A stretch of DNA of 37,275 nucleotides from Candidatus Falkowiibacteriota bacterium (GTDB lineage: Bacteria > Patescibacteriota > Patescibacteriia > UBA11705 > JABHMO01), in assembly GCA_018693855.1 (NCBI GenBank), contig JABHMO010000017.1, forward strand, positions 1 through 37,275. The letters run 5' to 3'. The notes under the pieces were generated by a model, which did not search any database, was not told the DNA's origin, and saw only the letters and a program-made list of their open reading frames with translations. This document shows, piece by piece, positions 1-37,275 of this stretch. The stretch's first letter is position 1; every line of letters begins with the position of its first letter. The position numbers were made by a program, and so were the translations under genes.

Positions 1-13
1 ATTGTCGTAAATT

Positions 14-490
14 TTATCTAGAAACTTCAATAGCTGCACTACCTTCTGGATCACATGCACCAACTGTAAGTACACCAGTTGTTGTGTTTTGCATGATGTA
101 GTAATCAGAAGCAGTCAAAGCACCAGTGCTTGGGTCAAATGGAATAGCTGGAAGATAACCTTCTGTTCCAAGTGCTGCAATGTTTGCACAAACAGCTTGT
201 GTTGTTTGTGCTGTACATCCAGCATCACAACCTGAACCGTTTGTACCAATTTGATAGTAAAGTGCTGTTGTTAAACCAGAAATACCAGCAACGTAAGCAC
301 CACCATTGTCAACTTGGTCCAATTTAGCAGCGTCTAAAATCGCTGTCACGTCAGACCATCTTTGAGCATCTCTTGCGTCTTGGAACCTTGATAAAGGGTC
401 AAGAGCAACGAACACAACTACAGCTAAGATCGCGATAATCGCGATAACAATCAATAGCTCAAGAAGTGTAAAACCTTTTTGATTTTTCAT
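14..490 (-). CDS. Type IV major-pilin-like prepilin
   Basis: This 158-aa protein opens with a class III prepilin leader: the five residues MKNQK, then Gly6, then FTLLE. A prepilin peptidase would cut after Gly6 and N-methylate Phe7, and Glu at mature position 5 is present, as expected for subunits that assemble in the membrane. One hydrophobic helix covers about residues 7-32. The rest is a soluble head with four cysteines (three near the middle, one near the C-terminus) that could form disulfides. It is the last gene of the minus-strand pilus cluster and has its own extended -10 promoter, which fits an abundant subunit. The prepilin class is certain; that it is the major rather than a minor pilin is inferred from position and promoter. 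Confidence 0.9.
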   Translation of the reverse strand: MKNQKGFTLLELLIVIAIIAILAVVVFVALDPLSRFQDARDAQRWSDVTAILDAAKLDQVDNGGAYVAGISGLTTALYYQIGTNGSGCDAGCTAQTTQAVCANIAALGTEGYLPAIPFDPSTGALTASDYYIMQNTTTGVLTVGACDPEGSAAIEVSR

Positions 491-504
491 AATTTGATCA
501 AATT
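491..504. promoter_or_regulatory. Perfect 14-bp palindrome abutting the pilin start codon
   Basis: AATTTGATCAAATT is a perfect palindrome directly against the pilin ATG, between its promoter and the coding region and where a ribosome binding site would lie. It could be an operator for a dimeric regulator, but its function is unknown. Confidence 0.4.
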
Positions 505-520
505 AATTAATTGTAAAGTT

Positions 521-544
521 ATTATAGCATTTTTCGTATTTAAT
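521..544 (-). promoter_or_regulatory. Extended -10 promoter for the pilin gene
   Basis: On the minus strand TATAAT (521-526) is preceded by TG plus one base, giving TGCTATAAT, an extended -10 element. The -35 region is weak (TTTCAA at 17-bp spacing). The same TGCTATAAT occurs ahead of pilB, so the two promoters look alike. Confidence 0.6.
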
Positions 545-564
545 TGAAAAAAAATTGCGGATAA

Positions 565-972
565 CTATTCTTCATCCCAACTTGTAATTGCAAATGGTTC
601 CAGCGTTACATTTGCATTCAACTCGTGATAAAATTCATTAATGTTGGTAGATGCAGTGATAGTTCTCGTGTTGTCAGATCCTGAAACAGCTATTGTGCAG
701 TCACCACCACCTATTGAATATGTTCCACCCGAATAATCTACGTCTCTATTCATTTGAATTAAGCCTTCTTCTAAGCAACCTTCAGTGTAGATCTTTATTT
801 TTTGAGAGCTTACTTCTGTGTCGTTTTTGCTAAGGTTTGTTGTACTTGTTAATGCACCACGAATCACAATTACAGTCATTACGCTAGCAATGATGATAAT
901 AGAAAAGATTAATATGTATCCACTATTTTTTGTTGATTGTTGTTGAAGTTGTGAATGATTTTTCATATTCAT
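565..972 (-). CDS. PilX/GspK-like minor pilin
   Basis: This 135-aa protein has a short polar N-terminus, then Ser-Gly followed by a strongly hydrophobic helix (about residues 18-42, YILIFSIIIIASVMTV) and a small extracytoplasmic domain with two cysteines. The position equivalent to pilin Glu5 is Phe. Lack of Glu5 is typical of the tip pseudopilin GspK and some PilX proteins. Its start overlaps the 3' end of the GspJ-like gene by 50 bp, so the two are probably translationally coupled; Met3 is an alternative start. With the neighbouring H-, I- and J-like genes it would complete a pilus tip complex. The family call rests on topology and context. Confidence 0.65.
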   Translation of the reverse strand: MNMKNHSQLQQQSTKNSGYILIFSIIIIASVMTVIVIRGALTSTTNLSKNDTEVSSQKIKIYTEGCLEEGLIQMNRDVDYSGGTYSIGGGDCTIAVSGSDNTRTITASTNINEFYHELNANVTLEPFAITSWDEE

Positions 973-1447
973 AAGTTCTTGTAGATGTAATAGGGTAGCT
1001 TAGAGTTAATTCAATTTGTACGGTTGTATCAAGGGATCCTGAAAGATCTGTTACGACGAAATTATCAACTGTGACAAAGTCACTCGTTAGATCGTAAGAT
1101 GAGCCGCTTTGAGTTAACTGAAGTTTTGTTATGTTGACAGCTTGATCACCGAAGGTCACTTCTTTTGTGTATGTGTTTATTGTTACTTGAGGATCTGTTG
1201 GGAAATTAATAACTAATGTACCAGGATTAGTGTCATAGACAGTTGAGTTATCTAGGGCAGTTGCTCTGTTTGTATAATAATTAATTTTGTCCAAAGTAAA
1301 GCTAGCATTATTATTAACCTCCATCACAATCTTTTCTTTCGTATGATTATTAATAAATGTCCAAGAGATGGAAACCAAACTTAAAACCACAACTGAAGTG
1401 ATTACAACGTAGATGATTGATTCGAATATTGTGAATCCTTTTTGCAT
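923..1447 (-). CDS. GspJ/PilW-like prepilin
   Basis: This 174-aa protein begins MQKG followed by FTIFES, a clear prepilin peptidase site with Glu at mature position 5. A hydrophobic helix runs to about residue 30 and is followed by a beta-rich, Thr/Ser-rich domain without cysteines. Its place between the PilV-like genes and the GspK-like gene matches the order of minor pseudopilins H-I-J-K in secretion and pilus systems. It is most likely part of the tip or priming complex. Confidence 0.75.
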   Translation of the reverse strand: MQKGFTIFESIIYVVITSVVVLSLVSISWTFINNHTKEKIVMEVNNNASFTLDKINYYTNRATALDNSTVYDTNPGTLVINFPTDPQVTINTYTKEVTFGDQAVNITKLQLTQSGSSYDLTSDFVTVDNFVVTDLSGSLDTTVQIELTLSYPITSTRTYEYEKSFTTSTTINKK

Positions 1448-1712
1448 ATAGTTAAAGATATCGAGTATGTGTTTTTTGTATCGCGACTAACGATTAACTG
1501 GTTAATTGATTAACCCCTCTTCTGTCATTTTGACTGGAATTATATGGAAGGGCCTGCCTGTCGTAGCTCAAAGTTATTATGAGCGAAGACAGGAGAAATC
1601 TGTTCTGCGATTAACTTGGTTAACTCGATTAACTGTTCATTTGCGACTAACGGTTAACTGATTAACTGCGATTTGTTATTAACTGCGATTTTCTATTAAC
1701 CGCGATTGCTTC
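1448..1712. repeat. Intergenic spacer with GATTAAC-type repeats and a hairpin
   Basis: No gene is visible. The spacer is built from degenerate repeats around GATTAAC/GGTTAAC. An 18-bp direct repeat, GCGACTAACG(A/G)TTAACTG, lies at 1483-1500 and 1643-1660 with one mismatch. Near the 3' end TGCGATTTGTTATTAAC is followed at once by a 17-bp near-copy. Between the copies is a GC-rich imperfect palindrome (1557-1593) with CCTGTC/GACAGG arms. Confidence 0.7.
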
Positions 1713-2603
1713 CTAAGGAATAAACGGTGGAGTCGTAACTTCAGTCACGCTTGTCCCGTCTGACATTGTTGCTGTTATTGTTACCGTTGAACCATCTATT
1801 TTTGCATTAAATCTAATGTTATCTATTGGATACGATTCTCCGTCTTCTAGTGTGAAATCAACGATATCAATCTCAGTCCCAGAAGACTGGTATCCTGATG
1901 GAGATCCAATTCCACTAGTTGCGTTCCAGACAGTATCATAATTAATTTTAATAAACCTCATTGTTCCAGGTTCTGTCCATGAGAGAGTTAATGTATCAAT
2001 GGTGATATCGACCGAACCTTCATTACGAAGAACAATTCCTACGATTGATTTTTTGGTGGCGTCAATACTTGCATTGTCGATATCAATTACCAGCGAACCT
2101 GCTTCGCCTTCGTCTTCTACTATACAAGTTGTAGGATTGTCAAAACTAGTGAAGTACTTTGAAAAGTTTTGAGAAAGGGCTCTGCCTGAATTTGTCCAAC
2201 TAACGTTGGTTGTTACAAGCTTAGTATCAGGATCAACTGTTCCACCAGATTCAACAATATCGCAATCTTCATCCCTTTCAACATCTTCGATTGTGACAGC
2301 TCTTGTATATGTACTATTTATTGTGTCAGATGAACCGTTAAATGTGAAATAGTTTAAGCTTTTGTCCAATCCATGTGTTCCGTTTGCAAGGTTTGACCAA
2401 TTATTATAGGCAATACTTTGAACAGCCGAGAAACTTTCTTGAGCAATCCGTGTCACGTCATTTAGTTCTCCTGCTCGCAGGCTTGAATCAAAAGTTCGAC
2501 TATAAAGCATCATTACACCGGATATGAGAATAAAAAAAATCGCTAGCGCAATTAGCGCCTCTATTAAAGAAGTTCCTTTTTTTAACTGTTTATTGTTAGT
2601 CAT
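1713..2603 (-). CDS. PilV/GspI-like minor pilin, copy 1
   Basis: This 296-aa prepilin starts with MTNNKQLKKG then TSLIEALIALAIFF. The first mature residue is Thr instead of Phe, and Glu5 is kept. After the N-terminal helix (about residues 10-32) comes a region nearly shared with the upstream paralogue at 2606-3571, including a cysteine-containing DVERDEDC segment and a DNPTTC segment. The C-terminal half (from about residue 165) differs from the paralogue and looks like an all-beta domain. The two genes are separated by 2 bp and clearly arose by tandem duplication, followed by divergence of the exposed domain. Confidence 0.8.
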   Translation of the reverse strand: MTNNKQLKKGTSLIEALIALAIFFILISGVMMLYSRTFDSSLRAGELNDVTRIAQESFSAVQSIAYNNWSNLANGTHGLDKSLNYFTFNGSSDTINSTYTRAVTIEDVERDEDCDIVESGGTVDPDTKLVTTNVSWTNSGRALSQNFSKYFTSFDNPTTCIVEDEGEAGSLVIDIDNASIDATKKSIVGIVLRNEGSVDITIDTLTLSWTEPGTMRFIKINYDTVWNATSGIGSPSGYQSSGTEIDIVDFTLEDGESYPIDNIRFNAKIDGSTVTITATMSDGTSVTEVTTPPFIP

Positions 2604-2605
2604 TT

Positions 2606-3571
2606 TTACAAAGTGAATTCGTCCGTCTCAATCTCTGTTCCGTCTTCCATTATAAAGTTTACACTAAATACAACCTCGCCTGTTTCTCCTGTGAAAAAGC
2701 TCATTTTTATGGTGACTGTTTCACCTGGTTCGATTGTTGTGTTTGTTATATCAAGGATGGTTCCACTTGGTTGTGTCCCTCTTGGACTTCCCGGTCCAAA
2801 CCAACCCCATTTACTTGAGCCGTTTATGTAAAACTTATAAATTTCCATGCTAGGTCTATCAAAGAAAGGTTGTGCTTTGTCAATTGTAACAGCTTCGTCT
2901 GATTCATTCGTTACTTCAACACCATCAATTGTTACAAGCAGGTTAATCCAGCTGAAATATTCATCTCTGTACGCGTCTCCAGTGTGAAGCCCAAGTCCTC
3001 CTGCCTGTCCACCTGGACCTTCAGGTTCTTCTTCTATAATGCAAGTTGTTGGATTATCAAAGGCAGTAACGTATTTTGCAAAATCTTGTGATAAGTCATG
3101 ACCAGAATTTGACCAGCTGATATTTGTGTTTACCAATTTAGTATCAGGATCAACTGTTCCACCAGATTCAACGATGTTGCAATTAACGTCTCTTTGCACT
3201 GAGGCGATAGTTACTTGTCTAGTATATCTAGAATTAATTTCGTCAGACGAACCACTAAATTCCCATAAACTAGAGCTGATATTTAATCCATGAGTTCCAT
3301 CTGTAATATCTGACCAGTCATTATACGCGATACTCTGTATTGCTGAGAAACTTTCTTTTGCGATTTGAGTAATGTCAGTCAGTTCCGCTGATCGAGTACT
3401 TGTATCAAAAGTTCTACTATAAAGTATCATCACCCCAGAAATAAGAACAAAAAAGATCGCTAGAGCGATTAGTGCTTCGATTAGTGAAGTACCGACACCT
3501 TTGTCATTCCGACCTTGCTGGAGGAATCTCAAAGGTGTATGACTTTTTTTACTATTAAAATTATTCATCAT
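2606..3571 (-). CDS. PilV/GspI-like minor pilin, copy 2, with repeat-derived leader
   Basis: This 321-aa paralogue of the next gene shares the helix GTSLIEALIALAIFF, the middle domain and the paired cysteines. The leader before the cleavage site is about 26 residues against about 10 in copy 1. The extra 17 residues (SHTPLRFLQQGRNDKGV) sit exactly between the shared Lys-Lys and GTSLIE. They are encoded by a palindromic element with 9-bp perfect inverted ends (3495-3538). Because the leader stays in the cytoplasm and is cut off, such an insert should be tolerated. The C-terminal domain starts after a Gly-rich linker near residue 190 and is unlike that of copy 1. Confidence 0.8.
   Translation of the reverse strand: MMNNFNSKKSHTPLRFLQQGRNDKGVGTSLIEALIALAIFFVLISGVMILYSRTFDTSTRSAELTDITQIAKESFSAIQSIAYNDWSDITDGTHGLNISSSLWEFSGSSDEINSRYTRQVTIASVQRDVNCNIVESGGTVDPDTKLVNTNISWSNSGHDLSQDFAKYVTAFDNPTTCIIEEEPEGPGGQAGGLGLHTGDAYRDEYFSWINLLVTIDGVEVTNESDEAVTIDKAQPFFDRPSMEIYKFYINGSSKWGWFGPGSPRGTQPSGTILDITNTTIEPGETVTIKMSFFTGETGEVVFSVNFIMEDGTEIETDEFTL
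3495..3538. repeat. REP-like palindrome inside a prepilin gene
   Basis: A 44-bp element is bounded by ACACCTTTG and CAAAGGTGT, perfect inverted repeats. The interior reads TCATTCCGACC...GGAGGAATCT, which resembles repetitive palindromes I know from intergenic regions of other bacteria. Here it lies within an open reading frame and adds leader residues. Confidence 0.65.
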
Positions 3572-3631
3572 GTTGTATCATGCTTGCCTCGTCATGGCGG
3601 TGGTTATGATCAGTTGATTACGTTTCAATAA

Positions 3632-4063
3632 TCATTCGATTAACCCTATCTCATTAACTTCAACAGTCTTCTGTTCTGTATCTATTTGATTTTGTAGTGT
3701 AACGGTTACAGCAGACGCAGGTAGACCTGTTTTTTTTGTGAAAAGTATTTCAACGGGAGCGTTTACGATTATTACGTTATTAATTACATCGTAAGTTATG
3801 TCGTAATCTGTGTCTCTAGCAGCGTAGCTATTACCCTGATAGGCGATATAGCTGTTTGAGTTGAAATAAACACCATGACTGCTGTCGTTAACTCCTGCCT
3901 GTGCCTGAGCTTGCACATTTTTCAGATTTTCCTGTAGTTCAATTCTCGCAACGTCAAGTTTTCCGTCTCTCTGAAAATTTTCATAGATAGGAAAAGAAGC
4001 TGCAATCAATATGATTGTAATCGCAGTAACAATAAGTATTTCGACTAGAGTGAATCCCCTCAT
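3632..4063 (-). CDS. FimT/GspH-like prepilin
   Basis: This 143-aa protein starts MRG followed by FTLVEILIVTAITIILIAASFPIY, a minimal three-residue leader with a canonical cleavage site and Glu5. After the helix the amphipathic segment DVARIELQENLKNVQAQAQ is typical of the FimT/GspH family, followed by a small beta domain. It ends in TGA. It is transcribed after pilC and before the PilV-like pair, consistent with an H-type minor pseudopilin. Confidence 0.85.
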   Translation of the reverse strand: MRGFTLVEILIVTAITIILIAASFPIYENFQRDGKLDVARIELQENLKNVQAQAQAGVNDSSHGVYFNSNSYIAYQGNSYAARDTDYDITYDVINNVIIVNAPVEILFTKKTGLPASAVTVTLQNQIDTEQKTVEVNEIGLIE

Positions 4064-4201
4064 AGAAAGTAGTATTTATAATGTAGTGATAAAATCATTT
4101 TGTATTTCATTCTCTTATTTTCTAGTATTTACCCAAACTCGCCTGTATTTAATTGTCTTCACTTCGCTTTACTCCGATTTACTTCGCCTCGCTTCGCTTA
4201 C
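4064..4201 (-). repeat. Eight-unit 10-bp array after pilC
   Basis: Read on the minus strand, the array begins on the pilC stop codon (G then TAA) and continues as eight units of 9-10 bp, including GTAAATCGGA, GTAAAGCGAA and GTGAAGACAA, ending GTAAATACTAG. The array spans 4122-4201. Its layout and closing unit match the array after map (28280-28360). The rest of the gap to the FimT-like start is AT-rich without features. Confidence 0.75.
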
Positions 4202-5331
4202 GCCTTAAAAGATTGGGTAATAGAATAGATAGGTCCAATGATGGACAACGCTAGGAATCCGACCATACCACCAATCAATGCGAGTAGTAGTGGTTCTAGT
4301 ATTGTTGAAAGATTTTTGCTTAGGTTGTCGATTTCGTCTTCGTGAATTTCACTGACATAGCTTAGGGAATCACTAAGTGAACCTGATTCTTCTCCGACGT
4401 GAATGATCTGAATATCGTTTGCAGGGAATAATTTCTTGTGATCTTTTAGAAAGTCACCAAGGTTGCCACCAGCTTTGACTTGTTCGTAAGCAGATTTAAT
4501 GGCTTTTTTATAATAAAAATTATTTGTAATCTCAATACAAATTTTTAGACTTTCATCAATTGTGAGTCCACTACCAAGTAAAATGCTAAGAGTTCTATAA
4601 AAACTAGTTAAATTCAAATGTTGAGAAAAGTTTTTCACAACTGGTAATCGAAGTAGGAACCAGTGAGTGACAGGATGTATGAATTTTCTTCGTAATAGAT
4701 AGTATGTAAAAATTATTCCAAATAGAGTACCTCCAATTGCCCATACTCCGTATGCTTCGAAGAAGTCTGCAATCCACATTAATATACGAGTACTAAGAGG
4801 CAATGCGACGTTGAAACTTTTGAATAACCCTGATATTTCTGGAAGAATGAAGACGGCTATTCCAAAACCAAGAGCCAATCCTCCAATCATGATGATGACT
4901 GGATAGATAAGTGCTCCAACTATCTTTTTCCTCAAGTCGTAAGTCTTTTTTAGCTGTTTAGCTAGATGTTTTAGGTTTGATTCAAGTTCACCAGTTTCTT
5001 CTCCAATCTTAATAATGTTTCGATAAACATTAGAAAATGTTTTTGGATGTTTATTCATCGCTTCATTTAGTTGGTGTCCTTTATCTATTTCAGTGTAAAG
5101 ATCGTCAAGTACGACTTTTAACTTATTCTTAGCTTGTTCTTTTAATGAAAAGATAGCTTCCGACAAAGTCGTACCAGCTTTCAACATGATAAATAAATTT
5201 TTCGTGAAAAACAGTAGACTCTTCGCTGGAACAGTTCCAATAGATGACAACTTTGTCGCCAATGAAACTTTCTTTTTTGGTTTTTTAACTTTTTTGGTTT
5301 TAACTTTCGTTTTTATTTTTTGTGTTTGCAT
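4198..5331 (-). CDS. pilC: Type IV pilus inner-membrane platform protein PilC/GspF
   Basis: This 377-aa protein anchors the assembly ATPase at the inner membrane. It has a Lys-rich N-terminus and two T2SF domains (about residues 40-165 and 240-365). Each contains the family signature of a helical bundle followed by a GEESG/GEETG motif (KIGEETGELESNL in the first, HVGEESGSLSDSL in the second). Hydrophobic segments lie near residues 140-165, 190-215 and 345-370. The length is close to the family norm of about 400. It lies downstream of pilB in the same direction. TAGCC(T/C)C-type repeats lie 14 nt ahead of its start. Confidence 0.95.
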   Translation of the reverse strand: MQTQKIKTKVKTKKVKKPKKKVSLATKLSSIGTVPAKSLLFFTKNLFIMLKAGTTLSEAIFSLKEQAKNKLKVVLDDLYTEIDKGHQLNEAMNKHPKTFSNVYRNIIKIGEETGELESNLKHLAKQLKKTYDLRKKIVGALIYPVIIMIGGLALGFGIAVFILPEISGLFKSFNVALPLSTRILMWIADFFEAYGVWAIGGTLFGIIFTYYLLRRKFIHPVTHWFLLRLPVVKNFSQHLNLTSFYRTLSILLGSGLTIDESLKICIEITNNFYYKKAIKSAYEQVKAGGNLGDFLKDHKKLFPANDIQIIHVGEESGSLSDSLSYVSEIHEDEIDNLSKNLSTILEPLLLALIGGMVGFLALSIIGPIYSITQSFKA

Positions 5332-5344
5332 AGTATTTGTGAAA

Positions 5345-5386
5345 AATGAGGCTATATGAGGCTAAATGAGTCTATTAATGGGGCTA
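5345..5386 (-). repeat. TAGCCTC 10-bp repeats ahead of pilC
   Basis: On the minus strand the sequence just upstream of pilC reads as four units of 10-11 bp: TAGCCCCATTA, TAGACTCATT, TAGCCTCATA, TAGCCTCATT. This is the same family, in the same orientation relative to the gene, as the arrays ahead of rpsS, rplF, rplO and secY. Confidence 0.7.
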
Positions 5387-5398
5387 TATCACAATTAA

Positions 5399-5448
5399 GT
5401 CACTCCGGCACCATCCAGGTTACGTCACTCCGGACCCTGATCCGGAGT
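5399..5448. repeat. REP-like GTCACTCCGG repeat and hairpin
   Basis: GTCACTCCGG occurs twice (5399-5408 and 5424-5433). The second copy forms a stem-loop ACTCCGG...CCGGAGT (5427-5448). It is GC-rich against an AT-rich background and lies between pilB and pilC. There is no T-run, so it is not a classic terminator on either strand. Confidence 0.55.
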
Positions 5449-5468
5449 TTGGCCAATCGAAAGGCCGC

Positions 5469-7151
5469 TTATTCCTGAGTTTCTCTAATAATCTCATCAA
5501 TCGTAGTCAACCCATCAATTACTTTTAATATTCCATCTTCAATCATTGGTAACATCCCCATTTCAATCGCTTTTTTCTGTACAGTTGAAGCGTTCGCGTT
5601 TTCCATGATAAGTTTTTTGATCTCATCATTCATCTGTAAAATCTCGTAGATTCCTAATCGTCCTTGATATCCCGTTTTATTACAAGCATCACATCCTTTT
5701 CCATATGTGAACTGAGTATTTGGATCATCTAGTTTGTATTTTTTGATAAGTTCGTCAGAGAGTTCCTTTTTTAATAGTTTAAGAATCTCTTCGTTTAATG
5801 TTGTTTTGTATCCACACTTCGGACAGATCTTTCGTACTAGTCGTTGAGCAACAACGATGTTTATTGTTGATGAAACAAGGAAAGGTTGAATACCCATGTC
5901 AATCAAACGGGGGAGTGTTGTTCCAGCATCGTTGGTATGCAAAGTGGAAAGAACCAGATGTCCTGTCATCGCTGAGTTAATCGCGATCTTGGCTGTTTCT
6001 TCATCTCGAATCTCACCAACCATGATAATGTCAGGATCTTGTCGAACAATTGCTCGGAGACCAGTTGAGAAAGTGAGGTCAGTTTTTTTATTAACCTGAA
6101 TTTGGTTAATTCCGTCCATGTCGTACTCAACAGGATCTTCAATCGTTGAGATATTAACTTCTCGTTTATTTAATTTTTTCAAGATAGAGTAGAGAGTAGT
6201 TGTTTTACCAGAACCGGTCGGTCCGGTTGCCAGTGTCATTCCCCAAGGTCTTTTTATATTTTCTTTAATGATTTTCAAATCCTCTTTCCTAAATCCTAAT
6301 GTTTCAATATCGTACTGTCTTGATTTCTCACTCATCAAACGCATGACGATCTTTTCACCGTGAACTACTGGTACGATTGAAACACGTACATCGATCTTTT
6401 TATTATCGCAATCGAATTTAAGTTTACCATCTTGAGCCGCTCGATGCTCATCTGTTCTTAGTCGAGACAAGATTTTGATACGAGTTGCGATTAGTTCTTG
6501 TAGTTTTAATGGAATTTCGGCGATGTCGTGAAGCATTCCATCAATGCGAAATCTAACCAGCACGTTTTCTTCGTATGGTTCTATGTGAATGTCGGAACTT
6601 TTATTACTGTAAGCTAGTTTAAGTAGTCGATTTACAATTTTAATTACTGGTAGCGAGTTTTCATTGTTTGATTGGTAATGGTCAATTACGTTTTGAATCA
6701 ATGATCCAAACTCTTCGTTCTCATTCTGATGATATTTTTTAATACTCATTCGAATACTGTCAGGATCAGTAAAGTAAACTATTATATTCTGCCCGTTTTT
6801 CTTTTTTAGATGTTCGAAAAATTCTTTATCATCAATATTACAGGTTGCGATATGTAATCCATTTTGGTCTTTTGCAAATGAAACAGCTTGATGTTTTTGA
6901 GCAACCACTTCTGGAATTATTTTTAGTATTTCAACATCGATATTTGTTTTAGCTAGATCGATTAGGTTCACGTCATAATATTTTGCTATCACTGGATTTA
7001 GAGCTTCTTTTGTGATAGCTTTTTCTTCTAATAAAAGGTTGTACAATGAAACTTCCTGTGCCTCCGCCTGTTCAAGATGATGTTTTACATCTTTCTTATC
7101 AAGTAGTTTAGCTTTAATAATCGCCTTTGCTAAATGTTTATTGTTTATCAT
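5469..7151 (-). CDS. pilB: Type IV pilus assembly ATPase PilB/GspE
   Basis: This 560-aa secretion ATPase powers pilin polymerisation. An N-terminal MshEN-like domain covers about residues 1-140. The ATPase core has the Walker A GPTGSGKTTTL (about 310-320), the Asp box EDPVEYDMDGIN, the Walker B IIMVGEIRDEETA and the His box GHLVLSTLHTND. A tetracysteine zinc module (CPKC...CDAC) near residue 450 marks PilB/GspE rather than the retraction ATPase PilT. It is the first gene of the minus-strand pilus operon and has an extended -10 promoter upstream. No pilT, pilD or pilMNO is present in the window. Confidence 0.96.
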   Translation of the reverse strand: MINNKHLAKAIIKAKLLDKKDVKHHLEQAEAQEVSLYNLLLEEKAITKEALNPVIAKYYDVNLIDLAKTNIDVEILKIIPEVVAQKHQAVSFAKDQNGLHIATCNIDDKEFFEHLKKKNGQNIIVYFTDPDSIRMSIKKYHQNENEEFGSLIQNVIDHYQSNNENSLPVIKIVNRLLKLAYSNKSSDIHIEPYEENVLVRFRIDGMLHDIAEIPLKLQELIATRIKILSRLRTDEHRAAQDGKLKFDCDNKKIDVRVSIVPVVHGEKIVMRLMSEKSRQYDIETLGFRKEDLKIIKENIKRPWGMTLATGPTGSGKTTTLYSILKKLNKREVNISTIEDPVEYDMDGINQIQVNKKTDLTFSTGLRAIVRQDPDIIMVGEIRDEETAKIAINSAMTGHLVLSTLHTNDAGTTLPRLIDMGIQPFLVSSTINIVVAQRLVRKICPKCGYKTTLNEEILKLLKKELSDELIKKYKLDDPNTQFTYGKGCDACNKTGYQGRLGIYEILQMNDEIKKLIMENANASTVQKKAIEMGMLPMIEDGILKVIDGLTTIDEIIRETQE

Positions 7152-7195
7152 ATTTGTATTAAAAACTTACTGAAATGGTTGATTTCTTTACGTCT

Positions 7196-7201
7196 ATTAT
7201 A
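7196..7201 (-). promoter_or_regulatory. Extended -10 promoter for pilB
   Basis: On the minus strand TGCTATAAT ends about 45 nt upstream of the pilB ATG, with no good -35. It is identical to the pilin-gene -10 element. It directly follows the terminator of the upstream 401-aa gene. Confidence 0.6.
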
Positions 7202-7221
7202 GCACAGATATTATGAAAATT

Positions 7222-7248
7222 AAAAAATTCTACAATGATATGTAGAAT
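7222..7248 (-). terminator. Rho-independent terminator of the 401-aa gene
   Basis: An 8-bp stem ATTCTACA/TGTAGAAT with a 6-nt loop is followed by a T-run on the minus strand. The stem begins at the base after the TAG stop codon. Confidence 0.8.
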
Positions 7249-8454
7249 CTAATTTTGAGGCATTTTTGCGAAGTTGGTTCTGATCCGATTTAGTTGTAAT
7301 TCTTGCATTATGAATTGTGTTTCCGGACTATCCCAATGAAGTTTGAATAGTTCAGTAGGGAAAATCATTTTTAGCAGTTGACGAACTTGTCTGAGTCTAT
7401 AAAGATGGTGATTCTCTTCACCTTCGGAGAATTCTCCGTCAAAAAAATGTTTAAAATCAGATAGTTGTACTTCAATTGTTCCAGCAAACGTTTTTGCAAT
7501 GAATCGGCGTTTTGGGGCAAAGTTTTTTGATGATTTACCATTTGTTTCTTTGCCATCTTGTCCGTTGAGTCTGAGATCAATTATGGCAGCTGGATTAGCA
7601 AAAATCTTATTCATCATGAACGCGTAGGCAAGCTCTAGATCTTTTTCTGTTTTGAAAACAAACGTTATTCCCTGAGCATCATCTACTTGAGGGATTTCTC
7701 CTAGACTTTTTAGTAAAACTTTTCTAAAAATATCAAGAGTTTGCTTGGTGCGAGCTGTGAATAATGTCTCAATGGTTATATTGTTTGCTATTTCTATCTG
7801 ACGGAACCAGAGAGCAACCGCTATTGAATTTGGACCAGATCCAAATTCTAAAAACCGTTTTTTATCTTTGGGATCGTATGTAACGTCCGTATTTGCAAAA
7901 TGTTCAGAGCCGTCATCCGTAAAAAGATGTTTTTCTAACCAAGTAGTAAATTTTTTTAGACGTCCTTTGATTTTTCGGTTATCAATGTCTGTTAGCAAGT
8001 AGCGCATACCAAAAGACCATGCTACAAGTGAACTAAAAGATCGCATCCTGTTAATCATCAGATCGTTTTCAGACGAAAAGACCATTTTTAGTAAGTCTAT
8101 TGGGTCATTTGTATTGTCGGAAGCTCCGTCTGACGACATGAGGTATTTCATTGTACTTGGCACAAACTCTCGAACCATAGATTTGATAAATGTCCTGGCT
8201 GACTCAATCGCTTGAGTAAACTCTTGATACATGTGTTTGACTTCAATGTCGCTTGTATCAATTGTTTTTGCCAGCCAGTTCGTGATTATTTCTATAGCTT
8301 TGTCTTTGTCGTTTACTTTTTCTATTTTCTTATACAAATGTAGCAATCGACTAAAGTGTTCCCATGCGATAGGCTCATTCTTTTTTAGTTCGTCAGGATT
8401 CGTTAGGAATAGTTGTAGATGTGATGGCTCAAGAAGATGTTGTAGATCCTTCAC
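7249..8454 (-). CDS. Unrecognised 401-aa protein
   Basis: I do not recognise this protein with confidence. It starts at GTG, seven bases after a good Shine-Dalgarno (GGGAGG), unusual in this window, and has its own promoter (TTTACA-17-TATAGT) and terminator, so it is a single-gene unit. It is soluble and mostly helical in the first 200 residues. A later section contains EIPQVDDAQGITFVFKTEKD, then a Lys/Arg patch and GTIEVQLSDF. This order faintly resembles the nucleotidyltransferase fold of RelA/SpoT synthetase domains (an Asp-X-X-Gly-Ile strand, later a strand like EIQIRT), but key residues are not convincingly conserved. A function should not be assigned. Confidence 0.8.
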   Translation of the reverse strand: MKDLQHLLEPSHLQLFLTNPDELKKNEPIAWEHFSRLLHLYKKIEKVNDKDKAIEIITNWLAKTIDTSDIEVKHMYQEFTQAIESARTFIKSMVREFVPSTMKYLMSSDGASDNTNDPIDLLKMVFSSENDLMINRMRSFSSLVAWSFGMRYLLTDIDNRKIKGRLKKFTTWLEKHLFTDDGSEHFANTDVTYDPKDKKRFLEFGSGPNSIAVALWFRQIEIANNITIETLFTARTKQTLDIFRKVLLKSLGEIPQVDDAQGITFVFKTEKDLELAYAFMMNKIFANPAAIIDLRLNGQDGKETNGKSSKNFAPKRRFIAKTFAGTIEVQLSDFKHFFDGEFSEGEENHHLYRLRQVRQLLKMIFPTELFKLHWDSPETQFIMQELQLNRIRTNFAKMPQN

Positions 8455-8504
8455 TTTTTCCCTCCCTAGGATAATGTGAAAAGAACAGTCAAAAACAGAT
8501 TTCT

Positions 8505-8533
8505 ACTATAACAGGAACTTTAACTTTTGTAAA
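8505..8533 (-). promoter_or_regulatory. Promoter of the 401-aa gene
   Basis: On the minus strand -35 TTTACA (8528-8533) and -10 TATAGT (8505-8510) are separated by 17 bp. The element lies about 50 nt upstream of the GTG start. Confidence 0.65.
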
Positions 8534-8538
8534 CTAAA

Positions 8539-8560
8539 CAGAGCCTCACGGCTCTGCTTT
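8539..8560 (-). terminator. Terminator downstream of rpmB
   Basis: The stem CAGAGCC/GGCTCTG has a 4-nt loop with short T-rich flanks on both sides. It lies about 100 bp past the rpmB stop and just ahead of the promoter of the 401-aa gene. Confidence 0.6.
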
Positions 8561-8609
8561 TATTGAAGTTGTATGTTCTAAGTTAAATGTCAAACGTTAA
8601 AAGTCTCCT

Positions 8610-8650
8610 CGAGTCTGAGCGAAGAGGGCTCATCCCTCGGAGTCGAAGAC
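8610..8650. repeat. Dispersed palindromic repeat, copy A
   Basis: This 41-bp element has GAGGG/CCCTC arms around CTCAT. It begins CGAGTCTGAGC and ends GGAGTCGAAGAC. A second copy, with a few changes and one indel, lies at 33301-33340. It sits between the rpmB stop and its terminator. Confidence 0.75.
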
Positions 8651-8656
8651 AAATGT

Positions 8657-8824
8657 TTATTTAGACATTGTCTTAATACACTTTGTACAAACTTTAACTT
8701 TTGTACCGTCAATAGTTTTACTTTGAAGATTTATTCTTTGAACAGTCTTTGTTTTGTTTAAGGCATGACTTCTAGAGATTTTTGCCTTTGGACCACGTCC
8801 ACATACTTCACAAACTCTACTCAT
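8657..8824 (-). CDS. rpmB: Ribosomal protein L28
   Basis: This 55-aa product starts MSRVCEVCGRGPKAK and continues with SRSHALNKTKT and VKVCTKCIKTM. This is the L28 pattern of the large ribosomal subunit, with two CxxC pairs that could bind zinc. It is shorter than the E. coli protein (78 aa), consistent with the compact zinc-type L28 of many bacteria. It is transcribed alone, divergently from the M50 protease gene. Confidence 0.93.
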   Translation of the reverse strand: MSRVCEVCGRGPKAKISRSHALNKTKTVQRINLQSKTIDGTKVKVCTKCIKTMSK

Positions 8825-8891
8825 ATGTAATAAATGTTAATAATTTAATGTAGCTTTATACTATCATATATGTTATAATTATGCAAGATTA

Positions 8892-8921
8892 TTGTTACAC
8901 TGTCGTGGTTACAAATATAAT
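8892..8921 (+). promoter_or_regulatory. Promoter of the M50 protease gene
   Basis: TTGTTA (8892-8897) and a consensus TATAAT (8916-8921) are separated by 18 bp, about 40 bp upstream of the start codon. Confidence 0.6.
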
Positions 8922-8955
8922 TTCTAACTTCCAACCTCCAATTACTAATTTCTAA
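8921..8955 (+). repeat. Five-unit 7-bp array upstream of the M50 gene
   Basis: The leader is five exact 7-bp units: TTTCTAA, CTTCCAA, CCTCCAA, TTACTAA, TTTCTAA. The array starts within the -10 region and ends 7 nt before the ATG, so it forms almost the whole 5' untranslated region. Confidence 0.75.
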
Positions 8956-8962
8956 TCATCTT

Positions 8963-9604
8963 ATGATTCTCACTTCCTTAATAGATCAACCATTACTTTT
9001 ACTTGCATGGGCGTTAGCCGTTGTTTTTGTTTTGACTATTCATGAGTTTTCTCATGCTTTGGCAAGTACGTTGCTCGGGGACCAAACTGCTAGATTAAGT
9101 GGGCGATTAACGCTAAATCCAATGTCACATGTGAGTTGGCTTGGTTTTTTAATGTTATTAATAGTAGGATTTGGTTGGGGAAGACCAGTGCCATTTAACC
9201 CATACAACATGAGAAATCAGAGAGTTGGTACCGCTCTTGTGGCATTTGCAGGACCTCTTTCTAATTTAATCATGGCTTTTCTATTTGGACTGTTGTTAAA
9301 GGTTTTTATTGTATATTCTGTCTTGTCGCCTGATAATTTGCTGTTTCAATTTATTAATTTATTAGTCGCAATCAACCTAATTTTAGCTGTTTTTAATCTA
9401 ATCCCAATCCCTCCGCTTGATGGTTCGAAAATTCTGTTTTCAATCATGGCAGATGTGAAATATGCGCGTTTTAGAGAGTTTTTAGAGCAACGTGGACCAT
9501 TTATCTTACTTGGTGTAATAATTTTAGACAATATTTTAGAATTAAACATACTTGGCCGATTCTTTTTATCAATAATTGACCTTGTGTATAGTTTTATCTT
9601 TTAG
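8963..9604 (+). CDS. Site-2 protease family (M50) membrane zinc metalloprotease
   Basis: This 213-aa integral membrane protein carries the zinc motif HEFSHA (about residues 27-32) in its first core helix and the second metal motif NLIPIPPLDGSKI (about residues 146-158), which supplies the third ligand Asp. FAGPLSNL in between is the usual M50B signature. Five to six membrane segments are visible and there is no PDZ domain, so it belongs to the compact group of unknown substrate rather than RseP. There is no clear Shine-Dalgarno. It precedes the ribosomal block but has its own promoter, and a hairpin follows it. Confidence 0.92.
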   Translation: MILTSLIDQPLLLLAWALAVVFVLTIHEFSHALASTLLGDQTARLSGRLTLNPMSHVSWLGFLMLLIVGFGWGRPVPFNPYNMRNQRVGTALVAFAGPLSNLIMAFLFGLLLKVFIVYSVLSPDNLLFQFINLLVAINLILAVFNLIPIPPLDGSKILFSIMADVKYARFREFLEQRGPFILLGVIILDNILELNILGRFFLSIIDLVYSFIF

Positions 9605-9607
9605 TGC

Positions 9608-9636
9608 TTGACGTTGCCTAAAAGGTATGATATCTT
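9608..9636 (+). promoter_or_regulatory. Candidate promoter ahead of rpsL
   Basis: TTGACG (9608-9613) and TATCTT (9631-9636) are 17 bp apart, starting 3 bp after the M50 stop codon. Transcription would begin near 9642, just before the hairpin at 9648. Confidence 0.55.
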
Positions 9637-9647
9637 ATTCACACAAT

Positions 9648-9678
9648 AATAAAGCTTATTTTAAGCTTATTTTTTTTA
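9648..9678 (+). terminator. Terminator or attenuator in the rpsL leader
   Basis: An AT-rich hairpin (AATAAAGCTTA / TAAGCTTATT with one bulge) is followed by a run of eight T. It could end M50 transcription, or attenuate transcripts from the TTGACG promoter. Confidence 0.6.
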
Positions 9679-9781
9679 GAAAAAAGACGATAAAGAGGCA
9701 ATAGGTATTATAAGAAGAAAAGCCACCGTTTTAGATAAAGCGGAAGGCCTTCTATAGTAATCTATAGTCTTTTGTTATTTT

Positions 9782-10201
9782 ATGCCTACAATAAATCAAT
9801 TGGTAAGAAAAGGAAGAACAAGTAGTAAAGCAAAATCAAAATCTCCGGCAATGCAAACTACTTTGAACACACTGAAAAGAAAAAGAACAATTTTACCAAA
9901 AGGAGCACCTTTTAAACGAGGCGTTTGTGTTAAAGTTACAACAACTACACCAAAGAAACCTAACTCAGCTCTGCGGAAAATTGCTCGTGTTAGACTTTCA
10001 AATGGTCAAGAAGTAACTGCTTATATCCCAGGTGAAGGACATAACCTTCAAGAGCATTCAATCGTAATGCTTCGAGGTGGAAGAGTTTCTGATTTACCCG
10101 GAGTACGATACCATATTGTACGTGGTGTATATGATACACAAGGTGTTGAAGGCAGAAAAAATTCAAGATCACTTTACGGAGCGAAAAGACCAAAGAAATA
10201 A
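9782..10201 (+). CDS. rpsL: Ribosomal protein S12
   Basis: This 139-aa small-subunit decoding-centre protein has the universal blocks [22 protein letters not shown] and [10 protein letters not shown]. One position stands out. The normally invariant loop [13 protein letters not shown] reads [13 protein letters not shown] here (codon TCT), so the lysine known as K87/K88, a site of streptomycin-resistance mutations, is Ser. It opens the str-type cluster, followed by rpsG, fusA and tuf. There is no Shine-Dalgarno before the ATG. Confidence 0.98.
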
Positions 10202-10341
10202 AAATTCGAAACTCGAAATTCGAAATCCGAAATATGAGTGTCGAGATTTACTTCGATTCACTCCGATTTACTTATATTAAATAACAGGAGTAATGTATCT
10301 TTCTATCAATAAAGATGCGTGAACCTAAACTGTAAAATCTT
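10202..10341. repeat. Spacer rpsL-rpsG with 7-bp and 10-bp arrays
   Basis: Directly after the rpsL stop are four 7-bp units (ATTCGAA, ACTCGAA, ATTCGAA, ATCCGAA; 10204-10231). These are followed by three 10-bp units of the GTAAATCG family in reverse orientation (CGAGATTTAC, TTCGATTCAC, TCCGATTTAC; 10242-10271). No gene is visible. Confidence 0.7.
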
Positions 10342-10839
10342 ATGAGAGGAAAACAAGCTGTAAAAAGAAAAATTAGACCTGACATTAAGTACGGTAGTAC
10401 TGTAGTTTCAAAATTTATTAACTACTTAATGCAAGATGGTAAAAAGGGAGTTGCTCAAAAAATTGTTTATGATTGTATTGAGCAAATTGATGAACAAATA
10501 CAAAAAGGTAAAGTAAATAAAGAACAGTATCCTGATGGGCTGTCTGTTTTTGATTCTGCTATTAAAAACGTTACACCTCAACTTGAAGTTCGAGGTAGAC
10601 GAATTGGTGGTGGTAACTATCAAATCCCTTACCCTGTAAGAGGTGAAAGACGGTACTTTTTAGCTATGCACTGGCTAATTAACGCAGCTAATAATAAAAA
10701 AGGTAAACCAATGGCGAAAAAATTAGCTGAAGAATTAGTGTCAGCTATTAGTAATGAAGGTGATGCAGTCAAAAAGAAAATGGATGTTCAGAGAATGGCT
10801 GAATCAAACAGAGCTTTTGCTCACTTTGCTAGATATTAA
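10342..10839 (+). CDS. rpsG: Ribosomal protein S7
   Basis: This 165-aa head protein of the small subunit starts MRGKQAVKRKIRPDIKYGS and contains the family blocks KFINYLMQDGKKG and VRGRRIGGGNYQIP (binding 16S rRNA). Near the end is MAESNRAFAHFARY. Relative to E. coli S7 (156-179 aa depending on strain) the length is normal. The arginine-rich beta-hairpin is present. It sits between rpsL and fusA as in most bacteria. Confidence 0.98.
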   Translation: MRGKQAVKRKIRPDIKYGSTVVSKFINYLMQDGKKGVAQKIVYDCIEQIDEQIQKGKVNKEQYPDGLSVFDSAIKNVTPQLEVRGRRIGGGNYQIPYPVRGERRYFLAMHWLINAANNKKGKPMAKKLAEELVSAISNEGDAVKKKMDVQRMAESNRAFAHFARY

Positions 10840-10878
10840 AATTATAATTTACTTCAAAATAATTTAATAAACATTATT

Positions 10879-12966
10879 ATGTCGAGAGAATATACACTTC
10901 AAAATACAAGAAATATTGGGATTATTGCCCATATTGACGCAGGTAAAACAACTGTTACCGAGCGTATTCTGTTTTATACAGGAAAAAAACATAAGATTGG
11001 TGAGGTTCACGAAGGTGCCGCTGAAATGGACTGGATGGAACAAGAAAGAGAGAGAGGAATTACAATTACTTCTGCTGCTACAACTTGTTTTTGGAATGAT
11101 TGCCGAATAAATATTATTGATACTCCAGGTCATGTGGATTTTACTGCCGAAGTAGAGCGTTCATTGCGTGTACTTGATGGTGGTGTTATCGTTTTTGATG
11201 GAGTAGCTGGTGTAGAGCCTCAGACTGAGACTGTTTGGCACCAAGCTGATAAATACAGTGTACCAAGAATTGCTTTCATTAATAAAATGGATAGAATGGG
11301 AGCTGATTTTTATGCTGATTTGGACTCAATTTCTGAAAGATTAACAAAAGATGCTTATCCTATTCAACTGCCTATCGGATCTGCTGAGACATTCAAGGGA
11401 GTTGTTGATCTATTCACACAAAAAGCATATCTGTACGAAGATGATTTAGGCGTGAAAATTACTGAGACTGATATTCCTGAAGACATGAAAGAAAAAGCAG
11501 ATGAATATAGATCAAAATTAATCGAAGCAATTGTAGATCATGATGAAGCTTTGATGGAAAAATATCTAGCAGGAGAAGAAATTCCTGTTGATGATTTAAT
11601 TAAAACACTTCGAAAAGCAGTTATTGATAATAAAATCGTACCAGTTATGGCTGGAAGTGCCCTAAAAAACAAAGGTGTTCAAAAATTACTTGATAAAGTT
11701 ACTGAACTGTTGCCAAGTCCTCTAGACGTTCCTGCAATGCAAGGAGAAAATCCTGAGAATGAAGAAGAAGTGATTGAAGTGAAATCTTCTGATGAAGAAC
11801 CGTTTGCTGGATTAGCATTTAAGATTGCAACAGATCCATATGTTGGAAAACTTTGTTTTGTACGTGTCTATGCTGGTGTTCTAAAATCTGGTTCATACGT
11901 GTACAACACTTCAACTGGTGAAAAAGAAAGAATTGGTAGATTAGTTCGAATGCATGCTAATAATAGAGAAGAGGTTGATACAATCTACGCTGGTGACATC
12001 GCTGCTGTAGTTGGTTTGAAAAAGACTGTAACAGGTAACACTCTGTGTGATGAAAGTCGACCAGTTGTTCTAGAATCAATTAGTTTCCCAGAACCAGTTA
12101 TTGCCGTTGCTGTTGAACCAAAGACTAAGGCTGATCAAGAAAAGATGGGAATGGCTCTGCAGAAATTAGCAGAAGAAGACCCAACTTTCCAAGTAAAAAC
12201 TGATGAAGAAACAATGCAAACAATTATTAAAGGAATGGGAGAGTTGCATCTAGATATTATTATCGACAGAATGAAAAGAGAGTTTACTGTCGAAGCAAAT
12301 ATCGGTAAACCACAAGTTGCATATAAAGAAACAATTAAAAAGACTGCTGAAGCTGAAGGTAAGTATGTTAGACAGTCTGGTGGTCGTGGTCAGTATGGTC
12401 ACTGTTGGTTAAGAGTTGCTCCACGAGAAAGAGGTGAAGGATTTTCATTTGTTGATGAGATTAAAGGCGGAGTTATTCCAAAAGAATTTATTAATCCAAT
12501 TGAAAAAGGTGTAAAAGAAGCAATGGGCAAGGGTGTCTTGCTTGGTTATCCTTTGATTGATATTCAAACAACTGTTTACGATGGATCTTTTCATGATGTT
12601 GACTCTTCAGAATCAGCATTTAAGATCGCGGGTTCAATTGGTTTCCAATCAGCTGTAAAAAAAGCAGACGTTGTGTTACTTGAGCCGGTTATGAAAGTTG
12701 AGGTTGTTATCCCTGAGAATTTCTTAGGAGATGTGGTTGGTGATTTAAATTCAAAAAGAGCACAAGTAAATGAAATGAGAGATAGAAAGAATACAAAAGT
12801 TGTTGATGCGCATGTTCCATTGTCAGAAATGTTTGGTTACGCAACAATGCTTAGAAGTATTACTCAAGGTAGAGGTAGTTACAGCATGGAATTCCTAGCT
12901 TACAAAGAGGTTCCTTCTAATGTTGTTGAAAAGATTAGTACTGAGAAACAGAAAGCTAGTGAATAG
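10879..12966 (+). CDS. fusA: Elongation factor G
   Basis: This 695-aa GTPase catalyses translocation. The G-domain motifs are AHIDAGKTT (P-loop), ERERGITI (switch I), DTPGHVDF (G3) and NKMD (G4). Domains II-V follow in the usual order, with domain IV containing the [10 protein letters not shown] segment. Length and organisation match canonical EF-G, not the mitochondrial or tetracycline-resistance type. It lies between rpsG and the small acidic gene. There is no Shine-Dalgarno before the start. Confidence 0.98.
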
Positions 12967-13011
12967 ATTGATTATCGTACTGTTTAATTAGAAACTGAAT
13001 TCAAATATTCT

Positions 13012-13278
13012 ATGAATTTAAAAAAGATTATCAATTATTTAAATGAAAAAGGAGGCAAGGTAGTGTTTTACGATGAAGAGAGTGAGGGACTTTTCGAACT
13101 TGCAAAAGTAGAAGGTAATTCAGTCGCAGAACAGTCTGATGATCAGGAATTAATTGAGAAAGTTAATCATGATATATCTCTACTGCAAGAGAATTTCGAT
13201 GATAAAATTGCTAATGATTTTGTTGAGTCAGAGGATGAAGATACTGAAGAACAGTTTTACATTGAACCAGTTGAGTAA
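13012..13278 (+). CDS. Small acidic protein of unknown function
   Basis: This 88-aa protein starts MNLKKIINYLNEKGGKVVFYDEES and ends in a very acidic tail (ESEDEDTEEQFYIEPVE). There is no signal peptide, membrane segment or known motif. The first 30 residues look like a small alpha/beta unit. It lies in sense orientation 45 bp after fusA and ahead of the tuf promoter, so it is probably co-transcribed with fusA. The uninterrupted frame and typical composition favour a real gene. No function can be assigned. Confidence 0.7.
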   Translation: MNLKKIINYLNEKGGKVVFYDEESEGLFELAKVEGNSVAEQSDDQELIEKVNHDISLLQENFDDKIANDFVESEDEDTEEQFYIEPVE

Positions 13279-13293
13279 ATTTTCTTGACGGTA

Positions 13294-13321
13294 TTGCAAA
13301 ATCATAGAAACATGATATAAT
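13294..13321 (+). promoter_or_regulatory. Promoter of tuf
   Basis: TTGCAA (13294-13299) and a perfect TATAAT (13316-13321) are separated by 16 bp. The leader of about 115 nt contains a CTTCGC/GCGAAG hairpin and ends in a strong Shine-Dalgarno (AAGGAG, about 10 nt before the ATG), the best in the ribosomal block. Confidence 0.65.
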
Positions 13322-13443
13322 TTGATTGAAATAATTTTTAGAGGAATTCTCTTTTTGAATTTTTCTAAAAAAACATAATTAATAAATCTAGGTGGCTGGC
13401 AAAAACTTCGCGTAGCGAAGGTCATCTTAAGGAGAATATTACA

Positions 13444-14634
13444 ATGACAGAAGAATTTGACAGATCAAAACCACATGTAAATGTTGGTACAATTGGCCAC
13501 GTTGATCATGGTAAAACAACTCTTACAGCAGCAATCTTAAAAACTTTACTTGGTAAAGGTGGAGCTGCACAGGACAAGTCAGTTGATCAAATTGACTCAG
13601 CACCTGAAGAAAAAGAAAGAGGAATTACAATTGCTACTGCTCACGTTGAGTACGAAACAGCAAATCGACATTATGCTCACGTTGATTGTCCAGGACATGC
13701 TGATTATGTAAAAAACATGATTACAGGTGCTGCTCAAATGGACGGTGCTATTCTTGTTGTAGCTGCAACAGACGGACCAATGCCACAAACTAGAGAACAT
13801 ATCTTACTTGCTCGACAAGTTGGTGTTCCTTCAGTAGTTGTTTTCTTAAACAAAACTGATTTAGTAGAAGACGCAGACTTAATCGACTTAGTCGAAGAGG
13901 AAGTTCGTGATCTATTAAAGAAATATGAATATCCTGGAGATGAAACTCCAATTATTCGAGGATCAGCTATCAAAGCTCTTGAAAATACAGACGATGAATC
14001 TGCTACAAAGCCAATCTTTGATTTAATGGAGGCTTTAGATACGTTCATTCCAGAACCAACTCGTGAAGTTGATAAACCTTTCTTATTACCAATCGAAGAT
14101 GTATTTTCAATCGAAGGTAGAGGAACTGTTGTAACTGGTAGAATCGAAAGAGGAATCGTAAAAGTTGGTGAAGAAGTTGAGATCGTTGGTATAAATGATA
14201 CAACAAAAACAACTGTTACTGGTGTAGAGATGTTTAATAAATCATTAAACGAAGGTAGAGCAGGGGACAACGCTGGTATTTTACTTCGAGGAACTAAGAA
14301 AGAAGATGTAGAAAGAGGACAAGTTCTAGCTGTGCCTGGTACTGTTACTCCACACAAAGAATTTGAAGCACAAGTTTATGTGTTAAGTAAAGATGAAGGT
14401 GGAAGACATAAACCATTTTTCAAAGGTTATAAACCTCAATTCTATATTAGAACTACTGACGTTACTGGTGAAATTGAATTACCAGAAGGAACTGAAATGG
14501 TAATGCCTGGTGACACAGTTAACGTTAATGTAAAATTGATTACTCCTGTTGCTCTTGAAGAACAACAAAGATTTGCTATCCGAGAAGGTGGTAAAACTAT
14601 TGGAGCCGGTGCTGTAGTAAAAATCACTAAATAA
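13444..14634 (+). CDS. tuf: Elongation factor Tu
   Basis: This 396-aa GTPase delivers aminoacyl-tRNA to the ribosome. It has the P-loop GHVDHGKT, switch I with [16 protein letters not shown] (G3) and a G4 motif NKTD in place of the more common NKCD. The beta-barrel domains II and III are complete and end in [10 protein letters not shown]. It has its own promoter and a strong ribosome binding site, fitting the high demand for EF-Tu. rpsJ starts 8 bp later, so the two are co-transcribed. Confidence 0.98.
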
Positions 14635-14642
14635 ATAAGACA

Positions 14643-14981
14643 ATGTCAGAAGAAAAAACAACCACAACACAGACTGCGCAAAAGGTGAGAATCAAGATCA
14701 AAGCTTTTGATCACAAAATTATTGATCAATCAACTAAGACTATCATGGAAGCGGGTGAGAGAACTGGTGCTGAAATCAAAGGACCAATTCCATTACCTGT
14801 GGAAAAAAAGAAAATTACAGTTAATAGATCAACTTTTGTGAATAAGGATTCTCGAGATCAGTATGAAATGAGAATTCATAAGCGTTTAATTGATATTCTA
14901 AACCCAAATGCAAAAACAGTTGACTCTCTTATGAACCTAAATTTACCTGCAGGTGTTGACATTGAGATAAAAATGCTGTAG
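14643..14981 (+). CDS. rpsJ: Ribosomal protein S10
   Basis: This 112-aa small-subunit head protein (also NusE, a transcription antitermination partner) shows the family blocks [23 protein letters not shown] and [13 protein letters not shown], ending in GVDIEIKML. About ten Thr/Gln-rich residues extend the N-terminus. It is attached to tuf instead of leading the S10 operon without a break. A strong hairpin separates it from rplC. Confidence 0.97.
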
Positions 14982-15059
14982 AATTCAAGTGTACTTCTAT
15001 CGTTTTATAAAAACCTCTGAATAACCGCTAATTTTAGCGAAGTGCTCGAAGGCGATTAT

Positions 15060-15110
15060 ATGACAAAAGGAAACTTAAAGGTGTTAATAACTTTTTACAA
15101 TCTTATTTAG
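15060..15110 (+). promoter_or_regulatory. Possible 16-codon leader ORF ahead of rplC
   Basis: ATG at 15060 opens a 16-codon frame (MTKGNLKVLITFYNLI) that stops at TAG, 22 nt before the GC-rich hairpin. It may be chance. It is listed because an ORF followed by a terminator-like hairpin is the layout of translation-coupled attenuators. Confidence 0.25.
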
Positions 15111-15131
15111 CTTAAATAACCTAAAATCTCT

Positions 15132-15157
15132 AGACCGGGCTTTTGGCCCGGTCTTTT
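15132..15157 (+). terminator. Strong hairpin between rpsJ and rplC
   Basis: A perfect GACCGGGC/GCCCGGTC stem with a 5-nt loop and TTTT tail ends 10 nt before the rplC start. It is the most GC-rich short segment in this part of the window. It may be a terminator separating tuf-rpsJ from the S10 block, or an attenuator controlling that block. Confidence 0.7.
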
Positions 15158-15167
15158 GATTGTTTGT

Positions 15168-15977
15168 ATGAAATTCATCATAGGACACAAAAAAGAGATG
15201 ACTCAACTCTTTCGAGAGGATGGACAAGTTATTCCAGTAACAATCGTTACAGCTGGTCCTTGTTTTGTTACATATAAAAAAGATCTTGAAAAAGATGGTT
15301 ACAGATCAGTTCAATTGGGCTCAAGTGAAACAAAGCGAGTCAATAAACCATTAGCCGGTTTTTTCAAGAAATTTTTACAGATGGATGCAGGATTCAAAAA
15401 CCTAAAAGAGTTTAGACTAAAAGAAGATGACGGAATGTACGATAAACTCAACTTAGGTCAACAAATCGACGCATCTATTTTTAATTTAGGCGACATCGTA
15501 TCAGTTCAGGGTGTTTCAAAAGGAAAAGGTTTCCAAGGTGTTGTAAAACGACATGGCTTCCATGGTTCACCGGCAAGTCATGGTCATAAAGATCAACTTA
15601 GAATGCCAGGTTCTATTGGTGCGACTGGACCAGCTCACGTATTCAAGGGAACAAAGATGGGGGGACATATGGGGAATCAAGGTGTCACAGTTGATGGTCT
15701 TGAAGTTGTAAAAGTTGAAGATAATCTAATCTATATCAAAGGTGCACTTCCAGGTGCAAGACATAGTCTTGTATATGTTACTGCTAAAGGAGATTTCGAA
15801 GTGGTTGAAAAAGCAGCTAAAAAAGAAGAAGCTCCTAAACCGGTTGCAGGAAAAGTAGAGACAGAAGTAAAAGAAGAAGTTAAAGAAGAAAAACCAGTAG
15901 AAGAATTAAAAAAAGATGATTCAAAAAAGGCAGAAGTAAAAGCAGAAGAAAAAGAGACTGCTAAAGAATCAAAATAA
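15168..15977 (+). CDS. rplC: Ribosomal protein L3
   Basis: The ATG at 15168 (MKFIIGHKKEMTQLF) is preferred over a TTG 12 bp upstream because it matches the family start. The 269-aa large-subunit protein contains GFQGVVKRHGFHGSPASHGHK and GSIGATGPAHVFKGTKMGGHMG, the long loop that reaches the peptidyl-transferase region. The last 65 or so residues are an unusual Lys/Glu/Ala-rich tail absent from E. coli L3 (209 aa). The start sits 10 nt after the strong hairpin. Confidence 0.96.
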   Translation: MKFIIGHKKEMTQLFREDGQVIPVTIVTAGPCFVTYKKDLEKDGYRSVQLGSSETKRVNKPLAGFFKKFLQMDAGFKNLKEFRLKEDDGMYDKLNLGQQIDASIFNLGDIVSVQGVSKGKGFQGVVKRHGFHGSPASHGHKDQLRMPGSIGATGPAHVFKGTKMGGHMGNQGVTVDGLEVVKVEDNLIYIKGALPGARHSLVYVTAKGDFEVVEKAAKKEEAPKPVAGKVETEVKEEVKEEKPVEELKKDDSKKAEVKAEEKETAKESK

Positions 15978-15980
15978 AAT

Positions 15981-16610
15981 ATGATGCAAGCAAAATTATA
16001 TAATCAAAGTGGTGAAGAAAAAGGAGAAGTTAAATTGAATCCTGATATTTTTGAAGTTGAAGCGAATGACTCTTTGGTTCATCAAGTATATGTTTGCTTA
16101 GAAGCAAATAAAAGACAAGTATTAGCTCATACAAAAGATAGAAGTGCTGTTCGAGGTGGTGGTGCTAAGCCTTGGAAACAAAAAGGAACTGGTCGAGCTC
16201 GACATGGTTCTAGGCGGTCTCCTCTATGGGCTGGTGGTGGTGTTACTTTTGGACCAACCAACGAAAGAAACTTTGCAAAAAAGATTAATAAGAAAATGAA
16301 AAGAAAAGCAACTCTAGTTTTACTTTCAGACAAGGCAAGAGAGAACTGGTTGAACGTTGTTGAAGAATTCAAATTTGATAAACCAAAAACTCAGATTTTT
16401 AGTAAATTATTTAATACATTAAAATTGAAGAATGCTCTAGTTGTTATTGAAGGACCTGATCAAAATGTTGTTAATTCAGTTAGTAATATTGAAAAAACTC
16501 AGGTTATTACAGCGGACAGTCTAGGTGTAAGTGATTTATTGAAATATAAGAATATAATTTTTACAAAGAAAGCATTAGAAAAGTTAGATAAAGTTTTACT
16601 AAATAAATAG
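15981..16610 (+). CDS. rplD: Ribosomal protein L4
   Basis: This 209-aa large-subunit protein starts MMQAKLYNQSGEEKGEV (Met2 is equally possible). It carries the extended loop RSAVRGGGAKPWKQKGTGRA and RHGSRRSPLWAGGG that lines the peptide exit tunnel, where macrolide-resistance changes occur. The C-terminal half is divergent but complete. L4 represses the S10 operon in E. coli, so it is a candidate ligand for the leader hairpin ahead of rplC. That link is inference. Confidence 0.97.
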   Translation: MMQAKLYNQSGEEKGEVKLNPDIFEVEANDSLVHQVYVCLEANKRQVLAHTKDRSAVRGGGAKPWKQKGTGRARHGSRRSPLWAGGGVTFGPTNERNFAKKINKKMKRKATLVLLSDKARENWLNVVEEFKFDKPKTQIFSKLFNTLKLKNALVVIEGPDQNVVNSVSNIEKTQVITADSLGVSDLLKYKNIIFTKKALEKLDKVLLNK

Positions 16611-16611
16611 T

Positions 16612-17082
16612 ATGGGAATTTTTTCAAAAAATAAAAACGATGATAAGCAATCAGATAAGAAATCTGCTGATGTTAAAGTTGATGAAAAGGCAGTAGTTAA
16701 AGACGTAGCTGAAGAAACTGAAAAGAAAAAAGTCGTAGCAAAGCCAAAAGTAGCTTCTCGTGTTGAGAAAGGTGGAAAAGTGAAAAAGAAAGAAGACCCA
16801 AATGCTTATAAAGTCATTTCATTTCCATTGATTTCAGAAAAAGCAACAGATCTAGCAATGATTGGAAAATACGTTTTCGTAGTTCCAAAATCATCAAACA
16901 AATCTGAAATTCAAAAAGCGGTTGAAAGTATTTACGGAGTAAAAGTTATCAAATTAAATATTATTCAGAAACAAGGAAAACGAGTTAGAGCTGGACGAAA
17001 ATTTGGTAAACAAAAAGACATTAAAAAAGCGATTGTTACAATTGCTAAAGGACAAAAAATTGAAGTTTACGAAGGAGTCTAA
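16612..17082 (+). CDS. rplW: Ribosomal protein L23 with long charged N-terminus
   Basis: The L23 core begins near residue 65 (YKVISFPLISEKAT) and continues through IYGVKVIKLNIIQKQGK and GRKFGKQKDIKKAIVTI. It docks SRP and trigger factor at the tunnel exit. The first 62 residues are a Lys/Asp/Glu/Val-rich extension with no family counterpart, making 156 aa against about 100 in E. coli. The start (1 bp after rplD) is the only one that keeps the gene spacing tight, but an internal start cannot be excluded. Confidence 0.95.
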   Translation: MGIFSKNKNDDKQSDKKSADVKVDEKAVVKDVAEETEKKKVVAKPKVASRVEKGGKVKKKEDPNAYKVISFPLISEKATDLAMIGKYVFVVPKSSNKSEIQKAVESIYGVKVIKLNIIQKQGKRVRAGRKFGKQKDIKKAIVTIAKGQKIEVYEGV

Positions 17083-17096
17083 AATAATAAATTAAT

Positions 17097-17942
17097 ATGC
17101 CGATAAAAGTATACAAACCAATTAGTAATGCTAGACGAAAAATGAGTGTCTGTGATTTTTCTGATTTGACAAAAAAGGCTCCAGAGAAAAAATTGTTACA
17201 GATTATTAAAAAATCAGGTGGTAGAAATAATCAAGGTAAAATTACTGTTCGACATATTGGTGGTGGAAATAAACAGTTTTATAGAAAAATTGATTTCAAA
17301 AGAGATAAATTTGATATTCCTGCAAAAATTGCTTCTCTTGAATATGATCCAAGTCGAGCTGCAAGAATTGCTTTACTACATTACAATGATGGTGAAAAAA
17401 GATATATTATTGCTCCAGTGAAAGTAAAGGTAGGTGACCATGTTATTTCATCTGAAAAGAAAGTCGAAGTAAAGAATGGTAATGTTACAAGATTAGAAAA
17501 TATTCCAATTGGTACATTGGTAAGTCATATAGAACTAGTTCCAGGTAAAGGAGCTGAAATCGTAAGATCAGCTGGTGCTTGGTCAAAGCTAATGGCAGTA
17601 GAAGGAAAGTATGCTCAATTAAGATTGCCTTCAACTGAAATTAGATTAGTTCCAAAAGAATCTCTCGCAATGATTGGACAGGTAAGTAATCCTGAAAACA
17701 TGCATATCAAAATTGGTAAGGCCGGAAGAAAACGACACATGGGAATAAAACCAACTGTTCGTGGTAAGGCTATGAACCCTTGTGATCACCCTCATGGTGG
17801 TGGTGAAGGTGGATGTCCAATTGGTATGAAACATCCAAAGACACCTTGGGGTAAACCAGCGTTAGGTGTTAAAACAAGAAGAGGAAATAAATTTTCAGAT
17901 AAATTAATCGTAAGCAGAAGAAAGAAAAAGCGAAGAAAGTAA
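17097..17942 (+). CDS. rplB: Ribosomal protein L2
   Basis: This 281-aa protein helps form the peptidyl-transferase centre. The signature stretch around [13 protein letters not shown] (containing the critical His) is intact, and [19 protein letters not shown] and the basic C-terminus [13 protein letters not shown] are typical. Length and order after rplW are normal. An 86-bp spacer to rpsS carries a TAGCCTCCTA array. Confidence 0.98.
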
Positions 17943-17993
17943 AATGTAGGAAATAGGTCGGTTGGTATCTGGATGTTGGTTAAGAAATTTAAC

Positions 17994-18023
17994 TAGCCTC
18001 CTATAGCCTCCTATAGCCTCTTA
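17994..18023 (+). repeat. TAGCCTCCTA array ahead of rpsS
   Basis: Three exact 10-bp units (TAGCCTCCTA twice, then TAGCCTCTTA) end 5 nt before the rpsS ATG, where a Shine-Dalgarno would normally lie. The complementary strand reads TAGGAGGCTA. Confidence 0.8.
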
Positions 18024-18028
18024 ATATT

Positions 18029-18307
18029 ATGTCTAGAAGTGTAAAAAAAGGACCATATATCGATGAAAAACTGTTAAAAAAAGTTGAGAAATTAGGACAA
18101 GGAAATAAAACAGTTATTAAAACATGGTCACGAAGCGCAACCATTACTCCACAAATGGTAGGATTTATTTTTGGAGTACATAATGGGAAAGACTTTATTG
18201 AGGTTTGCGTTGTTGAAAACATGGTTGGACATAAGTTGGGTGAATTTTCTCCCACACGAAAATTTGTTGGGCATGGTGGTAAAATGGCAAAAGATCAAAA
18301 GAAATAA
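18029..18307 (+). CDS. rpsS: Ribosomal protein S19
   Basis: This 92-aa head protein has the standard start [18 protein letters not shown] and the blocks [14 protein letters not shown] and [16 protein letters not shown]. It is normal in length. It is flanked by two repeat-bearing spacers: the TAGCCTCCTA array upstream and an inverted repeat downstream. Confidence 0.97.
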
Positions 18308-18410
18308 TGCGTTACAGATGTACAGATTTGTGTGCAGATTGTACAGATTAAAATAAAGAATTTTTATCTGTACAATCTGTATAATGATCTGTAAATCAGT
18401 ACCCTAATAT
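18308..18410 (+). repeat. TACAGAT repeats and large inverted repeat rpsS-rplV
   Basis: Repeats of about 10 bp (GTTACAGAT, GTACAGATTT, GTGTGCAGATT, GTACAGATTA) are followed by their inverse. CAGATTGTACAGAT (18335-18348) pairs perfectly with ATCTGTACAATCTG (18366-18379), with extra A/T pairs inside, so the transcript should fold into a long hairpin. There is no T-run. Confidence 0.75.
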
Positions 18411-18938
18411 ATGCAAGTTAAAGCTAAAGTTAAACATTTAAGAATTAGTGCACGAAAAGCCCGATTGGTTGTCAATGAGGTAAGAGGTTTAGATTTGAAT
18501 GAAGCAATGAATAAATTAGCGATTATTGATAAAAAAGCAGTCACATTTGTTGATAAACTATTGAAAAGTGCCGCTGCTAACGCAAAAGAAAATAATGAAT
18601 TAGAATTAGAAAATCTATACATTAAAGATATTAGAGTTGATGAAGGTCAAACCTTCTATAGATGGATGCCAAGAGCTCATGGACGAGCAACTCCAAAAAG
18701 AAAAAAGACATGTCATATCAGTGTTATTCTAGAAGAAAAGAAAGCAACTAAGCCAAAAGCTGAAAAGAAACAAACTGAGATTGCAACAACTAAGCTTGAT
18801 ATGGACAATGAAAAAGAAGTTAAAGAGTTAACCTCTGATAAAAAAGATGATAATAAGGATACAAAAGAAACTGGACCAAAAGGGCCACAAGATAAAGGTA
18901 TGCTTAAGAAAATGTTTAGACGAAAATCAGGAATGTAA
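18411..18938 (+). CDS. rplV: Ribosomal protein L22 with long charged C-terminus
   Basis: The L22 core (residues 1-105) shows KVKHLRISARKARLV, an AANAKENN segment and the tunnel hairpin YRWMPRAHGRATPKRKKT. The last 65 or so residues are a Lys/Glu/Asp/Thr-rich tail ending MLKKMFRRKSGM, absent from standard L22 (110 aa). There is no Shine-Dalgarno before the ATG. Confidence 0.96.
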   Translation: MQVKAKVKHLRISARKARLVVNEVRGLDLNEAMNKLAIIDKKAVTFVDKLLKSAAANAKENNELELENLYIKDIRVDEGQTFYRWMPRAHGRATPKRKKTCHISVILEEKKATKPKAEKKQTEIATTKLDMDNEKEVKELTSDKKDDNKDTKETGPKGPQDKGMLKKMFRRKSGM

Positions 18939-18959
18939 TATTTATATAAAAAATAAAAT

Positions 18960-19673
18960 ATGGGAAAAAAAGTAAATCCAATTATATTTCGAATGAACCA
19001 AACTAGAACTTGGGATTCTAAATGGTTTTCTGTTAGAGATTTTAAGAAATTGCTTAGACAGGATATTGAAATTAAAAAGTACATGAATGGAAAATTGTCA
19101 CAAGCTTTTATTTCCAAAATTGTTATTGAACGAACAGCAAAATCTGTAAATATTAATATAACGGCAGGTAGACCGGGTGTTATTATCGGAAGAGGTGGTG
19201 TTGGTATTGAAGAGTTGAAAAAAGAAATTAGTAGAAAATTTGTTAAAGATATAAAAATGGGTGTAAATATTGGGATTAAAGAAGTCACTAATCCAAACTT
19301 AGACGCAGCTATAATTTCACAGAGCGTAAAATTGGATATCGAAAAAAGAATGCCATTTAGACGTGCTATGAAGCAAGCTATTGGTAAGGTTGAAAAAGCA
19401 AGAGCCAAGGGAGTTAAAGTTCAAGTCTCAGGTAGATTGAACGGTGTTGAAATCGCTAGAAGTGAAAAACTAACATCTGGTAACGTTCCATTACATACTC
19501 TCCGAGCTGATATTGATTATGCTTTTTGTGAAGCTAACACTATTTATGGTGTGATCGGTATTAAAGTATGGATTTACAAAGGAGATGTTTTTGCTAAATC
19601 TAAAGACGATGAAAAGAAGGACGAAGAGAGTTCAAAAGAATCAAAAAATAATAGTAACAAGGTAAATATTTAA
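18960..19673 (+). CDS. rpsC: Ribosomal protein S3
   Basis: This 237-aa protein sits at the mRNA entry site and has helicase activity with S4 and S5. It begins [23 protein letters not shown] and has a type II KH domain with [19 protein letters not shown]. The C-terminal domain has [20 protein letters not shown] and is followed by about 25 Lys/Glu/Ser/Asn-rich residues. rplP begins 1 bp after its stop. Confidence 0.97.
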
Positions 19674-19674
19674 T

Positions 19675-20088
19675 ATGTTAATGCCAAAAAAAACAAAACA
19701 CAGAAAATGGCACAAAGGACGAGGTCGAAAGAAAGATTCTGTTGCAACAAGAATTACTAAGGTTGATTTTGGAGAGTTTGCATTAAAAGCAACTACCCCA
19801 GCATGGATTAATTCAAGACAGATCGAAGCAGCTAGAAGAGCAATGACTAGATATGTGAAAAGAGGCGGTAAAATTTGGATTAGAATTTTTCCTGATAAAC
19901 CAATTACTCAAAAAGGTTCACAAGCAACTATGGGTAGTGGTAAAGGTTCTCCTGAATACTTTGTAGCTATTGTTAAACCTGGAACAATTTTATTTGAAAT
20001 CGCTGGTGTTTCTGAAGAGTTAGCAAGAGAAGCTATGAGACTTGCAGCACATAAGTTACCTGTTAAAACTAGATTTATTGCTAAATAG
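19675..20088 (+). CDS. rplP: Ribosomal protein L16
   Basis: This 137-aa protein positions tRNA in the A site. The start [16 protein letters not shown] aligns with E. coli L16 (MLQPKRTKFRKMHKGR), so the first ATG is kept over the internal one at 19681. [17 protein letters not shown] and the C-terminal EEL...AAHKLPVKT are as expected. Confidence 0.97.
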
Positions 20089-20097
20089 AAATTATAT

Positions 20098-20289
20098 ATG
20101 AAAAATAAAGAGTTAAAAGGTAAATCAACAGAAGAATTACAAAAATTGTATAATCAGTATTGTAGTAAAACTCAAGAACTTAATTTTAAGATTGCAAATA
20201 AACAAGTTAAAAATATTAGAGAAGTTCGAGAGAATAAGAAGACTATTGCAAGAATATTAACTCTATTAAATCAAAAGAAAGCTAAATAA
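20098..20289 (+). CDS. rpmC: Ribosomal protein L29
   Basis: This 63-aa two-helix protein at the tunnel exit starts [18 protein letters not shown] and contains [19 protein letters not shown], the conserved C-terminal helix. The length is normal and it lies between rplP and rpsQ as usual. Confidence 0.95.
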
Positions 20290-20294
20290 TTAAT

Positions 20295-20555
20295 ATGTCA
20301 GAAACTAAGAAAATTTTAAGACAATTAACAGGTGAAGTTGTAAGTACTAAAATGGACAAAACCATTATTGTTAAGGTTGAACGAGTTGTTAAACATAAAA
20401 TTTATGGTAAACAGTTTTCAGTTAGCAAAAGATACAAAGTTCACGATGCAACAAAGCAAGCAAATTTAGGAAATATCGTGTTAATTGAACAATGTAGACC
20501 ATTAAGTAAAGACAAAAGATTTAGATTAATTAAAGTTCTAAAAGATCGTAAATAG
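20295..20555 (+). CDS. rpsQ: Ribosomal protein S17
   Basis: This 86-aa primary 16S rRNA-binding protein has an OB fold. LTGEVVSTKMDKTIIVKVER and the block VHDATKQANLGNIVLIEQCRPLS are typical. The start is 5 bp after rpmC. Confidence 0.97.
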   Translation: MSETKKILRQLTGEVVSTKMDKTIIVKVERVVKHKIYGKQFSVSKRYKVHDATKQANLGNIVLIEQCRPLSKDKRFRLIKVLKDRK

Positions 20556-20652
20556 GCATTTCTAAACTTGATTTACTGATATCAACTGATACAACATGAT
20601 AGTTATCAGTGGAATCACGTAGAGATCAAGTTGATCATGTTTCGATATACAT
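20556..20652 (+). repeat. Spacer rpsQ-rplN with nested inverted repeats
   Basis: ACTTGAT (upstream) pairs with ATCAAGT (near 20625-20632). Inside that pair ACTGATA pairs with TATCAGT. Several CTGATA/TATCA motifs recur. The whole spacer could fold as one branched hairpin in the polycistronic mRNA. Confidence 0.55.
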
Positions 20653-21024
20653 ATGATACAAGTAGAATCAATAGTAAAATCAGCCGATAACTCTGGAGCA
20701 AAAAGAATCCAGTGCATTAAGGTACTTGGTGGTTACAAAAAACGATACGCAAAGATCGGCGACGTTATTACTGTTACAATAAAAGAAGCAAGACCTCATA
20801 GTATGGTTAAAAAGGGAGAAGTTTTGCACGCAGTTGTTGTTAGAACTCGAAAAGAAACTAGAAGACCTGATGGTTCATATATCAGATTTGATGATAATGC
20901 TGTTGTAATTATTGATAGAGAAAATAAAGAACCAAAAGGAACTAGAATCTTTGGTCCAATTGCAAGAGAAGTGAGAAAAAAAGGATTTAATAAAATTATT
21001 TCATTAGCTCCTGAAGTTTTATAA
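20653..21024 (+). CDS. rplN: Ribosomal protein L14
   Basis: This 123-aa large-subunit protein forms a bridge to 16S rRNA. It has [40 protein letters not shown] and [21 protein letters not shown], all standard. The length is as in other bacteria (122-123 aa). Confidence 0.98.
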
Positions 21025-21060
21025 GGTTACAGATTTAGTTAAATCTATACCACAATTAAT

Positions 21061-21420
21061 ATGAAATTAAAAAAAGGCGATAAAGTTCAAATCATCACCG
21101 GAAAAGATAGAGTTAAAAAGACTAAGAAAGGTGATAAAACGAATAAAGGCAACCAAGGCAAAGTGCTACAAGTTTTAGATACCAAAGAAAAGGTTGTTGT
21201 TGAAGGATTAAATTTAAGATTCAAACATGTTAAACCTAGAAAAGAAGGTGAGAAGGGACAACGGATTGAATTTCCGGCACCTATTAATCTTTCAAATGTA
21301 ATGTTGATTTGTCCTAAATGTAGTAAGGCTGTTAGGGTTGAATACAAACTATTAGATACAGATGTTAAAGGCAAGAAGAAGGTACGAATTTGTAAAAAAT
21401 GTAAAGAAGCAATTGACTAG
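21061..21420 (+). CDS. rplX: Ribosomal protein L24 with zinc-ribbon-like tail
   Basis: This 119-aa assembly-initiator protein has an N-terminal KOW motif (MKLKKGDKVQIITGKDRVKK, then KGNQGKVLQVL). The C-terminal part has two CxxC pairs (CPKC near residue 84, CKKC near residue 112), which would hold a zinc ion. E. coli L24 lacks these, but other bacterial L24 proteins have them. Confidence 0.96.
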   Translation: MKLKKGDKVQIITGKDRVKKTKKGDKTNKGNQGKVLQVLDTKEKVVVEGLNLRFKHVKPRKEGEKGQRIEFPAPINLSNVMLICPKCSKAVRVEYKLLDTDVKGKKKVRICKKCKEAID

Positions 21421-21490
21421 ACAGTCTATAATTCTAATGACACTTGTTTCTAAAAAATAATCATTAACAGAAACAATCTTATAACTTAAT

Positions 21491-22048
21491 ATGAATAATT
21501 TATATAAACAATATAACGAACTGGTTGTTCCAAAATTAATGGAAGAATTTGGTTGCAAAAATAGATTTCAAGTACCTCAGTTGAAAAAGATTGTGATTAA
21601 TGTTGGTGTTGGTTCAAGATTAAAAGATAAAGAATATTTAAAAACAGTAAAAAATACTTTAGAACGAATTACAGGTCAAAAACCTGTTGAAACAGTTGCT
21701 CGAAAATCAATTTCAAATTTCAAAATCAGAGATGGTATGGTTGTGGGAGTAAAGGTTACTCTTAGAGGTACGAAAATGTGGGATTTTATTGAGAAATTGG
21801 TCAAAGTAACTCTGCCTCGTGTGCGAGATTTTCGAGGTGTTTCTAGAGACAGTTTTGATAATTCTGGTAACTATTCTTTAGGTTTTAATGAGCACGTTGC
21901 GTTTCCTGAAATTCAACAAGATGAAGTAGAATCTGTACATGGTTTAGAGGTTAATCTAACTATTGATTCAAATAATAAGGAAGAATCATTTAGAGCTCTA
22001 GAGTTAATTGGATTCCCATTTAAAAAGAATATAAAAGAAAATAAATAA
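21491..22048 (+). CDS. rplE: Ribosomal protein L5
   Basis: This 185-aa 5S-rRNA-binding protein has KKIVINVGVG near the start, then TGQKPVETVARKSISNFKIRDG split over the loop. LPRVRDFRGVSRDSFDNSGNY and FPEIQQDEV are the family signatures. The length is normal. Confidence 0.98.
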   Translation: MNNLYKQYNELVVPKLMEEFGCKNRFQVPQLKKIVINVGVGSRLKDKEYLKTVKNTLERITGQKPVETVARKSISNFKIRDGMVVGVKVTLRGTKMWDFIEKLVKVTLPRVRDFRGVSRDSFDNSGNYSLGFNEHVAFPEIQQDEVESVHGLEVNLTIDSNNKEESFRALELIGFPFKKNIKENK

Positions 22049-22056
22049 TATAGAAT

Positions 22057-22242
22057 ATGGCAACTAAGTCACAAGTAGCAAAATCAAATAAAAAGGTAAA
22101 ATTTTCAACAAGACAAGTTAATAGATGTTGGAAATGTGGAAGACGACACGGTCACCTAAGAAAATTTGGTGTTTGTCGTATTTGTTTTCGAGAATTAGCA
22201 GAAAGAGGTGAGATCCCTGGAATTACAAAGGCTAGTTGGTAA
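22057..22242 (+). CDS. rpsN: Ribosomal protein S14, zinc-binding type
   Basis: This 61-aa S14 has a zinc finger formed by CWKC and CRIC pairs (about residues 25-28 and 41-44). It ends [11 protein letters not shown], the canonical S14 ending. It is the short zinc form (type Z) rather than the about 100-aa zinc-free form. The start is 8 bp after rplE. Confidence 0.97.
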
Positions 22243-22286
22243 TAAATTTACTATTCATTCAATATTTTTATAAAATTATAATATTT

Positions 22287-22673
22287 ATGACAGATCCAAT
22301 TGCAGACATGCTAACAAGAATTAGAAATGCTTATATGGTCAGTAAGCCTACTGTTTTAATTCCTCATTCTAAGATTAAATTGTCTATTGCTCAGATTCTA
22401 AAACAAGAAAGATACATCACTGATGTAGCTGTTGTTGATGATAATTTTAAAAGTATACAGATTAAATTAAGATATAATAAAAAAGTATCAGCAATAGAGA
22501 ATATTCAAAGAGTAAGTAAAGGTGGAAGACGGATTTATGCAGGAAAAGAAGAGTTACCAAAAGTATTAAATAATTATGGTATAGCAATCGTATCAACTTC
22601 TAAAGGCCTAATGACAAATAAAGAAGCACATAAGCAAGGCATTGGCGGAGAAGTTTTATGCGAAATTTACTAA
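22287..22673 (+). CDS. rpsH: Ribosomal protein S8
   Basis: The start at 22287 (MTDPIADMLTRIRNAY) matches the family. An in-frame extension back to 22236 would overlap rpsN and has no counterpart. The 128-aa product has SKIKLSIAQILKQERYI, QRVSKGGRRIY and IAIVSTSKGLMTNKEAHKQG, closing with GGEVLCEIY. Confidence 0.97.
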   Translation: MTDPIADMLTRIRNAYMVSKPTVLIPHSKIKLSIAQILKQERYITDVAVVDDNFKSIQIKLRYNKKVSAIENIQRVSKGGRRIYAGKEELPKVLNNYGIAIVSTSKGLMTNKEAHKQGIGGEVLCEIY

Positions 22674-22713
22674 ATAAATTATATTAGAAAGCATTAGTGC
22701 TAGATTGGACATT

Positions 22714-22743
22714 AAGCCCTCTTTAGCCTTCTCTAGCCCTCTA
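22714..22743 (+). repeat. TAGCC(T/C)TC array ahead of rplF
   Basis: Three 10-bp units (AAGCCCTCTT, TAGCCTTCTC, TAGCCCTCTA) end 11 nt before the rplF ATG. They belong to the same family as the arrays at rpsS, rplO, secY and pilC. Confidence 0.75.
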
Positions 22744-22754
22744 ATTAATATAGT

Positions 22755-23303
22755 ATGTCTAGAATCGGAAAAAAACCAATAGAGATCCCAACTGGTGTTT
22801 CAGTAACGATTGAAAACAACACCGTAAAAGTGAAGGGACCTAAAGGAGAGTTGAGTCAAGAGATTCATGCTTTAGTTAAGGTTGAGCAAGTTGAAAATCA
22901 ATTGATTGTTAGTATTAAAGATGAGGAAAATCATAAAGAAAAAGCACTTTGGGGACTATTTAGAAGCTTGGTAAATAACATGATTTTAGGTGTAACTGAA
23001 GGATTTGAAAAAAGTCTAGAAATTAATGGAGTTGGTTATAAATCTTCAATGAGTGGTAAAAATTTAATATTAAATGTTGGATTTTCTCACCCAGTTGAAT
23101 TTGCTATTCCTGAAGGAATTGAATGTAAGGTTGAAAAAAATGTAATCACTATCAACGGAATCAGTAAACAGATGGTTGGTGAGGTTGCTGCAAATATTAG
23201 AAAAGTTAAAAAGCCAGAACCGTATAAAGGAAAAGGAATTAAATATACTGATGAAATAATCAGACGTAAAGCTGGTAAAGCTGCTGCAAAAGCTGCTGCA
23301 TAA
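22755..23303 (+). CDS. rplF: Ribosomal protein L6
   Basis: This 182-aa protein has two related domains. MSRIGKKPIEIPTGVSV opens it, ALWGLFRSLVNNMILGVTEG ends the first domain, and the second ends with KPEPYKGKGIKYTDE and an Ala/Lys tail. The length is normal. Confidence 0.98.
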   Translation: MSRIGKKPIEIPTGVSVTIENNTVKVKGPKGELSQEIHALVKVEQVENQLIVSIKDEENHKEKALWGLFRSLVNNMILGVTEGFEKSLEINGVGYKSSMSGKNLILNVGFSHPVEFAIPEGIECKVEKNVITINGISKQMVGEVAANIRKVKKPEPYKGKGIKYTDEIIRRKAGKAAAKAAA

Positions 23304-23308
23304 AAAAT

Positions 23309-23662
23309 ATGAATAAAGAACAAAAAATTAAAGTAACTAATCGAATACAACGGGCAAATAAAACCAGAGCTAAGCTTAGCAATTCTGATTTGCCTAGATT
23401 AAGCGTGCATAGAAGTTTAAAACATATTAGTGCGCAGATTATTAATGGACAAAAAACTATTTGCAGTGTTAATGATACACAAATCAAAGAATCAAAAGGT
23501 AAGAAACCTATGGAAATCGCAGTTTTGGTTGGTTCTCAATTAGCAAAAAAAGCATTAGATAATAAAGTCGATAAAGTTGTTTTTGACAGAGCTTATTACA
23601 AGTTTCACGGTAGAGTAAAAGCTTTGGCTGACGCTGCACGTGAAGCAGGATTAAAATTTTAA
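23309..23662 (+). CDS. rplR: Ribosomal protein L18
   Basis: This 117-aa 5S-rRNA-binding protein has RANKTRAKLSNSDLPRLSVHRS. Near the end are KVVFDRAYYKFHGRVKALAD and AAREAGLKF, the standard C-terminal block. The start is 5 bp after rplF. Confidence 0.97.
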   Translation: MNKEQKIKVTNRIQRANKTRAKLSNSDLPRLSVHRSLKHISAQIINGQKTICSVNDTQIKESKGKKPMEIAVLVGSQLAKKALDNKVDKVVFDRAYYKFHGRVKALADAAREAGLKF

Positions 23663-23672
23663 TTAATTTATT

Positions 23673-24275
23673 ATGGAAAATAATAATAAAGACAATAGAT
23701 CAAGAAGAAAATTTGTAAAAAGAGAAGCTCCTGAGTTTGATCAGAAGATTATTGATTTGGCTAGAGTTACTCGTGTGATGGCTGGTGGTAAAAGAATGAG
23801 ATTTCGAGCAACAGTTGCGATTGGAAATAAAAAAGGCAAAATGGGAATTGGTGTTGCAAAAGGAAAAGACGTTGCAATCGCTGTTAACAAAGCAGCTAAT
23901 AGAGCTAAAAAGAATACTGTTTTAGTTCCTATTATGAATGAAACAATTCCGCATGTTGTTAGAATTAAATTCAAAGCAGCAAAACTACTACTAAAACCAG
24001 CCCCAAAAGGAACAGCGGTAAAAGCTGGTGGTGCAGTTCGGGTAATGTTAGAATTAGCAGGTGTACCGAATGTTGTTGCGAAAATTTTAGGTACAAATAA
24101 TAAAATGAATAACGTGAAAGCTTTAATGTTAGCAGTTAGTCAACTAAGAACAGAGCCTCTTCGAAAAGAAAAAGTTGCTAAAGAAAAGAAAGCTCCAAAA
24201 GAAGTGACTGAAAAAAAAGAAGTTGCTAAGAAAAAAACAGAAGAGAAAGTAGAACCTAAAAAAGACGATAAATAA
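23673..24275 (+). CDS. rpsE: Ribosomal protein S5 with charged C-terminus
   Basis: This 200-aa small-subunit fidelity protein has the double-stranded RNA-binding-like segment RVMAGGKRMRFRATVAIGN, KKGKMGIGVAKGKDVAIAVN and the block PAPKGTAVKAGGAVRVMLEL. The last 35 or so residues are Lys/Glu/Ala-rich. rpmD (L30), which usually follows rpsE, is missing; the next gene is rplO. Confidence 0.97.
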   Translation: MENNNKDNRSRRKFVKREAPEFDQKIIDLARVTRVMAGGKRMRFRATVAIGNKKGKMGIGVAKGKDVAIAVNKAANRAKKNTVLVPIMNETIPHVVRIKFKAAKLLLKPAPKGTAVKAGGAVRVMLELAGVPNVVAKILGTNNKMNNVKALMLAVSQLRTEPLRKEKVAKEKKAPKEVTEKKEVAKKKTEEKVEPKKDDK

Positions 24276-24316
24276 AAACTGGGCTTTGTGCATAGAGTGA
24301 GGAAAGGATTTTTATC

Positions 24317-24346
24317 TAGCCTCCTATAGCCTTCTATAGCCCCCTT
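24317..24346 (+). repeat. TAGCCTCCTA array ahead of rplO
   Basis: Three exact 10-bp units (TAGCCTCCTA, TAGCCTTCTA, TAGCCCCCTT) end 7 nt before the rplO ATG. Confidence 0.8.
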
Positions 24347-24353
24347 ATTCTAT

Positions 24354-24824
24354 ATGGCGATTACATTAGATAATCTAACAAGCAAAAAGAAATCTAGAAA
24401 AAGACTTGGCAGAGGAAATTCATCTGGTAGGGGTACTTATTGTACTCGAGGATTGAAAGGTCAACGAGCTCGATCAGGTGGTAAAAAAGGTCTTAAGTTA
24501 AAAGGGTTTAAACAAAACTTGTTAAATCTTCCAAAATACAAAGGTACAAAAAGTATTCGTCCAAATAATCAAGTGGTGAAACTTTCTGAAATCGAAAAAG
24601 AGTATAAAAAAGATGAACAAGTTACACCAGGTACTTTACTAGAAAAAGGACTTATTTCTAATATCAAAAAACCAGTTAAGATTTTATCAGTTGGAAAACT
24701 TAGTAAATCAGTTGAAATCTTTGACTGTTTACTTTCAGCAAAAGCAAAAGAACTAGTAGAAAAAGCTGGTGGAAAGATCATCTCTATTGAAGAATCTTCA
24801 AAAGATGATACAATTAAAAAATAA
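24354..24824 (+). CDS. rplO: Ribosomal protein L15
   Basis: This 156-aa protein has the glycine/arginine-rich N-terminal arm (RLGRGNSSGRGTYCTRGLKG, then QRARSGGKKGLKLKGF) and a globular C-terminal domain with SAKAKELVEKAGGKI. It directly follows rpsE because L30 is absent. Confidence 0.97.
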   Translation: MAITLDNLTSKKKSRKRLGRGNSSGRGTYCTRGLKGQRARSGGKKGLKLKGFKQNLLNLPKYKGTKSIRPNNQVVKLSEIEKEYKKDEQVTPGTLLEKGLISNIKKPVKILSVGKLSKSVEIFDCLLSAKAKELVEKAGGKIISIEESSKDDTIKK

Positions 24825-24865
24825 AAAGACATGGTAATAATGGGATTTGGAAATTGGTTATTAAT

Positions 24866-24894
24866 TAGCCTCCTTCATCTCCTATAGCCCCCTT
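24866..24894 (+). repeat. TAGCCTCCTT array ahead of secY
   Basis: The units TAGCCTCCTT, CATCTCCTA and TAGCCCCCTT (10, 9, 10 bp) end 7 nt before the secY ATG. The middle unit is degenerate. Confidence 0.7.
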
Positions 24895-24901
24895 GCGATT
24901 T

Positions 24902-26170
24902 ATGTGGCAAAAAATATTACAAATATGGCGGACTAAAGATCTTAGAAAGAAGATCTTGTTTGTTTTAGGGATGTTAGTTGTTTTCCGAATTGCTGCTCAT
25001 ATTCCAGTTCCAGGTGTAAATGTTGAAAATCTAAAAGAATTTTTCGGATCAAATCAAATATTAGGTTTGATGAATCTGTTCTCAGGTGGAGGAATGTCAA
25101 ATTTCTCAATTATCATGATGGGTGTTGCTCCATATATTACAGCTTCAATTATATTCCAATTGTTAACAATGATTATTCCGAAATTAGAGGATCTATCAAA
25201 AGCTCCAGGTGGTCGTGAAAAAATCAATAAATATACAAGATTAGCAACTGTTCCATTGGCTTTTTTGCAAGGTTACGGAATGCTTGCGATCCTAAGACAG
25301 TCTCCAAAACCGATTATTGATGATTTCTCATTTTGGAATGTTATTGCAATCCTAATTACAGTAACAGCTGGTACTATTTTCTTGATGTGGATAGGTGAGT
25401 TAATTACTGAGAAAAAGATTGGAAACGGAATTTCGCTTTTGATTTTTGCAGGTATTATTACTAGAGTTCCTGAGATTTTGCAGGAAGTTGCAATTAACTT
25501 TAGTCGAGAACAGTTAATTCAAATATTAGTTTTTGGTGTAATTGCTCTGATTACCATTGTTGGTGTCGTCTTCATTACAGAAGGGCAGCGGAATATTCCA
25601 GTCTCTTATGCAAAAAGAGTCAGAGGTATGAAAATGTATGGAGGTATGAATACTCATTTGCCACTTCGAGTTAATCAAGCAGGAGTTATTCCAATCATTT
25701 TTGCTATTTCAATCATTTTGTTCCCACCTATGGTTTCGCAGTTTTTGTTAAGAGCTGAAACAGCCTGGGTCAAAGGATTAGCTGAAGGAATTATTAATAT
25801 TTTTAATAATCAACTATTTTACGGTGTGTTATATTTCTTACTTGTATTCGGATTTACATACTTTTATACCGCAGTTGTTTTTCATCCTTACCAAATTGCA
25901 GAAAATCTGCAAAAACAAGGTGCGTTTATTCCAGGAATCAGACCAGGAAATCATACTGCAGACTACTTGCAACATACAATTAGTAAAATTACATTAACAG
26001 GTGCTTTATTCTTAGCTTTGATTGCTGTTTTACCACTGCTACTACAGAATACAATGGGTATGTCATCTATGGTGATTGGTGGAACAAGTATTCTGATCGT
26101 TGTTAGTGTAGTAATTGAATTAATTAAACAAGTTGAATCACAGATGGCAATGAGAGAATATGATGTATAA
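24902..26170 (+). CDS. secY: Protein translocase channel subunit SecY
   Basis: This 422-aa integral membrane protein forms the protein-conducting channel. The ATG at 24902 (MWQKILQIWRTKDLRKK) is preferred to a TTG 9 bp upstream. FRIAAHIPVPGVN, the plug region MNLFSGGGMSNFSI, GVAPYITASII and RNIPVSYAKRVRG are conserved, and ten membrane helices can be traced. A clear terminator follows, so it ends the ribosomal transcription unit. Confidence 0.97.
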   Translation: MWQKILQIWRTKDLRKKILFVLGMLVVFRIAAHIPVPGVNVENLKEFFGSNQILGLMNLFSGGGMSNFSIIMMGVAPYITASIIFQLLTMIIPKLEDLSKAPGGREKINKYTRLATVPLAFLQGYGMLAILRQSPKPIIDDFSFWNVIAILITVTAGTIFLMWIGELITEKKIGNGISLLIFAGIITRVPEILQEVAINFSREQLIQILVFGVIALITIVGVVFITEGQRNIPVSYAKRVRGMKMYGGMNTHLPLRVNQAGVIPIIFAISIILFPPMVSQFLLRAETAWVKGLAEGIINIFNNQLFYGVLYFLLVFGFTYFYTAVVFHPYQIAENLQKQGAFIPGIRPGNHTADYLQHTISKITLTGALFLALIAVLPLLLQNTMGMSSMVIGGTSILIVVSVVIELIKQVESQMAMREYDV

Positions 26171-26196
26171 TTTTCAATAGATAAATCTTATATATC

Positions 26197-26225
26197 AAAA
26201 ATGCTGGAGTGATTCCAGCATTTTT
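26197..26225 (+). terminator. Terminator after secY
   Basis: ATGCTGGA/TCCAGCAT with a 5-nt loop is flanked by AAAA and followed by TTTTT, 30 bp after the secY stop. Confidence 0.88.
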
Positions 26226-26266
26226 GTTACAATAGGGATATTACTTAACGCTAGATATAGCTTAAT

Positions 26267-26854
26267 ATGTCGAAGACAATATATTTCGTTACAACAAATA
26301 AGGAAAAAATAAAGCAAGCTAGTAAATCTTTATCAAGGTTTAATATCGAACTTAAGGATGTCAATTTAGAAATGCCTGAAAGTAGAGCTGAGGATTCTAA
26401 GGAAATTGCAATAGAAAAGGCCAAGATTGCCTTTGATAAATTGAAAAAACCAGTAATTGTGGAAGATTCAGGTTTTTATATTAAATCTTTAGGTGGTTTT
26501 CCAATGACTCATATAAAGTTTTCATTGAAAACTCTTGGTATTGCTAATATCATTAAAATGATGCAAGGTTTTAAGACTAGAAATGCCGAGTGGCGTATGT
26601 CTGTTGCATATTGTAGTAAAAAAAATAATGTAAAAACATTCACATACATTGATAAAGGTAGTATTTCAACTAAGTTGAAAAGAAAAAAGCGAAAGACTAT
26701 GTCAGATTATTGGAGAATTTATATTCCAAGTAAATTTAATCCTAAAAATTTAGCATTATCTGAATTTGCAGGGAAGGATATTGAAAGAAGAGAGGAACAT
26801 TATGCTGCAAATAATCAGTTTATGAAATTTGGTAAATGGTTTATCAAACAATGA
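26267..26854 (+). CDS. Ham1/RdgB-like non-canonical NTP pyrophosphatase
   Basis: This 195-aa protein starts with IYFVTTNKEKIKQA, the family's substrate-binding TxNxxK motif, and carries VIVEDSGFYIKSLGGFP, the equivalent of the Ham1 ED(T/S)GL segment with catalytic Asp. Such enzymes hydrolyse ITP, XTP and related NTPs to keep them out of nucleic acids. The usual GxYSKF after GFP reads MTHIKF, and the C-terminus is divergent, so substrate range may differ. It ends in TGA and lies between secY and adk, an uncommon site. Confidence 0.85.
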   Translation: MSKTIYFVTTNKEKIKQASKSLSRFNIELKDVNLEMPESRAEDSKEIAIEKAKIAFDKLKKPVIVEDSGFYIKSLGGFPMTHIKFSLKTLGIANIIKMMQGFKTRNAEWRMSVAYCSKKNNVKTFTYIDKGSISTKLKRKKRKTMSDYWRIYIPSKFNPKNLALSEFAGKDIERREEHYAANNQFMKFGKWFIKQ

Positions 26855-26872
26855 GTTTAATATTAGAATTTT

Positions 26873-27517
26873 ATGAACAAAAATATAATTTTTATAGGCC
26901 CTCCTGCTTCAGGGAAGGGGACTCAGGCTGATTTATTAGCAAAGAAGAAAGGATACGTTAAGATATCTCCAGGTATTGTGTTACGGAAAAATGTTGAAAA
27001 TGAGACAGAGATAGGTAAGATAATTGAACCCTTTTTGAGATCTGGTAATTTAGTTCCAACAAAGATTGTTAACAAGATTGTTATTGATAGGGTAAATGAA
27101 CTAAAATCTGGTTTTGTGATTGATGGTTTTCCTCGTGAAATAGAGCAGGCAAAAGCACTTGATTCTGAACTCGTTAAATTAGAGGGTGAAAATCTTGTTA
27201 TTAATATAGAACTTTCAGATGAAGAAGTGATGAGTCGGATTCATGGTCGGTTGTCATGTTCAAAATGTGGTGCTTCGTATCATCTAGATTATAAAAAGCC
27301 TGAGAATGATACACTGTGCGATCTCTGTAATCAAGAGTTAGTGCATCGCAAAGATGAAACGAAGCAGGCGATTGCAAATAGGTTAGAAAACTATCATAAA
27401 TTAACAAAGCCCTTGAAAGAGTATTTTCAATCAAACGATAATTATAAATATTTTTCAATAGACGGAAATCAGCCGATAGAAAAGGTGTTTTCTGAAATTG
27501 AAAACATTATAAAATAA
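26873..27517 (+). CDS. adk: Adenylate kinase
   Basis: This 214-aa enzyme interconverts AMP + ATP and 2 ADP. The P-loop is GPPASGKGT, the AMP-binding section has SPGIVLRKNV and DGFPREIEQA, and the LID is the long form with CSKC and CDLC pairs (about residues 124-150) expected to bind zinc. The catalytic arginines are present (RIHGRLS, HRKDE, ANRLENY). It is normal in length and placed before map, as in many spc operons. Confidence 0.96.
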   Translation: MNKNIIFIGPPASGKGTQADLLAKKKGYVKISPGIVLRKNVENETEIGKIIEPFLRSGNLVPTKIVNKIVIDRVNELKSGFVIDGFPREIEQAKALDSELVKLEGENLVINIELSDEEVMSRIHGRLSCSKCGASYHLDYKKPENDTLCDLCNQELVHRKDETKQAIANRLENYHKLTKPLKEYFQSNDNYKYFSIDGNQPIEKVFSEIENIIK

Positions 27518-27518
27518 T

Positions 27519-28283
27519 ATGTCATTAATAAAAAGTGAAGCAGAAATTAAACAGTTAAGAGAAGGAGGTAAGATCCTGAGTTCTGTTTTGAAAAAAGTTG
27601 CTAAACAAGCCAAAGCTGGAGTTACAACTAATGAATTGAATGATTTAGCTGAAAGATTGATTCTTATGGCAGGTGGCGAACCTTCATTCAAAGGGTATGG
27701 GGAAAGTAATAATCCTTACCCTGCTACTTTGTGTACTTCAGTTAATGACGAGATTGTTCACGGTATTCCTTCTGATTATATATTGCAAAAAGGAGATATT
27801 GTTAGTTTGGACGTTGGAATGAAATATCCAAGAGAGAATGGATTGTATACTGATATGTCAGTTACTGTGCCAATTGGAAAAATTGATAGGTCAACAAAGA
27901 ATTTAATTAAAGTAACAAAACAGTCATTAGATATTTGGTTAAAAAATATAAAAGCAGGCAAAAATCTTAACGACATTGCTAAACTTGTACAAAATTATAT
28001 CGAGATTAATGGATTCTCTGTTGTACGAGATTTAGTCGGACATGGAGTTGGTCATGATGTGCATGAGGAGCCACAGATTCCAAATTATGATTCACCTCAT
28101 TTCGATTTAGAGTTAAAAGAAGGTATGGTTTTAGCACTCGAGCCTATGGTTTGTCTTGGTGACTATCGAATTCGCGAGAAACGAGATGGTTGGACCTATG
28201 CAACGCTTGATGGTAGTTTGTCTGCTCATTTTGAGCATACCATTGCAGTGACGAAAGGAGGATGCGTTGTTATTACGAAGTAA
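27519..28283 (+). CDS. map: Methionine aminopeptidase, type I
   Basis: This 254-aa enzyme removes N-terminal Met from new proteins. All five metal ligands are visible in the expected blocks: Asp in VSLDVG, Asp in YTDMSVT, His in GHGVGHDVHEEP, Glu in LALEPM and Glu in HFEHTIAV. There is no N-terminal zinc-finger extension. It starts 1 bp after adk. Its stop codon is the start of an eight-unit 10-bp repeat array. Confidence 0.97.
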   Translation: MSLIKSEAEIKQLREGGKILSSVLKKVAKQAKAGVTTNELNDLAERLILMAGGEPSFKGYGESNNPYPATLCTSVNDEIVHGIPSDYILQKGDIVSLDVGMKYPRENGLYTDMSVTVPIGKIDRSTKNLIKVTKQSLDIWLKNIKAGKNLNDIAKLVQNYIEINGFSVVRDLVGHGVGHDVHEEPQIPNYDSPHFDLELKEGMVLALEPMVCLGDYRIREKRDGWTYATLDGSLSAHFEHTIAVTKGGCVVITK

Positions 28284-28360
28284 ATCGGTGTAAATCGAAG
28301 TAAATCGTGGTAAATCGCAGTGAATACAAGTAAATATAGGTGAATATAAGTAAATACTAG
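28280..28360 (+). repeat. Eight-unit 10-bp array after map
   Basis: The array has eight consecutive units of exactly 10 bp: GTAAATCGGT, GTAAATCGAA, GTAAATCGTG, GTAAATCGCA, GTGAATACAA, GTAAATATAG, GTGAATATAA, GTAAATACTA. The first unit contains the map stop codon. It is the sense-orientation twin of the array after pilC (4122-4201). Confidence 0.85.
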
Positions 28361-28392
28361 AAAACAAAAAATTGTTTATCTAAGTAAAAAAG

Positions 28393-28797
28393 ATGAAATA
28401 TATGAACTATTTAGGAATCGATTGGGGAATTAAAAAGATTGGTTTGGCAACTGGCTCAGATAAGACAAAACTAGCCAGTCCTTTTGGTATTTTGAAAATT
28501 GAGAAATACGATGAAGCGTTAGCTGATGTTGGAAAAATAATTAAAGATGAAAAAATTGATATATGTGTTGTTGGTAATCCACTTGATTTGAAAAGTAATG
28601 AGAATCAGAGTGATTTACTGAAAAAGTTTTTAGCAGATTTGCTGGAACTGTGTCCAGATGTTGAATTGGAAGATGAAAGAATGACAACAAAGTTAGCTAA
28701 CAATCTTGAACGAGATTTTGGTGCTAAAAAATTTGATCGTGATGATGATTTGGCTGCAACTGTAATACTCCAGTCTTATTTGGACAAGTTGAAGTAG
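28393..28797 (+). CDS. ruvX: YqgF/RuvX family RNase H-fold nuclease
   Basis: This 134-aa protein of the Holliday-junction-resolvase-like fold also takes part in 16S rRNA processing in E. coli. LGIDWGIKKIGLA carries the first catalytic Asp, the Glu/Asp pair is in VELEDERMTT, and DDDLAATVILQSYL carries the last Asp. The start may be the ATG at 28402 (MNYLGID), three codons in. The length matches the family. Confidence 0.93.
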   Translation: MKYMNYLGIDWGIKKIGLATGSDKTKLASPFGILKIEKYDEALADVGKIIKDEKIDICVVGNPLDLKSNENQSDLLKKFLADLLELCPDVELEDERMTTKLANNLERDFGAKKFDRDDDLAATVILQSYLDKLK

Positions 28798-29022
28798 GTT
28801 GGCTGTTTTGAAGACTGGAAATATCAAATAACAAATTACAAAATACAAACAAATCTTAAATCTCAAATATCAAAATATCAAAATTTAAACAGTAATTATT
28901 TAGATGTTGTATTAGTGGTTGGTTTGTGATTTAAAATTTGGAAATTGTATTTTGTTTGTTATTTGCAATTTGTTTTTTGGAGCTTACTTTGACTAAAGGG
29001 GGCTGAATAAGATGAATCAGTT
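28798..29022. repeat. Spacer ruvX-recO with 7-bp repeats and inverted arm
   Basis: There is no gene. The left half is a run of 7-bp units (TCAAATA, ACAAATT, ACAAAAT, ACAAACA, AATCTTA, AATCTCA, AATATCA). The right half holds the roughly inverted sequence (TTGTATTTTGTTTGTTATTTG), so the two can pair imperfectly as a long AT-rich hairpin. Confidence 0.65.
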
Positions 29023-29676
29023 ATGACGTCATATAAAACAACTGCCATCGTTTTATCTAAAAAAAGTTGGAGGGAGAGCGATCTCCTGTTTTCTTTTTAT
29101 ACGGAAGATTTTGGGAAAGTTGAGGCAGTTGCGATTGGTTCGCAGAAGATAAAAAGTAAATTAGTTGGGCATCTATCAACTTTAGGACTTGTTGAGATAA
29201 ATTTTGTGCAAGGTAAGGTCTTTAAGAAGTTGACTCATGCTTATTTGATTGAAAATTTGAGTAGTAAATCAGATGAAGACTATTTGTTCACAAATTTAGT
29301 TCTGGAAATTGTAAACAGATCTCTTCAGGTTGATTATCCTCAGAACGAGATTTGGAAAATTCTTGTTTGGGCGATTTCCGAGATTGAAAAGAGTGGTAGT
29401 TATGATAAGAAAAAGTTGATAATCAATATATTTAATTTACTTTTGTTAAAAATCTTGGGATATCAGATTCAGTTTACTCAGAATTTGATCTGTCGAGAGA
29501 TAAATATGTCGTTAGATAAACCTGCATATGAGTTAGTCTCTAAAATTCAGAAAAAGGAGTCAGTTGTTGATTTGCGTTTGCAAAAAAGAAGTAACGATAA
29601 ACTATTCACATTTCTTCATAAATATTTGCAGCACGTTATTGAGAGAAAGATTAGTTCGTTTGATTTGATAAAGTAA
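29023..29676 (+). CDS. recO: DNA repair protein RecO
   Basis: This 217-aa recombination mediator loads RecA with RecR. The N-terminal OB fold begins YKTTAIVLSKKSWRESDLLFSFYTEDFGK and is followed by an all-helical domain. RecO proteins often carry a four-cysteine zinc site in the C-terminal half; here only a single Cys (LICREIN) remains, so the site is lost, as in several other RecO proteins. It is followed by the ncRNA promoter. Confidence 0.9.
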   Translation: MTSYKTTAIVLSKKSWRESDLLFSFYTEDFGKVEAVAIGSQKIKSKLVGHLSTLGLVEINFVQGKVFKKLTHAYLIENLSSKSDEDYLFTNLVLEIVNRSLQVDYPQNEIWKILVWAISEIEKSGSYDKKKLIINIFNLLLLKILGYQIQFTQNLICREINMSLDKPAYELVSKIQKKESVVDLRLQKRSNDKLFTFLHKYLQHVIERKISSFDLIK

Positions 29677-29697
29677 AAAGGATCTTCTTTTTTACTA

Positions 29698-29726
29698 TTG
29701 ACATAACTAATTATAAAGTGTAAAAT
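29698..29726 (+). promoter_or_regulatory. Consensus promoter of the structured RNA
   Basis: A perfect -35 TTGACA (29698-29703) and -10 TAAAAT (29721-29726) with 17-bp spacing predict a start near 29733, at the foot of the closing helix of the RNA. Confidence 0.85.
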
Positions 29727-29732
29727 TACTAA

Positions 29733-30162
29733 AGCTAAATCAGGGAAGAAGCTTCTATGGAGAAGGGTTTTCAACTGGACGACGACCCCAGTTGTAAATT
29801 AGGAATATCGGAACTCCCTACTGGGAGCGTGATTCTCTTCTAGCAAAGGCGGTAGTACTAAATGCCACTGTGAGCATATCACTGAGTACCCGTTGCTACC
29901 TCTGCTTTTCCTTACTAAGGTGTCGTTTTCTGACCATACTGTGGCGGTCTGCGATAACGTCCTTTCGGCAACTGATTGGAGCCAGTTGTACACGTTAGTA
30001 AATGTTGAGCTCGGATAATGTGAAATTCCTTATCCATAGAGGGCAGACATTGAGTTGAGTTAGCAGAATTCCCCTGTTCCGAGGGTCTGGCTAGACTTGC
30101 CCTGATTTAGCGCTCCTAAATAAAAATACAGACTCAGCTGCTCGTAGCTGGTCTGTTTTTTT
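29733..30162 (+). ncRNA. Unassigned structured RNA of about 400 nt
   Basis: No reading frame is convincing here, and the base composition is clearly richer in G+C than the flanks. The ends pair perfectly over 12 bp: GCTAAATCAGGG (29734-29745) with CCCTGATTTAGC (30100-30111). Inner hairpins include CAACTGG/CCAGTTG (29772-29794), CTCCC/GGGAG, GGTAG/CTACC, TAACGT+CAACTG with CAGTTG+ACGTTA (29955-29997) and GGATAA/TTATCC (30013-30035). A consensus promoter precedes it and a terminator ends it. I looked for RNase P, tmRNA, SRP and 6S signatures and found none, so the family is unknown. Confidence 0.8.
30128..30162 (+). terminator. Bidirectional terminator between the ncRNA and hydG
   Basis: The stem ACAGAC-CAGCT / AGCTG-GTCTGT with one bulge is followed by T7 on the plus strand. 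On the other strand it is followed by ATTTTTATTT, so it can also stop hydG transcription. Confidence 0.85.
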
Positions 30163-30182
30163 ATTTAAAATCTTTTTTTAAG

Positions 30183-31538
30183 CTAAAAGTATAAATCTCT
30201 CTGACCTTGTTTAATCTGATCTAATTTATGTTTGGTCTGTTCTTTTATGTCAGGATTATTAATTATTAATACATTTTTATCAATGATGGTTTGTCCGTCT
30301 TTTTTTAGTTGATCTGAAGTATAATCTTCTAAATATTCTTGAAATGTTAGTAGGGCATTGGGGAAACAAAATTCATGTATTTCTCCTCGTTTGGCAATAC
30401 TCATAAACTTTTCACCTGTTCTTTCAATTCTGTAGCAAGCTGTACAAAAACTTGGTAGATACCCATCTTTTATCATGGACGTTATGACTTCGTGAAGAGG
30501 TCTGTGATCTGATAGTGAGAACTGTTCTACTTTTTCTTTTTTTCCATATCCTCCAGGAGCTGTCCGTGAAGCAGCACTTGCTTGAGAGATGCCAAGGTCA
30601 AAAGCTTGTTTTCTTATCTCTGGAGTTTCTCTTGTTGAAAGAATCATTCCTGTATATGGAACAGCTAAACGCATGATTGCGATTAGCTTTAAGAACTCTT
30701 GATCGTTAACAAGATTAGCTGATTGAAAGTCAACTGTTGGTGCACTATTTAATCTAGGAAAAGAGATTGTGTGAGGTCCGATACCGTATTTGTCGTTTAA
30801 GTAATTTGCGTGTTCAAGTAAACAGAGTGCCTCAAACTTATAATGATATAATCCAAATAGAACACCAATCCCCAAATCATCTAAGCCAGCTTGAAAAGCT
30901 TTATCATGTGCGTAAAGTTGTCTTTCGTAATCAGCTTTTGGACCCTGATGTAGGCTCTTGTAAGTTTCTTTGTGGTAAGTTTCTTGAAAAAGTTGGTATG
31001 TCCCGATTCCGATTGCTTTTAACTTTTTATAATTATCAACAGTGGTCGCTGCAATGTTAACATTTACTCTTCTTATTTCACCATTGTTCAATTTTGCCTT
31101 GTAAATTTCTTGAATAGCATCTACTACGTAATCAATTGGGGTATTTATTGCATCTTCTCCAACTTCGACCAATATTCTTTTATGTCCCATTTTGATTATC
31201 TCTTGAGTTTGTTCAGTCACTTGCTTTAGTGAAAGTTTTTGTCTAGGTGTTTTATTATCAGAATGAAACCCGCAGTATTTACAGTTATTAACACAGAAGC
31301 TGCTAAGATAAAGTGGTGCAAAAAGCACAATTCTGTCACCGTAAATTTCTTGTTTGATTTGATTAGCGATAGCTTTTATCTCGTCATCAGCATCAGAGTT
31401 CAGTAACACAGCTGTTTGTTCCAGGTTAAGACCTTTCTTCTGTTTTGCGATATTTAAAATTTCCTTAACTTGCTCAGTTGAAGGGGTTTTTGTTTGCTGT
31501 AGTATTTGATTGATTTTAGTTTCGTCTATAAAACTCAT
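30183..31538 (-). CDS. hydG: [FeFe]-hydrogenase maturase HydG
   Basis: HydG is a radical-SAM tyrosine lyase that makes CO and cyanide on iron for the H-cluster. Both diagnostic clusters are present in this 451-aa protein: CX3CX2C (Cys82, 86, 89; CVNNCKYC) for the SAM-binding [4Fe-4S], and the C-terminal CX2CX22C (Cys365, 368, 391) that binds the auxiliary cluster. The C-terminal cluster separates HydG from the thiamine enzyme ThiH. Flanking blocks CTACYRIERTGEKFM and FPNALLTFQEYLEDY fit HydG closely. It starts 14 bp after the hypC-hydE fusion, in one operon. No hydF or hydrogenase is in the window. Confidence 0.93.
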   Translation of the reverse strand: MSFIDETKINQILQQTKTPSTEQVKEILNIAKQKKGLNLEQTAVLLNSDADDEIKAIANQIKQEIYGDRIVLFAPLYLSSFCVNNCKYCGFHSDNKTPRQKLSLKQVTEQTQEIIKMGHKRILVEVGEDAINTPIDYVVDAIQEIYKAKLNNGEIRRVNVNIAATTVDNYKKLKAIGIGTYQLFQETYHKETYKSLHQGPKADYERQLYAHDKAFQAGLDDLGIGVLFGLYHYKFEALCLLEHANYLNDKYGIGPHTISFPRLNSAPTVDFQSANLVNDQEFLKLIAIMRLAVPYTGMILSTRETPEIRKQAFDLGISQASAASRTAPGGYGKKEKVEQFSLSDHRPLHEVITSMIKDGYLPSFCTACYRIERTGEKFMSIAKRGEIHEFCFPNALLTFQEYLEDYTSDQLKKDGQTIIDKNVLIINNPDIKEQTKHKLDQIKQGQRDLYF

Positions 31539-31552
31539 AATTAAGTTTAATG

Positions 31553-32815
31553 TTAGAGGTTCTCTTTCAATTTCTTCTCCAGCATCTCATAACTATCAGG
31601 TTCATTGAAAAGTCCGTATTTCTCCCAGATCTTTTCTTCCTTGAAATATTTATCATCGTAAAGTCTGTATGAATCACGATATTTGTCTGGTGTTAAATTA
31701 AACATTAAAGAATTTGCTCCAGATTGTAATGCTTTTTTTCTTCCATTTGTCGGATCAAGTGTTTCATGCGCTGTTACAACTGGGATTTTTGCATATTTAT
31801 TTAGCAATCTAAGTGTGGCAATTACATTAAGCATTAAATCAGTGTTACCTGCTTCTGATTTCTCTAGTGGTGTATTCTGAGAGGGGACAAAGGGACCGAA
31901 GGACGCCATAGGAAACTTATTTTTCGTAAAGAAAAGTATATCGTCAGCAATGTCGTCAGAGATCTGTCCGGGAAGTCCGATAATTGATCCAGTTGCAATG
32001 AAATAACCAAGCTCTTGAAACCATTTTAAATGTTCAAACCTTTTATCGTAACTTTGATTTGGATGAAGATAGTTGTAGTGATCACGATTTGTACTTTCAA
32101 ATCGGAATAAGACACCATTTGCTCCAGCTTCTTTTAATTCTTTGTATGTTTGATAATCTCTTTCTCCGATACTGATAAAGATGAAGACTTGCTCTTTCTC
32201 TTTTATCTTTTTAATTATTTTTACCAAGTCTTCTTTTGAATAGAATGTATCTTCACCAGATTGCAGCACTAGTAATTTGTATCCTTTTTCTTTAATTGAT
32301 TCAAGTGCTGTTTTAATTATTTCATCTGGTGTCATTCTGAATCTTTTTAACTCCGTATTATCACGTCGAAGTCCGCAGTAGAGACAGTTGTTGTTGCAGT
32401 GATTTGAAAATTCGATAATTCCGTGAATGCAAAAGAAATCTTTTAGATTTTCTTGACGTATAACATTCGCTTCGCTCCGCAGTATTTTAGATTCTTCGTC
32501 CCTGCAGTTCAGCAAGTATATAATTTCTTGTTTGTTAAGTGTTTCAGTTTGAACTTTTTTAATTATGTTTTGAAAGTCTGTTGAAGATTTAGATATATCA
32601 GTTATTTCTTGTGATTCAAGCAATTCAATAATTTGTTTTGCTTCATCTTTCTCAATTTTCCTTACAACATTACCAACCGTGTGAAGAATCCAGTCACCAA
32701 TCTCTATTTCCGGCAAAAGTGCTAGATTAATTTCCTTTTTTTCATTATTATAATTTTGAACAATTGCTAGATTGTTCTTTTTCTCAATTACTCTACCTGG
32801 AATAGTTAAACACAT
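31553..32815 (-). CDS. HypC-HydE fusion protein
   Basis: Residues 1-70 are a HypC/HupF domain: MCLTIPGRVIEK with the essential Cys2, then EIGDWILHTVG and EAKQIIELL. HypC carries the Fe(CN)2CO group in [NiFe]-hydrogenase assembly. The conserved HypC His appears shifted by one residue (LHTVG instead of LVHVG). From about residue 85 to 420 is a HydE-type radical SAM enzyme with CX3CX2C (Cys140, 144, 147; CNNNCLYC). It also has GEDTFY and SIGERDYQTY blocks and PSQNTPLE followed by TAHETLDPTNGRK near the end. HydE acts with HydG on the [FeFe] cofactor. I know no standard protein with this fusion. The frame is continuous across the join, and hydG follows in the same operon. Confidence 0.9.
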   Translation of the reverse strand: MCLTIPGRVIEKKNNLAIVQNYNNEKKEINLALLPEIEIGDWILHTVGNVVRKIEKDEAKQIIELLESQEITDISKSSTDFQNIIKKVQTETLNKQEIIYLLNCRDEESKILRSEANVIRQENLKDFFCIHGIIEFSNHCNNNCLYCGLRRDNTELKRFRMTPDEIIKTALESIKEKGYKLLVLQSGEDTFYSKEDLVKIIKKIKEKEQVFIFISIGERDYQTYKELKEAGANGVLFRFESTNRDHYNYLHPNQSYDKRFEHLKWFQELGYFIATGSIIGLPGQISDDIADDILFFTKNKFPMASFGPFVPSQNTPLEKSEAGNTDLMLNVIATLRLLNKYAKIPVVTAHETLDPTNGRKKALQSGANSLMFNLTPDKYRDSYRLYDDKYFKEEKIWEKYGLFNEPDSYEMLEKKLKENL

Positions 32816-32887
32816 AAATTTTCTTATGTCAGTATCAGTATTTTATCAAAATTAAGAGGAAAATGGAAGGATGTTTTTGTTGGACAT

Positions 32888-32914
32888 AAAAATCTCTGTT
32901 TAGCAGAGATTTTT
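32888..32914 (-). terminator. Terminator after tRNA-Val
   Basis: AAAAATCTCTG/CAGAGATTTTT is an 11-bp stem with a 5-nt loop. It lies right after the tRNA 3' CCA on the minus strand. Confidence 0.85.
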
Positions 32915-32915
32915 A

Positions 32916-32992
32916 TGGTGGACGCATGAGGAGTCGAACCTCAGACCTCATCAACGTCAATGATGCGCTCTAACCAACTGAGCTATGCGTCC
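32916..32992 (-). tRNA. tRNA-Val(GAC)
   Basis: The cloverleaf is complete: acceptor GGACGCA/TGCGTCC, D-arm GCTC/GAGC, anticodon stem CATCA/TGATG around loop TTGACGT (anticodon GAC), T-arm TGAGG-TTCGACT-CCTCA. The discriminator A and CCA are encoded (TGGT at 32916-32919 on the plus strand). The first 10 nt overlap the 3' end of the GIY-YIG gene. Confidence 0.95.
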
Positions 32993-33258
32993 TTAGTTCT
33001 AAATTTTGTTGGATGTCCGTATTTAATTAGGTTCTCTTTTTTTTCTTTTATCCATCCTTTAATCTGTATTTCTCTTTTCATTGCCTCTGATCGACTTTCA
33101 TATTCCTCAAAATAAACTATTTTTACCGGTCTTCTTTGTCTGGTATATTTTGCTCCTTCTCCTTTATTGTGTTTTTTCTCTCTTTTTAAGATATCAACAC
33201 AGTACCCTGTATACAGGGAATTATCGTTACAACGAGCTAAATATGTATAATATGACAT
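32983..33258 (-). CDS. GIY-YIG nuclease domain protein
   Basis: This 91-aa protein starts MSYYTYLARCNDNSLYTGYC, the YhbQ/UvrC-like GIY-YIG core (Tyr-Thr-Tyr ... Tyr-Thr-Gly), and keeps KREKKHNKG and the catalytic Glu in EAMKREIQIKGW. Small stand-alone members are structure-specific or repair-related nucleases. The ATG at 33258 is chosen because upstream in-frame sequence is made of the palindromic repeat. The stop codon TAG lies inside tRNA-Val (GGACGCATAG), so the gene and tRNA share 10 bp. It sits between two tRNAs, all in one direction. Confidence 0.88.
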   Translation of the reverse strand: MSYYTYLARCNDNSLYTGYCVDILKREKKHNKGEGAKYTRQRRPVKIVYFEEYESRSEAMKREIQIKGWIKEKKENLIKYGHPTKFRTKDA

Positions 33259-33300
33259 AATTGAATCACAGCACTTCGACTCTCTCCGTTCGCTCTCTTT

Positions 33301-33340
33301 CGAGTCTGAGCCTGAGGGCTCATCCCTCAGAGTCGAAGAC
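33301..33340. repeat. Dispersed palindromic repeat, copy B
   Basis: This element has CTGAGGG/CCCTCAG arms around CTCAT, flanked by CGAGTCTGAGC and AGTCGAAGAC. It matches copy A at 8610-8650 apart from a few bases and one indel. Confidence 0.75.
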
Positions 33341-33377
33341 AGCGCATTCGCCTCGCATATTGGAGGTGGAACACACT

Positions 33378-33426
33378 TTCGACTACGCTCAAGGTCTTCG
33401 ACCATGAGCGAGCAAAGCGAGTCGAA
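33378..33426. repeat. Inverted repeat abutting tRNA-Ile
   Basis: TTCGACT (33378-33384) and AGTCGAA (33420-33426) bracket a GCTC/GAGC-containing centre. The element touches the CCA end of tRNA-Ile and shares TTCGAC motifs with copy B nearby, suggesting stacked REP-like elements. Confidence 0.6.
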
Positions 33427-33503
33427 TGGTGGGCCTGATGGGACTTGAACCCATGACCCCCACGTTATAAGCGTGGTGCTCTTACCGACTGAGCTACAGG
33501 CCC
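33427..33503 (-). tRNA. tRNA-Ile(UAU)
   Basis: The cloverleaf has acceptor GGGCCTG/CAGGCCC, D-arm GCTC/GAGC, anticodon stem CCACG/CGTGG around loop CTTATAA (anticodon TAT, bases 33467-33469) and T-arm ATGGG-TTCAAGT-CCCAT. A and CCA are encoded. The anticodon reads AUA directly, unlike the usual bacterial CAU tRNA modified to lysidine. Confidence 0.92.
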
Positions 33504-33592
33504 TAAATTAATAGGAAATTATATACAGAATTATATAGTAGAACTGAGACTATAGTAGCAAAAATATCTAAATTTGTCGAGTGCTGTAGTTA

Positions 33593-33621
33593 TTGACAAT
33601 TTTTTTAAAAACTAGTAGACT
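33593..33621 (+). promoter_or_regulatory. Promoter of the 151-aa gene
   Basis: TTGACA (33593-33598) and TAGACT (33616-33621) are 17 bp apart. Transcription starts about 40 bp before the ATG, which has a good Shine-Dalgarno (GGGGAG). Confidence 0.7.
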
Positions 33622-33667
33622 ATACTAGTGTTTTCATTGTTCTTTCATTTGATAGGGGAGTTTTTAG

Positions 33668-34123
33668 ATGAGTAGATTCAATCTAGGTTACGCGTCAGTG
33701 AATTTGAACTTTTTTTGGGGAGTAATTCTTGCATTGGTTGGATTGGCTGTTCTTCTAGATCAATTGCACTGCAATCGCGTAATCTTTAATGAAGAATCAG
33801 TTCACTATAACCTTTCAGGTTGCAAAGATTCGGATGCTTCTAGGTATAAGATTCGTGCCGTCTACAATTCGTTCATGGACAAAGAACCGGTTGCGTTGAT
33901 GGAAAAAAATTTACCTTATTCGATGCAAATTGTTGGAAAAGACAATTCAATTTCAACAGTTGAAGTTATTAGTGCGGAGGAATTACTTCTAAAGAATGTT
34001 ATCTCTGTTTGTGTGATTTCATTCCAACGAACGCTTGGTAGTGAGTGGCATCCGCAAAAGATTGGAGACCCGATATATACAATTGTTGAAGTTTCTCTCA
34101 TTGTCCCAGCAAGTGATCACTAG
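33668..34123 (+). CDS. Membrane-anchored protein of unknown function
   Basis: This 151-aa protein has one hydrophobic segment near the N-terminus (about residues 14-31, NFFWGVILALVGLAVLL) and a soluble rest with beta-strand-like patterns. It has two cysteines at about residues 35 and 52, just after the membrane helix. I recognise no family. It has its own promoter, a clear Shine-Dalgarno, and a terminator whose stem includes its stop codon, so it is a well-defined single-gene unit. Confidence 0.8.
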   Translation: MSRFNLGYASVNLNFFWGVILALVGLAVLLDQLHCNRVIFNEESVHYNLSGCKDSDASRYKIRAVYNSFMDKEPVALMEKNLPYSMQIVGKDNSISTVEVISAEELLLKNVISVCVISFQRTLGSEWHPQKIGDPIYTIVEVSLIVPASDH

Positions 34124-34142
34124 TTAACATGCTAGTGATTTT
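34116..34142 (+). terminator. Terminator overlapping a stop codon
   Basis: ATCACTAG/CTAGTGAT is a perfect 8-bp stem with an 8-nt loop followed by TTTT. The TAG of the 151-aa gene is part of the stem. Confidence 0.8.
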
Positions 34143-34175
34143 AAATTTCACTTAAATTTGCTATAATGAATTCAT

Positions 34176-35183
34176 ATGATCTGGACATGGATATTAATTT
34201 TTATTGTCAGCATTTACTTTTTGGTAAAAGCTGCAGATTACTTTACTGATTACAGTGAAAAACTGGGTAAGATTTTGAATCTGCCTAATTTTATAATTGG
34301 AGTTTTGATTGTTGCGATTGGTACTTCTATTCCAGAGTTAGCAACTTCTATTATGGGTGTGCAGGCAGGTGAGGCTGAGTTTCTAAGTGGTAATGTACTA
34401 GGTACTGTTATTATAAATGTATTATTAGGTTTAGGTATTGCGATCTTGGTGGTCAAAAATAAGGTAAAGTTTAATTGGGATATTGTTTCAAACGATCTGC
34501 CATTTTTTGCAGCAGCAATTTTCTTAGTAATAATCTCACTTAGTGATGGCGTGTTTACAACAGTAGAAGCCGTGATCTTTGTGATCGGTTTCTTTGTCTA
34601 CATCTTTTATGCCTATCTAGCACAAAAATCTTTTCAAGAAAAAGTAAAAGCTCGTTTAGATAGACAGATTAAGAAAGAGATCAATGAAGAAGTGAATAGC
34701 GTGAAAGAACATAAACATTTATCGAAAGATCCAATCTCAAAATTAAAAGTTGTTTTAATTATCCTTGCAAGTTTAGGCGTGATACTGTTGGCTTCTTATT
34801 TTGTGGTTGAATCAATCTTGCAAATTTCATCTATGTTGCAGGTTGGAACAACTGTAATGGCTGCAACTGCAGTTGCGCTCGGAACATCTTTACCTGAAAT
34901 TGTGGTGGCAATCAGTGCTGCGAGAAGACGTAACTATGATATGATGATCGGTAATATTTTGGGAAGTAGTATCTTTGATATATTTATGATTTTTGGGTTT
35001 GTTGGAATGTTTACTACTCTGATAATCACCCCAGTTATCTACTGGATAATGATTCCATTTTTAGTTGCGACTTTCTTGTTGTTGTGGTTGACTCTGATTG
35101 ATAAGAAGATTACAAAAACCGAAGCAATGATGTTTATTTTAATTTTTTTCATGTTTATCGGAAAGATGTTTGAAGTTTTTTAA
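34176..35183 (+). CDS. Calcium/sodium antiporter (CaCA family, YrbG-like)
   Basis: This 335-aa membrane protein has two inverted alpha repeats. The first is GTSIPELATSIMGVQAG with GNVLGTVIINVLLG (about residues 46-90). The second is GTSLPEIVVAISAARRRNYD with GNILGSSIFDIFMIFG (about residues 229-275). The Glu in each GTS(I/L)PE motif binds the cation. About ten helices are present, with a charged cytoplasmic loop in the middle (residues 150-190). The ion pair is inferred from the family. Confidence 0.93.
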   Translation: MIWTWILIFIVSIYFLVKAADYFTDYSEKLGKILNLPNFIIGVLIVAIGTSIPELATSIMGVQAGEAEFLSGNVLGTVIINVLLGLGIAILVVKNKVKFNWDIVSNDLPFFAAAIFLVIISLSDGVFTTVEAVIFVIGFFVYIFYAYLAQKSFQEKVKARLDRQIKKEINEEVNSVKEHKHLSKDPISKLKVVLIILASLGVILLASYFVVESILQISSMLQVGTTVMAATAVALGTSLPEIVVAISAARRRNYDMMIGNILGSSIFDIFMIFGFVGMFTTLIITPVIYWIMIPFLVATFLLLWLTLIDKKITKTEAMMFILIFFMFIGKMFEVF

Positions 35184-35196
35184 TTTTTTGAGAATA

Positions 35197-35230
35197 AAAA
35201 TAACCGAGAATGAAAGTTCTCGGTTATTTT
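35197..35230. terminator. Bidirectional terminator
   Basis: A perfect 14-bp stem AAAATAACCGAGAA/TTCTCGGTTATTTT with a 6-nt loop lies between the convergent antiporter and DHH genes and can serve both. Confidence 0.92.
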
Positions 35231-35236
35231 ATTTGT

Positions 35237-36352
35237 TTAAGTATATTGATTTAATTTTTTTAGTATTTCGCTTGGCTTTGTAATAACTTTTATTTTAACT
35301 AGTGATTTATTCGTGACTTCAGGAATGTTTTGCGGGAAAAGTGAGACAAGGTCTAACTCTTTTTCTGATTTTATTAACGCTTTAACTGTATTGTTCTCTG
35401 CGAAAAAGATTGTTGTCATTTCGATCGTTGGAATATTTGTTATAAGTTCATCAATGATCCCGTATAGGTCTGCTGAAGTAGTATTTGTTTTTTTAAAGTC
35501 TTCTTCTTTGATAACAGCCCAAGCCATCTTTTCATTGTTATTAAGTTGCAGCTTTGTTAGAACTTTCCCCCAAAGTTTAATTGTGTCTACAGACTTTGTT
35601 TGATATAGGTTTTGAATGATGTTTTCTCGTTGTGCACCTGCAGCAATCAGTTCACTGGCTATTTGTAGGCTCTGAGGGGTGATATTTGCTGTTTTGAAGC
35701 TGTTTGTCTTCTCAATCATGCCAGTTAACAGATAGGTCGCTATATCTTCGTCTAATAGCTTGTCGTCAATCTGAGTGATTAGGTCATGAAGCATTTCTGA
35801 AACAGAACTAGCCTTGATATTTATTAGATTCAATTGCCCGTAATGTTCATTCTCAGTACTGTGATCAATATTCACAATCGGTACTTGATAGAACAAATCT
35901 GGGTTTTCCTGATAGATATAATCTAATGATTCTAGGTCAGGAGTATTGATTGTGATAATTAGATCGTGTTTGTACTCTTGTTTTTGGGTAATTAAATGAT
36001 CTTTGTTTATATGTCCTTTTTGTGAATTTATATTGATATGTAGTCTTTGGTTTTTAATTTCATGTTCTACGTTAGGGTTATCAATATTTGAAACATCAAA
36101 AACTAATTGAAATTTTTTATGATCTTCAAGTTTTTGTAGTATTTTGTGTTTAGAGTTGAAGAATTGGTAAGATTTAGGGAACTCAAAGTCTGGAGAAATA
36201 ATTTCTGCAGATTTGCCTAATCTTGAAAAAAGTTCAGCCATGGCTAGACTACTTGAGATTGTATCACCGGTTGCTTGTTTAGAGAAAAGAATAAGCGGGT
36301 TCTTACTGCTCGTAATTATCTCGTAGAACTGCTGGTGCTGGTTCAGTGTCAT
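35237..36352 (-). CDS. DHH-family phosphoesterase-like protein with degraded motifs
   Basis: This 371-aa protein has the two-domain layout of NrnA-like nano-RNases and cyclic-dinucleotide phosphodiesterases: an N-terminal DHH domain (to about residue 210) and a C-terminal DHHA1-like domain. Several metal-binding motifs are altered. The usual HxxPDGDAxGS reads KQATGDTISSS, and DLIIxxD reads DLIITINTPD. The DHH signature is IDHSTENEHYG, with the third residue changed. GAQRENIIQNLY is typical of the family's middle. It may have lost activity or changed metal coordination. It has its own consensus promoter. Confidence 0.8.
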   Translation of the reverse strand: MTLNQHQQFYEIITSSKNPLILFSKQATGDTISSSLAMAELFSRLGKSAEIISPDFEFPKSYQFFNSKHKILQKLEDHKKFQLVFDVSNIDNPNVEHEIKNQRLHININSQKGHINKDHLITQKQEYKHDLIITINTPDLESLDYIYQENPDLFYQVPIVNIDHSTENEHYGQLNLINIKASSVSEMLHDLITQIDDKLLDEDIATYLLTGMIEKTNSFKTANITPQSLQIASELIAAGAQRENIIQNLYQTKSVDTIKLWGKVLTKLQLNNNEKMAWAVIKEEDFKKTNTTSADLYGIIDELITNIPTIEMTTIFFAENNTVKALIKSEKELDLVSLFPQNIPEVTNKSLVKIKVITKPSEILKKLNQYT

Positions 36353-36689
36353 AAGTACTATTTCTAAGCATGGGAAGTTCTTTATTAATATTCTATTTTA
36401 TCTAAAATTAAAGAACCTGTCAACTGATTAATCTACATAGATCATTAATTGCCGTATTAGTCAAAAATAGGATAAAATTATTGTAATTTCGTTAGTAAAA
36501 TGATAAACTTTATATATAGTGATACTAATATGCGAATGCATGCGAACGATGCGAAAGCTTCGCTATGCTAATTGACGAATTATACGAATAATAACTATTC
36601 GTAATATTCGCGTAATTCGCAAATTAGCATCTCAGACAATTTTCGCGTAATTCGCATGCATTAGCGGATTAGCATCGCGTTTTTATATT
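36353..36689. repeat. Gap ahead of valS with nested inverted repeats
   Basis: No gene is visible. After the DHH promoter and an AT-rich stretch comes a dense palindromic block (36529-36685). The outer arms share AATGCATGCGAA with TTCGCATGCATT. The inner arms pair ATGCTAAT with ATTAGCAT and ACGAATA with TATTCGT. ATGCGAA also repeats directly three times. There is no T-box motif. Confidence 0.7.
36395..36423 (-). promoter_or_regulatory. Promoter of the DHH-like gene
   Basis: On the minus strand TTGACA (36418-36423) and TAAAAT (36395-36400) have 17-bp spacing, about 45 bp upstream of the start. Confidence 0.8.
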
Positions 36690-37275
36690 ATGAAAATCGA
36701 AAAAAATTACGATTCAAAAAAATACGAGGATAAAATTTATAAAAAATGGGAGAAGTCTGGCTTTTTTAATCCAGATAATTTAGAGGATTTAGAATTAAGA
36801 AAGAAAAAGGGAGCATTTTCTATTGTTTTGCCACCTCCAAACGTAACAGGGACTCTTCATCTCGGACATGCCTCAATGCTCGCGATTGAAGATCTTTTTG
36901 TTAGATATAAACGAATGCAAGGTTTTGATACTCTCTGGGTACCAGGAACTGATCATGCTGCAATTGCTACTCAGAATGTAGTTGAGAAAAGACTTCACAA
37001 AGAGACTGGTCAGACAAGACATGACTTAGGTAGAAAGGACTTTTTGGAAAAGGTTAAGGAACATGCTGAAGAATCAAAAAAGACAATTAAAAACCAAGTT
37101 AAAAAGATGGGATCAAGACTTGATTGGAGTCGGGAATCCTTTACTCTTGATGAACCTAGAAGTAAAGCTGTGAAAAAAGTTTTTAACATGATGTACGAAG
37201 ATGGTTTGATCTATCGAGGTAACAGAATTGTTAATTGGTGTCCTCGTTGTCACACAACCTTGGCAGATGATGAGA
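36690..37275 (+). CDS. valS: Valyl-tRNA synthetase, N-terminal part
   Basis: The frame starts at ATG 36690 (MKIEKNYDSKKYEDKIYKKW) and stays open to the window end, giving 195 residues. It has the class I HIGH-type signature in PPPNVTGTLHLGHA (about residues 50-63), then VPGTDHAAIATQ and TGQTRHDLGR. It ends in NWCPRCHTTLADDE at the start of the editing domain insertion. The PPPNVTGxLHxGHA form with GTDHA distinguishes ValS from IleS and LeuS. The KMSKS half lies outside the window. Confidence 0.95.
   Translation, partial: MKIEKNYDSKKYEDKIYKKWEKSGFFNPDNLEDLELRKKKGAFSIVLPPPNVTGTLHLGHASMLAIEDLFVRYKRMQGFDTLWVPGTDHAAIATQNVVEKRLHKETGQTRHDLGRKDFLEKVKEHAEESKKTIKNQVKKMGSRLDWSRESFTLDEPRSKAVKKVFNMMYEDGLIYRGNRIVNWCPRCHTTLADDE

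Follow-up and report, generated by a model that had tools for sequence, protein, structure and literature searches.

The DNA analyzed here, referred to as the window, is a stretch of 37,275 nt from contig JABHMO010000017.1 of a Candidatus Falkowiibacteriota genome (assembly GCA_018693855.1; 995 kb, 92.9% complete). It contains a gene encoding a HypC domain joined to a HydE radical SAM enzyme, followed 14 bp downstream, on the same strand, by a complete hydG. The features of the locus are shown in Table 1.

Table 1. Features of the hypC-hydE locus (positions are those of the window)
Feature	Position	Strand	Remarks
hydG	30183..31538	-	451 aa; TIGR03955, 545.7 bits (cut-off 312.15), model positions 10-470 of 470
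HydG C-terminal auxiliary cluster motif C365-x2-C368-x22-C391	30366..30446	-	invariant in four HydGs of the class
hypC-hydE fusion gene	31553..32815	-	420 aa; one uninterrupted ORF with ATG start; both halves match Pfam, NCBIfam and PDB entries
HydE radical SAM domain, residues about 80-420	31553..32578	-	TIGR03956; best structural match T. maritima HydE
Radical SAM [4Fe-4S] motif C140-x3-C144-x2-C147	32375..32398	-	invariant in fused and canonical HydE
C129-x-H131, signature of the fused HydE subfamily	32423..32431	-	Cys and His in 74/74 fusions
HypC domain, residues 1-68	32612..32815	-	HupF_HypC profile match at residues 1-66
Cys2 codon	32810..32812	-	iron-binding cysteine of HypC by homology; Cys2 in 74/74 fusions
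tRNA-Val(gac)	32916..32992	-	just upstream of the fusion
ORF	32983..33405		likeness to GIY-YIG proteins, by eye only
tRNA-Ile(tat)	33427..33503	-

Residues 1-66 of the fusion protein match the Pfam model HupF_HypC (PF01455) from end to end, with 62.7 bits against a cut-off of 28.5 (E=3.6e-17), and the N-terminal part also exceeds the cut-off of the NCBIfam HypC model TIGR00074 (56.8 bits, cut-off 48). Residues 88-394 match the NCBIfam equivalog model for HydE, TIGR03956, with 275.7 bits (cut-off 254.6); the runner-up model for this half, PylB, reaches 154.5 bits against a cut-off of 348. Some other fused members score slightly under the TIGR03956 cut-off. Each half separately matches chains in the PDB (HydE: 7o1o/5few, E~1e-67; HypC: 2z1c, E=1.8e-9). 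Cys2, Pro6 and the CxxxCxxC radical SAM motif are all present. The AlphaFold single-chain model of the fusion is confident across the entire chain (pLDDT 92.3, pTM 0.91), and in structural comparison it comes closest to T. maritima HydE (37-38% identity), structures in complex with the HydG product being among these best matches. The initial annotation had described, within one uninterrupted frame, a HypC of about 70 N-terminal residues with Cys2 kept and a HydE radical SAM enzyme over the remainder, and had named domain profiles as the check. With both profiles above their cut-offs this description stands, and its coordinates and residue limits were correct to a few residues.

Distribution of the fusion and the fused HydE subfamily

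The initial annotation had also called for a search for the same architecture in other genomes, and it was found repeatedly. The fusion occurs in three of 54 other genomes sampled around the window's class (48-55% identity, hydG following it in each). HypC and HydE lie in a single ORF in 76 of the best 80 loci from a GTDB scan that yielded 443 relatives; these 76 are 74 loci with a Met-Cys start (among 79 HydE ORFs), L065, which is cut by a contig end, and L070. Because the architecture recurs in this way, chance and assembly error are excluded; a binning artefact is likewise ruled out by the 76 of 80 loci. Met1, Cys2, Pro6 and Ala59 are identical in all 74 aligned fusions.

By record, the bacterial hosts are Patescibacteria lineages, Omnitrophota, Elusimicrobiota, Margulisbacteria, Planctomycetota, Myxococcota, Pseudomonadota, Spirochaetota and Nitrospirota, and the archaeal hosts are small-genome archaea; individual MAG labels may err, as for L051, which is labelled Methylomirabilis and shares its match position with G025 of the window's class. 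Locus L099 (G095) is probably misbinned: its contig was assigned to Falkowbacteria but matches a WOR-1 contig, L100, with 99.9% identity across 10.6 kb. The HypC-HydE fusion is confirmed as real and widespread, in many phyla and two domains of life.

A tree of the HydE part, with HypC removed, separates the fusions from canonical HydE (SH-aLRT 100). Compared with nine canonical sequences, the fused HydEs have lost the canonical Arg155, Tyr156, Gly226 and Pro292, and in nearly all of them Thr134 and Met199 are replaced; Glu351 and Phe239 are near-invariant. At the positions of C129 and H131, canonical HydE has His, Tyr or Trp52 and Arg54, the latter in 9/9. Judged by their sequences, the fused HydEs form a subfamily of their own. 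From their invariance one might guess that Cys129 and His131 serve as extra iron ligands. One unfused HydE, L095, from a genome with [NiFe]-hydrogenase only (G092), groups with the fusions. L095 keeps the CxH signature, with hydG adjacent and a [NiFe] cluster nearby, and no HypC was found in the locus; its HypC domain was possibly lost secondarily.

Like T. maritima HydE (TIGR03956, PDB 7o1o), the fusion has the HydE fold, the radical SAM motif and about 40 conserved positions; those common to fused and canonical HydE include Gln107, Met224, Arg257, Thr269, Tyr303 and Tyr306. Unlike canonical HydE, it carries an N-terminal HypC domain, belongs to a separate clade and occurs in genomes mostly lacking HydA and HydF. 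With HypC (PF01455, TIGR00074) it shares the entire domain, the Met-Cys-x-x-x-Pro start, the invariant Cys2 and the linkage to [NiFe] genes. It differs from HypC in being joined to HydE and in having no HypD partner in any of the 52 genomes described below; in addition, His51 of E. coli HypC is not conserved, mostly being Gln in the fusions, and five to six residues that are inserted in E. coli HypC are absent.

Hydrogenase genes of the host genomes and operon context

Profile searches of the window's genome gave no [FeFe]-hydrogenase (PF02906), no HypD, and neither HypE nor HypF above cut-off; its best HydF match, with 90.6 bits, is below the cut-off of 325.55. The fusion is the sole HypC of this genome. 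Contig C33 of the same genome carries a [NiFe] cluster consisting of Fe-S, FAD/NAD, small and large subunits and a short HypA-like protein. The large subunit (PF00374, 120.2 bits) keeps the two CxxC pairs that bind Ni and Fe, as RICGIC and DPCISCATH. In the relative G019 the whole [NiFe] cluster, the fusion and hydG form one operon.

The searches were extended to 52 fusion genomes (the window's, the three class relatives and 48 GTDB genomes), and also to G092 and to ten relatives whose HypC is free. Among the 52, which were picked for the fusion rather than at random and are mostly draft MAGs of unreported completeness, profile searches detected a [NiFe] large subunit in 50 (none in G076 and G083), HypD in none, and neither HypE nor HypF above cut-off in any. 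The best HypE match has 122 bits against a cut-off of 251.6, and the weak HypF matches, including a partial match of 125 bits in G082, look like paralogous domains from the profile segments matched. As controls, 14 named genomes were searched with the models for [NiFe], HypD, HypE and HypF, and each model exceeded its cut-off in four of them; HypD and HypE turned up in E. coli, Synechococcus, Methanocaldococcus and Methanosarcina, whereas Thermotoga alone gave a HydA, HydE and HydG signal. Since HypD, HypE and HypF are missing from all 52 fusion genomes beside a [NiFe] large subunit in 50, missing contigs are no explanation.

Of 75 fused loci, 39 encode a [NiFe] large subunit, on the same strand as the fusion in 33 and directly adjacent in several. 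When the loci are restricted to those with at least 8 kb on either side of the fusion, the count is 16 of 24. A HycI-like protease lies near the fusion in 19 loci (one family member was confirmed as Pfam HycI), and HypA and HypB lie near it in several. In some Gammaproteobacteria the gene row reads hypA-hypB-FeS-FAD-small-large-protease-(transporter)-hypC-hydE. Large subunits with both ends present keep RICGxC and DPCxxCxxH, with few exceptions. In counts that include a few free-HypC relatives, the protease is absent nearby in 15 of 15 loci whose large subunit stops at the His of DPCxxCxxH, and present nearby in 16 of 21 loci whose large subunit has a tail, as expected of genuine [NiFe] maturation. 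Short HypA-like proteins of 83-87 aa were seen at L030 (8265-8513), L032 (14360-14620), L064, L065 and L066; their match to Pfam HypA is confined to its N-terminal two thirds, and they end short of its C-terminal part.

[FeFe]-hydrogenase (PF02906) was found in six of the 52 fusion genomes. HydF exceeds its cut-off in three and falls just below it in one more, and all four have [FeFe]-hydrogenase. Five genomes (G082, G094, G095, G099 and G102), all with [FeFe]-hydrogenase, encode two HydEs, one of the fused type and one canonical; [FeFe]-hydrogenase occurs in one of the 48 other HydE-bearing genomes (G088). The canonical HydE of G095 is flanked by hydG and hydF, and the fused copy is on the suspect contig mentioned above. 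The unfused HydEs of L112 and L122 adjoin HydA, HydF and HydG.

HydE and HydG are by definition maturases of [FeFe]-hydrogenase (PMC12752695), and the fused HydE with HydG could accordingly be taken to serve [FeFe] maturation, the HypC domain being an add-on that docks or carries the [2Fe] precursor. The six fusion genomes with [FeFe]-hydrogenase are compatible with this, as is L110 (G102), where a gene for a NuoG-like [FeFe]-hydrogenase subunit (HydA) is located 1.5 kb from the fusion. Yet in L110 hypA and hypB come after the fusion, a PF02906 protein is lacking in 46 of the 52 fusion genomes, HydF exceeds its cut-off in [FeFe] genomes only, five of the six [FeFe] genomes have a second, unfused HydE, and the fused clade stands apart from canonical HydE. 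An [FeFe] role is therefore considered very improbable. That the fusion serves an [FeFe]-hydrogenase overlooked in the draft genomes is disfavoured by the absence of HydA from the same 46 genomes. The initial annotation had interpreted the fusion as a link between two co-existing hydrogenase systems, and the genomes do not favour this: [FeFe]-hydrogenase is absent from the window's genome and from 46 of 52, and none of them has HypD, HypE or HypF above cut-off. On these grounds the fused HydE looks like a dedicated [NiFe] maturase.

Proposed route to the [NiFe] iron site

By current understanding, the Fe(CN)2(CO) centre of [NiFe]-hydrogenases depends on HypC, HypD, HypE and HypF, of which HypE and HypF make the cyanide and HypC and HypD form the scaffold (PMC6802093). 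In the [FeFe] pathway, HydG uses two tyrosines to build [Fe(Cys)(CN)(CO)2]; HydE then receives this complex and modifies it by adenosylation and reduction (PMC12752695). The co-occurrence pattern described above suggests an undescribed second way of building the Fe-CN-CO centre. The fusion is probably the iron-ligand maturase of the [NiFe]-hydrogenase, acting with HydG and replacing HypD, HypE, HypF and free HypC.

We infer every chemical step of this route, as follows. HydG would cleave tyrosine and yield an Fe-CO-CN-cysteine unit, which the HydE domain would take up, its modified active site freeing the iron carbonyl-cyanide from the cysteine. The product would be captured by Cys2 of HypC rather than dimerised, and Cys2 would then insert the iron unit into the large subunit of the [NiFe] enzyme, the task that HypC has in the Hyp pathway. 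The Fe(CN)2(CO) centre would arise from the Fe(CO)2(CN) unit of HydG, while nickel insertion by HypA/HypB and end-trimming by HycI would remain conventional. Compared with the HypCDEF pathway, the presumed product and presumed recipient, the [NiFe] large subunit, are alike, and HypA, HypB and HycI are kept; the difference lies in the radical SAM enzymes that stand in place of HypD, HypE and HypF. The initially proposed handover, in which HydG/HydE would pass an Fe-CO-CN unit to a carrier of the HypC type, is favoured by the genomic context; its framing as a bridge between two pathways is not.

Several observations count against this route. The known HydG product is Fe(CO)2(CN) and not Fe(CN)2(CO). 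His51 of E. coli HypC is unconserved, and [NiFe]-hydrogenase went undetected in G076 and G083. In some relatives that lack HypD, [NiFe]-hydrogenase and free HypC occur without HydE/HydG, so that the absence of HypD alone is no proof of a takeover by HydE and HydG. HydG was detected by profile search in 45 of the 52 fusion genomes and not in the other seven (G066, G068-G071, G088 and G093; loci L060, L063-L066, L088 and L096), which include Buchananbacteria and two Gammaproteobacteria whose [NiFe] operons look complete; for these seven, one has to suppose either a different source of the ligands or gaps in the MAGs.

The motif CxxCx22C, present in the HydG of the window, is given for the auxiliary cluster of HydG in PMC9431212. 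A HydG tree did not separate [NiFe]-linked from [FeFe]-linked HydG and so gives no support either way; it is consistent with HydG making one product in both routes. At L071 (4020-5390), from a Woesearchaeota MAG, hydG is split by one TGA between two ORFs.

A variant of the preferred explanation is that Fe(CO)2(CN) is passed unchanged to the large subunit, whose [NiFe] site would then carry two CO ligands and a single CN. In its favour, HydE accepts the [Fe(Cys)(CN)(CO)2] that HydG produces (PMC12752695), and no HypE or HypF is at hand to add a second cyanide. The large subunits, on the other hand, are ordinary in motif. To our knowledge, all characterised [NiFe] sites of the standard type are Fe(CN)2(CO). 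From each tyrosine HydG releases a CO and a CN, which makes a second cyanide available. Unchanged transfer is rather doubtful, and its probability is contained in that of the preferred explanation, not counted apart from it. A low but appreciable probability is likewise given to a second, radical SAM route with a new ligand set, in which the Fe(CO)2(CN) built by HydG would be trimmed by the fused HydE; if this is true, the iron of these [NiFe]-hydrogenases is unlike every one characterised so far.

In the open-access literature, to which the search was confined, no description was found of the fusion or of HydE/HydG serving a [NiFe]-hydrogenase; either may have been described elsewhere. In the part of Jaffe et al. 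2020 (PMC7304191) that was consulted, group 3b [NiFe] clusters of CPR bacteria appear as gene clusters of the same kind, with a neighbouring family, fam002, of which some members are hypC-like; that part makes no mention of HydE, HydG, a fusion or missing HypDEF.

If the preferred explanation is true, both hydrogenase pathways share chemistry once thought exclusive to one, in hosts such as Patescibacteria, Omnitrophota, Margulisbacteria, Elusimicrobia, some Gammaproteobacteria and small-genome archaea, and missing hypDEF no longer implies an inactive [NiFe] enzyme. Genomes scored as [FeFe]-capable from hydE and hydG may be misannotated. A two-gene route could also ease the heterologous production of [NiFe]-hydrogenases.

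Relatives with free HypC

The [NiFe] Fe(CN)2(CO) centre might also be made by some other route, with HypC-HydE/HydG giving one ligand or performing a repair or side task. Such a route could possibly involve an EamA transporter and a DUF6390 protein, which are encoded beside free HypC in several HypD-less [NiFe] relatives without HydE/HydG; the seven fusion genomes without HydG also point this way. In the loci read, nevertheless, HydE/HydG and EamA/DUF6390 alternate in the same operon slot, the EamA and DUF6390 models match no gene in the 80 fusion loci, and the physical fusion to an iron carrier points at the iron-ligand step itself. This reading is considered unlikely, and a role of the fusion as the iron-ligand maturase remains preferred.

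EamA and DUF6390 (PF19927) occupy the HydE/HydG slot at L036, L037, L040 and L042 (G045, G017, G042 and G050), and L034 and L035 show the arrangement in part. In these genomes a [NiFe]-hydrogenase and free HypC were found, and no HypD, HydE or HydG. The EamA/DUF6390 arrangement is possibly a third route to the [NiFe] iron site.
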